A stretch of 64,000 nt of DNA from Methanobacteriota archaeon (GTDB lineage: Archaea > Thermoplasmatota > Thermoplasmata > UBA10834): NCBI GenBank assembly GCA_020348345.1, contig CP070748.1:570667-634666 (forward strand). The letters are read 5' to 3'. This document shows, in pieces, positions 1-64,000 of the stretch (position 1 is the stretch's first letter; the number at the start of each line of letters is the position of its first letter). Made by a program: the position numbers and the translations under genes. The notes below the pieces were generated by a model. The model ran no database searches and was not told the origin of the DNA. It saw only the letters and a list, made by a program, of their open reading frames with translations.

Positions 1-396
1 CATCAAACCTGAACAGGGTTCGGGCTCCAGCAGCCCGTTGCCCTTGATTTTACTCTTCTTCCATCAATGCGCAACTCTGTTGTTCCACCTTTCTCCTCTG
101 CTCTGCTCGTGTGCACTTCTCGCCCATGTCCGTTTGCCTCCCAAATCAGCCGAAGCCAGCTGTCGAGGCACGAGCAACGCTACTTAAATGCTTCAAAAAC
201 TCGCAATGCAATTACCTAAGTGCATTTTTATTCAAGCATAAACATGTCCGTCCGACTGCGATGCTGCCCCCTGCAGGCTTCTTCGGAAGCTCCCTCGGCA
301 GCAGTTGCGATCATACTGACGCGCCCCGTTTCGAGGGCAATCGTCATATACATGTCGAAAGCTCTATTCCTGCTATCTAACGGGGGTTCGTGGCAA
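1..396. other. Upstream non-coding region with a small hairpin
   Basis: No convincing gene is visible here. A perfect 6-bp inverted repeat (CGGGCT, loop CCAGC, AGCCCG) lies at 21-37 and is followed by a modest T-rich stretch at 48-60, so it could be the end signal of a gene outside the window. A weak TATA-like CTTAAATG is at 183-190. The frame of the downstream giant protein is open from GTG 220, but the stretch 220-396 encodes no recognisable signal peptide, so I treat it as untranslated. Confidence 0.4.
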
Positions 397-3300
397 ATGA
401 CAGTCTTCTGGAGGAGAAGCCGAAAGAGCATGTTCGCTACCGTATTCTGCACAGCATTGCTGACGACATCGATGCTGCTCTTTCCCACAGGATCGACAGA
501 GACGAATGCCGTTTCGAGCACTTTGAGGGTCAGCATTCTCCAAGATATGCCGGACTTCAACATCTACAATCTCGGCTCTGACAGCTACTGGAAGAATATG
601 ATCCTCAGCTGGCCGATCGAAAGCCTTGCTGTGGTCGGCCTGTACTCTGTACCGTATCCGCTCCTTGCACAGAGCTGGACGTTCGATGAGAATACGCTCA
701 CAATCGACATCTACCTTCGGGAAGGAGTCCTCTTTCACGATGGCCAGGAGATGACGGCGGAGGACGTGCATTATTCCTATCTGATGGCGAGGGACGGTAC
801 GACCTACTCCGACAGCATCATCCCAGCGTTCGACGCGGATGATAACAATTGGGTGACAGAGGCCGAGCTCAACGCCGGGATTCAGATAATGAGTTCCTAT
901 CACGTGAGAATGGTCATGGCGAAGCCCTACGGACAGTTCTTCTCGAAGACGCTGACAGTTCCAGTCATGCCAAAGCACATATGGCAGAACCATGTGGATT
1001 ACGAGAACAGGGTAGACGTCACGTGGGGCACCGATCCCGCGGCGGTCATCGCGACGGGACCGTTCTACTACGCGGAAGGAGTGGCTTTCGACCATCGGGT
1101 GCTCGACAAGAACACGCAGTACTGGGGCCAGAGCTTCGTCCTGCCTGATGGTTGCAGAACCTACCCGCCGAACGTAGACAGGTTGCACTTCTCGATCGAG
1201 GCGAACATCGACTCCGCGATAAACGCGCTGAGGAGCGGCGAGATAGACCACATCGCCACTCCCATCCCGCCGGACCCCAACAAGCTGGCGCTCATAGACT
1301 CCGATCCGAGGATAGATCTCTTCTATCCCGAAGATGCTGGATACTTCTACCTCGCATTCAATATGAAGAAGGAGCCGTTCGGCTCCTTAGATTTCAGAAG
1401 GGCCGTGTCCCATCTGATAGACAAGACCCATATCGTTGACTCCTTCATGGGCGGCTTTGGAGCGGAGGGCACCACAGCCGTATCGCCCTACTTCGGCTAT
1501 TGGCATAACCCCGCTCTGACCGACTATGTCTACGACGACCCGGACGACCCATTGACGACCATCCCAGAGGATATCCTGGACAGTGCCGGTTTCTGGGACA
1601 CGGATGGCGACGGCTGGCGCAACCTGCCAGACGGCTCAGTCATGGACAAGATCACTATCCTTGCCCCTCCAGAGGACTACGATCCCGTAAGAATTCGCTC
1701 GATGGAGATGATAGCCAACGCCCTCGTCAAAGTGGGCATCAACGCCGAGGCGGAGGCGGTGGATTTCAACACTCTCGTCGCGAAGCTCGTTGCCTTCGAC
1801 TATCAGATGCTCATCGCGGGTTGGAACTTCAGAGGATATACGGAGTGCGTGAGTGTCCTCTATGACATATACGGCCCGGCCGCTGCAGGAAACTCGTGGG
1901 CGTTCTGGTCCGACACGAATCCGAACCCGTTCTACTCGGATCTCGGCGAGGTGAGCACCCTCGCTGATGAGGAGACCATGATGCTAGTGGACTATCTTGC
2001 GGACCTCGAGGACGGCGCAAGAGCAACCTTCAACATCGCCGAGCAGATAGACTACGTCAAGGAAGGTCAGGAGGTCGTTCTCGACGCCGTCCCGTGCAAC
2101 ATCCTATACCATCGGGTGAATGTGATGGCCACTAGCACCGCATGGACAGGCTGGGTGCCGCATATGGGCGCCCTGCTGAATAGGTTCTCCCTCTCGGAGC
2201 TTTCGGGCGGCGGTGTCGATCGCATCTATGATGACGCAGGCGAAGGAGTCAATGTAGCTCTGTCAGCTCCGCGCACGCTTGAAGCAAGTGCTGTCATCCC
2301 CGGGCACGTGGTCGTCATAGACGATCACGGCCTTGCCGTCCCTAATGCTACTGTGACCATGACATTCGAGCCTCTGTCGCCTGCTTTGATGGACGTCGTG
2401 ATCACTCCACCCTCCGGATTGACGGACAACGAGGGTGTGTACGAGTTTACTATCACGGGAACGATCCAAGGCGCTGGAGTTGTCAGAGTCTCGGCAGCGA
2501 GCGGCGTTTATTCGGATGAAGATGCAATGATTGTCACTGTATCCGCAGCGATACCTACGACGTTAACCCTGCATGCTTCGATTGAAGCGACGGTTATGGC
2601 CCCTCCATCGTATGCCGAGATATCCCTGTCGGTCTTAGATCAGTACGGGCAGCCTGTTGAAGGAGCGGAGATAAGCGTCGACGAGAAGTTGTTGGACGCG
2701 GGAATCGTCACGCCTTCGACGGTTGTCACCGATGCGACTGGCTCCGCAGCAATGACCTATGGCGTCACGCCAGACGGAATGAGGCGCGCAAGTCACACAT
2801 TGGACAGGGTGCTCCTGACGGTTTCAAAGGACGGTTACAAGCATGCGGACTCTGCTTATTTCGAAGTGCTCGCATACAACGATGCCCTGCCGGACTGGAC
2901 TCTCGTGAACATCGTTGACGTCACCACCACAGCGCTGTCTGCGGTGGTATCCTTGTCGACCGTGACGATACATGCGGTAGATGACGAGGGCAATGCATTG
3001 AGCCACCTGCCACTAGTTGTTGAGTACACCAATGATTCCTATGTATCGATGCCCGTTACCAGCATCACGACGGACGGCGCAGGTTTCGCGTCGTTCGATG
3101 TCGAGGCCGCTGCGGGCGCTCCCACTGGAGCATTCAGCGTAGCCATCGGAAACGCCTCCACGGTGAACACGGTGCCTGCATCGGTCACATTCACTCATCT
3201 GAACGGGGCTCCAGGAGAAGAGATGTACGGAGGCTACATCGTCTACGACCAGGCCGCGAATTTCATGCCCGTAATCGGTTCGCTTAGCGGGACTGCCTAT

Positions 3301-4998
3301 GTTTGGGACTCGACCGGCGTTCCCGCAGAGGGCAAGGCCGCGCTGATCGTGCCCGCAGCCATGGAAGGCTTCCTCGTAGACTCTGAACAGGCTGAGTGGA
3401 ACTCGCTCAACGATTATACGGGAATAGTCGTCACGACATCAGCAGACGACCGCACGAGGTTGACCAGTGGCCCATTCAGTGTCCCTGGTTACAGCAACCC
3501 ATGGGGGATCCTGATGGAGGGCGTTGACATGATTGCGGGCGAGGTGGAGCTCACGCTCAATGGCGTGGATATAGCGCTCTCCGACCTGCTTGGAGAGGTC
3601 GTGATCGTGCCGGAGGCTTCGGGGGATTTCGACTGGATAACGGGCTTGCACGTGGTAGAAGGACAAACCGTAATCACAGGAGGGTACGCGTATGGAAGGT
3701 CTTATGAAGTGCTGTCCGCTAGCCACGTCGTGCCATCTCACTTCGTTCGTGCCATGAGAGATTACTATGATACGGCGCCGGTCATTGCGACAGTGACTGA
3801 CGAGCACAACCAGCCTGTAGAGGGCGCGGCGGTCTTCATCTGCCAGCCCTACCATTATCCGAACACGGATTACGGTGTGCTCGAGTACGATATCGACTAT
3901 TGGACCTGGTCATGCGTATTCACCGACGCAAGCGGCGATGCTGAGGTGACCGTTATAGCGGTCTCCCCCGGATATGTCGTCAGCGATTCGTTCGTCGCTG
4001 CGGACGTGGCCGCTATTCCGTCTCCCGAGGGGTGCGAGATAACGCTTATGTCGCAATCGCAACTGTTCATCCTCCCGCAGAAGTGCAAGGTCGATGTGAC
4101 GCCGATCACGACCCCGGTGCCAATTGGCGAAGATTTCGTGGTTGAGGCGTCGATACTCAATCTCTCCGCCGATGGTCCCTTAGACGACATGGTCGTCAGC
4201 ATGTATGCGGGGACCGAAGACACTGTTATAGGAGAGTATGTCACTGGCGCGGATGGCATGGCGTCATTTCTCATAAACACGTCTGGCATAGTCGCATTGG
4301 AAGCGGGATTCATACCCGTCACTCTCAGCGCGGTCGGACCGGGCTATTGCTACGCCTCATACAGGATGATGGTCCCGTTCAAGAACCCAAGGCCGGAGAT
4401 AACGATATCTGAGCCCGCCGAAGGAGAGATCATCACTTCCTCGACCGTGACCATTTCGGGCGTTGTTACCGATCTCAATGGCGTCGCCTCCGTGAGCGTA
4501 ACCATCGATGGCGGAGGCCCGCACGATATCCCGATAGCGGTGGGCGATACAACAGTGCCTTTTGAGTACACCGCGCACGACCTTGATGACGGCCCGCACA
4601 ATGCGGTGGTCCAGGCGGTCGATATGCTCGATGTGACCTCGACGGAGCTCCGCGCTTTCATCGTCTCGACCTCGCAGTTCGTGCTCGTTCGGTACGCAGG
4701 GCCTGCTCATGATAGCGCAGTAGGGATGAGCTTCCAACCGTCTGCGAACGGGCTGTGGGGGGCGACGATTGAGAACAATGGCCTCAGCGGTGTAGCTATA
4801 GTCATCTACGAGGTCGATGGGGGCGAGATGACACGGGTCGCTCGCCTGAAAGTGGGCTTCCAGGGAGATTCGAGCGCGACAGCCTATACCGAACCCGTGA
4901 GCTTGGTCGGCGGGCAGGAGTATCTCATGGTCTTCACGCCGCTCGGACCGGAAGGGGGTAGCGCTCTGGTCATCCCGATGTTCGAAATGCAGCACTGA
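397..4998 (+). CDS. Secreted family-5 solute-binding protein fused to Ig-like repeats
   Basis: Of about 1533 residues. An N-terminal signal sequence (basic MTVFWRRSRKSMF, then a hydrophobic stretch ending near FPTGSTETNA) precedes an SBP_bac_5 domain at about 40-610, the fold that binds oligopeptides or other oligomers for ABC importers; the text LREGVLFHDGQEMTAEDV is typical of it. Residues about 640-1425 are repeated beta-sandwich (Big_1/Ig-like) modules, the last with PEGE-type DLNGVASVSVTIDG text, followed by a 100-residue unknown C-terminal domain. No C-terminal membrane anchor or sorting motif is seen. The usual SBP is only 500-600 residues, so the repeat extension is the unusual part. 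Start: ATG 397 gives a clean signal peptide; ATG 352 and GTG 220 are alternatives. No permease or ATPase for peptide import is adjacent. Function as binding protein is from family knowledge; an adhesive or docking role for the repeats is inferred. Confidence 0.85.
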   Translation: MTVFWRRSRKSMFATVFCTALLTTSMLLFPTGSTETNAVSSTLRVSILQDMPDFNIYNLGSDSYWKNMILSWPIESLAVVGLYSVPYPLLAQSWTFDENTLTIDIYLREGVLFHDGQEMTAEDVHYSYLMARDGTTYSDSIIPAFDADDNNWVTEAELNAGIQIMSSYHVRMVMAKPYGQFFSKTLTVPVMPKHIWQNHVDYENRVDVTWGTDPAAVIATGPFYYAEGVAFDHRVLDKNTQYWGQSFVLPDGCRTYPPNVDRLHFSIEANIDSAINALRSGEIDHIATPIPPDPNKLALIDSDPRIDLFYPEDAGYFYLAFNMKKEPFGSLDFRRAVSHLIDKTHIVDSFMGGFGAEGTTAVSPYFGYWHNPALTDYVYDDPDDPLTTIPEDILDSAGFWDTDGDGWRNLPDGSVMDKITILAPPEDYDPVRIRSMEMIANALVKVGINAEAEAVDFNTLVAKLVAFDYQMLIAGWNFRGYTECVSVLYDIYGPAAAGNSWAFWSDTNPNPFYSDLGEVSTLADEETMMLVDYLADLEDGARATFNIAEQIDYVKEGQEVVLDAVPCNILYHRVNVMATSTAWTGWVPHMGALLNRFSLSELSGGGVDRIYDDAGEGVNVALSAPRTLEASAVIPGHVVVIDDHGLAVPNATVTMTFEPLSPALMDVVITPPSGLTDNEGVYEFTITGTIQGAGVVRVSAASGVYSDEDAMIVTVSAAIPTTLTLHASIEATVMAPPSYAEISLSVLDQYGQPVEGAEISVDEKLLDAGIVTPSTVVTDATGSAAMTYGVTPDGMRRASHTLDRVLLTVSKDGYKHADSAYFEVLAYNDALPDWTLVNIVDVTTTALSAVVSLSTVTIHAVDDEGNALSHLPLVVEYTNDSYVSMPVTSITTDGAGFASFDVEAAAGAPTGAFSVAIGNASTVNTVPASVTFTHLNGAPGEEMYGGYIVYDQAANFMPVIGSLSGTAYVWDSTGVPAEGKAALIVPAAMEGFLVDSEQAEWNSLNDYTGIVVTTSADDRTRLTSGPFSVPGYSNPWGILMEGVDMIAGEVELTLNGVDIALSDLLGEVVIVPEASGDFDWITGLHVVEGQTVITGGYAYGRSYEVLSASHVVPSHFVRAMRDYYDTAPVIATVTDEHNQPVEGAAVFICQPYHYPNTDYGVLEYDIDYWTWSCVFTDASGDAEVTVIAVSPGYVVSDSFVAADVAAIPSPEGCEITLMSQSQLFILPQKCKVDVTPITTPVPIGEDFVVEASILNLSADGPLDDMVVSMYAGTEDTVIGEYVTGADGMASFLINTSGIVALEAGFIPVTLSAVGPGYCYASYRMMVPFKNPRPEITISEPAEGEIITSSTVTISGVVTDLNGVASVSVTIDGGGPHDIPIAVGDTTVPFEYTAHDLDDGPHNAVVQAVDMLDVTSTELRAFIVSTSQFVLVRYAGPAHDSAVGMSFQPSANGLWGATIENNGLSGVAIVIYEVDGGEMTRVARLKVGFQGDSSATAYTEPVSLVGGQEYLMVFTPLGPEGGSALVIPMFEMQH

Positions 4999-5082
4999 TG
5001 CCTGTGCGGTATTATTGATCCTGAGCCGAGAGAGAGGGCAATGAGCGATAGCCATCGGGCAAGAGGAAGATTCGCAGCGCGG

Positions 5083-8000
5083 TCAACGCGTCTCTGATGA
5101 GGTGAGAGTCTGCTCCGATTGCGAGTCAGCGGAGAGCTCCTCGTCCTCCATTTCCGCAAGGTCTGAACCATTCTCCTTTCTGCCGATGATGCCATTCATT
5201 CCGTTCAAGCCTCTGCGCTTCCTGGTGTTCTGGTCGACGAAGGTTTCGATCATCAGGTGTGCTCCTGCGAAGTCCGCGTCGATGTCACCCGTCCAGTTCA
5301 TCAGGCTCTTTCTGTAGACCTTCTCGACTCTTTCGAGGAAAATGCCCAGCTTTGCGTCGATATCCTTCGGCCGGTCACCCTCGAACACTACTGCAGCATA
5401 GACCTTGGTTCCACGCTTGATCATGACACGATAGTGCTCAAAGCCGAAGAACTTCAGGCGCTCTTGCTCGGAGGACATCGAGTCCTCGACGAAGTTCAGA
5501 ACCGCCGTGAGCATGCCCGTGAAGATGTCCTCGTCTATATCCTCCTCGTGCTTCGCCTTCTCGTGCCTGCTGATCAGGAAGCCGTCCTCGTGCACTAGCA
5601 TCATATCGCGGATGACGAACGGCTTCCTCCGAGTGCTCATGACCATGCCGAACAGTCCGAGCGAGATGCCAGCAGTGAGAAGCAGCAGAACCATCCCCCA
5701 GCCGCCGAAGCTTTGAACGATCTCTGGCTTCGAGACCGTTATGGCCATTGTCGAAAGGTCGCTCAGGCCGTCTTGATCGAACACTCTTATGTCCACTTCA
5801 ACCGCTCTCGAGGATTCTTTCGAGCCCAAGAACGACTCGGGGAAGTGAATCCTCACGAGGGTCGAGGTAACTGTGATGTGCTCGGCATATTCCGCATCAA
5901 TCATGAGAAACATCTGACTGGGCTCTGAATCTGGATCCGTTATGTAGGCCGAAAGGTCGTAGGACACCTCGACACCTACCGTCGCTGTGAAGTCGTGCTG
6001 GATGTCGAAGCGTGGAGCATCTGGAAGCGCCGTTACCGTCAGTATGATGGTGTCCTCCACGATCGCTCCCTCGGTGTCCGTCGCCCGAACGGTCACCTTC
6101 GTCTCGCCGTTGTAATTCTGTTCGGTGGTGAATATCAAAATCAGGTCTCCGAGGCCGTTCCAGTTAGTGCTCACATTGACTTCGTCGCACCAACAGAACG
6201 CCTCGATGATGAGGTTATCGCCATCCTCCTCATCCTCAAACCATGCCTCCAATCCGTCGGCGGAAGGATATGGTATGGGCCAGTCTTCTGTGAACGAGTG
6301 GTCGGGCGGCCCAAGCGATTCAGGCGGTCTGTTGTCCGATATCGTCACATTGATGGTCCAAGAGTCGGAGAATTCGCCGTCGCTGACGGTGATGACGACA
6401 TCAACGGTCAATCCGTTCATTGACATTGGATAGCACATAGACATCGTCGTGCCGATGATCGCTATGTGCGAGTCGCTAGTGGAAACACGCAGCGAATCGA
6501 CGGCGTCGTCCTCGTCCCCAATGTACCTGGACGTGTCGAACTCAAACCTCTCGTCGTACCTCACTTGCAAATCCGGCACATTGGCTATCCACGGAGCTTG
6601 GTTGACCGGAAGCACCTTTATCAACGCCGCATCCTCGACGCGAGCGCCCTGCGGGTCGATTGCGCTGATTATCAAATACTCCTCTCCAGACCAATCAGGC
6701 GGAGCATAGACGTTGACCTCGTTGGAATCTGTCAAGTTGACGAATACGTGCGCCTCGGATGCCGTGTAGTATAGCTCATCCCCGTCGAGGTCCATGAAGT
6801 AGTCATCAAGATCGAACACGCGCATGAGCGCCTCTCCCTGCATCAGCACAATAGATGGAAGGCTTTCGATATTCACAGGAACATGGTCCTCGGTGACGCT
6901 CACGACAACGACGGTGGAACTCTGAAGGTCGCCGTCGCTGACGGTCACAACCGTCGTGTGTGAGGTTCCCATCAGCTCTTGCGGGTATTCAAACAGCAAT
7001 GAAAGCCTATCGTTGTCAACGCTTACGTATTTCTCACTCGTCTCGTCGACTGATAGGCTGAGCTCGCTCTGATTGTTGTCGACATCGGTGACGTGGTAAC
7101 GCATATTGTACAGATATGGGTAATCGTAATGGACGATAAGATTGGGTATCGAGTCGATGGCCGGAGCGTCGTTCACCGGCTCGATGTTGACGGTCACCCA
7201 TGTAGAGCTCGCTCCTCCTTCAGTGTCTACCACATAGAGTCTGAGCATGTCGGTGCCGTAGCAGTCCGGCTTGGGCGTGAGTGTGAGCTCCAGATGACCT
7301 GTCTTGTTCTCGTCGACAGATGTGACCAGGCTCTCGCCTGTCACGTACCATCTGAGCTCTTCATCGCTGTTCTCGAGATCGCTGACGTGAGGTCCTATGT
7401 CATAGCTCCAGGTTGGGCCGTCTTCAGCAGCAACCTGGTCTGGTATATCGCTTGTGAACTCCGGCGGATGCCCGACGCTTTCTATCGTCAGGAAACGGGA
7501 TTCGACGAAGCCAGCGCTCGTGACAGTCACATAGCCCGTGGCGTGCGCATCACCCGATATCAGCGTGACGGAAGCGCCAGTGGTCAAGCTCAGCTCTCCA
7601 AGCTCGTCCGTTATAGACCATGCGTACTCCGCATCGGGCACAAGATTGCCGAACTCGTCGATTGCCGCGGCCTGCAGTTCAATGATCGAATCTTCTGGTA
7701 CAGAGTCGAGATCCTGGGGGAGTATCCTCAGCGAGGCAATGGGCCCAGCATTCACCGTTATGGGTGGGCTCAGGCTTTCGACGCCGTTCGCTTCAACGAG
7801 TATTCTGACAGTCTCAGCAGTGTAGTACCTCTGGTTTGTGATCGTCACGTGTCCCGCGCTCAAGATGGTCACCGACGTCACCCCAAGGTCCGATGTCGCG
7901 GTGGTCGTGCCCGTCGCGTCAAAGGCGGTCAAGTTGACGAGGCCAACGTAGTTGGTCATCGTGAGATTCTCGCTGTTCTTCGCCCATATGTCGACGTCGA

Positions 8001-10140
8001 ACAGCTCGCCGACGGTGACGGATTCAGGCACGGTGATGTGGAACGTCGAAAGCGCTGTTCCATAGGTCAGCCAGAAAGCGTCGACGTTCGGAGTGCGAAG
8101 CGTATCCGCAGAGACAAGGACCGCGCGGAGGCGCACTGTCGGCTCGAGCGAGTAGAGTGGCGCTGTCATTTCCGACGTGAAGTAGTCCCATGAACCACCA
8201 TTGTTGGTCGATACATAGTAATCGATGCGGCCGACGGAATCGTCGTGGACCGCGTTGAATGACAACCACGAACTGAAGTCCGGTGGTGTGTAGTCTGAGG
8301 TTTCTATCCAACCCGTTGGAGCGTAGCGTTCCCAGTGGGCAGTGAATCCGGAGAATATTGGTGTCAGCCACTCATATTCCGTGGCGAGGTAGATCCTGTA
8401 TCTGATGTACTTGGCTATCGACAATACAACGGTTCCGCGGTCCTGGAACGGATCGCTCCAATCGGTCCATGAAGGGTCGGCCAACGAGGTCGAGTTGCCA
8501 GTTCGAAGCATTACGCCGAATTCGGGCTCCTCGAGAGGCTCTACTCTGAGATAATCGAACTCAGCACGCGGCTGGGCAGCGGAATCGGACGAGACGAATA
8601 GGCCAATCTTGACCTTCTGCCTGAGCGTTTCAATGCCTGTGAAGTTATGCACCTCGGTCCAAGATTGCCCGTTGGTGCCCGCGTACAAACTCACTCCAGC
8701 CGGTTCTCTGACGATTCTCAGGTGCGCATTGGTGTCGTCCGGCCAAGCCAGAGTTGCAGCGACCGAGCTGACGCCCCCGTCGCAGAGAGTCACCTCGATC
8801 TCTCCATTGACGCCGACGCCCTTCTTCGATATTGAGACCCAGCTGGAGCCACAATCAACGATTAGCAGGCCTGCCTGCATGTAGTTGACCGTGAACAGCT
8901 CATTGATGCTGGTGGTGGCTTCGAAGGCTCCAGTCACTTCCTGGTAGAGGTAATTCGCTCCCAGGGTGGTATCCTCATTGGCAGAATAAGAGGAACCGAG
9001 TATATTGAGCCAGCCTGGTGTCGAAAGCCCCACGTTATAGCCCCCGCCGTATGGGACAGGATCGTTCATCCACATCCATTTGTCCGATAGCGGCGCCGCT
9101 GAGAACTCGTCGCTCAGCAACGAGAGAGTGCCGTTCATCCAGTCAGCGGTCGTGAAAGTGCAATTCGTTCCTGGGCCCAGGACGCTTGATTCGTACGCAC
9201 CCTCGTCGCCTTGTAGCGTGTAGTTGATCATCAGCCGAGGCCTGTACATAGCCCAGGTCTGTTCGTCCGAGGAGATGAAATTCTTGACCGAATCGCCTGG
9301 AGTCTCATCGGGCACGATGATCATGCCGTTGTTGGGGATGGTGCCACGAATCCATCTCTCGACGAGGTTGGATATCTCGAAATCCTTCCACTCGTCGGTG
9401 TTATCGATCAAGCCTGCGAAGTATACAACCGGGGAGTAGTCTCCTCCAGGCGAGGCCCAGAACGCGGATATTGAGGGCTTATTCCAGGTCACCTCGGACT
9501 CCACGAACGGCACGTCCAGTGAGTGAATCCTTATCGCAACGTCGCTGCCCTTGCCTCCTGGATCCTGGTACATCCACAGGGTGGCGTTGTCGACATACGC
9601 TCCGCTGGGTATTGAGGAGAGGTCGAACCTCATGAGAATCCTGTTGACCCTGGTGATTTCCGAGTCTATCCTCAGCTCCCGCTCCAGGCCGTAGTTCTCC
9701 GTCGCCTTTTCCTGATAGATGTATGCGTCCTGTCCTGCTCCCTCGTCAGGTTGAATCTCTACGGTGATCGTGAATGTATGGGTTTCGTCTAGGACAATCG
9801 ATCCAGGATGTGAGTCTGTATCTACGTTCGCGGTGAACCCTCCCGCATAGTCCTCCGGCGAATCCTCGGACACGGATTCGTTCACGTATTCGAGGCTCGC
9901 GGAGCCGGCTGATATGGCTGTGCCCACAGCATCATAATCCTCCGGAGTGTCAAGGTCCCATCTGACAGTCCGTGTGTAATCTACGTTGTCCAAATCGATA
10001 GGGTCGGACGCGGCGAGTGGCACAAGGGCGAGGAGTGTGGTAAGCAGCATAGCTGCGCACAGAAGCATCGCTGATATCGCGCGAGAACGGACACGCTTCC
10101 GGGGTGGCACGTGTCCCCTCTCCGAAGATCCCTTTGACAT
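5083..10140 (-). CDS. Giant cell-surface protein: DNRLRE, ConA-like and cadherin-like repeats, one membrane span, cytoplasmic sensor-like tail
   Basis: About 1685 residues. Residues 1-40 form a basic signal sequence. A DNRLRE-type module (AYIYQEKATENYG... IL MRFDLSSIPSG pattern) lies at about 135-300, a DUF1349/ConA-like lectin fold at about 340-535, then Ig-like modules and about five cadherin-like repeats (PPEFTSDIPDQVAAEDGP-type openings with acidic D-x-D-x-D calcium-type motifs) to about 1470. A membrane span follows (WGMVLLLLTAGISLGLFGMV, about 1476-1500) and a cytoplasmic tail of about 185 residues whose beta-beta-helix-beta-beta-helix order resembles a roadblock/longin fold. Start ATG 10140 is chosen over the upstream ATG 10236 because GAGGT sits about 9 bases before it and a TATA box lies at 10193-10200. 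It converges with the solute-binding protein. Adhesion plus inward signalling is inference. Confidence 0.85.
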   Translation of the reverse strand: MSKGSSERGHVPPRKRVRSRAISAMLLCAAMLLTTLLALVPLAASDPIDLDNVDYTRTVRWDLDTPEDYDAVGTAISAGSASLEYVNESVSEDSPEDYAGGFTANVDTDSHPGSIVLDETHTFTITVEIQPDEGAGQDAYIYQEKATENYGLERELRIDSEITRVNRILMRFDLSSIPSGAYVDNATLWMYQDPGGKGSDVAIRIHSLDVPFVESEVTWNKPSISAFWASPGGDYSPVVYFAGLIDNTDEWKDFEISNLVERWIRGTIPNNGMIIVPDETPGDSVKNFISSDEQTWAMYRPRLMINYTLQGDEGAYESSVLGPGTNCTFTTADWMNGTLSLLSDEFSAAPLSDKWMWMNDPVPYGGGYNVGLSTPGWLNILGSSYSANEDTTLGANYLYQEVTGAFEATTSINELFTVNYMQAGLLIVDCGSSWVSISKKGVGVNGEIEVTLCDGGVSSVAATLAWPDDTNAHLRIVREPAGVSLYAGTNGQSWTEVHNFTGIETLRQKVKIGLFVSSDSAAQPRAEFDYLRVEPLEEPEFGVMLRTGNSTSLADPSWTDWSDPFQDRGTVVLSIAKYIRYRIYLATEYEWLTPIFSGFTAHWERYAPTGWIETSDYTPPDFSSWLSFNAVHDDSVGRIDYYVSTNNGGSWDYFTSEMTAPLYSLEPTVRLRAVLVSADTLRTPNVDAFWLTYGTALSTFHITVPESVTVGELFDVDIWAKNSENLTMTNYVGLVNLTAFDATGTTTATSDLGVTSVTILSAGHVTITNQRYYTAETVRILVEANGVESLSPPITVNAGPIASLRILPQDLDSVPEDSIIELQAAAIDEFGNLVPDAEYAWSITDELGELSLTTGASVTLISGDAHATGYVTVTSAGFVESRFLTIESVGHPPEFTSDIPDQVAAEDGPTWSYDIGPHVSDLENSDEELRWYVTGESLVTSVDENKTGHLELTLTPKPDCYGTDMLRLYVVDTEGGASSTWVTVNIEPVNDAPAIDSIPNLIVHYDYPYLYNMRYHVTDVDNNQSELSLSVDETSEKYVSVDNDRLSLLFEYPQELMGTSHTTVVTVSDGDLQSSTVVVVSVTEDHVPVNIESLPSIVLMQGEALMRVFDLDDYFMDLDGDELYYTASEAHVFVNLTDSNEVNVYAPPDWSGEEYLIISAIDPQGARVEDAALIKVLPVNQAPWIANVPDLQVRYDERFEFDTSRYIGDEDDAVDSLRVSTSDSHIAIIGTTMSMCYPMSMNGLTVDVVITVSDGEFSDSWTINVTISDNRPPESLGPPDHSFTEDWPIPYPSADGLEAWFEDEEDGDNLIIEAFCWCDEVNVSTNWNGLGDLILIFTTEQNYNGETKVTVRATDTEGAIVEDTIILTVTALPDAPRFDIQHDFTATVGVEVSYDLSAYITDPDSEPSQMFLMIDAEYAEHITVTSTLVRIHFPESFLGSKESSRAVEVDIRVFDQDGLSDLSTMAITVSKPEIVQSFGGWGMVLLLLTAGISLGLFGMVMSTRRKPFVIRDMMLVHEDGFLISRHEKAKHEEDIDEDIFTGMLTAVLNFVEDSMSSEQERLKFFGFEHYRVMIKRGTKVYAAVVFEGDRPKDIDAKLGIFLERVEKVYRKSLMNWTGDIDADFAGAHLMIETFVDQNTRKRRGLNGMNGIIGRKENGSDLAEMEDEELSADSQSEQTLTSSETR

Positions 10141-10192
10141 GTCACTGGACCTCGCTCGCCCTTGAGCAAAACGTAACAACTCCCGCGCAGAG

Positions 10193-10201
10193 TATATATA
10201 G
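10193..10201 (-). promoter_or_regulatory. TATA box for the giant cadherin-like protein
   Basis: TATATATA on both strands at 10193-10200, about 55 bases upstream of ATG 10140. A start of transcription near 10170 would leave a leader of about 30 bases carrying the GAGGT ribosome binding site. This spacing supports ATG 10140 rather than 10236 as the start. Confidence 0.55.
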
Positions 10202-10327
10202 GAACGAGACTGGGTTATCGGTGTTGATAATGGCACTGGCTCGAACGCCTTGCATATGACATTATGCCCACGTCGACCCAGCTGTTCCCAGCGCTGGAAG
10301 GGTTTAAGTACTGCCCGTTGACGGCGA

Positions 10328-10906
10328 TCAACGCAGCCTCATGGCGATACACATGAGCCTCTCCTTCGTGAAGCTCAGCACCTGGGAGATGGCCTTTCTC
10401 GCCTCCGTTCTGAAGACGACTGCCAGAAGCACGCCCAAGAGCAGCAATGCCGCTCCCGTCTCCGACAGGAAGCTCGTCGTGCCCATGTCCGGCATTTCGC
10501 GCCATCCGTAGTTGAGGACTAAGGCGAAGTCGAGCCCTCCGTCAACCCCAAAGGTGATTCCAGGCTCGAAGTAGAACTGCTCGGGGACGAAAGGCCAGAG
10601 GAATGCCACTCCTCCGAGATCCAGGATGACGTGCGACGCGAGGTAGAATTGGACTATAAGGGCCGACAGAAGCCACTCGGGTCTGCGGAATCTCGCGTAA
10701 GCGATGATGAGCACAGGGGCGATGATTATCGGTATGAAGCTGTGTCCGAGCTCCCTGTGCAGACCGATCAGCGCGTCGAAGTCCGGTATGATCGCGAGTG
10801 GGGCGAACAGCAGCGTCTTACGTGAATCGATTCTCAATGCGAGGAGGAGCAGCAGAGGCAGAAGCAGGTGCTGGAATGGGTCCATGGCGTCAAGCGCAAA
10901 CGCCAT
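10328..10906 (-). CDS. YdjM-like membrane-bound metal-dependent hydrolase family protein
   Basis: A 192-residue polytopic membrane protein. The N-terminal DPFQHLLLPLLLLLAL, then IPDFDALIGLHRELGHS, place His and Asp residues as in PF04307 (YdjM/DUF457, 'metal-dependent hydrolase'). Four to five hydrophobic segments cover most of the chain and the C-terminus is basic. Start: ATG 10906 is preceded directly by TAGGCGGG; ATG 10885 is an alternative. It stands alone between the giant surface protein and the divergent rubrerythrin gene. The catalytic activity of this family is poorly established, so only the family assignment is offered. Confidence 0.75.
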   Translation of the reverse strand: MAFALDAMDPFQHLLLPLLLLLALRIDSRKTLLFAPLAIIPDFDALIGLHRELGHSFIPIIIAPVLIIAYARFRRPEWLLSALIVQFYLASHVILDLGGVAFLWPFVPEQFYFEPGITFGVDGGLDFALVLNYGWREMPDMGTTSFLSETGAALLLLGVLLAVVFRTEARKAISQVLSFTKERLMCIAMRLR

Positions 10907-11056
10907 CCCGCCTATTCAAACGTATGCAGGATAGCGTGGCGGATATTGTCATTTGCATAAGCTTGCAGGCGAAGTAGGCGAAGAGTATTTATCACGTCGT
11001 CATTTAAGCTCAAGACCAAGCAGCATTTCACTTGTGTTTGGAGGTGTGTTGTGATA

Positions 11057-11560
11057 ATGCATAAGATGACTCAGAGGAACTTGGAGGAGGCTTACGCCGG
11101 CGAGAGCATGGCGTTCATGAAGTACACAATATGGGCCGATATGGCCGATAAGGAGGGAAAGCCTTCGATAGCGAGACTGTTTCGTGCGGTAGCCGCTGCA
11201 GAGAAGGTCCACGCCACCAACCATTGGAGGATACTAGGCAACATGAGCGAGACCGCCTCCAACCTCGCGCACGCAATCGAGGGGGAGAATCACGAGGTCG
11301 ACGAGATGTACCCGGCGTTCGAGGCGGTGGCGGAGCATCAGGGAGAGAAGAACGCGCTCCGGAGCCTGCATTTTGCGTTCGAGGTTGAGAAGATACACGC
11401 CAAGATGTACTCCAAGGCAAAGGAAGCGATGGACGCAGGCGGGGACGCGGAGATTGGTGTGTTGCATGTGTGCCCCGTATGCGGATACACGGTAGAGGGA
11501 ACAGCTCCGGACACGTGTCCTATCTGCGGAGCCAAGAAGGAGCTGTTCAAGGAGTTCTGA
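11057..11560 (+). CDS. rbr: Rubrerythrin
   Basis: A 167-residue cytoplasmic peroxide-reducing diiron protein. The ferritin-like four-helix part (residues 1-130) carries Glu at AYAGES, ExxH at AEKVH and a second ExxH at VEKIH, the diiron ligands; the C-terminus is a rubredoxin-like iron site with CPVCG and CPICG. GGAGGTG at 11040-11046 is about 10 bases before ATG 11057, which is why I prefer it to GTG 11051 or ATG 11066. A TATA-like TATTTAT lies near 10986. It probably acts together with the superoxide reductase at 25.0 kb in anaerobic oxygen defence, although the two genes are unlinked. Confidence 0.93.
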   Translation: MHKMTQRNLEEAYAGESMAFMKYTIWADMADKEGKPSIARLFRAVAAAEKVHATNHWRILGNMSETASNLAHAIEGENHEVDEMYPAFEAVAEHQGEKNALRSLHFAFEVEKIHAKMYSKAKEAMDAGGDAEIGVLHVCPVCGYTVEGTAPDTCPICGAKKELFKEF

Positions 11561-11674
11561 TGCGGTCAAACGTGTACAGAGGTGAACGGCGACCGGAGGC
11601 AGTTTTTCCAATTGTAAAGCGCGAGTTTCTTGTCGTTTCTGATTTGATACATCATGTTATATCAGGAGGAGGCC

Positions 11675-12853
11675 ATGGCTGCAGTGCTGCCAGAATCGGC
11701 TCAGGAAACGGAACCATCGCCGCCTGAATCCAGAAGGCCACGTGATGCGCCGGCGCTGGGGCGCAAGAAGCTTATCACCATCGCTGTCGGCGTGATTGTG
11801 ATCGTCGCAGCCGTGTCCTCCTTCGTCCTACTCACTCAGAAGAAGGAGACCGTGAAGATCGGCATCATCGTTGGCGAGCCCTCTGCATTCTCGCACGCAG
11901 AAGAAGTGAACTTCGCCCTGGAGATGGCGGCAGACGATATCAATAAATGGGGCGGCGTAGGCGGTGCAAAGGTGGAACTCGTGACCGTCAAGACGTCGAT
12001 AGATGAAACAGAGGCCGTCGCCGCATTCCGGAGCGTCGAGGAGAAACATCATCCGCTGTTCTACATCACCGTCGGATGTGACCTCATGTCTGTGATTGGC
12101 CCCGTTGCGGACGAGATGGGAGCGCCGTTGATAGGCTTGGGGTCGGCTCCAGGCCTTACCGAAGGGCTCGACTGGGTTTTCAGATTCTACGTATCCGCCG
12201 CTGAGGAGGCGGTAGTCGCCGCTGGTATGCTTGCGGATCTCGAGGTTGAGACTCTAGGCATACTACATTCAGTAAATCCACACGGGTGTGGAATCAATGA
12301 CGCCCTCGTCGATGAGTTCTTGGCAATTGGAGGGGCGATAGAATCCGAAGGATTCGACTCGAACTCCGATGTCTCGGAAAAGATATCCAATCTCTCGGAT
12401 AACGAGGCGATATACTGCGTTGGCTCTTGCGAAGAGATAGTCGATATGATGCTGGAGATAAGGAACAGTGGATACGACGGCCAACTCTTGGTGGCGAGCT
12501 GTGGATCGATACCCCAGATGTGGAGCCTTCCCCAGATGCAGGGTGTCTATGTGTCCGCCCCTCTGATCTACAGGGCGGAGAATATCTACGCGCAGGATTT
12601 CATGGAACGATTCGAGAGCTCATATGAAATCCCTCCAACCCACCATGGTGCGGTCGTCTACGACATAATGTATCTCGTGAGCGGTTTGATGGAGAATCTT
12701 GATTTGACAAGGGGTGTTTTGAAGGAGCAGCTCGATGACGGATTTGTGTTCTCTGGAACTGTGGGCATTCTTCGCGTAGATGAGGGCGAGCACGACTTCA
12801 ACCTGGCCGTATTCCCGGCCATTATAGCCGAGGAGGGATTGCGGTATCTCTGA
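11675..12853 (+). CDS. Membrane-anchored periplasmic-binding-protein (branched-chain amino acid type)
   Basis: About 392 residues. A charged, proline-rich N-terminus is followed by one membrane span (ITIAVGVIVIVAAVSSFVLL, about 31-50) and a type I periplasmic-binding fold of the Peripla_BP_6 family: VKIGIIVGEPSAF start, then NFALEMAADDIN and an interdomain segment GDLMSVIGPVADEMGAPLIG-like. ATG 11675 has AGGAGGAGG at 11664-11672; ATG 11654 lies before that site and is less likely. The histidine kinase follows 47 bases downstream, and no permease or ATPase is present. The anchor, not a cleaved signal, plus the kinase neighbour suggest a ligand sensor rather than an importer component; this is inference. 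Confidence 0.82.
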   Translation: MAAVLPESAQETEPSPPESRRPRDAPALGRKKLITIAVGVIVIVAAVSSFVLLTQKKETVKIGIIVGEPSAFSHAEEVNFALEMAADDINKWGGVGGAKVELVTVKTSIDETEAVAAFRSVEEKHHPLFYITVGCDLMSVIGPVADEMGAPLIGLGSAPGLTEGLDWVFRFYVSAAEEAVVAAGMLADLEVETLGILHSVNPHGCGINDALVDEFLAIGGAIESEGFDSNSDVSEKISNLSDNEAIYCVGSCEEIVDMMLEIRNSGYDGQLLVASCGSIPQMWSLPQMQGVYVSAPLIYRAENIYAQDFMERFESSYEIPPTHHGAVVYDIMYLVSGLMENLDLTRGVLKEQLDDGFVFSGTVGILRVDEGEHDFNLAVFPAIIAEEGLRYL

Positions 12854-12900
12854 CTCATGCTATCCGACGTAAAGCCTCTTCAAGAATCGGCGTCAAGCTG

Positions 12901-14763
12901 GTGTCTCTCTTCTTAACCGTCGTCGTGATTCTTTCAGCGCTCGCAGTCTTTGCCATGGAGGTGGCGAGAGATTCCCTCGTGTCTTCGATTGGCAGTCACT
13001 CTGTGCAGGTGGCCGACACCGCCGCCTCGTCGATTGACTCAACGATATATCTGAAGCGTCATGAGATATGGGTATTCGGCAACGGAGCATCGGTGCAGGG
13101 CGAGCTGGCGATTTCGAACGAGGAGTTCGACACGATGGCGGACCGAGAGGAGTACATAGACGCAATCGACGACGAATGGTCCTCCACCCCCGCAAGCGAG
13201 ACGACGCCTTTGATGGATCAGATAATGAGCAACAACATATCCACACGAATCTCCAAGGTGCTAATGGAACCCTACCTGGAGGAGCACGGGGTTTCCATCT
13301 ACAGCAGTGTGGTGGTAACGAACAAGTATGGTGCCGTGGTGGGAATGCACCCGCGCGCCCAAGACTACAGGCAGAACGACGTACCCTGGTGGCCAGCGCT
13401 CATGCAGGCCAGATCCTTCTACGGAAATGTCGAATACAGCCCCTGGCTGGATCTGCACGGAATGACGATCGCGATTACACTGAATGATATGGATGGCGCG
13501 TACTCTGGCACGATGATCGCCTTCCTCGACGTCGTCTCGGTCATCGAGGAGGCGGTCTATCTTGGCAGGCCTTTCGAAACGACCGAGCTGCATATCATCA
13601 AGAGCGATGGCCGACTGATATTCTCTGACGGGGCGTTTCATGTGTTCGAGAACGTCTCGGAGGCGGGGTACTTCGCCCAGATCTCGGGCCCTTCCGGCTA
13701 CTTCGTAATAGATGAAGGAGGTAAGGAGAAGCTCTTCTCCTTCTCGCAGACTTCCGGTTACCTATCATATCCGGGCAATGACTGGATTGTGGTTGTTAAT
13801 CATCAGACTGCAGAGGTTCTCAGTTCCGTTGACGATCTGCGAACGAATGTCTTGAGAGTCGCTATTCCAGTTCTCATCTTGGCGGTTGCTTTGTCTTACT
13901 TCTTCGCCTTGACGATGTCCAGACGTGTCAGGACTGTGGCGGATGTCGCCGTGGAGTTCTCAAAGGGTAGGCTAGACCGAAGGATCGGCTCAATGGGCTC
14001 GGACGAGATTGGGCAGCTGAGCAGATCGTTCGACCAGATGGCAGACGAGTTGAGCGGACTGTATGCCGATCTTGAGGGAAAAGTGGTGGACCGCACAAGG
14101 GAGCTGGACGTGGCCAACAAGAAGCTGCGTTTGCTAGGGTCAATAACGAGACACGACGCCCTAAATCAAGTGTCGATAATCACAGGCTGGATATCGGTTG
14201 CAGAGGAGGCGACAAAGGACAAAGAACAGCTTGAGACGCTTAGGAAGATAAAGGAGGCCGCGGTGAACCTTGGAGCCAACCTTGAGTTCACGGGACTATA
14301 TGAGAAGGTCGGCGTCAAGAAACCGGAATGGGTAGATATGGACCAAGCGCTGACCTACAGTCTCTTCGGATTGGGACCGCGCGAGTTTGAGCTTCATAAC
14401 GGCTTTGGAGATCTGCAGGTGTACTGCGACCCGATGATCCAGAACGTTCTGAGAAATCTTGTGGACAACTCCGTGAGGCATGGTGGAGAGATCACGAGGA
14501 TCTCGTTTTCCTACCAAGAGGTGCCGGATGGCCTCGTCATTGTCTGTGAGGACGATGGCGTGGGTGTGCCTGTGGAGGTCAAGGAAAGCCTATTCGAGCC
14601 CGGCAAGGGCTCCAGAGGCAGGAAATCGTTCGGACTATACCTGACGAAGGAGATACTTGCGATAACGGGCATCTCAATACGGGAGACAGGCGAGCCTGGA
14701 AAAGGCGCCAGGTTCGAGATGCACGTGCCTCCGGGCGGCTATAGGTTCCAGCGATCTGCCTGA
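12901..14763 (+). CDS. Sensor histidine kinase (dCache-HAMP-HisKA-like-HATPase)
   Basis: A 620-residue membrane kinase. A first membrane span is at about 3-20, an extracellular dCache-like sensor (about 35-310, with a WWPALMQARSFYGNVEYSPW segment typical of Cache domains), a second span at about 317-337, a HAMP linker, then a phosphoacceptor helix with ITRHDALNQ (His418 in this numbering) and an HATPase domain with N box LVDNSVRHGG, G1 DDGVGVP and G2 SFGLYL. No response-regulator gene is adjacent. GTG 12901 begins almost inside the first membrane span; the reading frame is open upstream to overlap the preceding gene (…HAIRRKASSRIGVK…) but has no ATG, GTG or TTG there, so a rare start such as CTG or ATT is possible. 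Likely cotranscribed with the binding protein before it. Confidence 0.88.
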   Translation: MSLFLTVVVILSALAVFAMEVARDSLVSSIGSHSVQVADTAASSIDSTIYLKRHEIWVFGNGASVQGELAISNEEFDTMADREEYIDAIDDEWSSTPASETTPLMDQIMSNNISTRISKVLMEPYLEEHGVSIYSSVVVTNKYGAVVGMHPRAQDYRQNDVPWWPALMQARSFYGNVEYSPWLDLHGMTIAITLNDMDGAYSGTMIAFLDVVSVIEEAVYLGRPFETTELHIIKSDGRLIFSDGAFHVFENVSEAGYFAQISGPSGYFVIDEGGKEKLFSFSQTSGYLSYPGNDWIVVVNHQTAEVLSSVDDLRTNVLRVAIPVLILAVALSYFFALTMSRRVRTVADVAVEFSKGRLDRRIGSMGSDEIGQLSRSFDQMADELSGLYADLEGKVVDRTRELDVANKKLRLLGSITRHDALNQVSIITGWISVAEEATKDKEQLETLRKIKEAAVNLGANLEFTGLYEKVGVKKPEWVDMDQALTYSLFGLGPREFELHNGFGDLQVYCDPMIQNVLRNLVDNSVRHGGEITRISFSYQEVPDGLVIVCEDDGVGVPVEVKESLFEPGKGSRGRKSFGLYLTKEILAITGISIRETGEPGKGARFEMHVPPGGYRFQRSA

Positions 14764-14773
14764 GTGGCGCTTT

Positions 14774-14817
14774 GGCCGGATTTGCACTTCGACGACTGGC
14801 CAAGCTCCAATTTCGCG
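14774..14817 (+). repeat. Dispersed intergenic repeat, copy 1
   Basis: Begins GGCCGGATTTGCACTTCG and ends CCAATTTCGCG, between the convergent kinase and MttB genes. It aligns over about 44 positions with 44711-44753 and 47354-47398 (shared blocks GCCGGATTT, ACTTCGA/ACTTGAA, ACTGGCC/ACTAGCC, ATTTCGC). Confidence 0.5.
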
Positions 14818-14903
14818 ATTCTAGGTCCGCGCTATACTCCTCTCCTCCTTCATGTTCCTGTATCTGACAGCGGCATTTTGAATGGTGATGGTCCTGCGAC
14901 GTG

Positions 14904-16379
14904 TCACTTCTTCGGTATCTTTGTCTCCGCCTCTTTGACAATCGCTGCAAGTTCCTTCACGATGTCATCTGCGAGCGGCTCGACCTCGTGTGTCTTCAGT
15001 ATCTCTTTCGCCTTGTCGCGAGCGTGATCAGCGGCGTTCTTGCAGCCTCCAGCTTTCCAGTTCTTGTACGGCTGCCCGTCCGTGACCATCGGCTGCCACA
15101 TCTCCCTTGCGTGGTCGATCGTGTGCTTCTTGCCCATGAAATGTCCTTCCTGGCCCACGGCCTCGATGGTCGCGATTGCCAGCGTGTCATCGTTCACCGG
15201 CACGCCCTTGAGCATGTCGGCCATCATCGTGAACATCTCGTGGTCGATGATAAGCTGCTCGTACGACAGGACTGTCCAGTTCTCCAACATCCCCGGGCCT
15301 GAGGTCATGTCCGCGCCGGATAGGTACGCAATGAATGCTGAGAAGGCCTTCTCGTAGCCCGATTGGACGTCCGGCACTTTGGAGCACGAGCCCCAGCCGC
15401 CAATGAATATCGGTATGTCGTAGTACCTTGCCATCTGAACATGTGCAGCTCGAACCATGTTAGCCGCAGGGAACAGCCCTTCCATCAAGCCGGTCTGCAC
15501 ATCCATCGCCATAGGTTCGGAGCTGTAGCACAGCGGCGATCCTGGAGCCGCGAGCTGCAAGACAGTCGCACATGCGATTACCTGGGCGTTGCCTAGAAGA
15601 GTGGCGCCTGCAACAGTCATCGGCGCTGTCGCGCCTATGAGCGGCATGGCCATTAGCAGAGGCGGGCATCCCGCCCTGCTGAACTCTATCGCCGCGTCAG
15701 TCGTCATGCCAAGGACGAGCGGCGATGTCGTGCACGTGAGATTCGATATGATAGGTCGTCGCTTGAGCTCCTTCTCGCCACCGACTATTGCAGCGGCCAT
15801 CTTCAGCTCGTAGATGGCCTCCTCGCGTTTGTATGTCGATCCCGTCGTGTAATGTTTCGAACAGTTGATCATCGACTCCTCGAACTCATGCACTGTGTGT
15901 GCGTGTTCTGGGACATCCAATGGCGTAACGATCGGGTTGTACATGTGCATCATCGGCAGATAGTCAACGACCTTCGCCGACTCGCCAACGTCCTTCTTGG
16001 TGGACGGACGTCTCTCGCCTGTCTCGAGGTCGATCGTCGACAGGCCGACGCCGTCTGTGCAGGCGTAGCAGTGCCTGCCGTCAAGCACGAAGTCCTTTTC
16101 TGGGTCTCGAGCAGCCATCTTCACAGGGCGCTTGCACTTCCTCATCTGCTCGTCGATGAGATAGTTTGGTATCTTGCATATCTTCGTCTTCTCATCGACC
16201 TCTGCTCCGGCCTCCTTCAGCAGGGCTCTCGCCCTATCGCTCACGACCTTGATGCCCATGTTCTCGAGCAGATACAGGGAGTTAACGTGTATCGCATCCG
16301 CGCCGCTCTTGTCCATCACCTCGAGGCGCTCCATTCCGAATTGGCCTCTGGGCATGCTCTTGATCGCCATGTGTTTCAC
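14904..16379 (-). CDS. MttB-family methyltransferase without pyrrolysine (copy 1)
   Basis: A 491-residue TIM-barrel protein of the trimethylamine methyltransferase family (PF06253). Family features include ETGERRPSTKKDV, the GGEKELKRRPIISNLTC segment and SSEPMAMDVQTG. The frame has no in-frame TAG, so it belongs to the non-pyrrolysine branch, whose characterised members demethylate quaternary amines such as glycine betaine, proline betaine or carnitine and pass the methyl group to a corrinoid protein. Start GTG 16379 overlaps the stop of the upstream corrinoid gene in a GTGA arrangement; ATG 16370 is an alternative. The tight coupling strongly suggests that the two form a substrate-methyltransferase/corrinoid pair. 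The actual substrate cannot be told from sequence. Confidence 0.9.
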   Translation of the reverse strand: MKHMAIKSMPRGQFGMERLEVMDKSGADAIHVNSLYLLENMGIKVVSDRARALLKEAGAEVDEKTKICKIPNYLIDEQMRKCKRPVKMAARDPEKDFVLDGRHCYACTDGVGLSTIDLETGERRPSTKKDVGESAKVVDYLPMMHMYNPIVTPLDVPEHAHTVHEFEESMINCSKHYTTGSTYKREEAIYELKMAAAIVGGEKELKRRPIISNLTCTTSPLVLGMTTDAAIEFSRAGCPPLLMAMPLIGATAPMTVAGATLLGNAQVIACATVLQLAAPGSPLCYSSEPMAMDVQTGLMEGLFPAANMVRAAHVQMARYYDIPIFIGGWGSCSKVPDVQSGYEKAFSAFIAYLSGADMTSGPGMLENWTVLSYEQLIIDHEMFTMMADMLKGVPVNDDTLAIATIEAVGQEGHFMGKKHTIDHAREMWQPMVTDGQPYKNWKAGGCKNAADHARDKAKEILKTHEVEPLADDIVKELAAIVKEAETKIPKK

Positions 16380-17035
16380 GCCCCCTTGCCCGCAAGCTGC
16401 TTGGCCGTGTCGACAGACGTTCCCGCATCCGCGGAGTACGTCGCGCCTATCTCCTTAGCCCATTCCTCGGTGACTGCGGCTCCGCCGACCATCACAGGAG
16501 CGGCGACCCCCGCAGCCCTCAGGGCGTCCACGACCTCTTTCTGCATGCCGACGGTCGTCGTCATTAGCGACGATGCTCCGACGATGCCAGCACCGACCTC
16601 CTTTGATTTGTCAACGAAGAGCTCGTTCGCCGCATCCTTGCCGATGTCGTGAACCTCAAAACCACCTGCTTCGAGCATTATCTTCACTAGATTCTTGCCG
16701 ATGTCGTGTATGTCGCCTGCGACTGTCCCGATGACGACCTGGGCGATTACGTTGCGCTTACTCGCGGCCTTCTTAAGCTCCGGCTCAAGCACCTTGATCG
16801 CGCCTCCCATTATCTCTGCAGCGTAGATCAGCTCGACGACGAACATCTCCTTCCTCGCGAACTTCTCGCCCACCTCGCGTATGCCCTTGGCCAGGCCTTC
16901 CTCTATCGCTGCCACAGGATCTACACCTGCCGCCACGGCCTTCTGCACGGCCTCGATGGCGGCTTCCTCCTGAAGCGTCTTGACGCTGTTCTCAAGCTCA
17001 CTTATTATCGATTGCTTCTCCTCTTCTCCGGCCAT
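16376..17035 (-). CDS. Corrinoid (B12-binding) methyl-carrier protein
   Basis: A 219-residue MtbC/MttC-type cytoplasmic protein. Residues about 1-90 form the helical cap (B12-binding_2) and about 95-215 the Rossmann-like B12 domain. The cobalt-ligand motif DxHxxG is present as GDIHDIGKN, His110, and the later GASSLMTTTV and VMVGGAAVTEEWA segments complete the nucleotide-tail pocket. It is the first gene of a two-gene operon with the MttB homologue, overlapping by 4 bases. An AAGGTGG-type ribosome binding site lies about 6 bases before ATG 17035. The methyl acceptor enzyme (MtbA-like or methyl-H4F/H4MPT-linked) and the reactivase RamA are not in the window. Confidence 0.93.
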   Translation of the reverse strand: MAGEEEKQSIISELENSVKTLQEEAAIEAVQKAVAAGVDPVAAIEEGLAKGIREVGEKFARKEMFVVELIYAAEIMGGAIKVLEPELKKAASKRNVIAQVVIGTVAGDIHDIGKNLVKIMLEAGGFEVHDIGKDAANELFVDKSKEVGAGIVGASSLMTTTVGMQKEVVDALRAAGVAAPVMVGGAAVTEEWAKEIGATYSADAGTSVDTAKQLAGKGA

Positions 17036-17474
17036 CTCTCATTCCACCTTTTATGCTTCAATCGTCGGTGAAAGGCGAGGAAATCCGCCTTTATATCGTC
17101 AATAATAGGTTTGAAGAGCGCGTCGCACAACTCATCGGGCGTTGCCTGCCTGCAGCCCTGCTCCCGAATGCAGCAACAGGCGAACGAACGCAGGAATCGT
17201 CCGACAGGACTGCTCCATACGCAGCGAGGGGCGTGTCGCCATCCAGCGCTCTGCAATCTGCATCATCAGGTTCTACCTCGGCTCTCCCCCTGGACGCTCG
17301 CGCGGATGTCGCGTCTGCGCGAGGTGTTGCCTAAATGCTCCGTTTGTACTTAATATTTGACGAAATCAAAGGGCAGGTAGACGAGGTTACACCGGAAAAC
17401 GATTTTAATGACGTTTCACATCCCCCATCCTGCCCCGGTAAGGAGAGATATGCTGGGAGTGGAGGTGTTCTCCA
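17036..17474. other. Divergent intergenic region between two methyltransferase units
   Basis: 439 bases with no supported gene. It holds the corrinoid-operon promoter at 17071-17096, a TATA-like TACTTAATATT at about 17347 and another AT-rich box (GATTTTAATG, about 17401) that could serve the plus-strand MttB gene, and its ribosome binding site GGAGGTG at 17461-17467. The central part (17120-17330) is GC-rich; the short frames crossing it have no family features and no codon pattern in common with neighbours. Confidence 0.5.
17071..17096 (-). promoter_or_regulatory. TATA box and overlapping inverted repeat upstream of the corrinoid operon
   Basis: On the minus strand ATATAAAG (17096-17089) is a good TATA box. 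A perfect 7-bp inverted repeat AAAGGCG (17071-17077) / CGCCTTT (17086-17092) with an 8-base spacer overlaps its downstream edge. Position over the core promoter fits a repressor operator; a leader hairpin is less likely since it would start upstream of the expected transcription start. Confidence 0.4.
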
Positions 17475-18908
17475 TTGGCAATAGCGCGACTTAGGTTTTT
17501 GGGCAAGGAAGAGGAAGAGTTGGTGCATGAGCAGAGTCTGAAGAGCCTGACTAATCTGGGAGTGAAGGTCAAGAACGACAGGGTTCTGAAGATGCTCGAA
17601 GACGCAGGAGCTACCATTGACAAGGGCAAGAGCGTTGCGAAGATGTCCGAGGACATGGTCAATGCTGCGGTCAATAGCGCCCCCAAGAGTATCGTCCTCG
17701 GCGCCCGCAATCCCAAGCACGATAAGAAGGTGCCCGTCGAAACCCACTCCCTGCTTGCTACGACCGGCCTTGCCGTGTCCACTCCCGACCTTGAGACCGG
17801 CGAGATGCGCCCCTCGACCGACTCGGATCTGGCCAATTTTGCGAAGCTCGCAGATGCGCTGGACGGGATCGACGTAAGTTGGACGACGGTCACCGCAGGC
17901 GATGTCAATCAGGACACCCTCGCCATAAGGTCGCTCTGGACGTCGTTGAAGAACTGTGGAAAGCATGTGCAGGTTGTTCCCGCAGTGAGAGACGGCAGAG
18001 ATGCGCGGAAGCAGGCTGAGCTTGCAGCGCTCGTCGCTGGCGGGGAGGACGAGCTCAGAAAGCGCCCGCTGTTCTCCGTCATAAGCTGCCCGGTCGCGCC
18101 CCTGTCTTTCGACAAAGGCCCTGTCGACGCCCAGGTCGAGTTCGCTAGGGCAGGCATACCCCTGGTCGCCATGTCTATGTCGCTTTCCGGAATGTCCGCC
18201 CCAGTCACTATGGGAGGCACGCTTGTGAACATCAACACAGAGAATCTCGCCAGCCTTACGATATCGCAGACGGCAGCCGCTGGTGCACCGTTCATCTACA
18301 GTTCCGAATCCGCCCCAATCGATATGAAGACGGGAGTGATGGACTACACATCGCTCATGTTCCCGCTGATTAGCGCGGGTGCAGAGCAGATGGCCAAGAG
18401 GTACGGCCTCCCCACATTGACGGCAAGCTGGGGCTTCGAGACGAAGAACCCTGGTCTTCTGATGCCTTTCGGCGACGTCTTTCACACCGCAGTGAGCCCC
18501 CTGACCGGCTCCGACATGATTTCTGGAGCTGGCAGCATCGAGTTCGCAAAGGGAGCGTCGCTGGAGCAGATGGTGGTCGACTCCTATGTCTGGGAAGACG
18601 TCCGAGCCATCATGAAGAAGTACGAAGTAAGCGAAGAGACCGCAGCGCTGGATATCGTCGAGGAGGTCGGTCACGGCAACACATTCCTCAGCAATCTGCA
18701 CACCGTGCGCAACTTCAAGAAGGAGCTGATATTCCGAGATCCTGAGGTGCAGAAGCGGAAGGCCGCGATATCCGACAATATCGTGCCGAAGCTCAAAGAG
18801 CTCGTCCTGCGCACACTAGAGGAGCACCAGATTCCCCCGGTTGACGGTGACACGATGCAAAAGGGGGATGAGCTGATAGCGGCTTACCAGAAGGAGATTG
18901 CAACGTAG
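17475..18908 (+). CDS. MttB-family methyltransferase without pyrrolysine (copy 2)
   Basis: A 477-residue second member of PF06253, with ETGEMRPSTDSDLANF, GGEDELRKRPLFSVISCPVA and SSESAPIDMKTGV matching the same barrel positions as copy 1. No in-frame TAG. The start is TTG 17475: GGAGGTG at 17461-17467 is 7 bases upstream and there is no ATG nearby, a clear case of an SD-dictated TTG start. It is transcribed divergently from the corrinoid operon and could share that corrinoid carrier, since it has none of its own. It differs markedly from copies 1 and 3 in sequence, so a different methylated amine is likely. Confidence 0.9.
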   Translation: MAIARLRFLGKEEEELVHEQSLKSLTNLGVKVKNDRVLKMLEDAGATIDKGKSVAKMSEDMVNAAVNSAPKSIVLGARNPKHDKKVPVETHSLLATTGLAVSTPDLETGEMRPSTDSDLANFAKLADALDGIDVSWTTVTAGDVNQDTLAIRSLWTSLKNCGKHVQVVPAVRDGRDARKQAELAALVAGGEDELRKRPLFSVISCPVAPLSFDKGPVDAQVEFARAGIPLVAMSMSLSGMSAPVTMGGTLVNINTENLASLTISQTAAAGAPFIYSSESAPIDMKTGVMDYTSLMFPLISAGAEQMAKRYGLPTLTASWGFETKNPGLLMPFGDVFHTAVSPLTGSDMISGAGSIEFAKGASLEQMVVDSYVWEDVRAIMKKYEVSEETAALDIVEEVGHGNTFLSNLHTVRNFKKELIFRDPEVQKRKAAISDNIVPKLKELVLRTLEEHQIPPVDGDTMQKGDELIAAYQKEIAT

Positions 18909-18961
18909 CTCTGCGCCAAGCGCAAGATCAGGAATCGAAAGCCCCGCCGCGAAGGAGTGTC

Positions 18962-20038
18962 TCAGAATCCCGCTTCAATTCGATCGATGATCTGCAGCAC
19001 CTTTGCTGCATCGGGCTTATCGGGCATGCTATCCGCATTGGGGTCCACACTGCAGGCATACTCCACAGCCTTCACAAGCGCTTCCCTGTCGTGCTGACAG
19101 ATATCTCCCAATTTCGTCGGAAGGCCAACTCTCTCGCACCAGGCGATAATACTCCGAACATCCTCTTCGGGCCTGTTCTCATACGCCACCTGAACGATGG
19201 TGCCGTACGCGACGATCTCGCCATGCTCGGCTTTCACATCGCCAGTCTTTGTGAGTCCGTTGTGCAGTGCATGCGCCAGGGCACAACCGGTGTTCTCAAA
19301 CGCGACCGTCGATGAAAGCTTCACCGCCTCAATGACCTCATCCACGGCGTCTGTGTGCTCTCCGCGTTTCAGCGCCTCCACCGCATCAAGCCCGTGCCTC
19401 ATTAGCGAATCGAAGGTCGCATTCGCCAATGCGATTGCCGTATTGGTAGGCATCTGTCCACCTTTCCTTCTCATCGCCTCTGCGTGCGACTCCGCCTCGA
19501 ACTTCGTCGTGAGGGCGTCTCCCATGCCCTGGACGAGGTACTTCAATGGCGCGGCAGCGATGATTTCAGTGTCCACCAAGACCACCGACGGGTTGTTGGG
19601 CAGAATGACGGATTCGAGGAACTCATGGTCGTCCGTATACACCACGAACTCCGCACTTCCATCAGCGTTGGTGGCGCATTGCGTACCAACCGATACAGCA
19701 GGAACACCGAGCTTCCACGCCACGGCCTTCGCGGTGTCGATTGCCCTTCCGCCGCCAACGCCGATCACGAAATCTGGCTCGATGTCATTGCCCCTTTCGA
19801 CGAGCATGTTGATGGTGGCGTAGGTACAGTCCTTGACCTCGTCCGCCACGGCTGCGACCTCGATCCCGCTCGCGTCAAGAGATTCGCGTATCCTCTCTTC
19901 CGCTATGGAAAGGGCCGTTCTGCCTCCGATCACAAATGCTCTCCTGCCCAGCCGGCGCACGCTGTCTCCAAGAAGCGCTATGGCTCCTCTTCCCTGGACG
20001 TACATGGACGCCGCCACCAGCTTCCTTTGACCTCGCAT
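18962..20038 (-). CDS. Glycerol dehydrogenase family protein (iron/zinc alcohol dehydrogenase fold)
   Basis: A 358-residue cytoplasmic NAD(P)-linked oxidoreductase. The opening YVQGRGAIALLGDSV is the GldA signature start; GVGGGRAIDTAK is the dinucleotide loop; metal ligands correspond to Asp in GMGDAL and His in CALAHALHNGL and AEHGEI. This suits GldA better than archaeal glycerol-1-phosphate dehydrogenase, which has the same fold, but the substrate (glycerol, another polyol, or sn-glycerol-1-phosphate) is not certain. A TATA-like TTTTAAT is at 20071-20077 on the minus strand, giving a very short leader. It is divergent from the methyltransferase at 20143. Confidence 0.82.
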   Translation of the reverse strand: MRGQRKLVAASMYVQGRGAIALLGDSVRRLGRRAFVIGGRTALSIAEERIRESLDASGIEVAAVADEVKDCTYATINMLVERGNDIEPDFVIGVGGGRAIDTAKAVAWKLGVPAVSVGTQCATNADGSAEFVVYTDDHEFLESVILPNNPSVVLVDTEIIAAAPLKYLVQGMGDALTTKFEAESHAEAMRRKGGQMPTNTAIALANATFDSLMRHGLDAVEALKRGEHTDAVDEVIEAVKLSSTVAFENTGCALAHALHNGLTKTGDVKAEHGEIVAYGTIVQVAYENRPEEDVRSIIAWCERVGLPTKLGDICQHDREALVKAVEYACSVDPNADSMPDKPDAAKVLQIIDRIEAGF

Positions 20039-20142
20039 GATGAATCCGGGATGGTAAGCCCATGCTCGATATTAAAAGCAAATCTTTATCGAGGCAACGT
20101 GATGTTCCTAGGTAGGCATCCTGCCTTAGAAGGTCTGAACAG

Positions 20143-20862
20143 ATGCGCAAGCATGAATGCGATTGCCGCTCCCGAAAGGAACTGAAACAGGGCACCCGTA
20201 GAAGATACGAGGCTCAGTGGGGAGGCTACGATATTCGCAAGGCAAATGAGCGACGTCTCAACAACTCTCCCGTTGCCGACCCGTTGCTCAGGATGATTTT
20301 GCCCTTCACTGGCAAGACGATGGTTGACCTGGGAGTGGGAACGGGTGGTTTCGCCTTCCGCGCTATGGAGTTCAGCGCTCCGGAGAGGATGATAGGTGTT
20401 GATTTCTCATCACATGCCCTTCAGATCTCGAGGGCGATCGCCAGAACCGAACCATTCGCCGCTATGGATTTCGAGGCCGTCCTCGGAGATGTGGAACGCA
20501 TTCCAATCGCCAGCCGAAGCGCCGACATCATACTGAGCCAGGCGAGCTTCAATCTCCTGCCGGACAAGGAGTCCGGACTGAAGGAGATGGCGCGAATCGC
20601 AAAACCGGGGGCGAAGCTTCTCCTATCTGACGTCTTCAGGACGAAGAGGAAATGCGAAGGCGAGTCGTGGGAGGCGTGCGTCGGAGGCGCCCTCACGGTC
20701 GCGGAGTTCTCGACGGCTACGCTGTCAGCGGGGATCATCATCACTCAGCAGACGGACTTCACACAGAAGGTCCTGCAGCTGGTCAAATCGAAGAAGTGGG
20801 ATTGGCCGGAGTTCGTCGAACACAAACTCGACTACAGAGGCTTCGTGATGCAGAAGGCCTGA
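20143..20862 (+). CDS. ArsM-like SAM-dependent methyltransferase
   Basis: A 239-residue class I methyltransferase. SAM motif I is MVDLGVGTGGFAF, motif II IGVDFSS, and a post-IV segment EMARIAKPGAKLLLSDVFR. The C-terminal EACVGGALTVAEF resembles the C-x-GAL cysteine segment of arsenite methyltransferases, and an N-terminal CDC is also present. ArsM needs three to four positioned cysteines; only part of that set can be aligned by eye, so a different small-molecule or menaquinone-type substrate remains possible. GAAGGT about 8 bases before ATG 20143 serves as ribosome binding site. Convergent with the radical SAM gene. Confidence 0.75.
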   Translation: MRKHECDCRSRKELKQGTRRRYEAQWGGYDIRKANERRLNNSPVADPLLRMILPFTGKTMVDLGVGTGGFAFRAMEFSAPERMIGVDFSSHALQISRAIARTEPFAAMDFEAVLGDVERIPIASRSADIILSQASFNLLPDKESGLKEMARIAKPGAKLLLSDVFRTKRKCEGESWEACVGGALTVAEFSTATLSAGIIITQQTDFTQKVLQLVKSKKWDWPEFVEHKLDYRGFVMQKA

Positions 20863-20880
20863 CGGCCGCGCCTGCTCGTC

Positions 20881-21882
20881 CTACTTCGCCGCGTCGCAGT
20901 TCACCTGGTAGCGGTCGAGCTCATAGCTCTCCCTCGGCCTCTCCTCAGCTTGAATGGCGCGCTGTATGAACTGCCCACAGTTGCTTCCGATGCGGTTCTC
21001 CTCGAGCTCCCCAATGCTGAGAATCACATCGTAGCCGTTCCTCCCGAACTCCTCGACTAGCCCGCGTGAAGGGTCATCGATGTGGGGATCGATGATTGAT
21101 ATGAGCGACTCCTCCCTCGATCGCACTGTGGGGTTCAACGGCGTAAGCTTGATTATGAACTTCGCTGGGTTGAAGTGCCTCCGCACGACTGCAACGTCGA
21201 TCGGATAGCCTTCCGCAGGAGCGAAGTTGAGCGTGACCTTCTTGTCTCCCGCCTCGAGATCGATGAAGCGCTCGCAGTAGTTCGCTATCTCCTCAAGAGA
21301 GAGCTTCTTGGAGGGGATCATCTCATCGCGCTTGTCCTCGTCTGTGGTGTGTATCGAGAACTGTAGCTGGAACCTGCCGTTCGCGTAGCAGTCGTTCTTA
21401 ACCTCGATCAACCTGTCGAGAACATCCGGTGCGCCCCCCTGTTTCGGCGCGACGGTTGAGAGCGATGCGTAAAGGCCCGGAGCGTCGAACATCTTCGGCA
21501 GCATTCGAAGTGCGTCGAGCACTGCAGGGTTTAAAGTCGGCTCGCCCATTCTGGCGAACTGTACTTTGAACTTGTCGCTGGGGACCTTTCCATCGGGATA
21601 CCTTCGCCGTACGACGTAGTCCACCTGCGAGACGATTTCCTCAGCTGTCATCTTGCCCGAGTAGTTTCCCCCGGCGTCGCACATCTTGCATCTTATTGGG
21701 CATCCGAACATCGAGGACACTATGAGGACCCATTTTCTCTCGCGTGGGTTGGGCGGCTGAAGCGACTCCACAAATTCAATCATGTACTCTCCCTTCGCCT
21801 GCTTGTCGGTCTCAGCCTCCCTCATCCGCGCCACGTACACTTTAGCGAGGTCGTCTCGGCCATACTCGGCGATTACCCTCAT
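20881..21882 (-). CDS. RlmN/Cfr-like radical SAM protein
   Basis: A 333-residue enzyme with a CxxxCxxC cluster (FGCPIRCKMCDAGG, around residue 65) and the RlmN-type MGEPTLNP segment. SNCGQF near the C-terminus matches the CGQ position that carries the methyl-transferring cysteine in RlmN and Cfr. RlmN methylates A2503 of 23S rRNA and A37 of tRNA; here the N-terminal accessory domain is short and the cluster surroundings differ from bacterial RlmN, so the RNA target is open. Last gene of an operon; its ATG overlaps the stop of the flavoprotein gene (ATGA, 21879-21882). Confidence 0.78.
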   Translation of the reverse strand: MRVIAEYGRDDLAKVYVARMREAETDKQAKGEYMIEFVESLQPPNPRERKWVLIVSSMFGCPIRCKMCDAGGNYSGKMTAEEIVSQVDYVVRRRYPDGKVPSDKFKVQFARMGEPTLNPAVLDALRMLPKMFDAPGLYASLSTVAPKQGGAPDVLDRLIEVKNDCYANGRFQLQFSIHTTDEDKRDEMIPSKKLSLEEIANYCERFIDLEAGDKKVTLNFAPAEGYPIDVAVVRRHFNPAKFIIKLTPLNPTVRSREESLISIIDPHIDDPSRGLVEEFGRNGYDVILSIGELEENRIGSNCGQFIQRAIQAEERPRESYELDRYQVNCDAAK

Positions 21883-22790
21883 GCGTGCTCACCCCCGTCT
21901 CTTAACAATTGCTGGATCATCATGGCTGCCAGCACTCCGTCCCCCACAGCAATCGATGCCTGTCTGTTCATTCCTCTCGCGACATCGCCCGCAATGAATA
22001 GGCCAGGGATATTGGTGACGGGTGGTCTATCGACCGTCAACCCCTCCTTGAGCGAAGGATCGAGAGCGTCGAGCCGTGGTTCTCTTCCGTACGCGACTAT
22101 GATCAGATCGCTGATTATCTCGCTTGTACTTCCATCGTGTTCAAAATTGATGGCGACTCGATTCGCAGCCTCAGACAGCTCTGTGATATTGCCGCCCGTA
22201 ATCACATCCACTCCTCTCGCGCGGGCTCTCTCAACCAATAGCGATAGACATGTTGGCTCGGATCGGGAGATGATTGTTACAGAACCGCCCTTGCCGCTCA
22301 GGTTGATCGCATAGTCGAAGGCTGCATCGCCGCCTCCTAGCACGGCTATGCGTTTCCCAACTATATTCTTCGGCTTGAGCGATGAGACGCCGTAATGCAA
22401 GAGTCTGCCTTCGATCTCGGCCGCACCCGGGATGTTTGTTCGTCTTGGCGAAGTCCCAGTTGCGATAACGACGTAGTCCGAGACGTATCTCCCACTTGCA
22501 GTTGTCGTCAGGAATCCGTCGTCATCGACGATTACATTTATCGCCTCGGTTTGATCAAGCTTCACCTGTAGACGTTTGAGCTGCATTTCAATCAGCGACG
22601 CTAGGTCTCCGCCAACAATTCCCTCAGGAAATCCAGGATAGTTCTCCACGAGGTTCGCCTCTCGCAACAGCCCTCCGGGCTCGCCCTCTTCAAGCAACAA
22701 TGGCTCCAAGCCTGCGCGTTTGAGAAACATCCCTGCCGCTGCTCCCGCAGGACCTGAACCGATGACAACCACACTCACTCGCTCATCCAA
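21879..22790 (-). CDS. Thioredoxin-reductase-like FAD/NAD(P) oxidoreductase lacking the CxxC
   Basis: A 303-residue two-dinucleotide-domain flavoprotein. FAD loop VIGSGPAGAAAGMFL at the N-terminus, NAD(P) loop VLGGGDAAFDYA at about 150, and the FAD-closing GLFIAGDVARGMNRQASIAVGDG near the end are all TrxR-like. At the place where thioredoxin reductase has CATC (before the second Rossmann motif) the text is HYGVSSLKP, with no cysteine pair, so it cannot be a classical thioredoxin reductase. Ferredoxin-NAD(P) reductase-like electron transfer is a reasonable guess, and the radical SAM neighbour would need such an electron donor. Middle gene of the operon, overlapping both neighbours. Confidence 0.85.
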   Translation of the reverse strand: MDERVSVVVIGSGPAGAAAGMFLKRAGLEPLLLEEGEPGGLLREANLVENYPGFPEGIVGGDLASLIEMQLKRLQVKLDQTEAINVIVDDDGFLTTTASGRYVSDYVVIATGTSPRRTNIPGAAEIEGRLLHYGVSSLKPKNIVGKRIAVLGGGDAAFDYAINLSGKGGSVTIISRSEPTCLSLLVERARARGVDVITGGNITELSEAANRVAINFEHDGSTSEIISDLIIVAYGREPRLDALDPSLKEGLTVDRPPVTNIPGLFIAGDVARGMNRQASIAVGDGVLAAMMIQQLLRDGGEHA

Positions 22791-23428
22791 GCGAGCACCT
22801 CCTTCGTCGTGACAGGCACTGCGAAACCGTCTGTGAGGGTTCTGAGGCTGGAAAGGTGCAATTCCTCATCACTCGACGCTGTTCCATCCACTACGAAGTA
22901 GACATCGAAATCCCTCATGAACGCGTCCCTAGCCGTCGTTTCACAGCACAGGTGAGTCATTACACCGGTGACCACAACGCTCCTGACGCCGTTGGTGCGA
23001 AGCACGGAATCGAGATCAGTTCCCACGAACGCGCTATATCTTGTCTTTCTCAGAACCTGATCGCTCGGCTCTGGCGCGATCTCGGGGGCGAACTCCGACA
23101 ACGGGTCGCCGACTCGTAGAACGTCGCTCCACCATCTCTCCATTATGCCTGCAGGCTCCTCGTCGAGCAGAGCGTGCCTGGTAAAGATGACTGGTCGCCG
23201 TTTCGCTCTGAAGAAATCCGCCAGCTTCCTGATATTCTCGAGCACGCTTCTTCCCGCTGGAACGCATGCATGCGAGTCCTCATCGAGGAAGTACCTCTGC
23301 ATGTCGATTACAAGCAATGCTGATTCGGTCGGTGATAGAGTGACGCGCTCTTCCCGGCTAGGGCTCCTGTAACGACGAACGGCCTCCAACCATTCGCACA
23401 CTTTAGCTCCGGGGTCGCTGCCGGCCAT
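22775..23428 (-). CDS. Isochorismatase-fold cysteine hydrolase
   Basis: A 217-residue protein of the isochorismatase/nicotinamidase superfamily. The triad is visible: Asp in LLVIDMQRYF (Asp42), Lys in VLRKTRYSAF and Cys in MTHLCCETTARDAF; the last motif is the usual cis-peptide/cysteine loop. Substrates in the superfamily include nicotinamide, N-carbamoyl compounds, biuret and isochorismate; none can be selected here. Start ATG 23428 is chosen because GAGAGG lies 8 bases upstream; GTG 23434 is too close to it. It leads an operon with the flavoprotein (16-base overlap) and radical SAM genes, and its ribosome binding site lies inside a predicted pseudoknot. Confidence 0.88.
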   Translation of the reverse strand: MAGSDPGAKVCEWLEAVRRYRSPSREERVTLSPTESALLVIDMQRYFLDEDSHACVPAGRSVLENIRKLADFFRAKRRPVIFTRHALLDEEPAGIMERWWSDVLRVGDPLSEFAPEIAPEPSDQVLRKTRYSAFVGTDLDSVLRTNGVRSVVVTGVMTHLCCETTARDAFMRDFDVYFVVDGTASSDEELHLSSLRTLTDGFAVPVTTKEVLAWMSE

Positions 23429-23436
23429 AATCACAA

Positions 23437-23498
23437 CCTCTCAATCGGCCGTTTCCTGGTTTGAGAGGCTGGAAACGCGAGAAACAATGCCTCGGCAT
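23437..23498 (-). promoter_or_regulatory. Structured leader: H-type pseudoknot over the ribosome binding site
   Basis: In mRNA sense (minus strand): CGTTTCC (23477-23471), AG, CCTCTCAA (23468-23461), ACCA, GGAAACG (23456-23450), GCCGA, TTGAGAGG (23444-23437), then 8 bases to ATG 23428. The two perfect stems of 7 and 8 bp interleave, the order required for an H-type pseudoknot with loops of 2, 4 and 5 bases. The last strand contains the GAGAGG Shine-Dalgarno sequence, so folding would mask it. A small palindrome ATGCCTCGGCAT lies upstream at 23487-23498, and an AAATATAG TATA-like box at about 23519-23526 would place the 5' end near 23497. Two nested DNA operators are the alternative reading. 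Confidence 0.45.
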
Positions 23499-23573
23499 CG
23501 GTTGTTCAATGCGTTCCGCTATATTTGCTTTTCCCGCTCCCCTGAGGGACACATATGGTCATGTGTTCTCTGA

Positions 23574-24815
23574 TCATTCGATGAGGGCGACCAGGAACTC
23601 GTCCCAGGAAGTGTCCTCTCCGAAAGCTATCTCGCCATAGTCATACAGATGACCCATGGCACAGGTGTAGTAGATGCTCATCCCCATGGTGTCCATGCAC
23701 GCGCCAGAGTCTCCGGTGACGTAGTCGTAGTAGACGACTGCGTCCTCCACCATAGCCGCCACGCGTCCGGCTACCAGTTCCATCTCAGGAATGTTGTCGG
23801 CGAGCGCCAATGCGAAGAGCCCAAGATCGACGAACGGATCGAGCTCACCGAGGTACTGTATCTGCGGCGTCTGCTGCTCGGTTGTCTGAATGGCCTGCTT
23901 CTGCACGGTGCTCTCGACATAGTCCATTAGCACGGACGCCATATCATTCACTCCCTCAGTTGCCAGCCTCTCAACTTCCGAGAGGTCGATCAGCGAGAGT
24001 GATGCATACGGATACCCACCGACGCCCTTTCCAGCACATTGCGAGTAGAACTCCATGAAAGAATCGACCATCGTTTCTCCCACAGCTCTAGGTGTGGGAT
24101 CGTCCAGATCGTTGAGATCCTCCAGGAGCCATTCCCATTGGAAACCCTCTCTGGCGATAGTGGTCACGGCCGCAACCATGTACTCCGCCAGGTTGCGTAT
24201 CTCGTACGCCACCTCGACGCTCGCCATCAGGCATGCGTCGAAGTTGACGATCTTCAGCGCTCCTTCGGGCAACACGTCATCGTCGTAGGCGGCTTCGATT
24301 GCATTCGATATTTCATCCAGGGTCAGCAGGTCGTGGCTTCCGTCTGGGAGTTCGGAGCTCCAGTCCTCGCATATGCCATACCAGCTGGCGCCATGGTTCC
24401 ACAGCTCGAGCATATAGTTCTCCGCTGGGGCGTTTGCCACAGCCGTCTTGATGAAATACTCCAGTGTGGCACCATCGCCCATATTGAGTTCCCCGGGGCA
24501 CCCTCCCGCGAACTCATCGCAGTCGCACACATGCGTTCCTGTTTCGACGTCGATATAGGTCTCGCCCTTCTCAATGCAATACCAATGCGTGCCCTCTGTG
24601 AAGGTCATCGTATCCGCCATCGTAACCACCCTTACCTTGTCGGTGGAGCCGATGGCGGTCATCTCGGCGAAGTCGTCCAAGACGTTCGGCTCAAGGTCGT
24701 TGTCGCCGTCAACGTAGATCATGATGGTCCAATCGGCAACACCGTCGTCTCGAAAAGGCAAGTCGGTTGCGCTGCAGGTAATAGCGGGAATCATCAGCGC
24801 GAACGCCAGCATCAT
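23574..24815 (-). CDS. Secreted clostripain-family (C11) cysteine peptidase, copy 1
   Basis: A 413-residue exported protease. A short signal peptide (MMLAFALMIPAITCSA) is followed by the C11 core starting WTIMIYVDGDNDLEP. Catalytic His is in LWNHGASW and catalytic Cys in NFDACLMASVEVAYE. A cysteine-rich insert CDCDEFAGGCPG follows the second strand and could hold a disulfide or metal. C11 proteases cleave after Arg or Lys. The frame continues open upstream (…TSRVAARGAL) without a usual start codon, so the signal peptide may begin slightly earlier at a rare start. The gene is a single unit; copy 2 is at 52.8 kb. Confidence 0.9.
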   Translation of the reverse strand: MMLAFALMIPAITCSATDLPFRDDGVADWTIMIYVDGDNDLEPNVLDDFAEMTAIGSTDKVRVVTMADTMTFTEGTHWYCIEKGETYIDVETGTHVCDCDEFAGGCPGELNMGDGATLEYFIKTAVANAPAENYMLELWNHGASWYGICEDWSSELPDGSHDLLTLDEISNAIEAAYDDDVLPEGALKIVNFDACLMASVEVAYEIRNLAEYMVAAVTTIAREGFQWEWLLEDLNDLDDPTPRAVGETMVDSFMEFYSQCAGKGVGGYPYASLSLIDLSEVERLATEGVNDMASVLMDYVESTVQKQAIQTTEQQTPQIQYLGELDPFVDLGLFALALADNIPEMELVAGRVAAMVEDAVVYYDYVTGDSGACMDTMGMSIYYTCAMGHLYDYGEIAFGEDTSWDEFLVALIE

Positions 24816-25017
24816 TGCAAGTGCTCCGCGCGCTGCAACTCTTGAAGTCAGTGTAATCTCCGAATTCTGTGAGTCAGGCTTCGCTACATAATGGTTGTGT
24901 CAGTATGCCATGATGCCTATGCACAAATGCGTGCAACGAGCGTCAGTACCGTAATCGGCGCAATGATTATATCGTCTCATTCCGTGGGTGAAGGAGGTTC
25001 AATAGGAGGGACAATGA

Positions 25018-25398
25018 ATGAGTGAAGAATCGAAGACGTGCGAGGCCGACCCCTTCTGCGGCATAAAGTCCGCAAAAGATCCCGCGAATGCTACGGATTT
25101 CGAGAAGAAGCATACGCCGACGATCAAGGCGCCGGATACGGTCAAGCCCGGAGAATTCTTTGATGTAACGATCGAGGTGGGCAAAGCTGTATCTCACCCG
25201 AACGAGCCCGGTCACTTCATTCAGTGGATCGAGCTGTACTCGGGCCCGACGTTCATCGCGAGGGTGGATCTAACCCCAGCTTTGGCCGACACTGCCGTCA
25301 CGATACCGGTGCGTCTCGAGCACCTGCACCCTCTGAAGGCCATCGCAAGATGCAACCTTCATGGCGCTTGGCTCGGCGAGAAGAATATCAAGGCCTGA
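25018..25398 (+). CDS. sor: Superoxide reductase (neelaredoxin type)
   Basis: A 126-residue class II superoxide reductase that reduces superoxide to peroxide at a mononuclear iron site. Ligands His32 (EKKHTP), His60 and His66 (HPNEPGH), Cys112 and His115 (CNLHGAW) are all in place, and the Glu-Lys pair before His32 corresponds to the catalytic EKH loop. There is no N-terminal desulforedoxin centre. ATG 25018 has TAGGAGGGA at 25003-25010; a TATA-like ATTATATC is at 24965-24972. Product peroxide could be handled by the rubrerythrin at 11.1 kb. Confidence 0.94.
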   Translation: MSEESKTCEADPFCGIKSAKDPANATDFEKKHTPTIKAPDTVKPGEFFDVTIEVGKAVSHPNEPGHFIQWIELYSGPTFIARVDLTPALADTAVTIPVRLEHLHPLKAIARCNLHGAWLGEKNIKA

Positions 25399-25475
25399 AT
25401 AGGAGCAACTTTTAGACTGGGCAAAACCCTTTCCGTTTTCTGACGTTCTCTCACCGGAGGGAGGCGGGATTTCGA

Positions 25476-26660
25476 ATGGGCAATGGGAGACTCCCTGTTG
25501 AGGTCGAGCTGGATGCTCATGCATGTCTTCAATGTGGATACTGCAATTTCGTCTGTCCAATACAGCTCCTCGACGGGCAGGGATGGGAATCATACCGTGT
25601 TCGCGGCAAGATGTACCATCTCAAGAGATACTCCCATCCAGGGTTCTTGGGAAGAATCATCGGCGACCGGCCGAAGCTGTCGGGAGAGTTCGTGGAGAGA
25701 GTGTACAACTGCACTGCGTGTGGATACTGCCAGATCGCATGCCATGCTGGCATCAGGTTCAACGACCGCTGGGAGCAGCTCAAAGAGTGGTTCGTGGAGA
25801 AGGGCTTGGGCCCGCTCGAAAGACACAAAGCCCTTCGATCGAGGGTCGTGGCAAAGCACAATCCTTATGACGAGCCTCACGAAAGACGCGGGGGTTGGAT
25901 ACCCACCGAAGCAAGTAGATCCGCCAACGCGGAAGTCCTCTTCTTCGCCGGATGCACCGCAAGTTACAGACAGCAGAGGATTGCACGGGACACCATACGG
26001 GTGTTGAATGCGGCAGGTGTCGAGTATGATGTTCTCGGCGAAGATGAATGGTGCTGCGGTTCTCCTCTTATACGAACGGGACAGACGGATGTTGTTACGA
26101 ATGAAGAGGACGGCCTTGTCAAACACAACCTTCGGGAGTTCGAGAAGCGGGGCGCACGCGCTGTGGTAACCGCCTGTGCGGGGTGCTTCATGACCCTGAG
26201 TCACAACTACCAGATATATGCTGGCAAACACGACTTCGAGCTGTACCACATGACCCAGTTCATAGACAAGCTCATAACTGATGGGCGACTCGAGCTGCGG
26301 AGGCCTCTCATGCGCAGAGTAGCCTATCATGACCCCTGTCATATAGGCAGGCACTTCGGGATCTACGAAGAGCCGAGGCGAATTTTGAAGGCGTTCCCCG
26401 ACTCCTCGTATATCGAGCTGCCTCGCAATAGGCAGAACGCTCAATGTTGCGGTGCAGGTGGCGGGTTCAAGATTCAGTTCAACGACCGCGCGGAGCGGCT
26501 GGCCTCGTTGAGAGTGGAGGAAGCAGTGGCGGCAGGAGCGGAGGTGCTGGTCTCGGCATGCCCGTTTTGCGTGACCAATCTATCTCAAGGAGCGAAGGAC
26601 GCAGGGATTGACTTGGAGGTTGCGGAGCTGGTGTCGTTGGTGGCGGATTCGGTATCGTGA
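25476..26660 (+). CDS. HdrD/GlpC-like Fe-S protein with two CCG domains
   Basis: A 394-residue protein of the COG0247 group. Two 4Fe-4S motifs, CLQCGYCNFVCP and CTACGYCQIACH, lie in the first 90 residues. Two CCG domains follow: one with DEWCCGSPL and CAGCF, the other with DPCHIG, CCGAGGG and CPFC. This is the architecture of heterodisulfide reductase D, and of GlpC/GlcF subunits that pass electrons to quinones or thiols. Partners (HdrE, an FAD dehydrogenase) are absent nearby, so the redox couple is unknown. GGAGGGAGG stands about 10 bases before ATG 25476. The stop overlaps the next gene's GTG start, an odd pairing with a permease. Confidence 0.88.
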   Translation: MGNGRLPVEVELDAHACLQCGYCNFVCPIQLLDGQGWESYRVRGKMYHLKRYSHPGFLGRIIGDRPKLSGEFVERVYNCTACGYCQIACHAGIRFNDRWEQLKEWFVEKGLGPLERHKALRSRVVAKHNPYDEPHERRGGWIPTEASRSANAEVLFFAGCTASYRQQRIARDTIRVLNAAGVEYDVLGEDEWCCGSPLIRTGQTDVVTNEEDGLVKHNLREFEKRGARAVVTACAGCFMTLSHNYQIYAGKHDFELYHMTQFIDKLITDGRLELRRPLMRRVAYHDPCHIGRHFGIYEEPRRILKAFPDSSYIELPRNRQNAQCCGAGGGFKIQFNDRAERLASLRVEEAVAAGAEVLVSACPFCVTNLSQGAKDAGIDLEVAELVSLVADSVS

Positions 26661-27754
26661 ACTCCGTCCTCGAAGGTATCTTATCGCTTCATGGACATCT
26701 TCCGGCGAGTGTGATGCGTTCCCTCCCATTGTTCAAGTACACCTCGAGGGCGCGGTCGACCAGCTGGATGATCGCTCTCTGCACGATGTTCATAGTGGCC
26801 AGCTTCTCTGTTGTCTCGGGCTTGCAGACCTCGATGGATTCGCTCGTCGGCAATTTTGAGGAGGAGTTCTACATCGTGACCTATCCCGGAGCGAGCGCGC
26901 CATCGATGTTCCATCGGGATGCCGTCGACTCGGTCGATGACACTGCAGCCTTTGGCATCTTCATGAGCGTTTGGGTTGAGTCCTTAGAATGCGCAATTAC
27001 CGCCTTCACAGTTGTAGACGAACATGCCATACTGAGGGAGAGCCTTGCTGTTGACGACAATGAGACCCTTGCGGGCACACAGCTCGCACTCAACGGCTTC
27101 ACAACGCTTGATGATGTGGACGCCGTCGTCAGCGGCACGTTCTCTTCATCGATATTCTCTCCGAGTTGGTTGTTGTGCAGCCACGACCTGATGACGACGC
27201 TCGCAGGGATTGGGGGTTCAGAATTCAACTTCGCCATAATCCAGAAGCCGTCGCCAGAGCAAGTGGCAACGCTGAACGACGAAGGCTTCGTGGTGCAGCC
27301 CATGATGGCTATTCTCGGCTTCCTCCAGTCCGGAGTTGGCGAGGTGCGTTCGGCAGCAATGTGGGTGTTGGTACCATCGTCCTTCGTCGTTGCTGTTCTG
27401 ATGTATAGCTTCCTCGGTTCAGAAGTGATCGACAAGAGAAGGGAAATCGGAGTTCTCAAGGCAATCGGGGCGGGGAAGAGGCGACTGGTGACCTACCTGA
27501 TGGCCGATGCGTTCCTGATCACATCATGGGGCGCTGCGCTCGGCCTAGCCCTTGGAATAATCCTATCCTATGGCATAGCGACAACTGCGTCGCACTTGTT
27601 CACTTCCGTCTTCACGGTCGAAGTCGAGGAACGATTGCTGCTCCTGGCGTACGGTACGACCCTTCTCGCGGGAATTGCAGGGACTCTGGTTCCAGCAATC
27701 AGAAGTACACACTCACCCCCGGTTGAAGACCTCAAGGAGGCGGGAATGTGCTGA
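26657..27754 (+). CDS. FtsX/MacB-type ABC permease, subunit 1
   Basis: A 365-residue membrane protein with one N-terminal span (MIALCTMFIVASFSVVSGL), an extracellular domain of about 170 residues, then three C-terminal spans carrying the FtsX signature (SEVIDKRREIGVLKAIGAGKR). Family members form mechanotransmission or lipoprotein/peptide export complexes driven by a MacB/LolD-like ATPase. GTG 26657 overlaps the previous stop (GTGA); ATG 26714 is an alternative start. The second permease follows with a 7-base overlap. No ATPase of this type is linked. Confidence 0.85.
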   Translation: MNSVLEGILSLHGHLPASVMRSLPLFKYTSRARSTSWMIALCTMFIVASFSVVSGLQTSMDSLVGNFEEEFYIVTYPGASAPSMFHRDAVDSVDDTAAFGIFMSVWVESLECAITAFTVVDEHAILRESLAVDDNETLAGTQLALNGFTTLDDVDAVVSGTFSSSIFSPSWLLCSHDLMTTLAGIGGSEFNFAIIQKPSPEQVATLNDEGFVVQPMMAILGFLQSGVGEVRSAAMWVLVPSSFVVAVLMYSFLGSEVIDKRREIGVLKAIGAGKRRLVTYLMADAFLITSWGAALGLALGIILSYGIATTASHLFTSVFTVEVEERLLLLAYGTTLLAGIAGTLVPAIRSTHSPPVEDLKEAGMC

Positions 27755-29781
27755 GCATAATCCGCAGGAGAGCGGTCGTTGTCGTCGCATTGGCGATCAC
27801 GATATTCACCGCCACAACGTCGATCCTGTCGGAGCTACAGTCCGTCCCAGCCGCTTTCGCCGGCTCGGGCGATTACATAATCCATGCCAACGATTCTCCT
27901 ACGATATTCTCAAGCCGAGTCGATGTCGGCCTTGTACCATTGCTGCTATCTCAGGAGAACATCTCTGACGCCTGGGCCGAGATAGTTACGTTCTCCGCTT
28001 CGGGAAGCCAATCATTCGTTGTCAGGGGAATGAACCTTGATTCGGTGAAATCCGCTGAGCGCTTCGCCATCGACCTGCGTTCGGAGCTGGGGGATCGATT
28101 CGATCCGAGCGACGGGATCGTGGGGTCAAGGCTGATGCACGCGCTCGATATCGTGCCGCCGTGCATAATCCCCGTCTCTGGCAGCTATACAACACGTGTT
28201 GAATTCGTGGAGGTGGTCGGGTCGTTCGAAACCGGAACCTACCTGGACGACGAGCTAGTAGTCTCGGAGCAGGTCGCGAGGTACCTGTCTGGAATGCCTC
28301 CGGGCATGGCGTCATTGATAGCCGTCGAGACCGACGACCCTGAATGGCTCGGAGAGGTGCTGTCATCCGATAGCGCGCATTTCGCCCTGTCTAACGTCGA
28401 AGTGTCCAAAACAGCAGTCGTCGCCATTGAGGAGGTGATGGTAACGATGGAGGCGCATAACTGGGGCTCTGTGGCGGACGACGCGACCATATGCATTTCT
28501 GTCAATGGCATTCTGACTGATGAACTCACCGTGGCAATAGACCCCACGAGTGTTATTGCCATCATGCGTCCAGTCATCTTGGAACAGTTGGGTACCCACT
28601 CGATAGAGGTCTGGGTATCAGGAAGCTTCTCTTCGAGAACGACGCTGAATGTGACAGTTGTGGACCCGTATCTTACTCTTGCAGCTCCTTCCACAGCGTT
28701 TCTGGGCTCGCAGTTCGAGATAAGCGTATTCGATTGCTATGGCGCTCCCGTGTCGGGCGCTGAGGTTTCGTTTGAGGTCGATGACGAACGGGGAAGTGTC
28801 ATAACCGATGACGACGGGGTTGTCGCGATTCTGGTATCCCGTACGGGCTCGTGCTTTCTCAACGCTTCATATGTTGACTACGATGACGCATCAGCTGTCG
28901 TGCAGATTGTGGATCTCGGACTGTACCCAGACGAGTTCCTGCCTCGCGTTGTCTCTTTCGTATTATCAGACGACAGCGTGAGCGAATCCGATGAAGTGAA
29001 AGGCGTGATCGTTGTGGAGAACACCGGAGCGGTTGAAGGCCTGTTCTACTTGCCCGTCTTGATGGATTCATCCACAAAGATGCTTCTGAATATCTCTCTT
29101 GAGCCGGCGGAAAGACGCTCTGTCACAATAGCGATAAGCGACATCGCTGTCGGCACACACACGATTCAGGTGGGAGCATTCGCTCACGAGCTGACGGTGG
29201 AGCCTTGGTTTGCCGACGAGTCCGACTTGGTGCAGTTGATGCTTCGCTATGGCGGAACTGGAGCGTTGTCTTCTGGCGCCTCAGTTCCGATTTACCAGGC
29301 AGCGCAGATATCAGAAGGCAATGTTGCGGTAGCGCTGTTCTCGGTAGGAGCGATATCTGCGGTGCTGGCAACGTTGGCCATATCTGCGACATTCGCAAAG
29401 GAAGTCAGAGAGGGAAGACGGACGCTGGGTATTCTGCGTACGATCGGAGCCTCGAACGGCCGCATAAGAAGGATAGTCCTGCCTCAGGCCCTCTTCAGCG
29501 GGGCCATCGGCGCCGTCATAGGCATCATTGCAGGGATTACCGTCACCTACGCGTTGACGAGAGCCGGAGCGTTCATCGCCTTCGGACATGCGCTCGTCTT
29601 CGAGCCGGATGTGTATGTTTTAGCCCTAATAACAGGATGGACTGCAGTTATCAGCGTGGCGAGTTCCCTTGCGTCAGCCGAGGTTGCCGTTCGCGAGAGC
29701 CCGTTGTCCTCGATAAGGAACTTGGACGGCAGGAACTCCATCGAAGCGGACGAGTCGAGAGGGTCGCCGATTGACGAGTGA
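27748..29781 (+). CDS. FtsX/MacB-type ABC permease, subunit 2, with Ig-like insertion
   Basis: A 677-residue membrane protein. A membrane span at about 7-25 is followed by a long extracellular part: a MacB-like periplasmic region to about 220, then Ig-like beta modules (for example PSTAFLGSQFEISVFDCYG and a CARDB-like DDSVSESDEVKGVIVVENTG) to about 490, and three C-terminal spans with KEVREGRRTLGILRTIGAS, the FtsX motif. GTG 27748 has AAGGAGG at 27734-27740. MacB-family permeases are usually about 400 residues; the inserted adhesion-type modules are unusual. Forms a heterodimeric permease with the preceding gene, by overlap and shared motif. Confidence 0.82.
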   Translation: MLSIIRRRAVVVVALAITIFTATTSILSELQSVPAAFAGSGDYIIHANDSPTIFSSRVDVGLVPLLLSQENISDAWAEIVTFSASGSQSFVVRGMNLDSVKSAERFAIDLRSELGDRFDPSDGIVGSRLMHALDIVPPCIIPVSGSYTTRVEFVEVVGSFETGTYLDDELVVSEQVARYLSGMPPGMASLIAVETDDPEWLGEVLSSDSAHFALSNVEVSKTAVVAIEEVMVTMEAHNWGSVADDATICISVNGILTDELTVAIDPTSVIAIMRPVILEQLGTHSIEVWVSGSFSSRTTLNVTVVDPYLTLAAPSTAFLGSQFEISVFDCYGAPVSGAEVSFEVDDERGSVITDDDGVVAILVSRTGSCFLNASYVDYDDASAVVQIVDLGLYPDEFLPRVVSFVLSDDSVSESDEVKGVIVVENTGAVEGLFYLPVLMDSSTKMLLNISLEPAERRSVTIAISDIAVGTHTIQVGAFAHELTVEPWFADESDLVQLMLRYGGTGALSSGASVPIYQAAQISEGNVAVALFSVGAISAVLATLAISATFAKEVREGRRTLGILRTIGASNGRIRRIVLPQALFSGAIGAVIGIIAGITVTYALTRAGAFIAFGHALVFEPDVYVLALITGWTAVISVASSLASAEVAVRESPLSSIRNLDGRNSIEADESRGSPIDE

Positions 29782-29786
29782 ATCAC

Positions 29787-30662
29787 TCATGCCTTCACTT
29801 CAATCCAGAGCTGGACGGGATTTTCGCTGTACAGGTATGGCTCTGATCCTTCCTCCTGGATGTACAACATGAACACCAATCGGAAGACACCGGGTGTGTC
29901 GAGGTGGAAGAGAACGGACACATTCCAGGTGTCTCCACGGTCGAGGGTGCGGTTGAACCATTGCTCCCCGAAAACCGTCGTGTTGTTCGCTCCGAAGGAG
30001 TTCAACGAGAACACTCTTGGACCATCCTCGCCATTATGCATCTCGATTAGAAGTGTGAGGTTGGTGCCCGCGTCGTACGTGGTATTGATCTTTGCGCTGC
30101 CCCACTCATCCGTCATCGCGTAGTATGTCCGAGAAGGGTATTCCGCGGTTATGATCAGGCCAATTGATATTGCCGAGACGACAAGCGCGGTTCCTAGCAT
30201 GGCTGCAACTACCTTGTCAATCTTGAACGGCTCCTCCTTTGCCTTCAATTCCTCAGTAGCTTCCTCCGTCTTCTTTCGGTCTGCAGGCCACACGAGCACC
30301 TCCAGGGCGACAGCTCCGAGTGTGAACAAGATCATCGATGCTCGCGTGGTGTCCGAATTGAGTCCGATGGGAGTCAGCACGAGCAGAAGACCCAGGAGGA
30401 TGACTACGAGGATGCTCAGGCCCATGCTTAGGACGAACTTAGCCTCAATGGAGGTGTTCTTCCAAAAGACGAGGCGTACCAATGCAAATCCAGGCATGAA
30501 GAAGAGGTACGGGATACCGACGATGACAGCGGCGGCCGTCCCTGGGTATGCCAGAAGCACCAGGGTGGCGAGGACGGAATATGCGCATATGACAATTCTC
30601 TGGCCAACATGGCTTTCCAGAAACGCGCCTATGCGGTCGAGGCGATCGGACATGTCAGACAC
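29787..30662 (-). CDS. DUF1616 family membrane protein
   Basis: A 291-residue archaeal membrane protein. Four hydrophobic segments in the N-terminal 130 residues include GIPYLFFMPGFALVRLVFW, the recognisable DUF1616 (PF07760) stretch; a fifth span lies at about 155-175, and the remaining 115 residues form an outside beta-sandwich (NLTLLIEMHNGEDGPRVFSL...) with several N-glycosylation-type NxT sites. Members are common near archaeal surface-polymer and glycosylation genes; the molecular role is unknown. Convergent with the permease operon, 5 bases apart. ATG 30653 is a possible later start. Confidence 0.78.
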   Translation of the reverse strand: MSDMSDRLDRIGAFLESHVGQRIVICAYSVLATLVLLAYPGTAAAVIVGIPYLFFMPGFALVRLVFWKNTSIEAKFVLSMGLSILVVILLGLLLVLTPIGLNSDTTRASMILFTLGAVALEVLVWPADRKKTEEATEELKAKEEPFKIDKVVAAMLGTALVVSAISIGLIITAEYPSRTYYAMTDEWGSAKINTTYDAGTNLTLLIEMHNGEDGPRVFSLNSFGANNTTVFGEQWFNRTLDRGDTWNVSVLFHLDTPGVFRLVFMLYIQEEGSEPYLYSENPVQLWIEVKA

Positions 30663-30810
30663 CTATCGTCCCCCCTGGGTGCTGTAATGACTCCTGCATA
30701 TATTTGTTTGTGTAGCTACCGCGCGACGCGTGTCATGCGTGTGCGCGTAAGGCTTCGTAACGCGTCAGCAGTATCCAGTTCGATTACGATCGATGCTGCA
30801 TCTGAGCAAC

Positions 30811-30820
30811 GTATTTAAAT
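30811..30820 (+). promoter_or_regulatory. TATA box for the double zinc-ribbon membrane protein
   Basis: GTATTTAAAT at 30811-30820, about 57 bases before ATG 30877; expected transcription start near 30845. Confidence 0.5.
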
Positions 30821-30876
30821 GGCGAACCCAATAGCGACATAATATCGTCATTCCTGCTGCATATAGAGATGGTCTG

Positions 30877-31623
30877 ATGTCTCCGGAACAGGAAGAGGAA
30901 GATGCCGCGTGTCCCGTCTGCGGAAAGACGGTGGGCCTGGACGTGATGTCCTGTCCTTACTGCGGCGCGGAGTTCGAGGAGGAAGAGACCGCCGCCGTCG
31001 AGATCGTTGACGAGAGCGAAAGCGCCGAGTGTCCTGTGTGCGGAATGATGGTTAGCCTATCTGTTTCTTCGTGTCCTAACTGTGGCGCAGAATTCGAAGA
31101 GGAACAGGTCGAAGAGATCATAGAAGTGGAGGAGAGGGAGGTACCTGAGAAGGTCAAGACGAAGCGGGTGGAGCCTAGAGAGGTCGCATTTGGGATTCCG
31201 ACCAGCATAGTGGACTTCCGTGTGATAGGAATCGCCCTCATACTCGTTGGAATCCTCGGCGCCCAGGTGGCTGCTATGATCGATTGGTACTGGAAGTGGG
31301 TTCCGCCCATCGAAGACAATCTCGCAATGTTCGTAATGCTTCCGGTGGTCGTACTCATCATTGGCCTTTTGATATTCATGCTCGCGAAGAAGGCTCTCGC
31401 TGCAGGAGGGAAGGTCCCGGGAAGTGCACCTGGACTCTCCCTGTCGGTATTCCTCTTCGGCATCATCGCGCTGATCGTGATGCTGATGTGGAACCCAATA
31501 AACTCCGCGCTCGAAAGCAGCAAGGCTGGTGTCGCAGGTGGGTTCCTTCTGATATTCGTAGTGGGAGTCCTTCTCGTGTTCATGGGCATGCGTTCCACTT
31601 CTGAGAAGCGATCACCTGCCTGA
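30877..31623 (+). CDS. Double zinc-ribbon membrane protein
   Basis: 248 residues. Two near-identical zinc ribbons occur in the first 75 residues: CPVCGKTVGLDVMSCPYCGAEF and CPVCGMMVSLSVSSCPNCG, each followed by an acidic stretch. Four membrane spans follow (about 115-235), ending in a short basic tail. Such ribbon-plus-membrane proteins are frequent in Thermoplasmatota and of unknown role. The duplicated ribbon probably arose by internal tandem duplication. A second zinc-ribbon membrane protein (C-terminal ribbon) lies at 59.3 kb. Confidence 0.8.
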   Translation: MSPEQEEEDAACPVCGKTVGLDVMSCPYCGAEFEEEETAAVEIVDESESAECPVCGMMVSLSVSSCPNCGAEFEEEQVEEIIEVEEREVPEKVKTKRVEPREVAFGIPTSIVDFRVIGIALILVGILGAQVAAMIDWYWKWVPPIEDNLAMFVMLPVVVLIIGLLIFMLAKKALAAGGKVPGSAPGLSLSVFLFGIIALIVMLMWNPINSALESSKAGVAGGFLLIFVVGVLLVFMGMRSTSEKRSPA

Positions 31624-31663
31624 AGCGCTTGGTCATCGATGCTGGCTTCAGACATAGGTTCAG

Positions 31664-31844
31664 CTAGCCGTCTTCCTGTCGTTTTTCGTGTCCGAAGCCG
31701 ACCGTGCCCTCATCAACTCCGTCAACTGGCAGGCCGCACTGGGGGCAGAGGTCTCTTGAAGAGAATGCTGTAAGACGGCACTCAACAGCCTTGAAACACC
31801 GCGCTATCGATTCAACGCTCCTGTCCTATACGAGCCTGTGACAT
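31664..31844 (-). pseudogene. Small zinc-ribbon protein gene interrupted by a +1 frameshift
   Basis: ATG 31844 opens MSQARIGQER and then stops. One extra base near 31817 separates it from a 53-codon open frame on the same strand reading VESIARCFKAVECR, then RDLCPQCGLPVDG and ending at TAG 31664. Joined, they give about 60 residues with a CxxC ribbon and a second Cys pair. CTTAAAAG on the minus strand is centred 27 bases before ATG 31844, ideal for a leaderless archaeal transcript, which argues the gene was or is real. A sequencing error would restore it. Confidence 0.4.
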
Positions 31845-31877
31845 GCGCTCTGGTTGGTGTGGTGGGGCTTTTAAGAG

Positions 31878-31926
31878 GGCGTTCTGAATCAGCCAGGGTC
31901 GCGCACTAGCGACTCGCAAGAACGCC
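31878..31926. ncRNA. Nested inverted repeat, possible structured RNA
   Basis: Outer stem GGCGTTCT (31878-31885) with AGAACGCC (31919-31926), 8 bp perfect; inner stem GTCGC (31898-31902) with GCGAC (31909-31913). A smaller CCGT-CCT-ACGG hairpin follows downstream. A symmetrical TATA-like box is 3 bases upstream, too close to drive the whole element on the plus strand. No known RNA family is recognised. Confidence 0.25.
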
Positions 31927-32120
31927 GTAACCGATGCCGTCCTACGGGATGCCCTCAGGGGTGTTTTGCGAAGCCAGTAACGGAATAATTATATACTCAT
32001 AACCCGATTAATTGCGTCAGCGCAGAAGGGATGGACCAGCAGAGGCTGGAAGCGCGTTATAGCGACGAAATCGTCTCTTCAGCGTGATTGCAAACAAGGA
32101 ACGAGGAGAGTGAGGCGCGC

Positions 32121-32654
32121 ATGGAAAGGAAGATCATCATGATCATGCTGACGTTGGTAGTCGTGGCAATCGTAGTCGTAGGAGTCGTCATGATCGCCGC
32201 TGTGGGCATCAAGAGAGGAGGTGGCTTCACACAACTGTTCGACCAGCTGGAGGACTCTGGAGAGCTGGAGAATCAGTACATGATACTCGAACTACCGTCC
32301 AACTGGGATGCGGGTGATGTCAAGAGCGTCAGCGACACTATCGTTGACATGTACTTCGACGAACACACAGTTGAGCAGACGACAGTCTATGTCACGACCT
32401 TGTACTTCGTGTACACCGGCAACAAATGGAATAATCCCGACCACGGAACCATGTTCAGGATTCCAATCGAGGATGACTGGGGTGTGCTCGGCTGGAAGTC
32501 CATCGTTCACGGGCTGTTCTGGGTACAGGTGTCGTCTGCCACGAACCTCTCGGCTGAGTACGACATCGGCGATGTTATTGAGCTCGAGACCACCTTGGTC
32601 AACGCGGGCGGTACGTTGGCTTTTAGCGAATGGTCCGTGTCCAACACGCTGTGA
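32121..32654 (+). CDS. Membrane-anchored protein of unknown function
   Basis: 177 residues. One N-terminal span (IIMIMLTLVVVAIVVVGVVMI) precedes an outside domain of about 145 residues rich in aromatic and acidic residues, with a VYVTTLYFVYTGNKW segment and a C-terminal ELETTLVNAGGTLAF that resembles the edge strand of a CARDB/DUF4352-type beta-sandwich. I do not recognise the family. ATG 32121 is preceded by CGAGGAGAGTGAGG; the frame is open from 32088 but that part is not signal-like. Probably transcribed alone from the AT-rich box near 31990. Confidence 0.6.
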   Translation: MERKIIMIMLTLVVVAIVVVGVVMIAAVGIKRGGGFTQLFDQLEDSGELENQYMILELPSNWDAGDVKSVSDTIVDMYFDEHTVEQTTVYVTTLYFVYTGNKWNNPDHGTMFRIPIEDDWGVLGWKSIVHGLFWVQVSSATNLSAEYDIGDVIELETTLVNAGGTLAFSEWSVSNTL

Positions 32655-32930
32655 GTGATTCACAGGATCGAAACCATTTCCCGCGCCCCTTCCTCCGAGC
32701 CAACGAAGAGGTGGGCCGTCGGATGGGAGCCATTCTATTACTAAATTGTTTCGATTCCGGGCGGTACATGGCTGCGGACCGAGCGGGAAAAGGATTTAGC
32801 CTGGAGGAATTCATAAACAGGCATGGGCCGAACTGGGCGTCGCCCTGCAGCAAACCATCGTCAATGACGGTCTTCATTCAGAGACACTACTGCTCGAGAG
32901 GGCAGCACCCCCCACTGAGAGAGATTCGCC
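32655..32930. other. Intergenic region before the GLTN-repeat protein
   Basis: No supported gene. A TATA-like ATTCATAAAC at 32808-32817 preceded by CTGGAGG could be the promoter of the 32931 gene. A 106-codon frame crosses the region but overlaps the end of the previous gene and has no family features. Confidence 0.35.
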
Positions 32931-35318
32931 TTGCGAAGAGAAGAAGGTAATGCAAATCAAGACCCCCCTCAAAAGGCCAAATCGAGAGGGCTCACTAACG
33001 GCGTGAGCGATCCCAAATACTCAACTGCCGGCAGAGTCAACGGCAGATCTCTCGGTCGTACAAACAGCATCACAAATGGCCTCGCTAGCGGCCTGACTAA
33101 CGGCCTGACCAACGGTCTGACCAACGGCCTCACGAATGGCCTGACGAATGGTGGCGGTGCCACGGAAGGCCTGCGCGTTACCTATTCTCGAAGGAGAGTT
33201 GAAGGCGCGTTAACAGCTCTTCGCGGGCGGTTGATGATCGTCGCGGCTCTATGCGCTTTCATCTTGGCCGTTCCCTACCTTCTGATCTACACCTTCCCTC
33301 CTGACGAGGTTGCTATTGACGGTTACTTCCTTGACTGGCTCGATGCAAGCGTGTTCGTCGATACACCAGATGCAGAGAATCCTGACGTCTCCATCGCTGA
33401 GTATGCGACGAAGGCGGATTCCTCATCGTCCTACTTCTATCTGAAAACCGACGGTCAGCTGTTCCGAGGCGTTGATGGAGGAGCGGACGGATTCTACATC
33501 TTCGTGGATGTTGACGGGTCGTCGTCATCCGGCTATTCCGTGAGAGGCCTTGGCGCCGATTCGCTGATCATCCTTGTTGGCTGGGACTACCGTGTGGTCA
33601 AGCAGGAGCTGTATTTCTTCGACCATCGTATCGATTCGAACGACTTCGCGGGCTTTGAGCTGTCCGGCAACGTCGACATTGCGTTCCGAGAAGACAGAAT
33701 GGAGCTCGAAGCCAAGGGGATGCTCACTCATTCCTCCCTCGTTGCGATATGTGCTCGCCATACTGATTCCCAGGACGATTGGTCCGAGGTGAATTTCGGC
33801 ACTGATGGGCCCTCGGTGCGCGTGCTCGAAGACCATAACGCTCTGCCAGTGCTCACCGGCAGCACGGACGAGCAGATGCTGACCCTCGAACTGGTTTCGA
33901 AGGGTCCTGGGCTGAAGGTTCTGGGGTTGAGTTTCGATGTTCTTGGCAACCTGACGGCAGCTCAAATCAAGGCCACCAAAGGTATGGAAGTTCTCGGAGC
34001 GGGTGACGCTGCCTCGGTGGCTTTCGACGCTCCTTTGACGTTGCAGAACGGAGACGACGTGTCGATCGACGTTCTAGTCACATTCCCACCGGAGGCCGCT
34101 GCGGGTACCTACGGGCTGAAACTGAACAAGAGCCTAGGGCTGATAACTGATGCATCGGCGACGATCACCATCGAGTCGTTGCAGACAGGATCTCTGATAA
34201 CGCATGTGCTCTCAGCGCCCGAAGCGATTACGATAGATGGCGCGTTTGCTGACTGGGACACACGGCCAATGAGGACCGATCCGATTGGAGATGTCATGCT
34301 CACCATGGATGCTGAATCCGCTGCGGAGAACGTTGACATAAGTGCCGCGAAGACGTCCTCGCTCGAGGACCATGCGTTCTTCTACCTCGCAGTGGACGGC
34401 ACGATGATGGCAGGCGCAAGAGTGCCAGGCGATATGGCACGCTGGGCGGAGATTCAGCAGGATTCGGACATCGTCAGCAACATCACAGCGGCCAAGTACG
34501 GCGCTGACTTCGCCTATGTGTTCGTTGATACAGATTTCAATCAGAGCACTGGCTTTATCATTGGCGGTTCGGAGACGATGATCGTCGTGTCCGGCAAGGC
34601 TGGTGTGATTCTCTCATCGAAGGCATACTCGTATGATGGAGGAAGCTGGATAGACGCCCGCAACGTGGACGCAGCGATCGATGCCTATCAGATGGAGATA
34701 GGTTGCTCCTTCGAAGATCTGGGGATTACGATAGACGAGGCCTACGCTTTGACATTCGTCGCACAGGACTGGCGCGGATGTGAGGATTACCTTCAGGGGT
34801 ATCTTCCCGCGGCTATTCCTTCCGGGTTTCGCGAATTCGGCGGGGTGATTCTGAACGAGATCTTCGCAACCCAGCCGAATCTGTTCAATGATTGGGTCGA
34901 AATATACAACACTGGAATCGAGACCATCGACTTAAGCGGTTGGACTATCGTCGTAGACGATGTCGTGCTTTACACCTATCCAGAGGGAACAACCATCGAT
35001 CCGGGGGAGTTGCTGCTTGTGGAAGGCCTTAACACGGAAAAGGGCTACTTATTCGAACTGTTCGACGATTCGGCCGTGCTCGTGGACGACGTGACTATTC
35101 CTTTGTGGAACATCAAGAGCTTCGGACGCGTCGGCACGCCTGATGATGAGTACTCCACATGGGAATGGATGGACCCAACACCCGGAGATATCAACATTGG
35201 TCAGTTGGCTATCCCCGAGTTTGGAGACGTCATAGTACCGGTATCGATAGTGACAATTATGTTCTTCGCCATTATGCGAAGGAGAAGAACTGCAAACGAC
35301 AGAACAGAGACCGAATAG
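32931..35318 (+). CDS. Surface protein with N-terminal GLTN repeat, lamin-tail domain and PEF-type sorting tail
   Basis: About 795 residues. The N-terminus is polar and contains five GLTN units (see repeat), followed by a basic stretch and a membrane span (MIVAALCAFILAVPYLLIY, about 101-120). The outside part has two related modules beginning VAIDGYFLDWLDA and ITIDGAFADWDT (about 128 and 430), each a carbohydrate-binding-like sandwich, then a lamin-tail (LTD) domain at about 640-750 (VILNEIFATQPNLFNDWVEI). The C-terminus reads IPEFGDVIVPV, a hydrophobic stretch and RRRR, the layout of PEF-CTERM archaeosortase substrates. The TTG 32931 start is uncertain; GTG 33003 would keep the repeat. Confidence 0.78.
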   Translation: MRREEGNANQDPPQKAKSRGLTNGVSDPKYSTAGRVNGRSLGRTNSITNGLASGLTNGLTNGLTNGLTNGLTNGGGATEGLRVTYSRRRVEGALTALRGRLMIVAALCAFILAVPYLLIYTFPPDEVAIDGYFLDWLDASVFVDTPDAENPDVSIAEYATKADSSSSYFYLKTDGQLFRGVDGGADGFYIFVDVDGSSSSGYSVRGLGADSLIILVGWDYRVVKQELYFFDHRIDSNDFAGFELSGNVDIAFREDRMELEAKGMLTHSSLVAICARHTDSQDDWSEVNFGTDGPSVRVLEDHNALPVLTGSTDEQMLTLELVSKGPGLKVLGLSFDVLGNLTAAQIKATKGMEVLGAGDAASVAFDAPLTLQNGDDVSIDVLVTFPPEAAAGTYGLKLNKSLGLITDASATITIESLQTGSLITHVLSAPEAITIDGAFADWDTRPMRTDPIGDVMLTMDAESAAENVDISAAKTSSLEDHAFFYLAVDGTMMAGARVPGDMARWAEIQQDSDIVSNITAAKYGADFAYVFVDTDFNQSTGFIIGGSETMIVVSGKAGVILSSKAYSYDGGSWIDARNVDAAIDAYQMEIGCSFEDLGITIDEAYALTFVAQDWRGCEDYLQGYLPAAIPSGFREFGGVILNEIFATQPNLFNDWVEIYNTGIETIDLSGWTIVVDDVVLYTYPEGTTIDPGELLLVEGLNTEKGYLFELFDDSAVLVDDVTIPLWNIKSFGRVGTPDDEYSTWEWMDPTPGDINIGQLAIPEFGDVIVPVSIVTIMFFAIMRRRRTANDRTETE
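33090..33149 (+). repeat. 12-base tandem repeat encoding GLTN
   Basis: Five consecutive copies of GGCCTGACCAAC with synonymous or near-synonymous changes (ACT/ACC/ACG, AAC/AAT, GGC/GGT), encoding GLTN five times. Related units RTNSITN and GLASG precede it (33057-33089). The third-position variation shows that the peptide repeat, not the DNA repeat alone, has been kept. Confidence 0.85.
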
Positions 35319-35337
35319 AATCGCGAGGGGTATATAC

Positions 35338-37413
35338 ATGACAGTCGCAAATAGGGAGACGAGTGAGGAGATCTCCGAGCCCGAGGGCATTTCGCTTGCC
35401 AGACTCCTTCGACCTTTGAGTGAACGCAGAGAATCTGTGCAACCATTCGTGCCCTGGATCGGCGGCCCGAGGATGTATCTCCTGCTGCTGTACGCCGCCG
35501 TCGTGAGTGGCGCCGGTATGGCGTTCTTCGCAAGCTGGGAGATAAGGCACGGTGACTGGGAGATCTACAACATCTATCTTCTCGTAGTATCCGGTGCATT
35601 CCTCGTTTTCGGCATCCATCTGCTATTCGATTTGACCTCGCTCATTGCCGGCAAGGAAGGGCGCTTGAAGCTTCCTTTGCCAGAGGCTCTCATGGGCCAG
35701 GTCGGCCTCGCCATCACCGTGGTGAGCGTGATCGCTCTGGCGATGATCTCTCCGTCAGATGGCGCTTGGGCCGTGCTGCTGAGCGTTCTGGCGGTCATCG
35801 GCTTCGTGATGCTCGTCATGTCGTCAAGGGTTGTCGAGAAGGGGGATATGACGTTCGTGTCGCTGTTTGGAGCGGGCCTAATCATCGCCATGCTTGCGCC
35901 GATTCACGAGGCGTACGATATCGCCCGAACCGTCGATGGCGAGTACCTGTTCTCCGGTCTGAACATGGGTCTAATGATCGCCGGAATCGTCATCGCAGTT
36001 GTTGCGCTTCAGCTTATGAGAGCTAGAGACGGCCTCTTCGCTGCTTGGCTCATCGGCTCCTTGGCAATATTCCTCGTGGCATTCCACGAGCAAGTCGGAT
36101 TGCTACCAAGCGGAGCCATAGGCGAGTATGACAAAGGCCTCGCAGCGGTCGGAATAGTGTTCTCATTCGTACCCCTGATCATGTACTTGTTGAGGGAAGC
36201 GCAATATCAGGCGATATGGTATCACCTGCGGATGGTCAATTCACGGATAAGGAAAGGCGACTTCGGCACAGCCATTGACGAGGCGGAGAGGGCGCTGCAG
36301 CTGTCGTTCGACGCGGGCATAGCGAGACGATTCGCTCTCCCGTGGGGTTTGAAGGGCGACAGCCTCTACGGCCTCAAGGAATACTCGAAGGCGAAGATGC
36401 ACTACGACATGGCCATTGACATAGATCCCGGAGACGACATGTCCTGGTGCCAGGTGGGAAACATCCAGGCGTTCGAGGCGAAGCGGGCAATCGCGCTCAA
36501 CTCCTATGAGCGCGCACTCAAAATCAACCCGAAGAATCCATATGCATGGAACAACAAGGGCGTCATATATGTCTCTCTGGCATGGCCCGAGGAGGCCATA
36601 GTCTGCTTCAACAAGGCAATGCTCCTGATGCCGGACAACTTCGACGCTCACATCAACCTGGCGAAGCTGACTTCAAGGCTGGGCAGGCATGACGAAGCCG
36701 TCATACACTATCAGCACGCGCAGGAACTGAGACCCCAGAGCGAGGTAGCCGCTGCGGGTCTCAGGAGGGAGTTCATCAAAGGCCAGAGGATCGACCAGAT
36801 TCGCGGGTGGGAACAGCTCGGCCTCGATACCAGGTATCTCTGGAGGCTTTTCAAGGAGGATCCTGCCGACTTCGAGAAGCGGACGAAGGAATTCCTGTCA
36901 AGCATCGTGGAGCAGAGGACGCAGCTCACCATAGGCACCGGAAGCGAGAAATTCGACGTCAACGACGCGATCAAGGCCATTCTCCGAGCGACCGAGGATG
37001 CGGGCGCTACCATGGAGCAGATAGAGCGCAAGTCCGGACTCTCGCGCGACCAGCTTGTGCTGCCGATGGCGCTGTTGATGAAGACGGAGCGGCTCCACTT
37101 CGCTCGTTTCGGCGAGAAGGACATCTACGTTTCCAAGGGCAAGGCCCCGGACGAACCAGCACCTCCTCCAGTGAAGCAAAAGGAGACTCCAGCTGAGCCC
37201 GTGGAGGAGGCTCGCGACTCTGCGGGCGACGAGGCTTCCGAAACTGAAGAAGAGGACGAACCAAAGCCCGAAAGAGCCAGAGGGCGATACTCTCGAAGAG
37301 GCCGTAGCGTCGACGATGATCTCGAGCCCACCGCTTCGGTTCTCGTGTTCGGCAGGAAGAAGCCCGATGAGCCGAAGAAGAAGAAGCCGAAGGGAAGGAA
37401 GAGGGCCAAGTAA
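35338..37413 (+). CDS. Polytopic membrane protein with TPR domain and charged tail
   Basis: 691 residues. Eight or so membrane spans occupy about 45-290 (from MYLLLLYAAVVSGAGMAFF to VFSFVPLIMYLL). Four tetratricopeptide repeats follow at about 300-470 (WGLKGDSLYGLKEYSKAKMHYDMAIDIDPG type, with the NPKNPYAWNNKGV repeat the clearest). Residues 530-600 look like a small winged-helix (AILRATEDAGATMEQIERKSGLSRDQL), and the last 90 are proline/glutamate/lysine-rich and disordered, ending in a basic cluster. TPRs usually mediate protein assembly, here on the cytoplasmic face. The combination of membrane domain, TPR and winged helix hints at a membrane scaffold touching nucleic acid or a regulator; this is inference. 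GAGGGG lies about 9 bases before ATG 35338. Confidence 0.78.
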   Translation: MTVANRETSEEISEPEGISLARLLRPLSERRESVQPFVPWIGGPRMYLLLLYAAVVSGAGMAFFASWEIRHGDWEIYNIYLLVVSGAFLVFGIHLLFDLTSLIAGKEGRLKLPLPEALMGQVGLAITVVSVIALAMISPSDGAWAVLLSVLAVIGFVMLVMSSRVVEKGDMTFVSLFGAGLIIAMLAPIHEAYDIARTVDGEYLFSGLNMGLMIAGIVIAVVALQLMRARDGLFAAWLIGSLAIFLVAFHEQVGLLPSGAIGEYDKGLAAVGIVFSFVPLIMYLLREAQYQAIWYHLRMVNSRIRKGDFGTAIDEAERALQLSFDAGIARRFALPWGLKGDSLYGLKEYSKAKMHYDMAIDIDPGDDMSWCQVGNIQAFEAKRAIALNSYERALKINPKNPYAWNNKGVIYVSLAWPEEAIVCFNKAMLLMPDNFDAHINLAKLTSRLGRHDEAVIHYQHAQELRPQSEVAAAGLRREFIKGQRIDQIRGWEQLGLDTRYLWRLFKEDPADFEKRTKEFLSSIVEQRTQLTIGTGSEKFDVNDAIKAILRATEDAGATMEQIERKSGLSRDQLVLPMALLMKTERLHFARFGEKDIYVSKGKAPDEPAPPPVKQKETPAEPVEEARDSAGDEASETEEEDEPKPERARGRYSRRGRSVDDDLEPTASVLVFGRKKPDEPKKKKPKGRKRAK

Positions 37414-37436
37414 TCTCCCTTGCCTGAGCGAGTTGA

Positions 37437-38300
37437 CTAGCGTATCTCGACCTTCTTCTTCTTGAGGAGCATCTCGAGCGCTTCCTCAGCAGCCCGGTCC
37501 TTGCGCTTCTCGTCGTCCAATGCTTTGCGCGTGGCCTCATTGACCGCCCTGATGGAGGCCTGTTCCTCCTGCCAGACCTCGCGTCGTTCCCTTCTTATCT
37601 CGATGATCTTGTCCCGCATCTCCGCAGCTTTCTTGTGGACCGCATCTGCCTCTTCTCTAAGCTTCATGTACTCGGCGTGGTTCTTGTCGGCCGCGCCCTT
37701 GAGAATAGCCACTTCCTTCATGAGCGCTGTGACTCTGTCGTGCCTGTCCTGGCCTTCTTTCGACAGGCGCACGACCTCTTCATGCTCCTTGTCCGCCCTC
37801 CGGAAGAGTTCGTCGATGCTCTGATCGATGTTGTGTATCTCCTTATCGATCTTCTCCTGCTCAGATAGTATCTTCTTGACTCTCTCAAGCTCATTAATCT
37901 TTGACCTGAGATCGTCCAGTAGTTTCTTCTCTTGCGGCAGAGCCATTGGCACAGTCTGTTGCTTTAGATTGATATCCTCAATCTGCTTCGAGAGACCCTT
38001 TATCTCGTCGTTTAGGTCGCCGAGCGGCCGCCCCTTGAGCCTGCGCTTGAACTCGATGAGTTCTTTGGCCTGTCGCTGCAGATCATTCCTCGCTTCTTTG
38101 TGGACGCGCATCTCAGCGACCAAGGCATCTCTTCGATCGCGCTCCTCTCTCACCTGTTCTTGAACGCCTCTCTTCTGGTCATTGAGGCTGTCACGTTCTG
38201 ATCTGAAAGTCGCCGCATGTGAATTGATCTCGTCGCGTTTGTTCAGGAGTGCCCTGAACTTCTCCTCGGCGCTGCGAAGGTCGCTTATCTTCTTGGCCAT
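37437..38300 (-). CDS. Archaeal coiled-coil protein (COG1340-like)
   Basis: 287 residues, nearly all heptad coiled coil with high Glu, Lys and Arg content; the central FKRRLKGRPLGDLNDEIKGL and a short break at QTVPMALPQEKK divide it into two arms, as in the COG1340 family. The C-terminus ends LLKKKKVEIR. The family is widespread in archaea, has no known enzymatic activity and is often found near replication or translation genes. Convergent with the TPR protein, 23 bases apart. Confidence 0.85.
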   Translation of the reverse strand: MAKKISDLRSAEEKFRALLNKRDEINSHAATFRSERDSLNDQKRGVQEQVREERDRRDALVAEMRVHKEARNDLQRQAKELIEFKRRLKGRPLGDLNDEIKGLSKQIEDINLKQQTVPMALPQEKKLLDDLRSKINELERVKKILSEQEKIDKEIHNIDQSIDELFRRADKEHEEVVRLSKEGQDRHDRVTALMKEVAILKGAADKNHAEYMKLREEADAVHKKAAEMRDKIIEIRRERREVWQEEQASIRAVNEATRKALDDEKRKDRAAEEALEMLLKKKKVEIR

Positions 38301-38363
38301 TGGACCAGCCGACTCCTCGTTGCGGGCACGGTGATTGGGGATGCAGGCTATAAGCGTTGCTGG

Positions 38364-39434
38364 TTAACCGCCGGTTTCGTCCATATCTGTTGCCATACCC
38401 AGCCCCGGAAGGCCCGATACGCGCAGCCGCCCATTCTTGAATTCGAGTCCCGAGGAGGGGTCGTCTATCATAGAGAAGTGAGAGTCGAGGTCGACGAATC
38501 TGACGTTGTCTCTTCCAAGGGCAAAATGAAGCCCTGCAGCGATTGATTGCTGGATTTCTCCCATGCACCCTACCATGGTGATGATGCCCGCATCCCTAGC
38601 GATATCGTCTATGGCCAGAGCCGGAAAGACCCCTCCGCTCTTCATTAACTTGATGTTTATTATGTCCGCGGCGCCTTCGGCTGCCACTCTCTTCGCATCG
38701 GCAACAGTTCTGAGGCATTCGTCCGCCATGATCGGCACGGGGCTGCGCTCACGCACCTTCTTAAGTCCCGTGTAATCGTCCTCCGCGACGGGCTGTTCGA
38801 CGAGCACAACGTCGAGGGCGTGCATCTCCTCGCAAAAGACCAAGGCCTCCTCAACCGTGAACCCCTGGTTGGCATCGACCCGCATCTCAACGCTCGGGCC
38901 GATGGCATCTCGGACAGCACTCATGCGCCGAACATCTCCTTCCAAGTCCAGCCCAACCTTCAGCTTGAGCGCTCTGAATCCTTCTCTGCAATGTCTGGTC
39001 GCCCGTCGAACTGTCTCCTCCTCGTCCTCGATGCCGATGGTCATGTCGGTCAGGGCCGAGCCATCGCCGCTCCCTCCGAGGTATCCGAACAGCGGCTTGC
39101 CTTCCCGTTTTCCCAGCAGATCGTAGACCGCCATATCAATGGCGGCTTTGGCCGACGTATTGCCCGATGCGATACTCTCCAATGCATCGTGCAGGGTCGA
39201 TAGGTTCGTCTCGTCCATGCCTGCGATTTTGCCTCTTGCCTGCTCAAGGAACGCTTCGATGGATCCTCTTGTCTCATGAGTAACATCGCTTGGGGAGGCG
39301 TTCCCAACGCCGAATTCGCCTTCAGCCTCTACCCTCACCATGATGTTGTCCTCTACATCAGATGCGCTCGTGGCAATGCGGAAAACGTTCTTGCGTTTGA
39401 TGAGGTAGCTTCTGGAAGTGAGGTGATCTATCAT
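38364..39434 (-). CDS. Dipeptide epimerase (enolase superfamily)
   Basis: 356 residues, the mandelate-racemase/muconate-lactonizing fold. Catalytic pieces: RALKLKVG (KxK), metal ligands in VDANQGF, the VEQPVAEDD segment and MADECL, and the second base IKLMKSGG. These match L-Ala-D/L-Glu-type dipeptide epimerases. Such enzymes take part in salvaging dipeptides. Start ATG 39434 follows GGAGTG at the end of the upstream DUF89 gene, two bases after its stop; the longer frame to 39518 would overlap that gene. With the peptide-binding proteins and proteases in the window a role in peptide use is plausible. Confidence 0.87.
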   Translation of the reverse strand: MIDHLTSRSYLIKRKNVFRIATSASDVEDNIMVRVEAEGEFGVGNASPSDVTHETRGSIEAFLEQARGKIAGMDETNLSTLHDALESIASGNTSAKAAIDMAVYDLLGKREGKPLFGYLGGSGDGSALTDMTIGIEDEEETVRRATRHCREGFRALKLKVGLDLEGDVRRMSAVRDAIGPSVEMRVDANQGFTVEEALVFCEEMHALDVVLVEQPVAEDDYTGLKKVRERSPVPIMADECLRTVADAKRVAAEGAADIINIKLMKSGGVFPALAIDDIARDAGIITMVGCMGEIQQSIAAGLHFALGRDNVRFVDLDSHFSMIDDPSSGLEFKNGRLRVSGLPGLGMATDMDETGG

Positions 39435-39436
39435 CG

Positions 39437-40318
39437 TCAACGCACTCCGCCATTCATTAGTAGCTTCACCGCGTTTATGTCCTTTCGTATGCCGAGACTG
39501 TCCGCGACGGGTGAGCATTTGGTCCTCAGAAGATATGCGATAGGCGAAATGTCAGTCTCCGAGATCGCTTCGTAGTTCGCCATTCCTTTGGCCACAACCA
39601 GGTCGGCTTCGCGTAGCCGATCGCCGAACTCGCCGTTCAGCGCGTTGATGTCAATGCCCACCGCAAAACCCGGTGCTTCGATTATGTCATCCACGATCGC
39701 ATCCATTCCGAGGCCATCCAAGTCCGCGGTCGTGACATCGGTCAATATAGGCCTCTCCTTGACCACCAATGTCATTCTGACTCCGAGCGCCGATATCTCC
39801 TTCAGCGCCAATCGGTCAAAGACGATCTCTCCGCAGTTGTCGGCGAGATACACGACATCATCAGATTTCTCCAGCAACGTCATCATCTCCTCGGTGTCGT
39901 CCTGTTCCAGTCCCTGAGATAGTAGATTCCTGAACTCTTTCCTGAGAGGTTCAGGGCTGTCGAATTCCGTTCCGATGCCGAAGTCAAGCACGTTTCCGAC
40001 AACGGCACACAGGAGAGCGGCTTGAAACCGGTTTGCAGACGATTCCACAAACTGCTGCGCTTCGGGGAACAGTTCGAGCATTGTCTCGTTGCTGCGCCGC
40101 TTGAGTTCTTTATACGGATCGGTCGTCCCGAGAATGCTGTAGATCTCCTCATGAACTCTAGTAGCGATCGTCGCGGAGCAAACGCCCGGCCCGAACAAGT
40201 CGCCGAGCATCTGTGAGGCGGCCTTAATTGTGTCGGTCGATTTTGAGCTGTCTATCTCCTCCGTCTCGAACAAGACCCTGCCTATGAGGCAGGGAACGCA
40301 TTCTGGGCTCATCTTCAT
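39437..40318 (-). CDS. DUF89/ARMT1-like metal-dependent phosphatase
   Basis: 293 residues. The CVPCLIGR start, the DNCGEIVFDR metal site (around residue 155) and AKGMANYEAIS are signatures of archaeal DUF89 (subfamily I). Related proteins are Co/Mn/Ni-dependent phosphatases acting on damaged sugar phosphates and phosphometabolites, suggesting metabolite repair. Cotranscribed with the dipeptide epimerase (2-base gap), and separated by about 130 bases from the divergent GNAT gene. Confidence 0.88.
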   Translation of the reverse strand: MKMSPECVPCLIGRVLFETEEIDSSKSTDTIKAASQMLGDLFGPGVCSATIATRVHEEIYSILGTTDPYKELKRRSNETMLELFPEAQQFVESSANRFQAALLCAVVGNVLDFGIGTEFDSPEPLRKEFRNLLSQGLEQDDTEEMMTLLEKSDDVVYLADNCGEIVFDRLALKEISALGVRMTLVVKERPILTDVTTADLDGLGMDAIVDDIIEAPGFAVGIDINALNGEFGDRLREADLVVAKGMANYEAISETDISPIAYLLRTKCSPVADSLGIRKDINAVKLLMNGGVR

Positions 40319-40446
40319 GACATGCCTGGAATCTAGCTCATCGGATTTAACAGGTCGCGAACTACAGCGCCCCCATATTGATATCCTGCGAACTCGTTCA
40401 CCGCTTCGCCGGCTGCTATGTTACGAGCCGAGGAACGGTGCGGTGA

Positions 40447-41409
40447 ATGGCTGTTGTTGTCCGCAGGATGAAAGTAGAGGACATCGAGGACGTCAAAAGA
40501 ATAGACGCGATAGCCTGGGAGGAATTGGTTACGAGAATGTACCCCGAAATTCCCAAGATTGCTCCCAGAACCGAAGCGAGCGTGCTGTCATACCTCCACG
40601 CCAACCCGGACGGCGCGGTGGTCGCCGTCGACGACCATGCAGGCATAATAGGGTCGAGCTTCTCGCACATCTGGGGCAGAACCGGCTGGGTCGGGCCGCT
40701 GACTGTTCTGCCGTCGTATCAGGGTATCGGCGTGGGCAGGGAGCTTCTGAAGTACTCTCTCAGATATCTCGAAGATCGCGGCTGTTCGGACATCGGTCTT
40801 GAGACGATGCCGGAGCAGGCTGCCAACATGGGCATGTATCTCAAGGTCGGACTTCGACCCGAAGGGCTTGTGATAGTGATGGGCAAAAGCCTCGAGAGTC
40901 ACAGTCCGTCACCGCCTTCAGGGGCGGTATCGTTCGATCGCCTGTCAAGGCGCGAAGCGGTTCGACGGCACCTGCTGGCTAGCGTAAAGGCGATATCCGA
41001 CTCTCTCAATCCTGGTCTAGACTATTCCGCCGAGGTGGAACTCACGCACAAATCGTCCTTCGGCGATACAATTTTCGCCAAGGCCAAGGGGGAGTACTGC
41101 GGGTTCTGCACGGTGCATACGGTCATGAGGCGCGAGGAGATGCGCGGATCTGCCGTAAGATGCCTGGGCGTCATGCCCGGACGCGGAGATGTTGTGCTCG
41201 AGCCTTTGCTGGCATCGGCGGAGGACCTCGCGGCCGAGGCAGAAGTCCCTGAGATCCTCGTGCCCGTACCAGGCAACAGACAACGTGCGATAGACGCCGC
41301 GCTGTCAAGGGGATACAAGGTGGTGCAGACTCTGGAGAGAATGATGTGGATGGGCAGCTCGGGACTCATCTCAGGGACGGGAGACAACCTGTGCTCTTGG
41401 AGCGGTTGA
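40447..41409 (+). CDS. Two-domain GNAT family acetyltransferase
   Basis: 320 residues. The N-terminal GNAT domain (about 1-150) has the acetyl-CoA pyrophosphate loop VLPSYQGIGVGREL. The C-terminal half (about 165-320) looks like a second, degenerate GNAT fold (a LGVMPGRGDVVLEPLLASA segment at the motif A position, no proper Q/RxxGxG/A). Tandem GNATs occur in mycothiol synthase and in several antibiotic- or amine-acetylating enzymes; no substrate can be named. Stops 7 bases from the convergent topoisomerase gene. Confidence 0.82.
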   Translation: MAVVVRRMKVEDIEDVKRIDAIAWEELVTRMYPEIPKIAPRTEASVLSYLHANPDGAVVAVDDHAGIIGSSFSHIWGRTGWVGPLTVLPSYQGIGVGRELLKYSLRYLEDRGCSDIGLETMPEQAANMGMYLKVGLRPEGLVIVMGKSLESHSPSPPSGAVSFDRLSRREAVRRHLLASVKAISDSLNPGLDYSAEVELTHKSSFGDTIFAKAKGEYCGFCTVHTVMRREEMRGSAVRCLGVMPGRGDVVLEPLLASAEDLAAEAEVPEILVPVPGNRQRAIDAALSRGYKVVQTLERMMWMGSSGLISGTGDNLCSWSG

Positions 41410-41415
41410 TGCCTC

Positions 41416-42516
41416 TCACTTCATTATGCCCAGCTCTTTGAGCTTCTCTGGCAGATATGTATCCGTGGCGAAGTCCAGGCCGTATTTGGCGAGAGCTTGC
41501 TGCTCGGCCTTCTTGCCGATATCGAGCATCAAATCTATCTCGTGCTTCCAGAACTGGTCGCTGAAACGAGGGTCTGTCTTCTCCGCATTGAGCGCCTGGA
41601 TGTCCCTATCGTTCAACTTGTCCGTGGGAAGGTCGTAGTTCAGGATATCCGACGCCGTAATACCGATATACTCCGCTGTTGGCGTTGCGAGATACTCGGA
41701 TAGATGTGCAGTCTTGATTGCGCCGTATGCCAGCGAAGCATGTATTCTGAAACTCCAAGGATCGCCATCTACGAAAACGCAGATGGGCAGCTTCATCTCC
41801 TCGTTCAGGCGCTTGATGAAACGACGAGTGCTTCTTGCAGGCTGCCCCTTCAGATGCACAAGCACTGCGTTGTATTCTTCGTCGAATCGATTCTCCACCA
41901 GTCTGTCGAACATACCACCGGTCTCGATCGCCACAGCGAAGTCCGCGTCACAATCGATGAAGCCTATCTTCTCCGCCTCCACGTTGTAAGGTATGCCATA
42001 TCCCGAGTCGCCAACATCGTCGCGACAGTTGATCTTCTTGCGCTTGCCTTTCCTGTCGGTCTCCTGTATCGTTATGTCGCCAATGACCCTCGCGCCGTCC
42101 TCTTCGGGCCTGAGTTTGAAGTCCTCACGCATGCAGGTGGTGATGATCTCGAGGTCCTCCGCCAGCATGTTAGATTCGTCCTGGGCGGAGAACTTCGCCT
42201 TCTCCCATCCCTCAGATATGTAGTACATCTCCCTGAGGGTGGAACTCTTGTTGGTTCTGATCATTTCCTCCATGAACTCGAGCATGTACATGGTCCTGAG
42301 AAGCATCTGCGCCCCCGTCAGCTTCTTTGCGGAACGGACGCCGGTGGCGCGACCGTACTTCCACACGCCGGAGCGCCGGTCAAATCTGATATTGCTTTTT
42401 GTTCGCAACGGTATGGACATCTTCGGTATCTGGCGATCGTCTATCTGCCTGTAGATATCTCCCGCCAATTCAGTGAGCCTGTCGACCGCCTTCAGGTGAC
42501 GCTCTTCATTCTTCAT
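41416..42516 (-). CDS. top6A: DNA topoisomerase VI subunit A
   Basis: 366 residues; the Spo11-like strand-cleaving subunit of the archaeal type IIB topoisomerase. The active-site tyrosine lies in [12 protein letters not shown] (Tyr98/Tyr99, the second being the likely nucleophile), and the Toprim metal site is IETGG with FVDGDPW. Length and motifs are normal. GGAGGTGA lies about 6 bases before ATG 42516, and the start overlaps the end of top6B by 11 bases. Confidence 0.97.
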
Positions 42517-44491
42517 CGCCTATCACCTCCGCACCCTCATCATAATCGATTTCACCATTATCAGAGGCCTCTCCAGCCGCTCCTCCGTTCTCGGTGATTG
42601 TAATGTGCTCGAGATCCCAGTCTCCCGGAAGCACATCCGCGCCAATGATGGACGCGGGGTCTATGCCGCTGACAAAAACCTCGTTATCGTCATACTCGTC
42701 CTTATCCACGCCTTTCAGGTCGAATGCCAGCTCGAAGATGTCCGTGGGTGCGATCTTCTTGATGTTCCATGTGACCTTTGAACCATCTCGCACCTCGGCA
42801 GGTTCGAGGGACAAGCTCTTCTCGTCGACCTTGTCGTAGGGCAATATCATGTGAATGTGCATCTTCTGCGTCTTCGGAGTGTAGTTGTACAGCTTCACGG
42901 ATACATGATGTCTCTTCTTGTCGTGCACAACTTCATCCTCCACCCAGACGACATTCATAATCTTGGTGATGGTTCCTGCGATATCAGGCACAGGCTTCCC
43001 CACGATCTTAGCACTCTTCTGCGCTATCATCGGGATTATCTCCTGTACGATCTCGAATTTCACCCTCGTCTTGCTTTTCTTCTCCGCCTTGTTGAGATGG
43101 GTCTTCAGCTTTCGGGCGCACGCCTTGAGCGCGAGCTCTATCTCCTCGCGTATCTCTGGCACGTTTGCGATGGCCTCCTTGGATTCAGATGTGAACGGTA
43201 TCTTCGTCGACGCGACATGAACAAGGATGATCGCCGGGCCGTATGGTATGCCCTTGCCTCCTCTCTGCTCTAGCCCGTATCTGCGCCAATCGACGTTTTC
43301 AATGCCTTGAGTTGTCGCGCACGCTCCCTGCTGATACATCAGCGGAACACGGTTTGCGAATCTGAATATCTGAACGGGATCCTCCCTGCTCAGCTGCCCG
43401 CCGTACACGATGCCGACCTCGACCACAAAGGGATTCCCTCCGAAGACCTTCGGCTCCCTTGTAATGGGAGGCGCGTAGAACGATGCACGCGCTTCTCCTA
43501 GCACGTTCTTGAGACTCTTCCTTATGAGTCCCTCACCTATCGGCGAGAGGCAGTCCGTTTCGGGGGACATGATCTTGACTTCCTTAACGGCATCGATTAT
43601 GCCTCCAGCTTGATCGAGGTTGAGCCTGGATGGTCTTTGATCGTAGGATATCTCCGCCTTATCCAAGATTTCCCGAGCGACCCTAAGTGAGATGCGCGAG
43701 AATTCGGTGTTCAGGAAGCTGGTCATCTTCTTCGCTTCCGTGTATTTCGCCATATTGAGCAGCTCTCCAAGCTCCACCCCTTCCGGGTGAGGTTTGACCT
43801 CTCGGGTGGGGGGCGGCATTTCCTCCGTTGAGCGCTCGAACACCATCGCCTTGCCGTCCGGAGGAGTGAAGGTTATTCTAGCATGCGGGTTGACGATTGC
43901 CACGCCTTTCAGGTACTCAAAGGTGGATTGCTTGCCCTGAACATACTTGCCTTTGAGATTCACCTCGAATCGAGTTCCATGCTCTTTCTCCCAGATGACA
44001 AAATCGTCGCGGACCGCCTGCGCCCTGTTCTTCTTCGTATCCATCACAAGCTCGCATTCGTATGCGACATCCTCGTCTGAGATCTTCGATTTGATTTTGG
44101 CTGGCTTGCCTGTTGTTATCTGACCGTACATGACCACGGCGGAGACTCCTATGCCTTGTTGCCCTCTTCTCTGCGCTCTGGTATGAAACCTCGAGCCGTA
44201 GAGCAGCCGACCGAATACGTTCGGCACCTGCTTCTTCACGATGCCTGGACCGTTGTCCTCAACCGTCACTCTGTACTCGTTGTTGCTTTCTTTATCGATT
44301 CGAACGAGCACGTCTGGTAAGATGCCGGCGTCCTCACAGGCATCGAGGCTGTTGTCGACGGATTCCTTGACGGCGGTTATGAGCGCCCTCGTGAGTGAAT
44401 CGAAGCCGAGTATGTGCTTGTTCTTTTCGAAGAATTCGGAAACCGAGATTTCCTTCTGCTTCTTCGCCAGTTCGTGAGCAATCGATGCCAA
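42506..44491 (-). CDS. top6B: DNA topoisomerase VI subunit B
   Basis: 661 residues; the GHKL ATPase subunit. N-terminal motifs [15 protein letters not shown] (N box), VEDNGPGI (G1) and [16 protein letters not shown] (G2), then the H2TH/transducer with the switch lysine in the KEAI segment, and a C-terminal Ig-like domain of about 100 residues ending in an acidic tail. The start is TTG 44491: TGGAGG at 44506-44501 is 9 bases upstream, and the product begins [15 protein letters not shown], as usual for Top6B. The longer frames from TTG 44509 or 44518 would place that site inside the gene. A TATA-like TTTTTATT is near 44575. Confidence 0.95.
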
Positions 44492-44710
44492 ATGATTCTG
44501 CCTCCACAAGGAAGTCAAAAGCGGTCAGGCGGTTCCGCGTGCATCCCAGCGGGCGGAAAATGGATTTCCAGAATAAAAAGGTGTTGCGGGCGGAAGAGGG
44601 GGCGGCAACTACTGGGCTGTCCACATAGGATCTGGCAGCCCCTATGTCTTCGGTGTTGATATCGATAGCCACACGTTGAGCGAACCAGTTTCTTGAATTC
44701 CTCTGTAGCG

Positions 44711-44753
44711 AGCCGGATTTAGACTTCGAACACTGGCCGAACACGATTTCGCA
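44711..44753 (+). repeat. Dispersed intergenic repeat, copy 2
   Basis: Starts AGCCGGATTTAGACTTCG and ends ACGATTTCGCA. See copies at 14774 and 47354. Lies 166 bases past the stop of the minus-strand permease gene. Confidence 0.5.
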
Positions 44754-44845
44754 GCTTTGACAACGAACCAATCCGCTCCCTCCTTTTCATTCTGCAAGCA
44801 TAGTTGCGCTCGAAAACGGTTGACTGACCGCTCTAAAATGCAATC

Positions 44846-44863
44846 CGTCTCGAAACCGAGACG
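44846..44863 (-). terminator. Hairpin terminator candidate after the ABC permease gene
   Basis: CGTCTCG, loop of 4, CGAGACG: a perfect 7-bp stem, 56 bases past the permease stop. On the minus strand it is followed by a run containing CATTTTAG. Archaeal termination depends mainly on T-runs, so the hairpin may instead protect the 3' end. Confidence 0.35.
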
Positions 44864-44918
44864 AACCCGTATCGCACCGGTGTGGTATGTCCCATGGGAA
44901 GGCGGATGCCGGGACGGG

Positions 44919-46484
44919 TCACTCCAATGCCCTGAGATTCCTGACCCCAAGCATCAATGCTATGGCTCCTGCGATGGACGTAAGGGTCAGAATGAAGAGC
45001 CAGCCATTGACCTCTCCGAAAAGGCCGAGGAACAGAGTCACGAAGAAGCAGCCCATCATGAAGAAGGTCAGTATCATAACGTTGGCCATCATGTCAGCGG
45101 GTTTCTCCGAGAACACAGGCCACATCAGGAACAGCCCGAGAGAGAACACGACGAGCGCCGCTGAGAGCGCAATCATATAGGGAACCATCATGTACGCGGC
45201 TGCGGTGCTCGCACCGGACATCATCAGAAGCGGAATCGCGGTCGCGACTACAGTCAATGGCACCATCACCAACATGCTCTGGACCAAACGCGCCCGCACG
45301 AGCCTCAACTCTCCCTTCGGCGCCTTCCTGTAGATGAAGAGGTTCTCCTTCCCGCGGATCGTTACTTCGCCGACGATGAAGCCTGCAAGGAACGGTAGCA
45401 GGAAGAACATCATGATTATCCCGCCCTCCGCGTCCTCCGCATCGCCGAAGAAGAACGTCACCAGAGCCACGAGCCCGATTACGTACACGATCTTGGACAC
45501 GTTCTCGAGACGCCTTCCGTAATCCTTGAAGACGGACACGACCAGTGTGCCGAAAGCGCCTCCGCCGGAGATCGCCCTGATGGCCCTGTAGAACACCCCC
45601 TCCTGTCTAGCTAGGTTCGACGACAGGCTCTGGGATTCGAGATTGTAGGCCCTATCGGCGAACTTCGTACCGGCCCAGAGCACGCCGACGAAGAAGATCG
45701 CCATCGCGCCCACCCTGAGCGTGTTCTCCAATGATATCCCCGAGGCGTCTCCGGGGCTCACCGCGAAGTCGACCACAACGTTGGCGCCCCATGAGCTGGG
45801 AAGGAGGTCGAGAACGAATGGCAACGGCCCTGATGATTCCACATCGAGCAACGCCGTATAGACAGTGCCGCTCATCAACGCGTACATGAGTCCGACCATG
45901 GGAAGCGCGACGGCCATCGATAAGGCCTTGCCGATGTCCTTCCCGCGGGTAGAGCTGCCGATCTTGCTTCTTATCATGGCCGCGATGACCACGCCGATCC
46001 ACAACGCCGAGAAGAAAGTCAACATAAAAATCAGGGTGATCAGCGTTCCCTGGATGACGCCTAGACCGAGAGGGAGCATCAGGGCGACGAACACGGATGC
46101 CACGGCGATTACGCCGACCGAGTAGAACGGCATATCCCCGAGGAACTTGCCCAGGATTACGTCCTTCGGACGCAGCGGGGCAGACAGCAGTATCTCGTAG
46201 TACTCCTCCTGACCGGAGTTCAGCGAGAACGATATCGGGAAGAACAGGAACAGGATGAATGTCGTGAACAGGACGATCTGTATCAGGGCAATCGCCGCAG
46301 TCGACACGAAGAAGACCTCTACCTCGTCCAAGAAGAAGTTGGTGATCCACGGCACGAACGCGAAGATTGCGCCGACGATCGGCACGCCGATCAGCAATGG
46401 CACGATGTATCTGAACCGCCCGAACCCGCTCGTTCGTAGCATGTACGAGTTCCTGGCGAGTACAAGCCACTTACGCCTTGGCAC
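44919..46484 (-). CDS. ABC-2-type transporter permease
   Basis: 521 residues with about 12 membrane spans in two halves. The text SLNSGQEEYYEILLSAPLRPKDVILGKFLGDM is typical of ABC-2 exporter permeases in which a cytoplasmic coupling helix follows the second span. GTG 46484 overlaps the ATPase gene by 14 bases, so the two make one transporter. Substrate unknown; such archaeal exporters often carry lipids, drugs or surface precursors. Confidence 0.85.
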   Translation of the reverse strand: MPRRKWLVLARNSYMLRTSGFGRFRYIVPLLIGVPIVGAIFAFVPWITNFFLDEVEVFFVSTAAIALIQIVLFTTFILFLFFPISFSLNSGQEEYYEILLSAPLRPKDVILGKFLGDMPFYSVGVIAVASVFVALMLPLGLGVIQGTLITLIFMLTFFSALWIGVVIAAMIRSKIGSSTRGKDIGKALSMAVALPMVGLMYALMSGTVYTALLDVESSGPLPFVLDLLPSSWGANVVVDFAVSPGDASGISLENTLRVGAMAIFFVGVLWAGTKFADRAYNLESQSLSSNLARQEGVFYRAIRAISGGGAFGTLVVSVFKDYGRRLENVSKIVYVIGLVALVTFFFGDAEDAEGGIIMMFFLLPFLAGFIVGEVTIRGKENLFIYRKAPKGELRLVRARLVQSMLVMVPLTVVATAIPLLMMSGASTAAAYMMVPYMIALSAALVVFSLGLFLMWPVFSEKPADMMANVMILTFFMMGCFFVTLFLGLFGEVNGWLFILTLTSIAGAIALMLGVRNLRALE

Positions 46485-47262
46485 CTCTCAACTCCCTCCA
46501 CGAAAGGAGCTCCTTCTTCTGCACTCCACCTGTGATATCGATGTACGCCTTCTCAAGCGTGTTCTTTCCTGTCCTCGCCAGCAGTTCGTCGATGGTTCCG
46601 ACGGCCACCAACTTCCCTCGGTTGATGATGCCGATGCGGTCACAGAGTTCCTCGATGATGGGCAGTATGTGGCTACACACGACTATCGTCTTGCCAGCGT
46701 TCTCCGCCAAGTCCTTCATCAGGTCCTTCACCATCAGGGCGGCGTTCGGATCAAGGGTTGAGGTCGGTTCGTCAAAGAACAGCAGAGGCGGATCGTGAAT
46801 GAGGGCCGCTGCGATCAGCACCTTCTGCTTCATACCGCGGCTGTATCCTTCAAGGAGGTGGTTCCTGCGACTGTGCAAACCGAAAAGTCTGATAAGCTTA
46901 TCCGTCCTCGTGTCGAGAACATCGTCGGGCACGTCGTAGAGCGCGCCCATGAACTGCAGAAACTCATGTGCGCTCAGCTTTTCGTATAAGCCCGGAGATT
47001 CGGCAAGCAACCCCGTCATGCTCTTAATCTCGAGGCTCCCCTTGATAAGATCATGTCCGCCAACGGTCGCGCTTCCTCCGGTTGGCTTGATGATGCAGTT
47101 CAGGAGTCTGACAGTCGTGGTTTTGCCCGCGCCATTCGGTCCGAGCAGCCCGAAGGTCTCTCCCTCGTACACTTCGAGGTTCAACTTATCCAATGCGATT
47201 ACCTTGCCGCTGCGGCCGTAGGTCTTGGACAGCTCTTTTGTGCTTATCATGGCTTTGGACAT
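46471..47262 (-). CDS. ABC transporter ATP-binding protein
   Basis: 263 residues. Walker A GPNGAGKTTT (41-50), Q-loop LLAESPGLYEKLSA, a divergent signature YSRGMKQK (in place of LSGGQ, common in ABC-2 exporters), Walker B LLFFDEPTSTLDP and the switch VCSHIL. Cotranscribed with the overlapping permease. It is the only ABC ATPase in the window, and its ABC-2 type makes it an unlikely partner of the FtsX permeases at 27-30 kb. Confidence 0.93.
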   Translation of the reverse strand: MSKAMISTKELSKTYGRSGKVIALDKLNLEVYEGETFGLLGPNGAGKTTTVRLLNCIIKPTGGSATVGGHDLIKGSLEIKSMTGLLAESPGLYEKLSAHEFLQFMGALYDVPDDVLDTRTDKLIRLFGLHSRRNHLLEGYSRGMKQKVLIAAALIHDPPLLFFDEPTSTLDPNAALMVKDLMKDLAENAGKTIVVCSHILPIIEELCDRIGIINRGKLVAVGTIDELLARTGKNTLEKAYIDITGGVQKKELLSWRELRGAKA

Positions 47263-47353
47263 TTAACGCTCTCCGCGGGCCAGCGACTGTTGCCGGCAGA
47301 GGAAGCGCATACTCTATTCCGTTAATAATCTTCGGGCGATACATGCCTGCAAT

Positions 47354-47398
47354 AGCCGCGATTCAAACTTGAACGACTAGCCAAATCTCAATTTCGCG
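47354..47398 (+). repeat. Dispersed intergenic repeat, copy 3
   Basis: Starts AGCCGCGATTCAAACTTGAA and ends CTCAATTTCGCG. Lies 63 bases beyond the stop of the minus-strand MFS gene. A partial relative (AGCCGCGATTTCAAA then TTCACTAG) is at 55572-55599. Confidence 0.5.
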
Positions 47399-47460
47399 AG
47401 GGAAAACTGGAATTGGCGCGTCGACAGCTCTTGCTGCAGTTCAACCACTTCATGGAATGT

Positions 47461-48753
47461 CTAGGCACGACATACGGTGTCTTTTGACCCGTGAGGCAAT
47501 CCAGTCTCTTCAGCTTCTTCACATACACTTGGAAGCACCTTTATGCTCGCTATTGGGGAGAGAACGATCCACACAATAGATGCCAGCATGCCCACTCCAG
47601 CTATCAGAATGGTCAAGCGTAGTCCTACGACTTCGCCAAGAAAGCCTCCGATTATGCCTCCGATTGGATAGACCCCCCAGACGATGAACCTCATGGTCGC
47701 GTTCATCTTGCCTTGAAGGCGGTCTGGTGTAATTGCCTGTCTGAGGCTAACTTGATTCACATTATAGAGTACGCCTGTGAGGCCGGTCGCAAACCAGATC
47801 GGCATAAGCACGAGCAAAGCATTCGACGGATACGCTAGAACTATGAGCATACTGGGCGCTCCTCCCAAGAATGCGGATAGGATTATGGTCCTTCCGAGTC
47901 CAAGGGCTGATACTATGCGTGCGGAAAGCAACGCTCCGACCACGGCTCCAAGCGCTCCAACTGCAAACACCGCTCCAATCCAGCCAGCAGACAGGTCAAG
48001 ACTGCTCTCCATGAATAGTATGAGAATTGCGTATGATATACTCCAGAAGAGGTTTCCTGTTGCCGTGCATCCGGCTATTCCTCTAAGAGTTCTGCTCGAA
48101 AGGACAATATCAATGCCTTCCTTGATCTCTCCGAGCACCGATTTGCAGGATTCCACCCTTTCTACCAGCTCCTTCCTCTTGACTCGTAGGAGGAAGGCGG
48201 CCGAGCCAAGAAACGAAAGGAAGTTCCCTGTCATGGCCAATGGCGCTCCAATGGCGCTCACTGCCAGGCCGGCAAGGCTCGGACCTGCTATTTGGGAGGA
48301 AGCTCTGCTTGTCTCAAGCTTACTGTTCGCATCCAGGAGTTCGGATCGTTTGACCAGAACCGGCAAATACGCTTGGTAGGCGATGTCGAAGAAGGCAGTG
48401 AAGGTTCCCGCAACGAATGCGACAATGTACATTATTGGTAGGCTCAGGGCGTCGAAGAACCACGATATTGGGATGACTGCAAGTGCAGCCGCCCTTCCGA
48501 GATCACTTATTATCATTATCGTCCTTCTACGCTTTCTGTCCGCTAGCACACCCGCCAGGAGACCGAAAAGGAGAAAGGGCAACATCTCAAGTGAGAACAA
48601 GACGCCCATCTCGTATGCGCTGGCATCAAGAATGATGACTGCAGCTAACGGCATCGCTATAAGATAGAACTGGCTTCCGAAGACAGATACTGTCTCCGCA
48701 GCCCAGACATTGAGGAAATCTCGATGATTCCAGAGAGCGCTTCTGTTCGACAT
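47461..48753 (-). CDS. Major facilitator superfamily transporter
   Basis: 430 residues with 12 predicted membrane spans and the MFS loop motif GVLADRKRRRTIMI between spans 2 and 3. The start RSALWNHRDFLNVWAAETVSVFGSQ is typical of MFS_3 (enterobactin/macrolide-exporter-like) proteins. Immediately downstream of an ArsR-type regulator (41-base gap), which suggests a regulated efflux pump. Substrate unknown. Confidence 0.88.
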   Translation of the reverse strand: MSNRSALWNHRDFLNVWAAETVSVFGSQFYLIAMPLAAVIILDASAYEMGVLFSLEMLPFLLFGLLAGVLADRKRRRTIMIISDLGRAAALAVIPISWFFDALSLPIMYIVAFVAGTFTAFFDIAYQAYLPVLVKRSELLDANSKLETSRASSQIAGPSLAGLAVSAIGAPLAMTGNFLSFLGSAAFLLRVKRKELVERVESCKSVLGEIKEGIDIVLSSRTLRGIAGCTATGNLFWSISYAILILFMESSLDLSAGWIGAVFAVGALGAVVGALLSARIVSALGLGRTIILSAFLGGAPSMLIVLAYPSNALLVLMPIWFATGLTGVLYNVNQVSLRQAITPDRLQGKMNATMRFIVWGVYPIGGIIGGFLGEVVGLRLTILIAGVGMLASIVWIVLSPIASIKVLPSVCEEAEETGLPHGSKDTVCRA

Positions 48754-48775
48754 CGGGATACAATCCTTGTCTGGC

Positions 48776-48789
48776 CGGCCTTTCGGCCG
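48776..48789 (-). promoter_or_regulatory. GAAA-tetraloop hairpin between regulator and transporter genes
   Basis: In transcript sense CGGCC-GAAA-GGCCG, a 5-bp GC stem closed by a GNRA tetraloop, 6 bases past the ArsR-gene stop and 23 bases before the MFS start. Could modulate read-through or stability within the operon. Confidence 0.35.
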
Positions 48790-48794
48790 TTCGG

Positions 48795-49391
48795 CTATGG
48801 CTTGCTCGTCTTTGCTCTTCCTGACAGAAGCCGTTCCCTTAGGGTTCGCTGAATATCGAGATACTTCGTGAATTCGCGGTCGTTCATCTTCATCATCATG
48901 GCGAACTCCGCGAGATCAAGCCCGACTGATGGGTCGATGTCGTCCATGTCGTAGATCCTCTCGACAATATCAGAATCTTCCCTTCGCAGCTTGAGGTCTT
49001 CACCAAGCTTCAGTATGCTGGATATCTCCTTTTCGCTTGTGTTGACTTCGAAGCCAAGGTTGTCGAGCCCTTTGAGAATCTCCCGAATCCACTCCTTCCC
49101 TCCGCATTCGTCCACGCAGGCTCCGTTGACGAAGTGGAAGTATCCTGCGGTTGCTCGGTAGTACGACTCAACGACGTGTTCGATCCGCTCTTCTCTTGAT
49201 ACCTCCACCATGCCTGCCTTGCATAGCTTCTTGATGTGGTGATATATGGTTTGAGGGGTGAGCGACAGCTCGCCTGCAATCTGGCTGACGGTCATCTCCT
49301 TCGCACGGAGAAGGTATATCATCTTCATTCTGGTCTCATCGGCCAGCAACTGAAACGCGCAAGCATCTTTGATGATCTTCCTGTCTTTCAT
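48795..49391 (-). CDS. ArsR-type winged-helix transcription regulator
   Basis: 198 residues. N-terminal winged helix (about 8-75): FQLLADETRMKMIYLL, then MTVSQIAGELSLTPQTIYHHIKKL as helix-turn-helix and a wing with VEVSREERIEHV. The C-terminal 110 residues, largely helical with one CVDEC pair, form an unknown effector or dimerisation part. Located between the small unknown gene (28-base gap) and the MFS gene on one strand. A 22-base leader similar to that of the upstream gene precedes its ATG (see finding). Likely represses its own operon. Confidence 0.87.
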   Translation of the reverse strand: MKDRKIIKDACAFQLLADETRMKMIYLLRAKEMTVSQIAGELSLTPQTIYHHIKKLCKAGMVEVSREERIEHVVESYYRATAGYFHFVNGACVDECGGKEWIREILKGLDNLGFEVNTSEKEISSILKLGEDLKLRREDSDIVERIYDMDDIDPSVGLDLAEFAMMMKMNDREFTKYLDIQRTLRERLLSGRAKTSKP

Positions 49392-49419
49392 TGTAACACC
49401 ATTGATATGTTTGCGCTGT

Positions 49420-49791
49420 TCATTCCACAGCCGTGGCCCTCGTCCGTCGCTTCTTTGCGAAAACAGCCCATGACACGCCGTACAAATGCTCTTTGTCTTT
49501 CAGCGGGATGAATCCCGACCATTCGACGATCATGCCTCTATCCGACGCTCTCTTCTGTAGGAATCCAGGTGTTATCTCGCGAAGATAATCCAGCTTCTCC
49601 TTGAGCATCCCTCTTCCTTTCGGGGGAAATCCCATGTCGGCTATGCACCCGTCACACCACCCCTCGAGCCACAATGTCTTGTCCGCTGTCTCTATTTCGG
49701 CAATGATCTCACTTGGTTTTGGTATGTCAGGCACTAGCTCAGCGACAAGAGCCAATATGTCTTCATACGTCGGATGATTCGAGCCTTTCAT
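49420..49791 (-). CDS. Small protein of unknown function
   Basis: 123 residues, no membrane span. MKGSNHPTYEDILALVAELVPDIPKPSEIIAEIETADKT is helical; GWCDGCIADMGFPPKGRGMLKEKLDYL contains a Cys-x2-Cys pair; a hydrophobic strand GVSWAVFAKKRR is near the end. I do not recognise the family. It begins the apparent operon with the ArsR regulator and MFS transporter and shares a leader motif with the regulator, so it probably belongs to the same response. Confidence 0.65.
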   Translation of the reverse strand: MKGSNHPTYEDILALVAELVPDIPKPSEIIAEIETADKTLWLEGWCDGCIADMGFPPKGRGMLKEKLDYLREITPGFLQKRASDRGMIVEWSGFIPLKDKEHLYGVSWAVFAKKRRTRATAVE

Positions 49792-49797
49792 CGCATC

Positions 49798-49823
49798 ACC
49801 ATTAATATGTGTATGTTAATGGT
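49798..49823 (-). promoter_or_regulatory. Operator-like inverted repeat upstream of the regulator operon
   Basis: ACCATTAA (49798-49805) and TTAATGGT (49816-49823), a perfect 8-bp inverted repeat with 10-base spacer, 7 bases before ATG 49791. The spacing of about two half sites one turn apart fits a dimeric winged-helix protein such as the ArsR-type product. Confidence 0.45.
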
Positions 49824-49908
49824 ATAATGAATATTTTACTATTAATACATTTGTCTAAATTGCTCTGCGAGTTAGATTCAATTGAGTTCGCAGTAGCGTG
49901 ATCATGCT

Positions 49909-51369
49909 TCAAAGAGAACTCTTGGATGCACGGTGTTCGCAGTCATCGATTATGCGGGTAACGTCCCTTTGGGCTGTGGGTTCGAGAGGAGGCACTTCGT
50001 GCTCTGAAAGGATATGTGTGACTCTTTGCCGAGCTTTGTCGAGCAGGGATTTTCTGTTCCCACTTACCCATGCATCGAATGACTGTCTTTCCATAAGTGT
50101 GGGCATGAAGTGTTCTGTCTTGATGTGTTCCAGCGTGTGCCTCTGCGCTAGGTAATTCCGCCCCACGCCAACCTTCTCGATGACATCGAGCGCCAGAGTC
50201 TCATCGTTCACTACCTCTCCTCTGCAGAGACGCGCTACGACTCCCACTATCTCATCCTCGATTGGTATTTCCTCCATCAGTAGGCAGGTTCCATCCTCGA
50301 GCTGTCCTATGCCACACAGCAGGTCGGCACCGGCCATGAGAGGCAAGGAGATACCCGTGAATGCCTCCACGCATACTTGGTCGCCAGGTCCATTGGCGGT
50401 GCTGGACACTCCGACGCATGAAGGCAACCCATAGAAGTGAGCTAATTCAGTACCCATTGCGGAGCATAACGCGTGTTCCGGGCTGCCGCCAGCACGGATC
50501 GTCGTCTTCATATCGAGAGGAGCTATTCCAAGACCATAGATAACAGATGCGCCAGGAACTGCAAGTTGCGTTATCACCAGAGCGCTGAGTACTTCCGCAT
50601 TGCCAACGACGAGAGAGCCAGCAAGTGTTGCAGGTCCTGTCGCTCCTGGTTGAGGCATGCAGAAATACACAATTGGAACGCCGGCTTTCGCGAATTCAAG
50701 GCCAGCATCCATCACCCCGGCATCATGCTGCAACGGGGCGAATGTGCACTGCAGAGCCGATGTTATAGGTCTTGCCCTGTACTCCTTCTCGCCGCCTGAA
50801 GCAGCGTAGCCCATAGCGATGAGGTTTCTCGCATCCGGAACAGTCACGCCAGTCTCGTACATGATGTGTTTCTCCGTATTGTTCAGAGATGCTTCCAGGT
50901 CATGGAGGTGGCATGATGAGGGAGGTTTGTCTGTCGAATTGACCATCGGCCAGTGGACGTGGATGTTCTTCATTGCGTCACAGACCTTTGTAGATCTGCT
51001 TACGTCCTCCTTGGTTGAGGGTCTCCTCTCTCCTGTTTCGAAATCGATGGCAATCGCACCATTGCCACTCGGACACATGTAGCTGTGGCTCAAGTCAAGC
51101 CGGGCATCGTATCTGCGGTTTCGGGCTGCCAGGGTAATGATCCTGCCAGTCTTCAGGAGAGCTTCTGCTACCAGGTGTGAGGGTATCCTGACAATACGGG
51201 TCCGTTCCTCGACATCGCAGCCGTTGTCGGCAAGAAGCTTTCGGCACGTTGCGCTGTGTACCCCAACTCCGATCTGTTCAAGGACGTGCATCGATGCCCA
51301 GTGGATTCTCTCCAGAGAGCTCTTGTCCAGGATTCGCAGACCGATTCGTCGGTTGATTCCAAATGCCAT
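49909..51369 (-). CDS. MttB-family methyltransferase without pyrrolysine (copy 3)
   Basis: 486 residues, PF06253 family. ETGERRPSTKEDV, GGEKEYRARPITSALQCTFAP and GLGIAPLDMKTTIRAGG align with the other two copies; no in-frame TAG. AAAGGAG lies 9 bases before ATG 51369. No corrinoid gene is linked, so it would need the carrier at 16.4 kb or one elsewhere. Closer to copy 1 than to copy 2 by shared motifs. Substrate unknown. Confidence 0.88.
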   Translation of the reverse strand: MAFGINRRIGLRILDKSSLERIHWASMHVLEQIGVGVHSATCRKLLADNGCDVEERTRIVRIPSHLVAEALLKTGRIITLAARNRRYDARLDLSHSYMCPSGNGAIAIDFETGERRPSTKEDVSRSTKVCDAMKNIHVHWPMVNSTDKPPSSCHLHDLEASLNNTEKHIMYETGVTVPDARNLIAMGYAASGGEKEYRARPITSALQCTFAPLQHDAGVMDAGLEFAKAGVPIVYFCMPQPGATGPATLAGSLVVGNAEVLSALVITQLAVPGASVIYGLGIAPLDMKTTIRAGGSPEHALCSAMGTELAHFYGLPSCVGVSSTANGPGDQVCVEAFTGISLPLMAGADLLCGIGQLEDGTCLLMEEIPIEDEIVGVVARLCRGEVVNDETLALDVIEKVGVGRNYLAQRHTLEHIKTEHFMPTLMERQSFDAWVSGNRKSLLDKARQRVTHILSEHEVPPLEPTAQRDVTRIIDDCEHRASKSSL

Positions 51370-51635
51370 CTGTTCATTCTCCTTTGGATTCTCTTGGGAT
51401 TGGCTGTGCCGATCCCTTCACTCAGGTTGGTGAATGAATCCCTCTTGACAACCCGGCATCACCCCTGACAGCTTAAGCGCTTTCTCTCATACCTTCTGCT
51501 ATCTCCGCTTCTTCCCCAACGCTCTTGATCATCCCTTCACTTCATCTGAAACGGATTTGCGGCTCACACAGTCAGTATGAGAAAGACTAAGTCCGACGTG
51601 GACACTATCCTCTGCAAGCCAGGGGCGGGAGAATC

Positions 51636-52676
51636 GTGAATCATGCGAAGAATGGATTGGTTTTGACCATCGTCTGTGCAATGGCCTTGTCGACGACATG
51701 TGTGCCTTCGCTGGTCTCGGGAGGCGAGGGAACCGAGAAGATCGCTTATGAGTATTATCTCACAGGTAACCCGGACGATGTTGTCACAGACACATCGCCC
51801 GGCCTGCTGCTTGCGGGGGGTAGCAACGACATCGCGGATGCGATGAGATGGATGATAGAGAGATCCGGTGGTGGCGATTTCGTCGTCATCAGATGCTCGG
51901 GCTCCGATGGATACAATCCCTGGATATACAATAGGCTGGGGGGCGTCGATTCGATAGAGTCCATAGTATTCCTGTCGCAGAGGGCGTGCCACGACGAATT
52001 CATTATAGAAACCATCCGCAACGCTGAGGCGCTGTTCATTGCCGGTGGCGATCAGTGGAACTACGTAAGCATGTGGAAGGGAACCCCAGTCGAGGATGCC
52101 ATTCATTTCGTCGCGAACAAGCCTGCTCCCGTCGGAGGTACTAGCGCTGGCCTCGCCATACTGGGAGAGTTCGCGTTCTCAGCTAGATATGATACCATCG
52201 ACTCAGAAGCAGCTCTCGCTGACCCATACAACAGTAGTGTAGCTCTGGAGCGAAACTTCCTTAATCTGGAGTACATGGAAGACAAGATAACCGACAGCCA
52301 TTTCGTCGCGAGGGACCGCATGGGCAGGCTAGTGACCTTCCTTGCGCGCATAGTTGAGGACAGATGGTCCGATGTGGCGATGGGCATAGGCATCGATGAG
52401 AAGACCGCTATTGGCGTCGACGAGGACGGAGATGTAACCGTATTCAGCCTGCCCGGTTATACGACTGGCTCCGCGTACATGTTGCGCACGCCTGGGCCAC
52501 CCGAGGTCTGCGACCGCGATACACCACTCACATACACCGGTGTCTCGGTGTATAGGATATCGACTGGTGCAACCTTCAACCTGGCAACATGGACGGGCAA
52601 TGGCGGGACCTCGTACACGCTCTCGGCGATCGATGGCGTGTTGTATTCAGATCAGCCCGACGGGAGCATCTACTGA
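51636..52676 (+). CDS. Secreted cyanophycinase-like serine peptidase (S51)
   Basis: 346 residues with an N-terminal signal peptide (LVLTIVCAMALSTTCVPSLVSG). The S51 nucleophile motif is GGTSAGLAIL; FIAGGDQWNYV and DSHFVARDRMGRL are the other conserved active-site stretches of cyanophycinase, which releases beta-Asp-Arg dipeptides. A C-terminal beta-domain of about 80 residues is extra. GTG 51636 is preceded by GGGGCGGGAG. The substrate could be cyanophycin from detritus or another isoaspartyl peptide. Confidence 0.85.
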   Translation: MNHAKNGLVLTIVCAMALSTTCVPSLVSGGEGTEKIAYEYYLTGNPDDVVTDTSPGLLLAGGSNDIADAMRWMIERSGGGDFVVIRCSGSDGYNPWIYNRLGGVDSIESIVFLSQRACHDEFIIETIRNAEALFIAGGDQWNYVSMWKGTPVEDAIHFVANKPAPVGGTSAGLAILGEFAFSARYDTIDSEAALADPYNSSVALERNFLNLEYMEDKITDSHFVARDRMGRLVTFLARIVEDRWSDVAMGIGIDEKTAIGVDEDGDVTVFSLPGYTTGSAYMLRTPGPPEVCDRDTPLTYTGVSVYRISTGATFNLATWTGNGGTSYTLSAIDGVLYSDQPDGSIY

Positions 52677-52764
52677 GAGCCGGGTCCATGCTTGGACTGC
52701 TGGACCTGCTATGATATCGCGATTACAGCGTGCGGAAATCGCGAACAAGCACGAGCTTTGCGAC

Positions 52765-53934
52765 CTAGTTATACTCCTCGAGCAGGTTCCACCAGCCCGT
52801 GTCGATTGCGAACGCCACTTCGGAGTACGCCTCGGAGTAGGTCTTCCAATCGCCACCGTAGCCCCACCATAGGCTCAGCCCGTGGCTCGGATCCTCAGGG
52901 TCAGCGTCCCAGTTTGCGATTACCGCTCCGTCCAGAGCTGAGACCATTTCGAGTGTGGCCGCTCTCAGTCCGCTGTCCGTTATCAACGGGTCGGCGAGGA
53001 GCGTTTCCCCGAGATCAGCCATGTCTACATGACAGTGAGCTGACCAGACAGTGCAAGCTTCCTTCAGCGCGAGTTTGTAGTTCTCCTCGTACATCGGCAG
53101 GCAATCATGTACCGCCCCTACCCAAGCTTCTATGGTGTCCATCGAGTCGCCCAGCGATGACAGATCGACAGCAGATAACGCCACCGTCGACGCCCATGTC
53201 TGGTTCGCGTAGAGGTCCTCGTATCCCGACACCATGTCCGCGGCGAGTTCCTCCGGCGTCCTCGAGGTGTCGAGCGCGGTCTCCATGAGCATCAGGTCAT
53301 AAGGATAGCCGGAGGTCGGCACCGACTCCTCTGAGGCTACCATGATGTCCACGAGGCCAGTTAGAGATACCTGGTATGCAACCTCAACCGAAGCCATGTT
53401 GCAGGCGTCGAATGCGAGAACGTCGATGTGCACGCCGGCGCCCTCGATCGCCTCCTGGAACTCAGGCATCGTAATTCGTGTTCCATCGGAAGTCTCGTCG
53501 TCACTGATGTATCTCCATGCATAGCCATGGTCCCACGCGACCACTGCCAACTTATCCGACGAGTAGTTGTTCCTAACCTCCTCGAGGAACCATTTGAATG
53601 TGTCGCCGCTGCCGAAGTCTTTCTCCGCAAGGTTGGCGATGGTCGTGCATTCGCTTCCCGATATCTCGACTATCTCAGTTCCATCAACGCTCAGCCGGTC
53701 TATGTACGCGACGATCGTAAGCATGTCGTTCGCAGGGAGCTTAATCAAGCTCGCCAAGCTCACATCGTCCCAAAATCTCTCCAGGTTGTTGTCTCCGTTG
53801 ATGTACAGTGCAATGGTCCAAGATTCGGATGTAACCCACTTGCCTCCGTTATGCTTCGCCAGGCTGGCCCCAGGCATCGAGATGAGAGCCACGACGGCGA
53901 CGCAAACGAAGGATATTGCAATACGCTTGTTCAT
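52765..53934 (-). CDS. Secreted clostripain-family (C11) cysteine peptidase, copy 2
   Basis: 389 residues. Signal peptide MNKRIAISFVCVAVVALISMPGASLA, C11 core from WTIALYINGDNNLE, catalytic His in AWDHGYAW and Cys in AFDACNMASVEVAYQ. It is shorter between strands than copy 1 and lacks the cysteine-rich insert. ATG 53934 has GGGGGG about 7 bases upstream; a longer frame from 53994 encodes no signal peptide. Ends about 90 bases from the convergent cyanophycinase-like gene. Confidence 0.9.
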   Translation of the reverse strand: MNKRIAISFVCVAVVALISMPGASLAKHNGGKWVTSESWTIALYINGDNNLERFWDDVSLASLIKLPANDMLTIVAYIDRLSVDGTEIVEISGSECTTIANLAEKDFGSGDTFKWFLEEVRNNYSSDKLAVVAWDHGYAWRYISDDETSDGTRITMPEFQEAIEGAGVHIDVLAFDACNMASVEVAYQVSLTGLVDIMVASEESVPTSGYPYDLMLMETALDTSRTPEELAADMVSGYEDLYANQTWASTVALSAVDLSSLGDSMDTIEAWVGAVHDCLPMYEENYKLALKEACTVWSAHCHVDMADLGETLLADPLITDSGLRAATLEMVSALDGAVIANWDADPEDPSHGLSLWWGYGGDWKTYSEAYSEVAFAIDTGWWNLLEEYN

Positions 53935-54145
53935 TTGCGTTCCCCCCTTTGATGAGACCTGATCGACATCGTCAGTCGCGTCAGGCGCATGCAATATGAT
54001 GAGAGTCTGTCATGCTATTAGAGGGTTCCGTTACCCGTGCCAGCTTCCGACGGTATTCGCAGCTCACGCTGCCAAATCAGCTCGCGCTCATCCATCGAAG
54101 GCACGCGGGCCCGTTCGCCCATGCTCGGCTCCTCGCCAAGATGTT

Positions 54146-55264
54146 CTATCGCCCGGTCCATACGGGCGAGGTCCATGCCGTGACTCCAGGCACTTTTCCA
54201 TCCAGCGGCGACATTGTCGTCACGCGGACGTAGAAGTATCTTGCATCCTCCGATTCCAGGTTGATCGTCAAATCGACGGAACTACCGCTCGTGTCGACGC
54301 TCGCGACAACAGCGCCCCCGTCCGATATGATCTCCACTTTCGTTATCTCGTCCCCCGCGCCATCCGGGTCGTTGATCTGTATCGATGCAGTGTATTCGGT
54401 CACGCCGGTGTCCGTGAGGATCGAGCCCATGACCGCGTCGTTCAACGTGTAGCGAATCTCGAGATTCTTGTCGAGTGTTCCATATCCTCTGCGCTCGCGT
54501 ATTGCGTCGTAGAGGTCGTCCGGCGTAAGGCTCTCCGCCAGCAGAACGGTCCTCATCGAGTGGTTCTGGATCCAGTCGGGATAGTGCGTGTCAGAGTTCG
54601 CCGCGGGCATGATGTGCCAGCCTGCGTCCAGCGCCTTGATGTAGCTGGGCTCGTAGTAATCCTCGTTGTGCACCTCGATGACTGTAACGCCTGCATCCCT
54701 GTCAGGGGTGATGAAGTCGTAGTCCATGAAATCCTCGCTGACATACAACGGATGGTTGAACTGTGCGACGCCTCCGGGCTGCTCAGCAAGCCAATCATAG
54801 AAGTTGGCGAGCCGGTCGTATCGGTATCCCAGTGTCTGGAACGGAGGAAGATCTGGCACATTGTATACATTGAGTTCTCCACAGTTCGCCAACAGCCAAG
54901 CTTCGTAACCCGCCATCGCCACAAACTTCTTCGATGTGTAGGACTCCGCCGCGGCCTTGAGCAATTCCCACTCCTCCTCATCGGCAACCCACGCTTCGTA
55001 CGCGTTCCAGATCTGTGTGTGATCCGTGATAGCCATGAAGTCCGCCCCAGCCTTTATGGCCATCGCATATGCCTCCTCAGGAACTCCCGAGCCGTCGGAG
55101 TAGTTGGTGTGCGTATGCAGATCCCCGAAGTAGAGGTTGTAGCCGCCCGTTGGTTTACCTTTGTCGGCCTTGGGCTCTGAAAGGGCCTGTCCGGTTAGAA
55201 GCGGACATGCCATGACAATCACAAGCAGTAGACACAATGTTCGCAGTAGAGCTCCTCGTATCAA
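54146..55264 (-). CDS. Secreted PHP-domain phosphoesterase-like protein, copy 1
   Basis: 372 residues. A signal peptide (LLRTLCLLLVIVMACPLLTGQALS) leads to a PHP domain: GDLHTHTNYSDGSG, MAITDHT, FNHPLYV and NSDTHYPDW supply the His/Asp metal ligands of the trinuclear site. The C-terminal 110 residues are a beta-sandwich (YTASIQINDPDGAGDEITKVE). Intracellular PHP proteins are histidinol phosphatases or DNA polymerase exonucleases; secreted members are uncommon, and the substrate may be a sugar phosphate, phosphonate or nucleic acid outside. TATA-like ATTAAAATAG is near 55318. Confidence 0.83.
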   Translation of the reverse strand: MIRGALLRTLCLLLVIVMACPLLTGQALSEPKADKGKPTGGYNLYFGDLHTHTNYSDGSGVPEEAYAMAIKAGADFMAITDHTQIWNAYEAWVADEEEWELLKAAAESYTSKKFVAMAGYEAWLLANCGELNVYNVPDLPPFQTLGYRYDRLANFYDWLAEQPGGVAQFNHPLYVSEDFMDYDFITPDRDAGVTVIEVHNEDYYEPSYIKALDAGWHIMPAANSDTHYPDWIQNHSMRTVLLAESLTPDDLYDAIRERRGYGTLDKNLEIRYTLNDAVMGSILTDTGVTEYTASIQINDPDGAGDEITKVEIISDGGAVVASVDTSGSSVDLTINLESEDARYFYVRVTTMSPLDGKVPGVTAWTSPVWTGR

Positions 55265-55666
55265 CAGGTGAAGTCCCCCATTCTTATTGACTGACCCTGA
55301 CGTAACTCATGCTATTTTAATGATGAATCTTCTGGTCGAAAGGGTGTAGATAAACATATGGGTCAGTACGTGGAAAACGGCTTTGCAGACGGCTGGATAG
55401 AAATGCTGATACATAACAATGCTATGGCATGTTCAACTGTGGATCTCCTCGCTTCGCTAAAGCGCGCTATTCGGACCCATTATGTCATCCTTCGTCAACT
55501 CAGCATTATCGAGAAGTTTCTGAGCAGAATTGGTCAATGGTGTGTCGGGGTGCATCTTTGGCATCCGAAACAGCCGCGATTTCAAAGGGTATTCACTAGA
55601 GTCAGTACTCATAAATAGCAGCGTCTCTATTTCCGTCGCAGCCGATTAGAGGGGGAGACTGCAAAC
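55265..55666. other. Divergent region between the two PHP genes
   Basis: 402 bases. It has a TATA-like box for the minus-strand PHP gene (about 55314-55323) and CATAAATAG at 55610-55618 for the plus-strand one. A partial copy of the dispersed repeat lies at 55572-55599. An 86-codon plus-strand frame at 55358-55618 has a weak GGGTG site but no family features. Confidence 0.4.
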
Positions 55667-56803
55667 ATGTTGCTGACCAAGGGCTATCGAGCGTTCTCTC
55701 TAGCGATGACTGTGATCATGATTGGACCGTGCTTCTACTGCGGAGCTGCACTCGCGACGAATACGGAGCAAACCGAGGTCGTGTACAACCTCTACTTCGG
55801 CGACCTCCACTCGCACACGTCGTACTCGGACGGTACAGGTATGCCAGATGACGCCTATGCAATGGCGAAGGCTTCGGGGGCGGATTTCCTGGCAATAACC
55901 GACCACTACTTCCCACTGACGGATGTGGAGTGGCAGGCTATGCTGGAATCAGCGAATGCAAACACCGTGGATGGTGAGTTCGTTGCCATGGCAGCGTACG
56001 AGTACTACTTGCCAGGAATAAACGAATTGAACATATACGGCTCCGAGAACCTAGCGCCGCAATCCGGCCTCACGCCCGAAGCGTACTACCAGGGAGATCG
56101 CATGACGGGCGGCTCCTATATCCCTTGGATCTACGACTGGATCGCCCAGGAATCAGGCGCGATCGGTCAATGGAATCACCCGTCATCCTACGGGTGCCCG
56201 CTGATATGGGACTTCTTCCAGTTCGGGTTCCACACGGAGGACCGCGACACAGGTATGAGTATGGTCGAATGCTACAACTGGGGTTACCGCGATTCCAGCT
56301 ACGTCAAGGCGCTGGACGAGGGATGGCACGTAATGCCGACTGCTACGGAAGACGATCATTACGGCGATTGGATATCTCCGCTTGGCATCCGTACAGTGCT
56401 ACTTGCCCCCAGCTTGACTCGGGACAATCTGTATGAGGCGATGAGGGTGGGTAGAGGTTACGCAACCTTGGATGAGAATCTCGAGATACGATTCAACGTG
56501 AACGGCGCGGTCATGGGCTCGAACCTGTCAGACCCAGGTGCGGCTAGCTATACCGCTTCCCTGCAGGTCATAGACCCCGACGGCATCGGTGACGAGATAA
56601 CGCTCATCGAGATAGTTGCCGATAACAATGAGACGGTCTGGAGTTGCGCTCCTTCGGGCGCGAGCTACGTCAATCCGAACGTCGAACTCAGCGGAGATGA
56701 TGTGCCAAGGTACTTCTTCGTGCGTGTTACCACAGCTTCTCCGCTCAACGGAGATGAGCCCGGATTGACTGCGTGGACTGCCCCTGTTTGGACCGGCAAC
56801 TGA
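55667..56803 (+). CDS. Secreted PHP-domain phosphoesterase-like protein, copy 2
   Basis: 378 residues, clearly paralogous to copy 1 along its whole length: GDLHSHTSYSDGTG, LAITDHYFP, WNHPSSYG and TEDDHYGDW hold the metal ligands, and the same C-terminal beta-sandwich (ASLQVIDPDGIGDEITLIE) and WTAPVWTGN ending follow. Copy 1 has SDTH where this one has EDDH. AGAGGGGGAG about 12 bases before ATG 55667 is the ribosome binding site. The two face away from each other, as after an inverted duplication. Confidence 0.83.
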   Translation: MLLTKGYRAFSLAMTVIMIGPCFYCGAALATNTEQTEVVYNLYFGDLHSHTSYSDGTGMPDDAYAMAKASGADFLAITDHYFPLTDVEWQAMLESANANTVDGEFVAMAAYEYYLPGINELNIYGSENLAPQSGLTPEAYYQGDRMTGGSYIPWIYDWIAQESGAIGQWNHPSSYGCPLIWDFFQFGFHTEDRDTGMSMVECYNWGYRDSSYVKALDEGWHVMPTATEDDHYGDWISPLGIRTVLLAPSLTRDNLYEAMRVGRGYATLDENLEIRFNVNGAVMGSNLSDPGAASYTASLQVIDPDGIGDEITLIEIVADNNETVWSCAPSGASYVNPNVELSGDDVPRYFFVRVTTASPLNGDEPGLTAWTAPVWTGN

Positions 56804-56837
56804 AGCATTCGTGGAAGTGCACCTACACGGTGGTGAT

Positions 56838-56851
56838 GCGGTGGTCACCGC
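56838..56851 (+). terminator. Terminator candidate after PHP copy 2
   Basis: GCGGT-GGTC-ACCGC hairpin (stem 5-6 bp) 35 bases past the stop, with CTTTTAG at 56858-56864 downstream, between convergent genes. Confidence 0.4.
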
Positions 56852-56895
56852 GGGCTGCCTTTTAGCTTTCGCGCGCCACAGACAGATGCCCCTAC

Positions 56896-58005
56896 CTAAC
56901 TGGAGCCTTCCGCCTCGATCTCCCGAAGGAGCTCGTCGATTCTATCCAGTCCTCCAAGGAGGTAATCCTTCGGCGGACCGGTGCCGATGCGCAGATACCC
57001 GTCCGTCCCGAAGTGGTCCCCGGGGATCACGAGCACGGACTTCTCCTTCCTCAGGCGCTCAGCCAATGCCGTCGAGTTGATCTTCAGATTATACCTTATG
57101 TAGATGATTGCACCAGCAGCCGGCGGAACGTGCTCGAACATTGTCCCGTGTCTGTCCAGCCAGTCCTTGATGATCGGATAGTTACTCTGCAGAATCGACC
57201 TGGTGCGGTTCAGTATCTTCTCCCGTCTCTTGGGTTCAAGAGCCAATCTCGCGAGCCTGTCCGATAGCATCGCCGGGGTCAGCGTGAGATAGTCATGATG
57301 AAACTTGACCCCTTCGAGAGCTTCTCTGGAGCCGATGAGCCAGCCCGTTCTGAGCCCGGGAAGTCCGTAGGCTTTGCTCAGCCCATTCGTGATGAGCGTC
57401 TTGTCGTGATACCCCCATAGCGATTCCGTTCTTGGCGCCTCCCTTTCGGCCCCTAGATACACCTCATCGGACAGGAGCCATGCACCGCTGTCTTTTGCAG
57501 CATCGATCACTGCCTTGCGCTGTTCATCTGCCATGATTGCACCGGTCGGATTGTTCGGGTTGCAGACCTGGATAGCCTTTGTCTTGCTGGTCACAAGCGA
57601 CTTGAGATCCTCAGGATCGAACTGCCAGCCGAGATCGTTCCTGAGTCGTAGTTCCTTGATCTTGACGTCCCAAGTCCTCGCAAGTCCCCAGGTCTGCATG
57701 TAGTTAGGGACCATTATCACAGCTTCGTCGCCTTTGTCGAACAGCCTCCACGCCGCAATGAAATTGGCTTCTGAGGAACCGTTCGTAACGAAGACATTCT
57801 CCGTTTCGGCATTCTTATACGTTGCCGCGATTCTCTCCCTGAGCAACGGAGTGCCGTCCGCGTGTGGATACCCAAGGGGCGATTCTAGTAATTCCTTGAT
57901 CTCATCGTCTCCTTCGAGCAGTTCATTCAGGTGCAGCGGATGTACACCGCTCTCTGAGAACTCGTAATCGACGACTCTCTCGTACAGACACTGCATTCGC
58001 TCCAT
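56896..58005 (-). CDS. Class I/II PLP-dependent aminotransferase
   Basis: 369 residues, fold type I. The Schiff-base lysine is in TNGLSKAYGLPGLRTGW, the cofactor Asn/Asp in VCNPNNPTGA and DEVYLGAE, and the phosphate Arg in GLRTGW; the C-terminal RIGTGPPKDYL supplies the substrate Arg. Substrate specificity is not evident. It ends about 90 bases from the convergent PHP gene. The upstream hairpin CACCCC-TTGGC-GGGGTG (58032-58048) lies close to the expected transcription start. Confidence 0.87.
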   Translation of the reverse strand: MERMQCLYERVVDYEFSESGVHPLHLNELLEGDDEIKELLESPLGYPHADGTPLLRERIAATYKNAETENVFVTNGSSEANFIAAWRLFDKGDEAVIMVPNYMQTWGLARTWDVKIKELRLRNDLGWQFDPEDLKSLVTSKTKAIQVCNPNNPTGAIMADEQRKAVIDAAKDSGAWLLSDEVYLGAEREAPRTESLWGYHDKTLITNGLSKAYGLPGLRTGWLIGSREALEGVKFHHDYLTLTPAMLSDRLARLALEPKRREKILNRTRSILQSNYPIIKDWLDRHGTMFEHVPPAAGAIIYIRYNLKINSTALAERLRKEKSVLVIPGDHFGTDGYLRIGTGPPKDYLLGGLDRIDELLREIEAEGSS

Positions 58006-58139
58006 GACGAAAGGTTCAATTTTCAGGCTCTCACCCCTTGGCGGGGTGCATGCACAATCAGCGGATTAAGCTTTGTCACAATCACGAGCGAGAAGCCTCC
58101 GCTCCGATGCAGTTCTCTTTCATCTCGTCGATTTGAATA

Positions 58140-59138
58140 TCAGACCTTGATGAAAGAGCCAATGTTCTTCTTGAGCGCTCTCTCATAGACGATTTGCGAA
58201 GTGACGACGTCCTGGACGGCGGTGCCCGTTAGGTCGGCGATAGTGATTTCGTCATCTCTCTCTCTTCCGGGCTTCTGCCCGAGCAGCACCTCGCCGAGTT
58301 CGGCGTGGACGTCCTTCTCAGCGATCGCCCCCTCTGCGATGGCATGATGGATCTCCCCCAGGCTCGCGCATTGCTTCGTGCTGTCTGTGACGATCTTATC
58401 GGCCTTCGAGAGTAGCGCGGCTTCGAGCTCCTGCTTTTCGGGCGAATCGGATCCCATCGCAGTTATGTGCGTTCCCTTGCCTATCCATGAAGCTCTCACC
58501 ACAGGCGATGTCGCCATCGTCGCCGTCACCACGATGTCGCTACCAGCAACGGCTTCCTCGGCAGTGCCCGCCGCCATCACCCTAGATGTAAGGGCATTCT
58601 CCATGTCACGTACGTACTCCTCAGCCTTTTTCGGATCTCTTCCCCAGACTCGCAGCTCGCTGAACTCGCGTACTCTGGAAAGGGCCGCGATCTGCATCCT
58701 CGCCTGGGTACCGGTTCCTATGACCGCAACCTTCTCAACACCCTTCTTGGCCAGAGCTCTGGCAGCGACGGCTCCCGCTGCTGCTGTCCGCAGATCCGTG
58801 AGGTAGCATCTGTCCACCTCGAAGCAAAGGGGATATCCTGTCTCAGAGTCGAAAACCAATAGCATCCCATGGCTCGCTGGCAGACCGGATTTCGGGTTGT
58901 CATAGAATCCAGAAGCGATCTTCACCGTGTAGGTATCGCGGCCCCCGATGTAACCTGGCTTGATGTGCACATCACCTCTGTGGTCCGGCACCTGAAGCGC
59001 GACCGGGAAGGGTATGAATGCCTTTCCCGAGTTCAATGCCTTGAATCCTTCCTCGACAGCCTCGATGGCGTCCTCTATCGTTATCACCGACTCGATCTCT
59101 TCCTTGTTGAGCACAAGAACATCTTCAGGCTGATTCAA
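58140..59138 (-). CDS. Ornithine cyclodeaminase / mu-crystallin family enzyme
   Basis: 332 residues, matching the family length. KPGYIGG and VKIASGF, then LTDLRTAAAGAVA and the NAD loop VIGTGTQARMQIAAL, then GSDSPEKQEL and the C-terminal DLTGTAVQD are all characteristic. Members are ornithine cyclodeaminase, alanine or ketimine dehydrogenases. Start TTG 59138 is used: AAGGAGGAG lies 7 bases upstream, which the longer frame (to ATG 59195) would put inside the protein. Followed by the aminotransferase on the same strand 134 bases on; together they suit amino-acid catabolism. Confidence 0.86.
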   Translation of the reverse strand: MNQPEDVLVLNKEEIESVITIEDAIEAVEEGFKALNSGKAFIPFPVALQVPDHRGDVHIKPGYIGGRDTYTVKIASGFYDNPKSGLPASHGMLLVFDSETGYPLCFEVDRCYLTDLRTAAAGAVAARALAKKGVEKVAVIGTGTQARMQIAALSRVREFSELRVWGRDPKKAEEYVRDMENALTSRVMAAGTAEEAVAGSDIVVTATMATSPVVRASWIGKGTHITAMGSDSPEKQELEAALLSKADKIVTDSTKQCASLGEIHHAIAEGAIAEKDVHAELGEVLLGQKPGRERDDEITIADLTGTAVQDVVTSQIVYERALKKNIGSFIKV

Positions 59139-59333
59139 ACGCACTCCTCCTTGTTGTTGGAAGCTTGCTTCGTTCGCCATAATGACGCCCTGCAAGAAAA
59201 AACTTCCACAAGAGTGTCATGGCAGCCTGGATAGGCATGTGCAGCAACCCTAGCTCTCTGGAGACGCAGGCCCAGCCCAACTCGGCATGGACGAATTGAA
59301 TGATTCGCAGGTGGCGATTCGCACCGTCGGCAA

Positions 59334-60365
59334 TCAATCGAACTTCTCGCCGCAAGAGGGGCATCTCTTGGCATCGGCTCGAACGTCGACGCCGCACTCA
59401 GAGCACACGAAAGTGTCCGGTTCCTTCTCGAGTCCCATGGCCCTCGACAGACTAGGCACGCGCGCATCCTCATCCGTCGTTTTGGCTTCCATCTCCTTGC
59501 GCTTCTTCTCCCACTCCTCAATCGCTTTCGCCCTTTGGCGTCGCGCGCGCCTCATCCACCACACCATCCCACAGAGGATCGCGTAGATGGCAAAGAACTG
59601 CAGGTAGGACTGGTAGAGGGTGATGTTGAAGAGGATCGGCACTGCGACTGCCCACGGATCGGAGAATATCGGTCCCACGGACGAGACGGCTTCTTCATCG
59701 TAGTAATCGGTAGCCCACACCCAAGTGCCGTTTATCAGCGCTCTGAACTCGAACTGGTTGATCGGATCGGACAGCGTGGTCGTGAGCTCATAGTAGTGCT
59801 CAGTGTAGTTCCCATTGTCAACCACGGTTCCTACGATGTTTACTGGGTTCATCGACTCGTTGCGGGGTTCCCTACCCCAGGAACCTATTAGGACACGCAC
59901 ATCTATATCGCTGATATTGACGAACGAGTCGTTTTTCTGTCTGAGAGTTATGTTGTAGGTGAAAGGTGTCGTGTCACTTCCTTCTTCAGGGTCGACGAAA
60001 CCGTTAACGAGGATAGGATCATCGCCGGGGCTCAAAGCCTCCTTCATGTCCAACGATTGGATCCAGCTGACAAGAACCGCTGTCGAGACCACCATCAGGA
60101 CCGTGCAGCCGATGAACCCGTAGAGGAGAAGTTTCTTAACCCTCCTGATGTCGAAAAACCAGAACAGCACAAACAGGAGAAGCGGCGTCAACAGTCCAAT
60201 CCAACAGGAGCCCATCATGTACAGAAGCATGAGGTAGTGCAGGCCCGCTATGAGGCCGATGGCCACCGGGATCGTGTACGGCGTTTTCTTGAACTTCACG
60301 AACTGCTCGTTCAGCAGTTTCATGAGTCTGTCAATGGGAGCGCCTGGTGCCTCATCGCTTGCCAT
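59334..60365 (-). CDS. Membrane protein with C-terminal zinc ribbon
   Basis: 343 residues. Two spans near 28-70 and one at about 80-100, an outside domain of about 150 residues (YNITLRQKNDSFVNISDIDV) with NxS/T sites, another span at about 240-260 (YLQFFAIYAILCGMVWWM), then a basic coiled stretch and a zinc ribbon CSECG/CPSCG ending KFD. The start is ATG 60365: the TATA-like TTTTTATC lies 26 bases upstream, so the transcript should be leaderless and the longer frame to 60650 cannot be translated from it. Role unknown. Confidence 0.75.
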   Translation of the reverse strand: MASDEAPGAPIDRLMKLLNEQFVKFKKTPYTIPVAIGLIAGLHYLMLLYMMGSCWIGLLTPLLLFVLFWFFDIRRVKKLLLYGFIGCTVLMVVSTAVLVSWIQSLDMKEALSPGDDPILVNGFVDPEEGSDTTPFTYNITLRQKNDSFVNISDIDVRVLIGSWGREPRNESMNPVNIVGTVVDNGNYTEHYYELTTTLSDPINQFEFRALINGTWVWATDYYDEEAVSSVGPIFSDPWAVAVPILFNITLYQSYLQFFAIYAILCGMVWWMRRARRQRAKAIEEWEKKRKEMEAKTTDEDARVPSLSRAMGLEKEPDTFVCSECGVDVRADAKRCPSCGEKFD

Positions 60366-60388
60366 GTGTTGGTGCAAGATTCTGATAT

Positions 60389-60396
60389 GATAAAAA
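60389..60396 (-). promoter_or_regulatory. TATA box, leaderless promoter
   Basis: TTTTTATC (minus strand) centred about 27 bases before ATG 60365, the normal distance from TATA to transcription start, so the mRNA would begin at the start codon. Confidence 0.55.
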
Positions 60397-60433
60397 GCTT
60401 GGCGGTGAACTCGTCCTTTCCCAAGGCAACAAG

Positions 60434-60443
60434 ACTTAAATAG
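60434..60443 (+). promoter_or_regulatory. TATA box for carbamate kinase
   Basis: ACTTAAATAG at 60434-60443, about 45 bases before TTG 60486, leaving a short leader that carries GGAGGAGG at 60470-60477. Confidence 0.55.
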
Positions 60444-60485
60444 CCCCCTCTCGATGGAATTCCTTCCTCGGAGGAGGCTCCAGCG

Positions 60486-61451
60486 TTGAAGACCGCGGTC
60501 ATTGCAGTGGGAGGCAACGCCATCCTTCGTCCTGGCGACTCTCTCACGCCCGAGAATCAGATGAAGCATGTGTCTGCCACTTGTAGCGGCCTCGCCGATC
60601 TGATTCAGAAGGGCTACGACATCGTCATAACTCATGGCAACGGCCCACAAGTGGGCAACATACTTCTCAGAACGGAGATCGCTAGCGGAGAGGTTCCTCC
60701 CAACGCGCTTGATGTGTGCGTCGCGGAGAGTCAGGGACAGATAGGCTACATGCTCCAGCAGGCTCTGTCCTCGGAGTTCGCTGAGAGGAACATGGGCAAG
60801 GTCGCGGTATCGATGATAACTCAGGTCGTGGTGTCGGAGGCTGACCCAGCGTTCTCGAATCCGTCTAAACCTGTAGGCCGGTTCTACTCAGAGGAGGAGG
60901 CGAGGGCGCTCGAACGCAAGAAAGGCTGGAGGATGGTCATCGACAAGAGGAAGAGGGGCTGGAGGAGAGTGGTGCCCTCGCCTGAGCCTATCGCGATTGT
61001 CGAGAGCACGCCAGTCCGGAGGCTGGTGTTCGGCGGCGAGGACCAGGCCGAGGTTGTTATCGCGTGCGGCGGAGGTGGCATACCTGTCATCTCAAAGGAT
61101 GGGCGGTATATCGGCGTCGAGGCCGTTGTTGACAAGGATCTTGCAGCGGCGATGTTGGCGAATAACATCAGGGAGCGGCTCTTTGTGATCGCAACCGATG
61201 TCGAGCACGTCTGCGTGGACTTCGGCAAACCCACGCAGAAGCCGTTGAAGAGGGCTACGCTGTCAGAGATCAAGATGCTCTACGACCAGGGCCAGTTTCC
61301 TCCAGGCACCATGGGACCGAAGATACTTGCGGCGATGAGATTTCTCGAAGGGGGAGGCGAGGAGGTCGTCATCACGGCGACAGAGAAGCTGGTGGACGCC
61401 CTCGAGCGCGGCGCTGGAACACATATCTACAGGAACGATAATAGCCGATGA
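60486..61451 (+). CDS. arcC: Carbamate kinase
   Basis: 321 residues, the amino-acid kinase fold. VIAVGGNAILRPG, ITHGNGPQVGN, ACGGGGIPVI and the FVIATDVEHV segment are its conserved stretches. The reaction is ADP + carbamoyl phosphate to ATP + carbamate; it can run in ATP-yielding arginine or purine fermentation. TTG 60486 is the start, 8 bases after GGAGGAGG. The DRG GTPase gene follows after 4 bases, so they are cotranscribed. Confidence 0.92.
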   Translation: MKTAVIAVGGNAILRPGDSLTPENQMKHVSATCSGLADLIQKGYDIVITHGNGPQVGNILLRTEIASGEVPPNALDVCVAESQGQIGYMLQQALSSEFAERNMGKVAVSMITQVVVSEADPAFSNPSKPVGRFYSEEEARALERKKGWRMVIDKRKRGWRRVVPSPEPIAIVESTPVRRLVFGGEDQAEVVIACGGGGIPVISKDGRYIGVEAVVDKDLAAAMLANNIRERLFVIATDVEHVCVDFGKPTQKPLKRATLSEIKMLYDQGQFPPGTMGPKILAAMRFLEGGGEEVVITATEKLVDALERGAGTHIYRNDNSR

Positions 61452-61455
61452 GCTT

Positions 61456-62559
61456 ATGGCCACCATCGAGGAACAGATAAGGGACATCGAGGACGAGATA
61501 GCTCGCACTCCATACAACAAGAAGTCTCAGCACCACATCGGACGACTGAAGGCCAAGCTTGCGAGGCTGAAGGACAACCTTGAAGCGAGACGTTCCAAAG
61601 GTGGCAAAGGCCCTGGCTACTCTGTGAAGAAATCCGGCCATGCTACGGTGGCGATAGTCGGCTTTCCGAGCGTGGGCAAGTCCACGCTACTCAACAAGAT
61701 CACGAACGCCGATAGCGAGGTGGGCGCATATCAGTTCACGACCCTCACGGTCGTGCCCGGCGAGATGGTACACAGAGGGGCAAAGATACAGCTTCTGGAT
61801 CTTCCGGGGCTCATCAAGGACGCTTCAAAAGGCAAAGGACGGGGCAGGGAGGTTCTGTCCGTCGTCCGTTCCGCAGACCTCATATTGCTGATGTTGGACG
61901 TTTTCGAAACCAACATCAGAGTGCTTGTGGATGAGCTGTGGACGGCGAACATAAGGCTGAATCAGCACCCTCCTGACATCGTCGTGTCGCGAAAGAACCG
62001 CGGGGGGATAGGCGTCAACTACACTACGTTCAAGCCATCGCTTGACGAAGATCTCGTGCGCGATATGATGAACGAGTATGGCTACATAAACGCGGATGTG
62101 GTAATACGCCAGCGTATCAACGAGGACCAGCTCATAGATCACATATCCGGAAACAGGATATACGTGCCCGCAATCGTCGTGGTGAACAAGATCGATCTGG
62201 TGGGGAAGGAGTATCTCAGACAGCTGAAGAGCAAGAGACTGAGAGGATGGAAGGTAGTGCCTGTCTCCGCGGAGGATGAGACAGGGCTCGAGGAGCTGAA
62301 GGAAGTCCTGTTCGATTCGCTCGAACTGATACGGATATACATGAAACCGCAGGGCAAGGAAGCGGACATGGTTGAGCCATTGGTGATCAAAGCAGGCTCC
62401 GACATCGGCGCGGTCTGCGATTCGATTCATCGCGATTTCAGGAGGAATTTCAGGTACGCGCAAGTTTGGGGCAAGAGCGCCAGATTCCCAGGTCAGATGG
62501 TGGGACTGGAGCATGTCGTGAAGGACCAGGATGTGGTCACGATAATCGTTCGCAGATGA
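61456..62559 (+). CDS. DRG-family GTPase with TGS domain
   Basis: 367 residues, COG1163. An N-terminal helical region (about 1-60), G1 GFPSVGKST (67-75), G3 LDLPGLIKDASKGKGRG, G4 NKID and a C-terminal TGS domain (about 290-367) ending VVTIIVRR. DRG proteins associate with ribosomes in archaea and eukaryotes and are thought to help stalled translation. Near-universal in archaea. Confidence 0.95.
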   Translation: MATIEEQIRDIEDEIARTPYNKKSQHHIGRLKAKLARLKDNLEARRSKGGKGPGYSVKKSGHATVAIVGFPSVGKSTLLNKITNADSEVGAYQFTTLTVVPGEMVHRGAKIQLLDLPGLIKDASKGKGRGREVLSVVRSADLILLMLDVFETNIRVLVDELWTANIRLNQHPPDIVVSRKNRGGIGVNYTTFKPSLDEDLVRDMMNEYGYINADVVIRQRINEDQLIDHISGNRIYVPAIVVVNKIDLVGKEYLRQLKSKRLRGWKVVPVSAEDETGLEELKEVLFDSLELIRIYMKPQGKEADMVEPLVIKAGSDIGAVCDSIHRDFRRNFRYAQVWGKSARFPGQMVGLEHVVKDQDVVTIIVRR

Positions 62560-62648
62560 CGCTGTCCAGTAAGTGCGCGATAGACAAATCACCGAGAAGA
62601 CGCAACGTAAGGGGTTTGAGGTGTAGGTTGGTCCACGCTGGTGTTCGC

Positions 62649-62873
62649 CTACTCCTTCTTCCTCATTAGCTTCATGAAGCCGCCGCCCTCGTGTATCTCG
62701 AGGTTCTTGTGGGCGAGGATTGCCTCGAACTCGGGCCAGTCGATCACATCGACTCGCGGGCTTGTCCCTCTCGTGAACTCGATCTCCGTCGTCCCGCGGA
62801 CCTTTCCGGGCTTGAGGTTCTTCTCCCGAGCGATTTCCTTTGCCCTTTCCACTGATATTGGAAACATCGGCAT
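62649..62873 (-). CDS. Small conserved-looking protein of unknown function
   Basis: 74 residues, basic, with no membrane span. FPISVERAKEIAREKNLKPG looks like a helix; VDVIDWPEFEAILAHKNLEI is strand-helix. AAGGAGG precedes ATG 62873 by 7 bases; ATG 62879 is too close and ATG 62915 lies upstream of it. A good TATA box (ATTTATATGT, 62940-62931 on the minus strand) supports expression. Family not recognised; the small basic character would suit a nucleic-acid or ribosome-associated role, but this is a guess. Confidence 0.7.
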   Translation of the reverse strand: MPMFPISVERAKEIAREKNLKPGKVRGTTEIEFTRGTSPRVDVIDWPEFEAILAHKNLEIHEGGGFMKLMRKKE

Positions 62874-62930
62874 GCGCATCCCTCCTTGTGTCAGTCGGAC
62901 TTGCTCCGACCGCACTCTAATGCTCGTCAG

Positions 62931-62940
62931 ACATATAAAT
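62931..62940 (-). promoter_or_regulatory. TATA box for the small basic protein
   Basis: ATTTATATGT on the minus strand, 58 bases before ATG 62873; expected transcript start near 62908. Confidence 0.5.
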
Positions 62941-63162
62941 CCCTTTCGCTGGCATATATGGTCGTTATATGCTGGCCTGTTGTCCGACGAGTGTCTTACG
63001 CGACCCTTTACTATGCTCCTAGCTTGAACAACAAACCCGCCTCACGCGTCACGTAGTTGCGCAATCGAAGCGTCGGCTTCGCATCCAGAGGACGAGGCGA
63101 GTTCAAACCAGGGTATCGGCTTCCCAAAAGGATTAAGAAACGGTATTGGCTTATTGCGCAAG

Positions 63163-64000
63163 ATGATTCAGCGCCCGAGGGGCACCAGGGATTTTGGGCC
63201 TGCCGAAATGGCTGGAAGGAGGGCGGTCGAGCAGGCGATGCGGAACACCTGCCACAGATTCGGGTTCGGCGAGGTTGTTACGCCGACCTTCGAGCAGGCA
63301 GAGCTGTTTACACTGAGATCCGGCGAGGAGATTGTGGACGAGATGTATGTCTTCAGGGACAAGGGTAATCGGGAGATCGCCCTAAGGCCTGAGATCACCG
63401 CCTCGGTCATCAGATTCTTCGTCAATGAGATGTCGACGATGCCAAAGCCGCTGAAGCTGTACTATGTAGGCAATTGCTTTAGATACGAGAATCCTCAGAG
63501 CGGTAGATACAGAGAGTTCTTTCAGCTCGGTGCCGAACTCATAGGGAACGACAATCCTGAGACGGACGCCGAAGTCATCTCTCTCGCGGTCGAATGTATG
63601 AGATCGACGGGCCTTCACAACTTCGACGTGCGCATCGGACACATAGGCATCTTGAAATCGCTCATTACGGAGGAGATTGAGGATGGCGCCATCGCTGGAA
63701 ACGTCTTGCGCATGATTGACAAGGAGGACTTCGACGCCGTTGGCCAGACGTTGGAGGCAAATGGAATTTCCGGAAGCCTGCTCGAATCGATAACAGCCAT
63801 CGCCGGCACGAAGGGAGGCGTGGATGTCTTGGAGAGCATCGAGGAGACTGAGGCTCACGAACACCTCAGGGAGCTTTTCGAGATACTCAAGCTCTACGGC
63901 ATCGACGATTGTCAGCTCGATCTTGGTATTGTGCGCGGACTCGATTACTACTCTGGCATGGTGTTTGAGATAGACGCTCCCAAACTCGGGGCTGAGAAAC
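63163..64000 (+). CDS. hisS: Histidyl-tRNA synthetase, N-terminal part
   Basis: 279 codons are visible; the gene runs past the window edge. RPRGTRDFGPAE opening, TPTFEQAELF, the ALRPEITASVIR segment, class II motif 2 with FRYENPQSGRYREFFQLG and the histidine-specific RGLDYYSGMVFE motif near the end identify it. It charges tRNA-His. ATG 63163 is the start; TTG 63154 is an in-frame alternative. A TATA-like GGATTAAGAAA at about 63130-63140 would place the transcript start next to the ATG, so a leaderless mRNA is likely. Confidence 0.95.
   Translation, partial: MIQRPRGTRDFGPAEMAGRRAVEQAMRNTCHRFGFGEVVTPTFEQAELFTLRSGEEIVDEMYVFRDKGNREIALRPEITASVIRFFVNEMSTMPKPLKLYYVGNCFRYENPQSGRYREFFQLGAELIGNDNPETDAEVISLAVECMRSTGLHNFDVRIGHIGILKSLITEEIEDGAIAGNVLRMIDKEDFDAVGQTLEANGISGSLLESITAIAGTKGGVDVLESIEETEAHEHLRELFEILKLYGIDDCQLDLGIVRGLDYYSGMVFEIDAPKLGAEK

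Follow-up and report, generated by a model that had tools for sequence, protein, structure and literature searches.

A conserved H-type pseudoknot in archaeal leaders as a riboswitch candidate of the p-aminobenzoate/folate pathway

p-Aminobenzoate (pABA) is a building block of folate, and to our knowledge few riboswitch classes have been described in archaea. SAM-II is a compact H-type pseudoknot that lies near the Shine–Dalgarno (SD) sequence. Much the same can be said of preQ1-I (type III), likewise a compact H-type pseudoknot near the SD (PMC11625349), and the THF-II riboswitch (that is, the folE motif) is found before folE in Rhizobiales, where the ribosome-binding site is masked and stems P1 and P2 enclose an internal bulge (PMC6800512). 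The leader described here resembles preQ1-I (type III) and SAM-II as a compact H-type pseudoknot beside the SD, but differs from both in its conserved letters and its genes. With THF-I and THF-II it shares a probable place among the short leaders of folate metabolism, yet, in contrast to the bulged stems of THF-II before folE, it is a mostly archaeal H-type pseudoknot before candidate pABA-supply genes; from the crcB (fluoride) and TPP riboswitches it differs in structure, presumed ligand and genes. In the window (that is, the whole 64,000-nucleotide stretch of archaeal DNA that was analysed), no Rfam family reached its gathering threshold at the site, preQ1, SAM-II and THF-I/II included, and in seven loci, scanned with E values of up to 5, none matched the motif. 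An earlier sequence-only reading had likened the layout to preQ1- and SAM-II-type riboswitches; the layout of a compact translational riboswitch is indeed present, but the Rfam searches (window and seven loci) returned no match to either family. Judged from its sequence, the leader appears to work like a compact riboswitch that is a member of none of the families tested in those searches, and the open-licence PMC papers searched held no account of the motif. We suggest that it is probably a cis-acting RNA with an H-type pseudoknot core that binds a small molecule of the pABA/folate pathway and controls how the operon is translated.

The operon lies on the minus strand and starts with the gene for an isochorismatase-fold cysteine hydrolase (22775–23428; Pfam PF00857; start codon ATG at 23428), in which D42, K128 and C161, an Asp–Lys–Cys triad, are invariant in an alignment of 11. 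It continues with a thioredoxin-reductase-like flavoprotein (21879–22790) that lacks CxxC in 11 of 11 aligned sequences, and an RlmN/Cfr-like radical-SAM protein (20881–21882) in which CxxxCxxC is kept and a C-terminal NCGQ is found in 10 of 11. The two perfect stems of 7 and 8 bp that had been proposed for the leader are exact: CGTTTCC (23477–23471, minus strand) pairs with GGAAACG (23456–23450) and CCTCTCAA (23468–23461) with TTGAGAGG (23444–23437), in the order a–b–a′–b′ and within 41 bases, and the GAGAGG noted before the ATG is present at 23442–23437, followed by TTGTGATT and the start codon. When the 71-mer leader was shuffled 20,000 times with its dinucleotides kept, an interleaved 7+8 bp pair arose once, and the 64-kb window has no second instance of such a pair. 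The second stem is longer than had been given (CAGCCTCTCAA/TTGAGAGGTTG, 11 bp including G-U), and a third strand had been overlooked: GAGGC at 23493–23489, complementary to GCCTC at 23469–23465. On the evidence of the alignments, this GAGGC/GCCTC helix (P1) is the pairing conserved across phyla, and its formation would exclude the second stem. The first stem is P2, and the strand order P1–P2–P1′–P2′ is that of an H-type pseudoknot, the architecture also of preQ1 and SAM-II; the original proposal of such a knot is therefore right as to a structured leader and its first stem, but the conserved knot consists of P1 and P2 rather than of both stems first noted.

Read from the 5′ end (all on the minus strand), the leader comprises the P1 5′ strand GAGGC (23489–23493), which pairs with 23465–23469; loop L1 (23478–23488), with a conserved AUUGUU and a variable linker in alignment A1; the P2 5′ strand CGTTTCC (23471–23477); the P1 3′ strand GCCTC (23465–23469), which alignment, covariation and a helix test assign both to P1 and to an anti-SD helix, P3; loop L3, TCAAACCA (23457–23464), with a conserved AAnCCA; and the P2 3′ strand GGAAACG (23450–23456), supported, like its partner, by alignment and covariation. 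The same pseudoknot, that is, P1, AUUGUU, P2 and AAnCCA, is shared by about 80 relatives, and orthologous isochorismatase operons of related genomes carry this common leader. Its hosts are Thermoplasmatota along with three genomes each of Altiarchaeota and WOR-3/Stahlbacteria, a few of the leaders being bacterial. A core-only pattern, in which three short words were separated by gaps of free length, gave 71 matching stretches in 257 Gb of genome contigs. Most were from Thermoplasmatota, and about a dozen were chance bacterial matches without the pairing. As this pattern fixed GCATTGTT, TTCCAGC and CCAGGAA, the invariance of these words in alignment A1 arises partly by construction, as does that of some L1 core letters; variants of the core, L1 included, were seen in model hits (for example, GCACTGTT, GCAATGGTT and AATAGGAA). 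Model hits below 30 bits, several of them inside ORFs, were treated as chance (L143–L148, L150, L156, L158, L159 and L163–L167), except that L149 (22.6 bits) and L157 (27.5 bits) were retained as real on context. The last model search, of 80 genomes, brought no new kind of site, and a search of viral contigs found no motif.

Given that the pattern fixed only core letters, the bases outside it provide an independent test of pairing. At the positions that the pattern left free, 89.7% of cells are paired against 79.2% after shuffling, with 89 double-change cells and with 0 of 500 shuffles reaching the observed level; these counts treat related sequences as separate. Controls with a slid register drop to 33–56% pairing. 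In a non-redundant set of 54 sites, from which sites more than 80% alike were dropped, P1 base pairs 1–3 form in 100, 96 and 65% and P2 base pairs 4–5 in 87 and 81%, and P1 base pair 2 is GC in 26, AT in 15, CG in 6 and TA in 3, with pairing kept. Strong covariation is thus seen in P1 (a GC and three variable pairs) and in the P2 extensions. Of the two stems first noted, P2 covaries across the aligned sites, whereas the second is an alternative helix found mainly in the window's own family. Conservation and covariation of this kind are what a riboswitch leader would be expected to display.

The motif sites lie close upstream of a start codon, and over 79 sites A+T content peaks between positions −38 and −25 ahead of the motif, TATA-like and about 30 nt to its 5′ side; in the window, the TATA-like box AAATATA (23520–23526, minus strand) predicts a transcription start at about 23497–23500, just before P1. 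Inverted repeats near a promoter could also be a pair of interleaved operators, DNA sites to which a transcription factor binds; this alternative had been offered by the sequence-only reading. We consider this very improbable, as it fits poorly with P1 bases that change freely while pairing is kept and with loops that are asymmetric and conserved, and the repeats would lie downstream of the predicted start site, near the SD.

All 80 classified sites precede an isochorismatase/flavoprotein/radical-SAM operon (the whole operon or its flavoprotein–radical-SAM part), an MFS gene, DUF3311+SSS genes or pabB, and sites of at least about 35 bits always stand before pabB–pabC, an MFS or DUF3311+SSS transporter, or the isochorismatase operon. 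The pabB–pabC context occurs in all three Altiarchaeota: L086 (G427), where the motif precedes pabB–pabA–pabC–folPK, and two further sites (L155/L169 and L157/L168) from a search of 29 genomes of the same phylum. In WOR-3/Stahlbacteria (G428, G429 and G518), the motif stands ahead of an SSS gene; an SSS site (L162) came from a search of 147 genomes around WOR-3. For the three Altiarchaeota chorismate enzymes, the top-scoring NCBIfam model is trpE_most, below its cut-off, and a pabB cut-off is passed only by the L168 protein, so that NCBIfam does not settle PabB versus TrpE; we read these genes as PabB because a PabC-like aminotransferase gene adjoins each of them and the L086 operon runs into folP–folK, and on the same grounds tryptophan was rejected as a ligand. 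The sites thus stand upstream of genes that would belong to one pathway, as expected of a riboswitch, with the transporters and the isochorismatase operon placed in it by inference. The conserved loops could instead serve as contacts for a protein, which as an autoregulator or translational repressor would take the place of the metabolite; no regulator gene shared by the sites was seen among their neighbours, and an occurrence in both archaea and bacteria, ahead of varied target genes, is, in our judgement, more usual for riboswitches, which makes a protein-bound pseudoknot decidedly unlikely.

Some neighbourhoods are recorded here in their own right. In G016 (L179) a TrpE/PabB-like gene and the isochorismatase operon are divergently oriented, and in G010 a chorismate-binding match is also close to the operon. 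In G052 and G033 (L107/L108) the motif precedes the flavoprotein and radical-SAM genes; the isochorismatase homologue is encoded at another place, at which no motif was hit. Genes near the G043 operon were read, by sequence alone, as FolC, MetF and a methyl-THF methyltransferase.

The survey of pathway content took in 70 genomes: Thermoplasmatota with and without the motif, together with the genomes that carry L086 (G427), L084 (G428) and L056 (G429). FolP scored over the cut-off in 67 of the 70 and was not found in G185 and G210, which have SSS-type sites and are 81–84% complete, a point against our explanation. RFAP synthase, a methanopterin marker, was over the cut-off in none of the 70 (weak matches in 23), and H4MPT was rejected as a ligand on this result, for a set that does not include G453, G454 and G518. 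Two chorismate-binding genes were found only in G427 (Altiarchaeota) and G057, and many of the 70 genomes have none; for the other two Altiarchaeota, a separate PF00425 search gave three matches (two partial) in G453 and two in G454, and no chorismate-binding enzyme was found in G428, G429 and G518. In several genomes that have both FolP and the isochorismatase operon, no chorismate-binding enzyme was found at all. However, in the motif-free Thermoplasmatota of the set, too, at most one such enzyme was found (except in G057), so a missing PabB does not set motif carriers apart, which counts against our explanation. The operon's radical-SAM gene accompanies 18 of 18 isochorismatase- or flavoprotein-type sites and absent from the 14 SSS-type genomes tested (G228 and G322 fell outside the search) and from eight of nine MFS-type genomes, G239 having both; within one genus, operon and importer are swapped (G122 versus G098, G137 and G272). 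As operon and importers replace each other between genomes, the simplest reading is that they supply the same compound, and as pabB–pabC follows the motif in Altiarchaeota, that compound may be pABA. The MFS and DUF3311+SSS proteins are accordingly candidate pABA importers, and the isochorismatase operon may be another way to obtain pABA.

The earlier proposal that the second stem masks the ribosome-binding site is supported, given that the 11-bp helix P3 buries the SD in the window leader. Its 5′ (anti-SD) strand CAGCCTCTCAA (23461–23471, minus strand), which includes the CCTCTCAA of the first description, pairs with TTGAGAGGTTG (23434–23444), which carries the SD GAGGT (23436–23440), at a shuffle p of about 0.001, and RNAfold, which does not consider pseudoknots, chose the SD-masking helix for this leader. 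P3-type helices of 9–13 bp (shuffle p 0.001–0.014) occur in nine of ten window-family sites tested, the exception being L010. The helix is clear in this family and a few others and not significant in most MFS and SSS leaders; it was rejected as a general platform on that account, and a clade-specific anti-SD:SD helix is our candidate expression platform. Because P1 and P3 both use GCCTC, they are mutually exclusive: with P1 and P2 formed the SD would be free, and with P3 formed it would be hidden. As P1 and the SD compete for GCCTC, the pseudoknot would be the open state (that is, ON by geometry) in the window's clade. An OFF sign is suggested for L086, whose single SD-like word (GGA) overlaps with the 3′ arm of P2, and for several MFS leaders, whose SD directly adjoins that arm. 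As separate observations, L136, L137 and L138 have GGAAACGGCGG after the motif and then CCGCCGTTTCC, in full or shortened; the hairpin so formed would be an alternative to P2 and in competition with it. L186 (G030) has a GC-rich hairpin, CCCGGTATTGCCGGG, 3′ of P2, with an A+T stretch ahead of the start codon.

An ON geometry would be odd for a biosynthetic operon repressed by its end product, and this, too, weighs against our explanation. The isochorismatase operon might then be a ligand-induced route of salvage or breakdown rather than of pABA synthesis, as the 9–13 bp anti-SD helix of the window's family would make the pseudoknot state open and a triad of the cysteine-hydrolase type points to an amide or similar bond as the one cleaved; we consider this somewhat unlikely, given that the operon replaces importers between genomes, as a supply route would. 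We therefore keep to a riboswitch of the pABA/folate pathway, in which P1, P2 and the conserved loops would form an aptamer-like core, a small molecule of the pathway would bind it and thereby set translation of the downstream operon, and the downstream genes (pabB–pabC, an importer or the isochorismatase operon) would be alternative suppliers of pABA.

Gene content cannot separate pABA from folate as the ligand. The same RNA may sense a folate end product (DHF, THF or a derivative), as a third, archaeal THF-type riboswitch controlling only the pABA branch: FolP is nearly universal in the genomes surveyed, the pterin-like preQ1 is bound by small H-type pseudoknots (PMC11625349) and THF riboswitch classes already number two (PMC6800512). 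Yet every classified site stands before pABA-supply candidates and none before folE/mptA, folC or C1 genes, and the THF-I/II families are among those without a match in the window or the seven loci, which leaves this possibility doubtful though worth serious weight. Unlikely, as a more specific claim, is that this is the first riboswitch class for pABA itself, which would also mark pABA importers and a chorismate-independent pABA route (isochorismatase-fold hydrolase, thioredoxin-reductase-like flavoprotein without CxxC and RlmN-like radical-SAM enzyme) in folate-using archaea. If either pABA or a folate is bound, the motif would represent a class of sensors that serves a central vitamin pathway, would name MFS and DUF3311+SSS proteins as candidate pABA importers and would make the pABA source of archaea with FolP but without PabB testable.

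Elsewhere in the window, the sole Rfam hit, unrelated to the leader, is a PYLIS_3 match at 15293–15403 (minus strand; 39 bits against a gathering threshold of 38). It falls within an MttB-like ORF (14904–16379) that has no in-frame TAG, and for this reason looks like mttB homology rather than a pyrrolysine site. A corrinoid-protein-like ORF (16376–17035, minus strand) and a second MttB-like ORF (17475–18908, plus strand) were identified by reading their sequences, as were similar MttB-like genes in the neighbourhood of the operon in G006 and G008.
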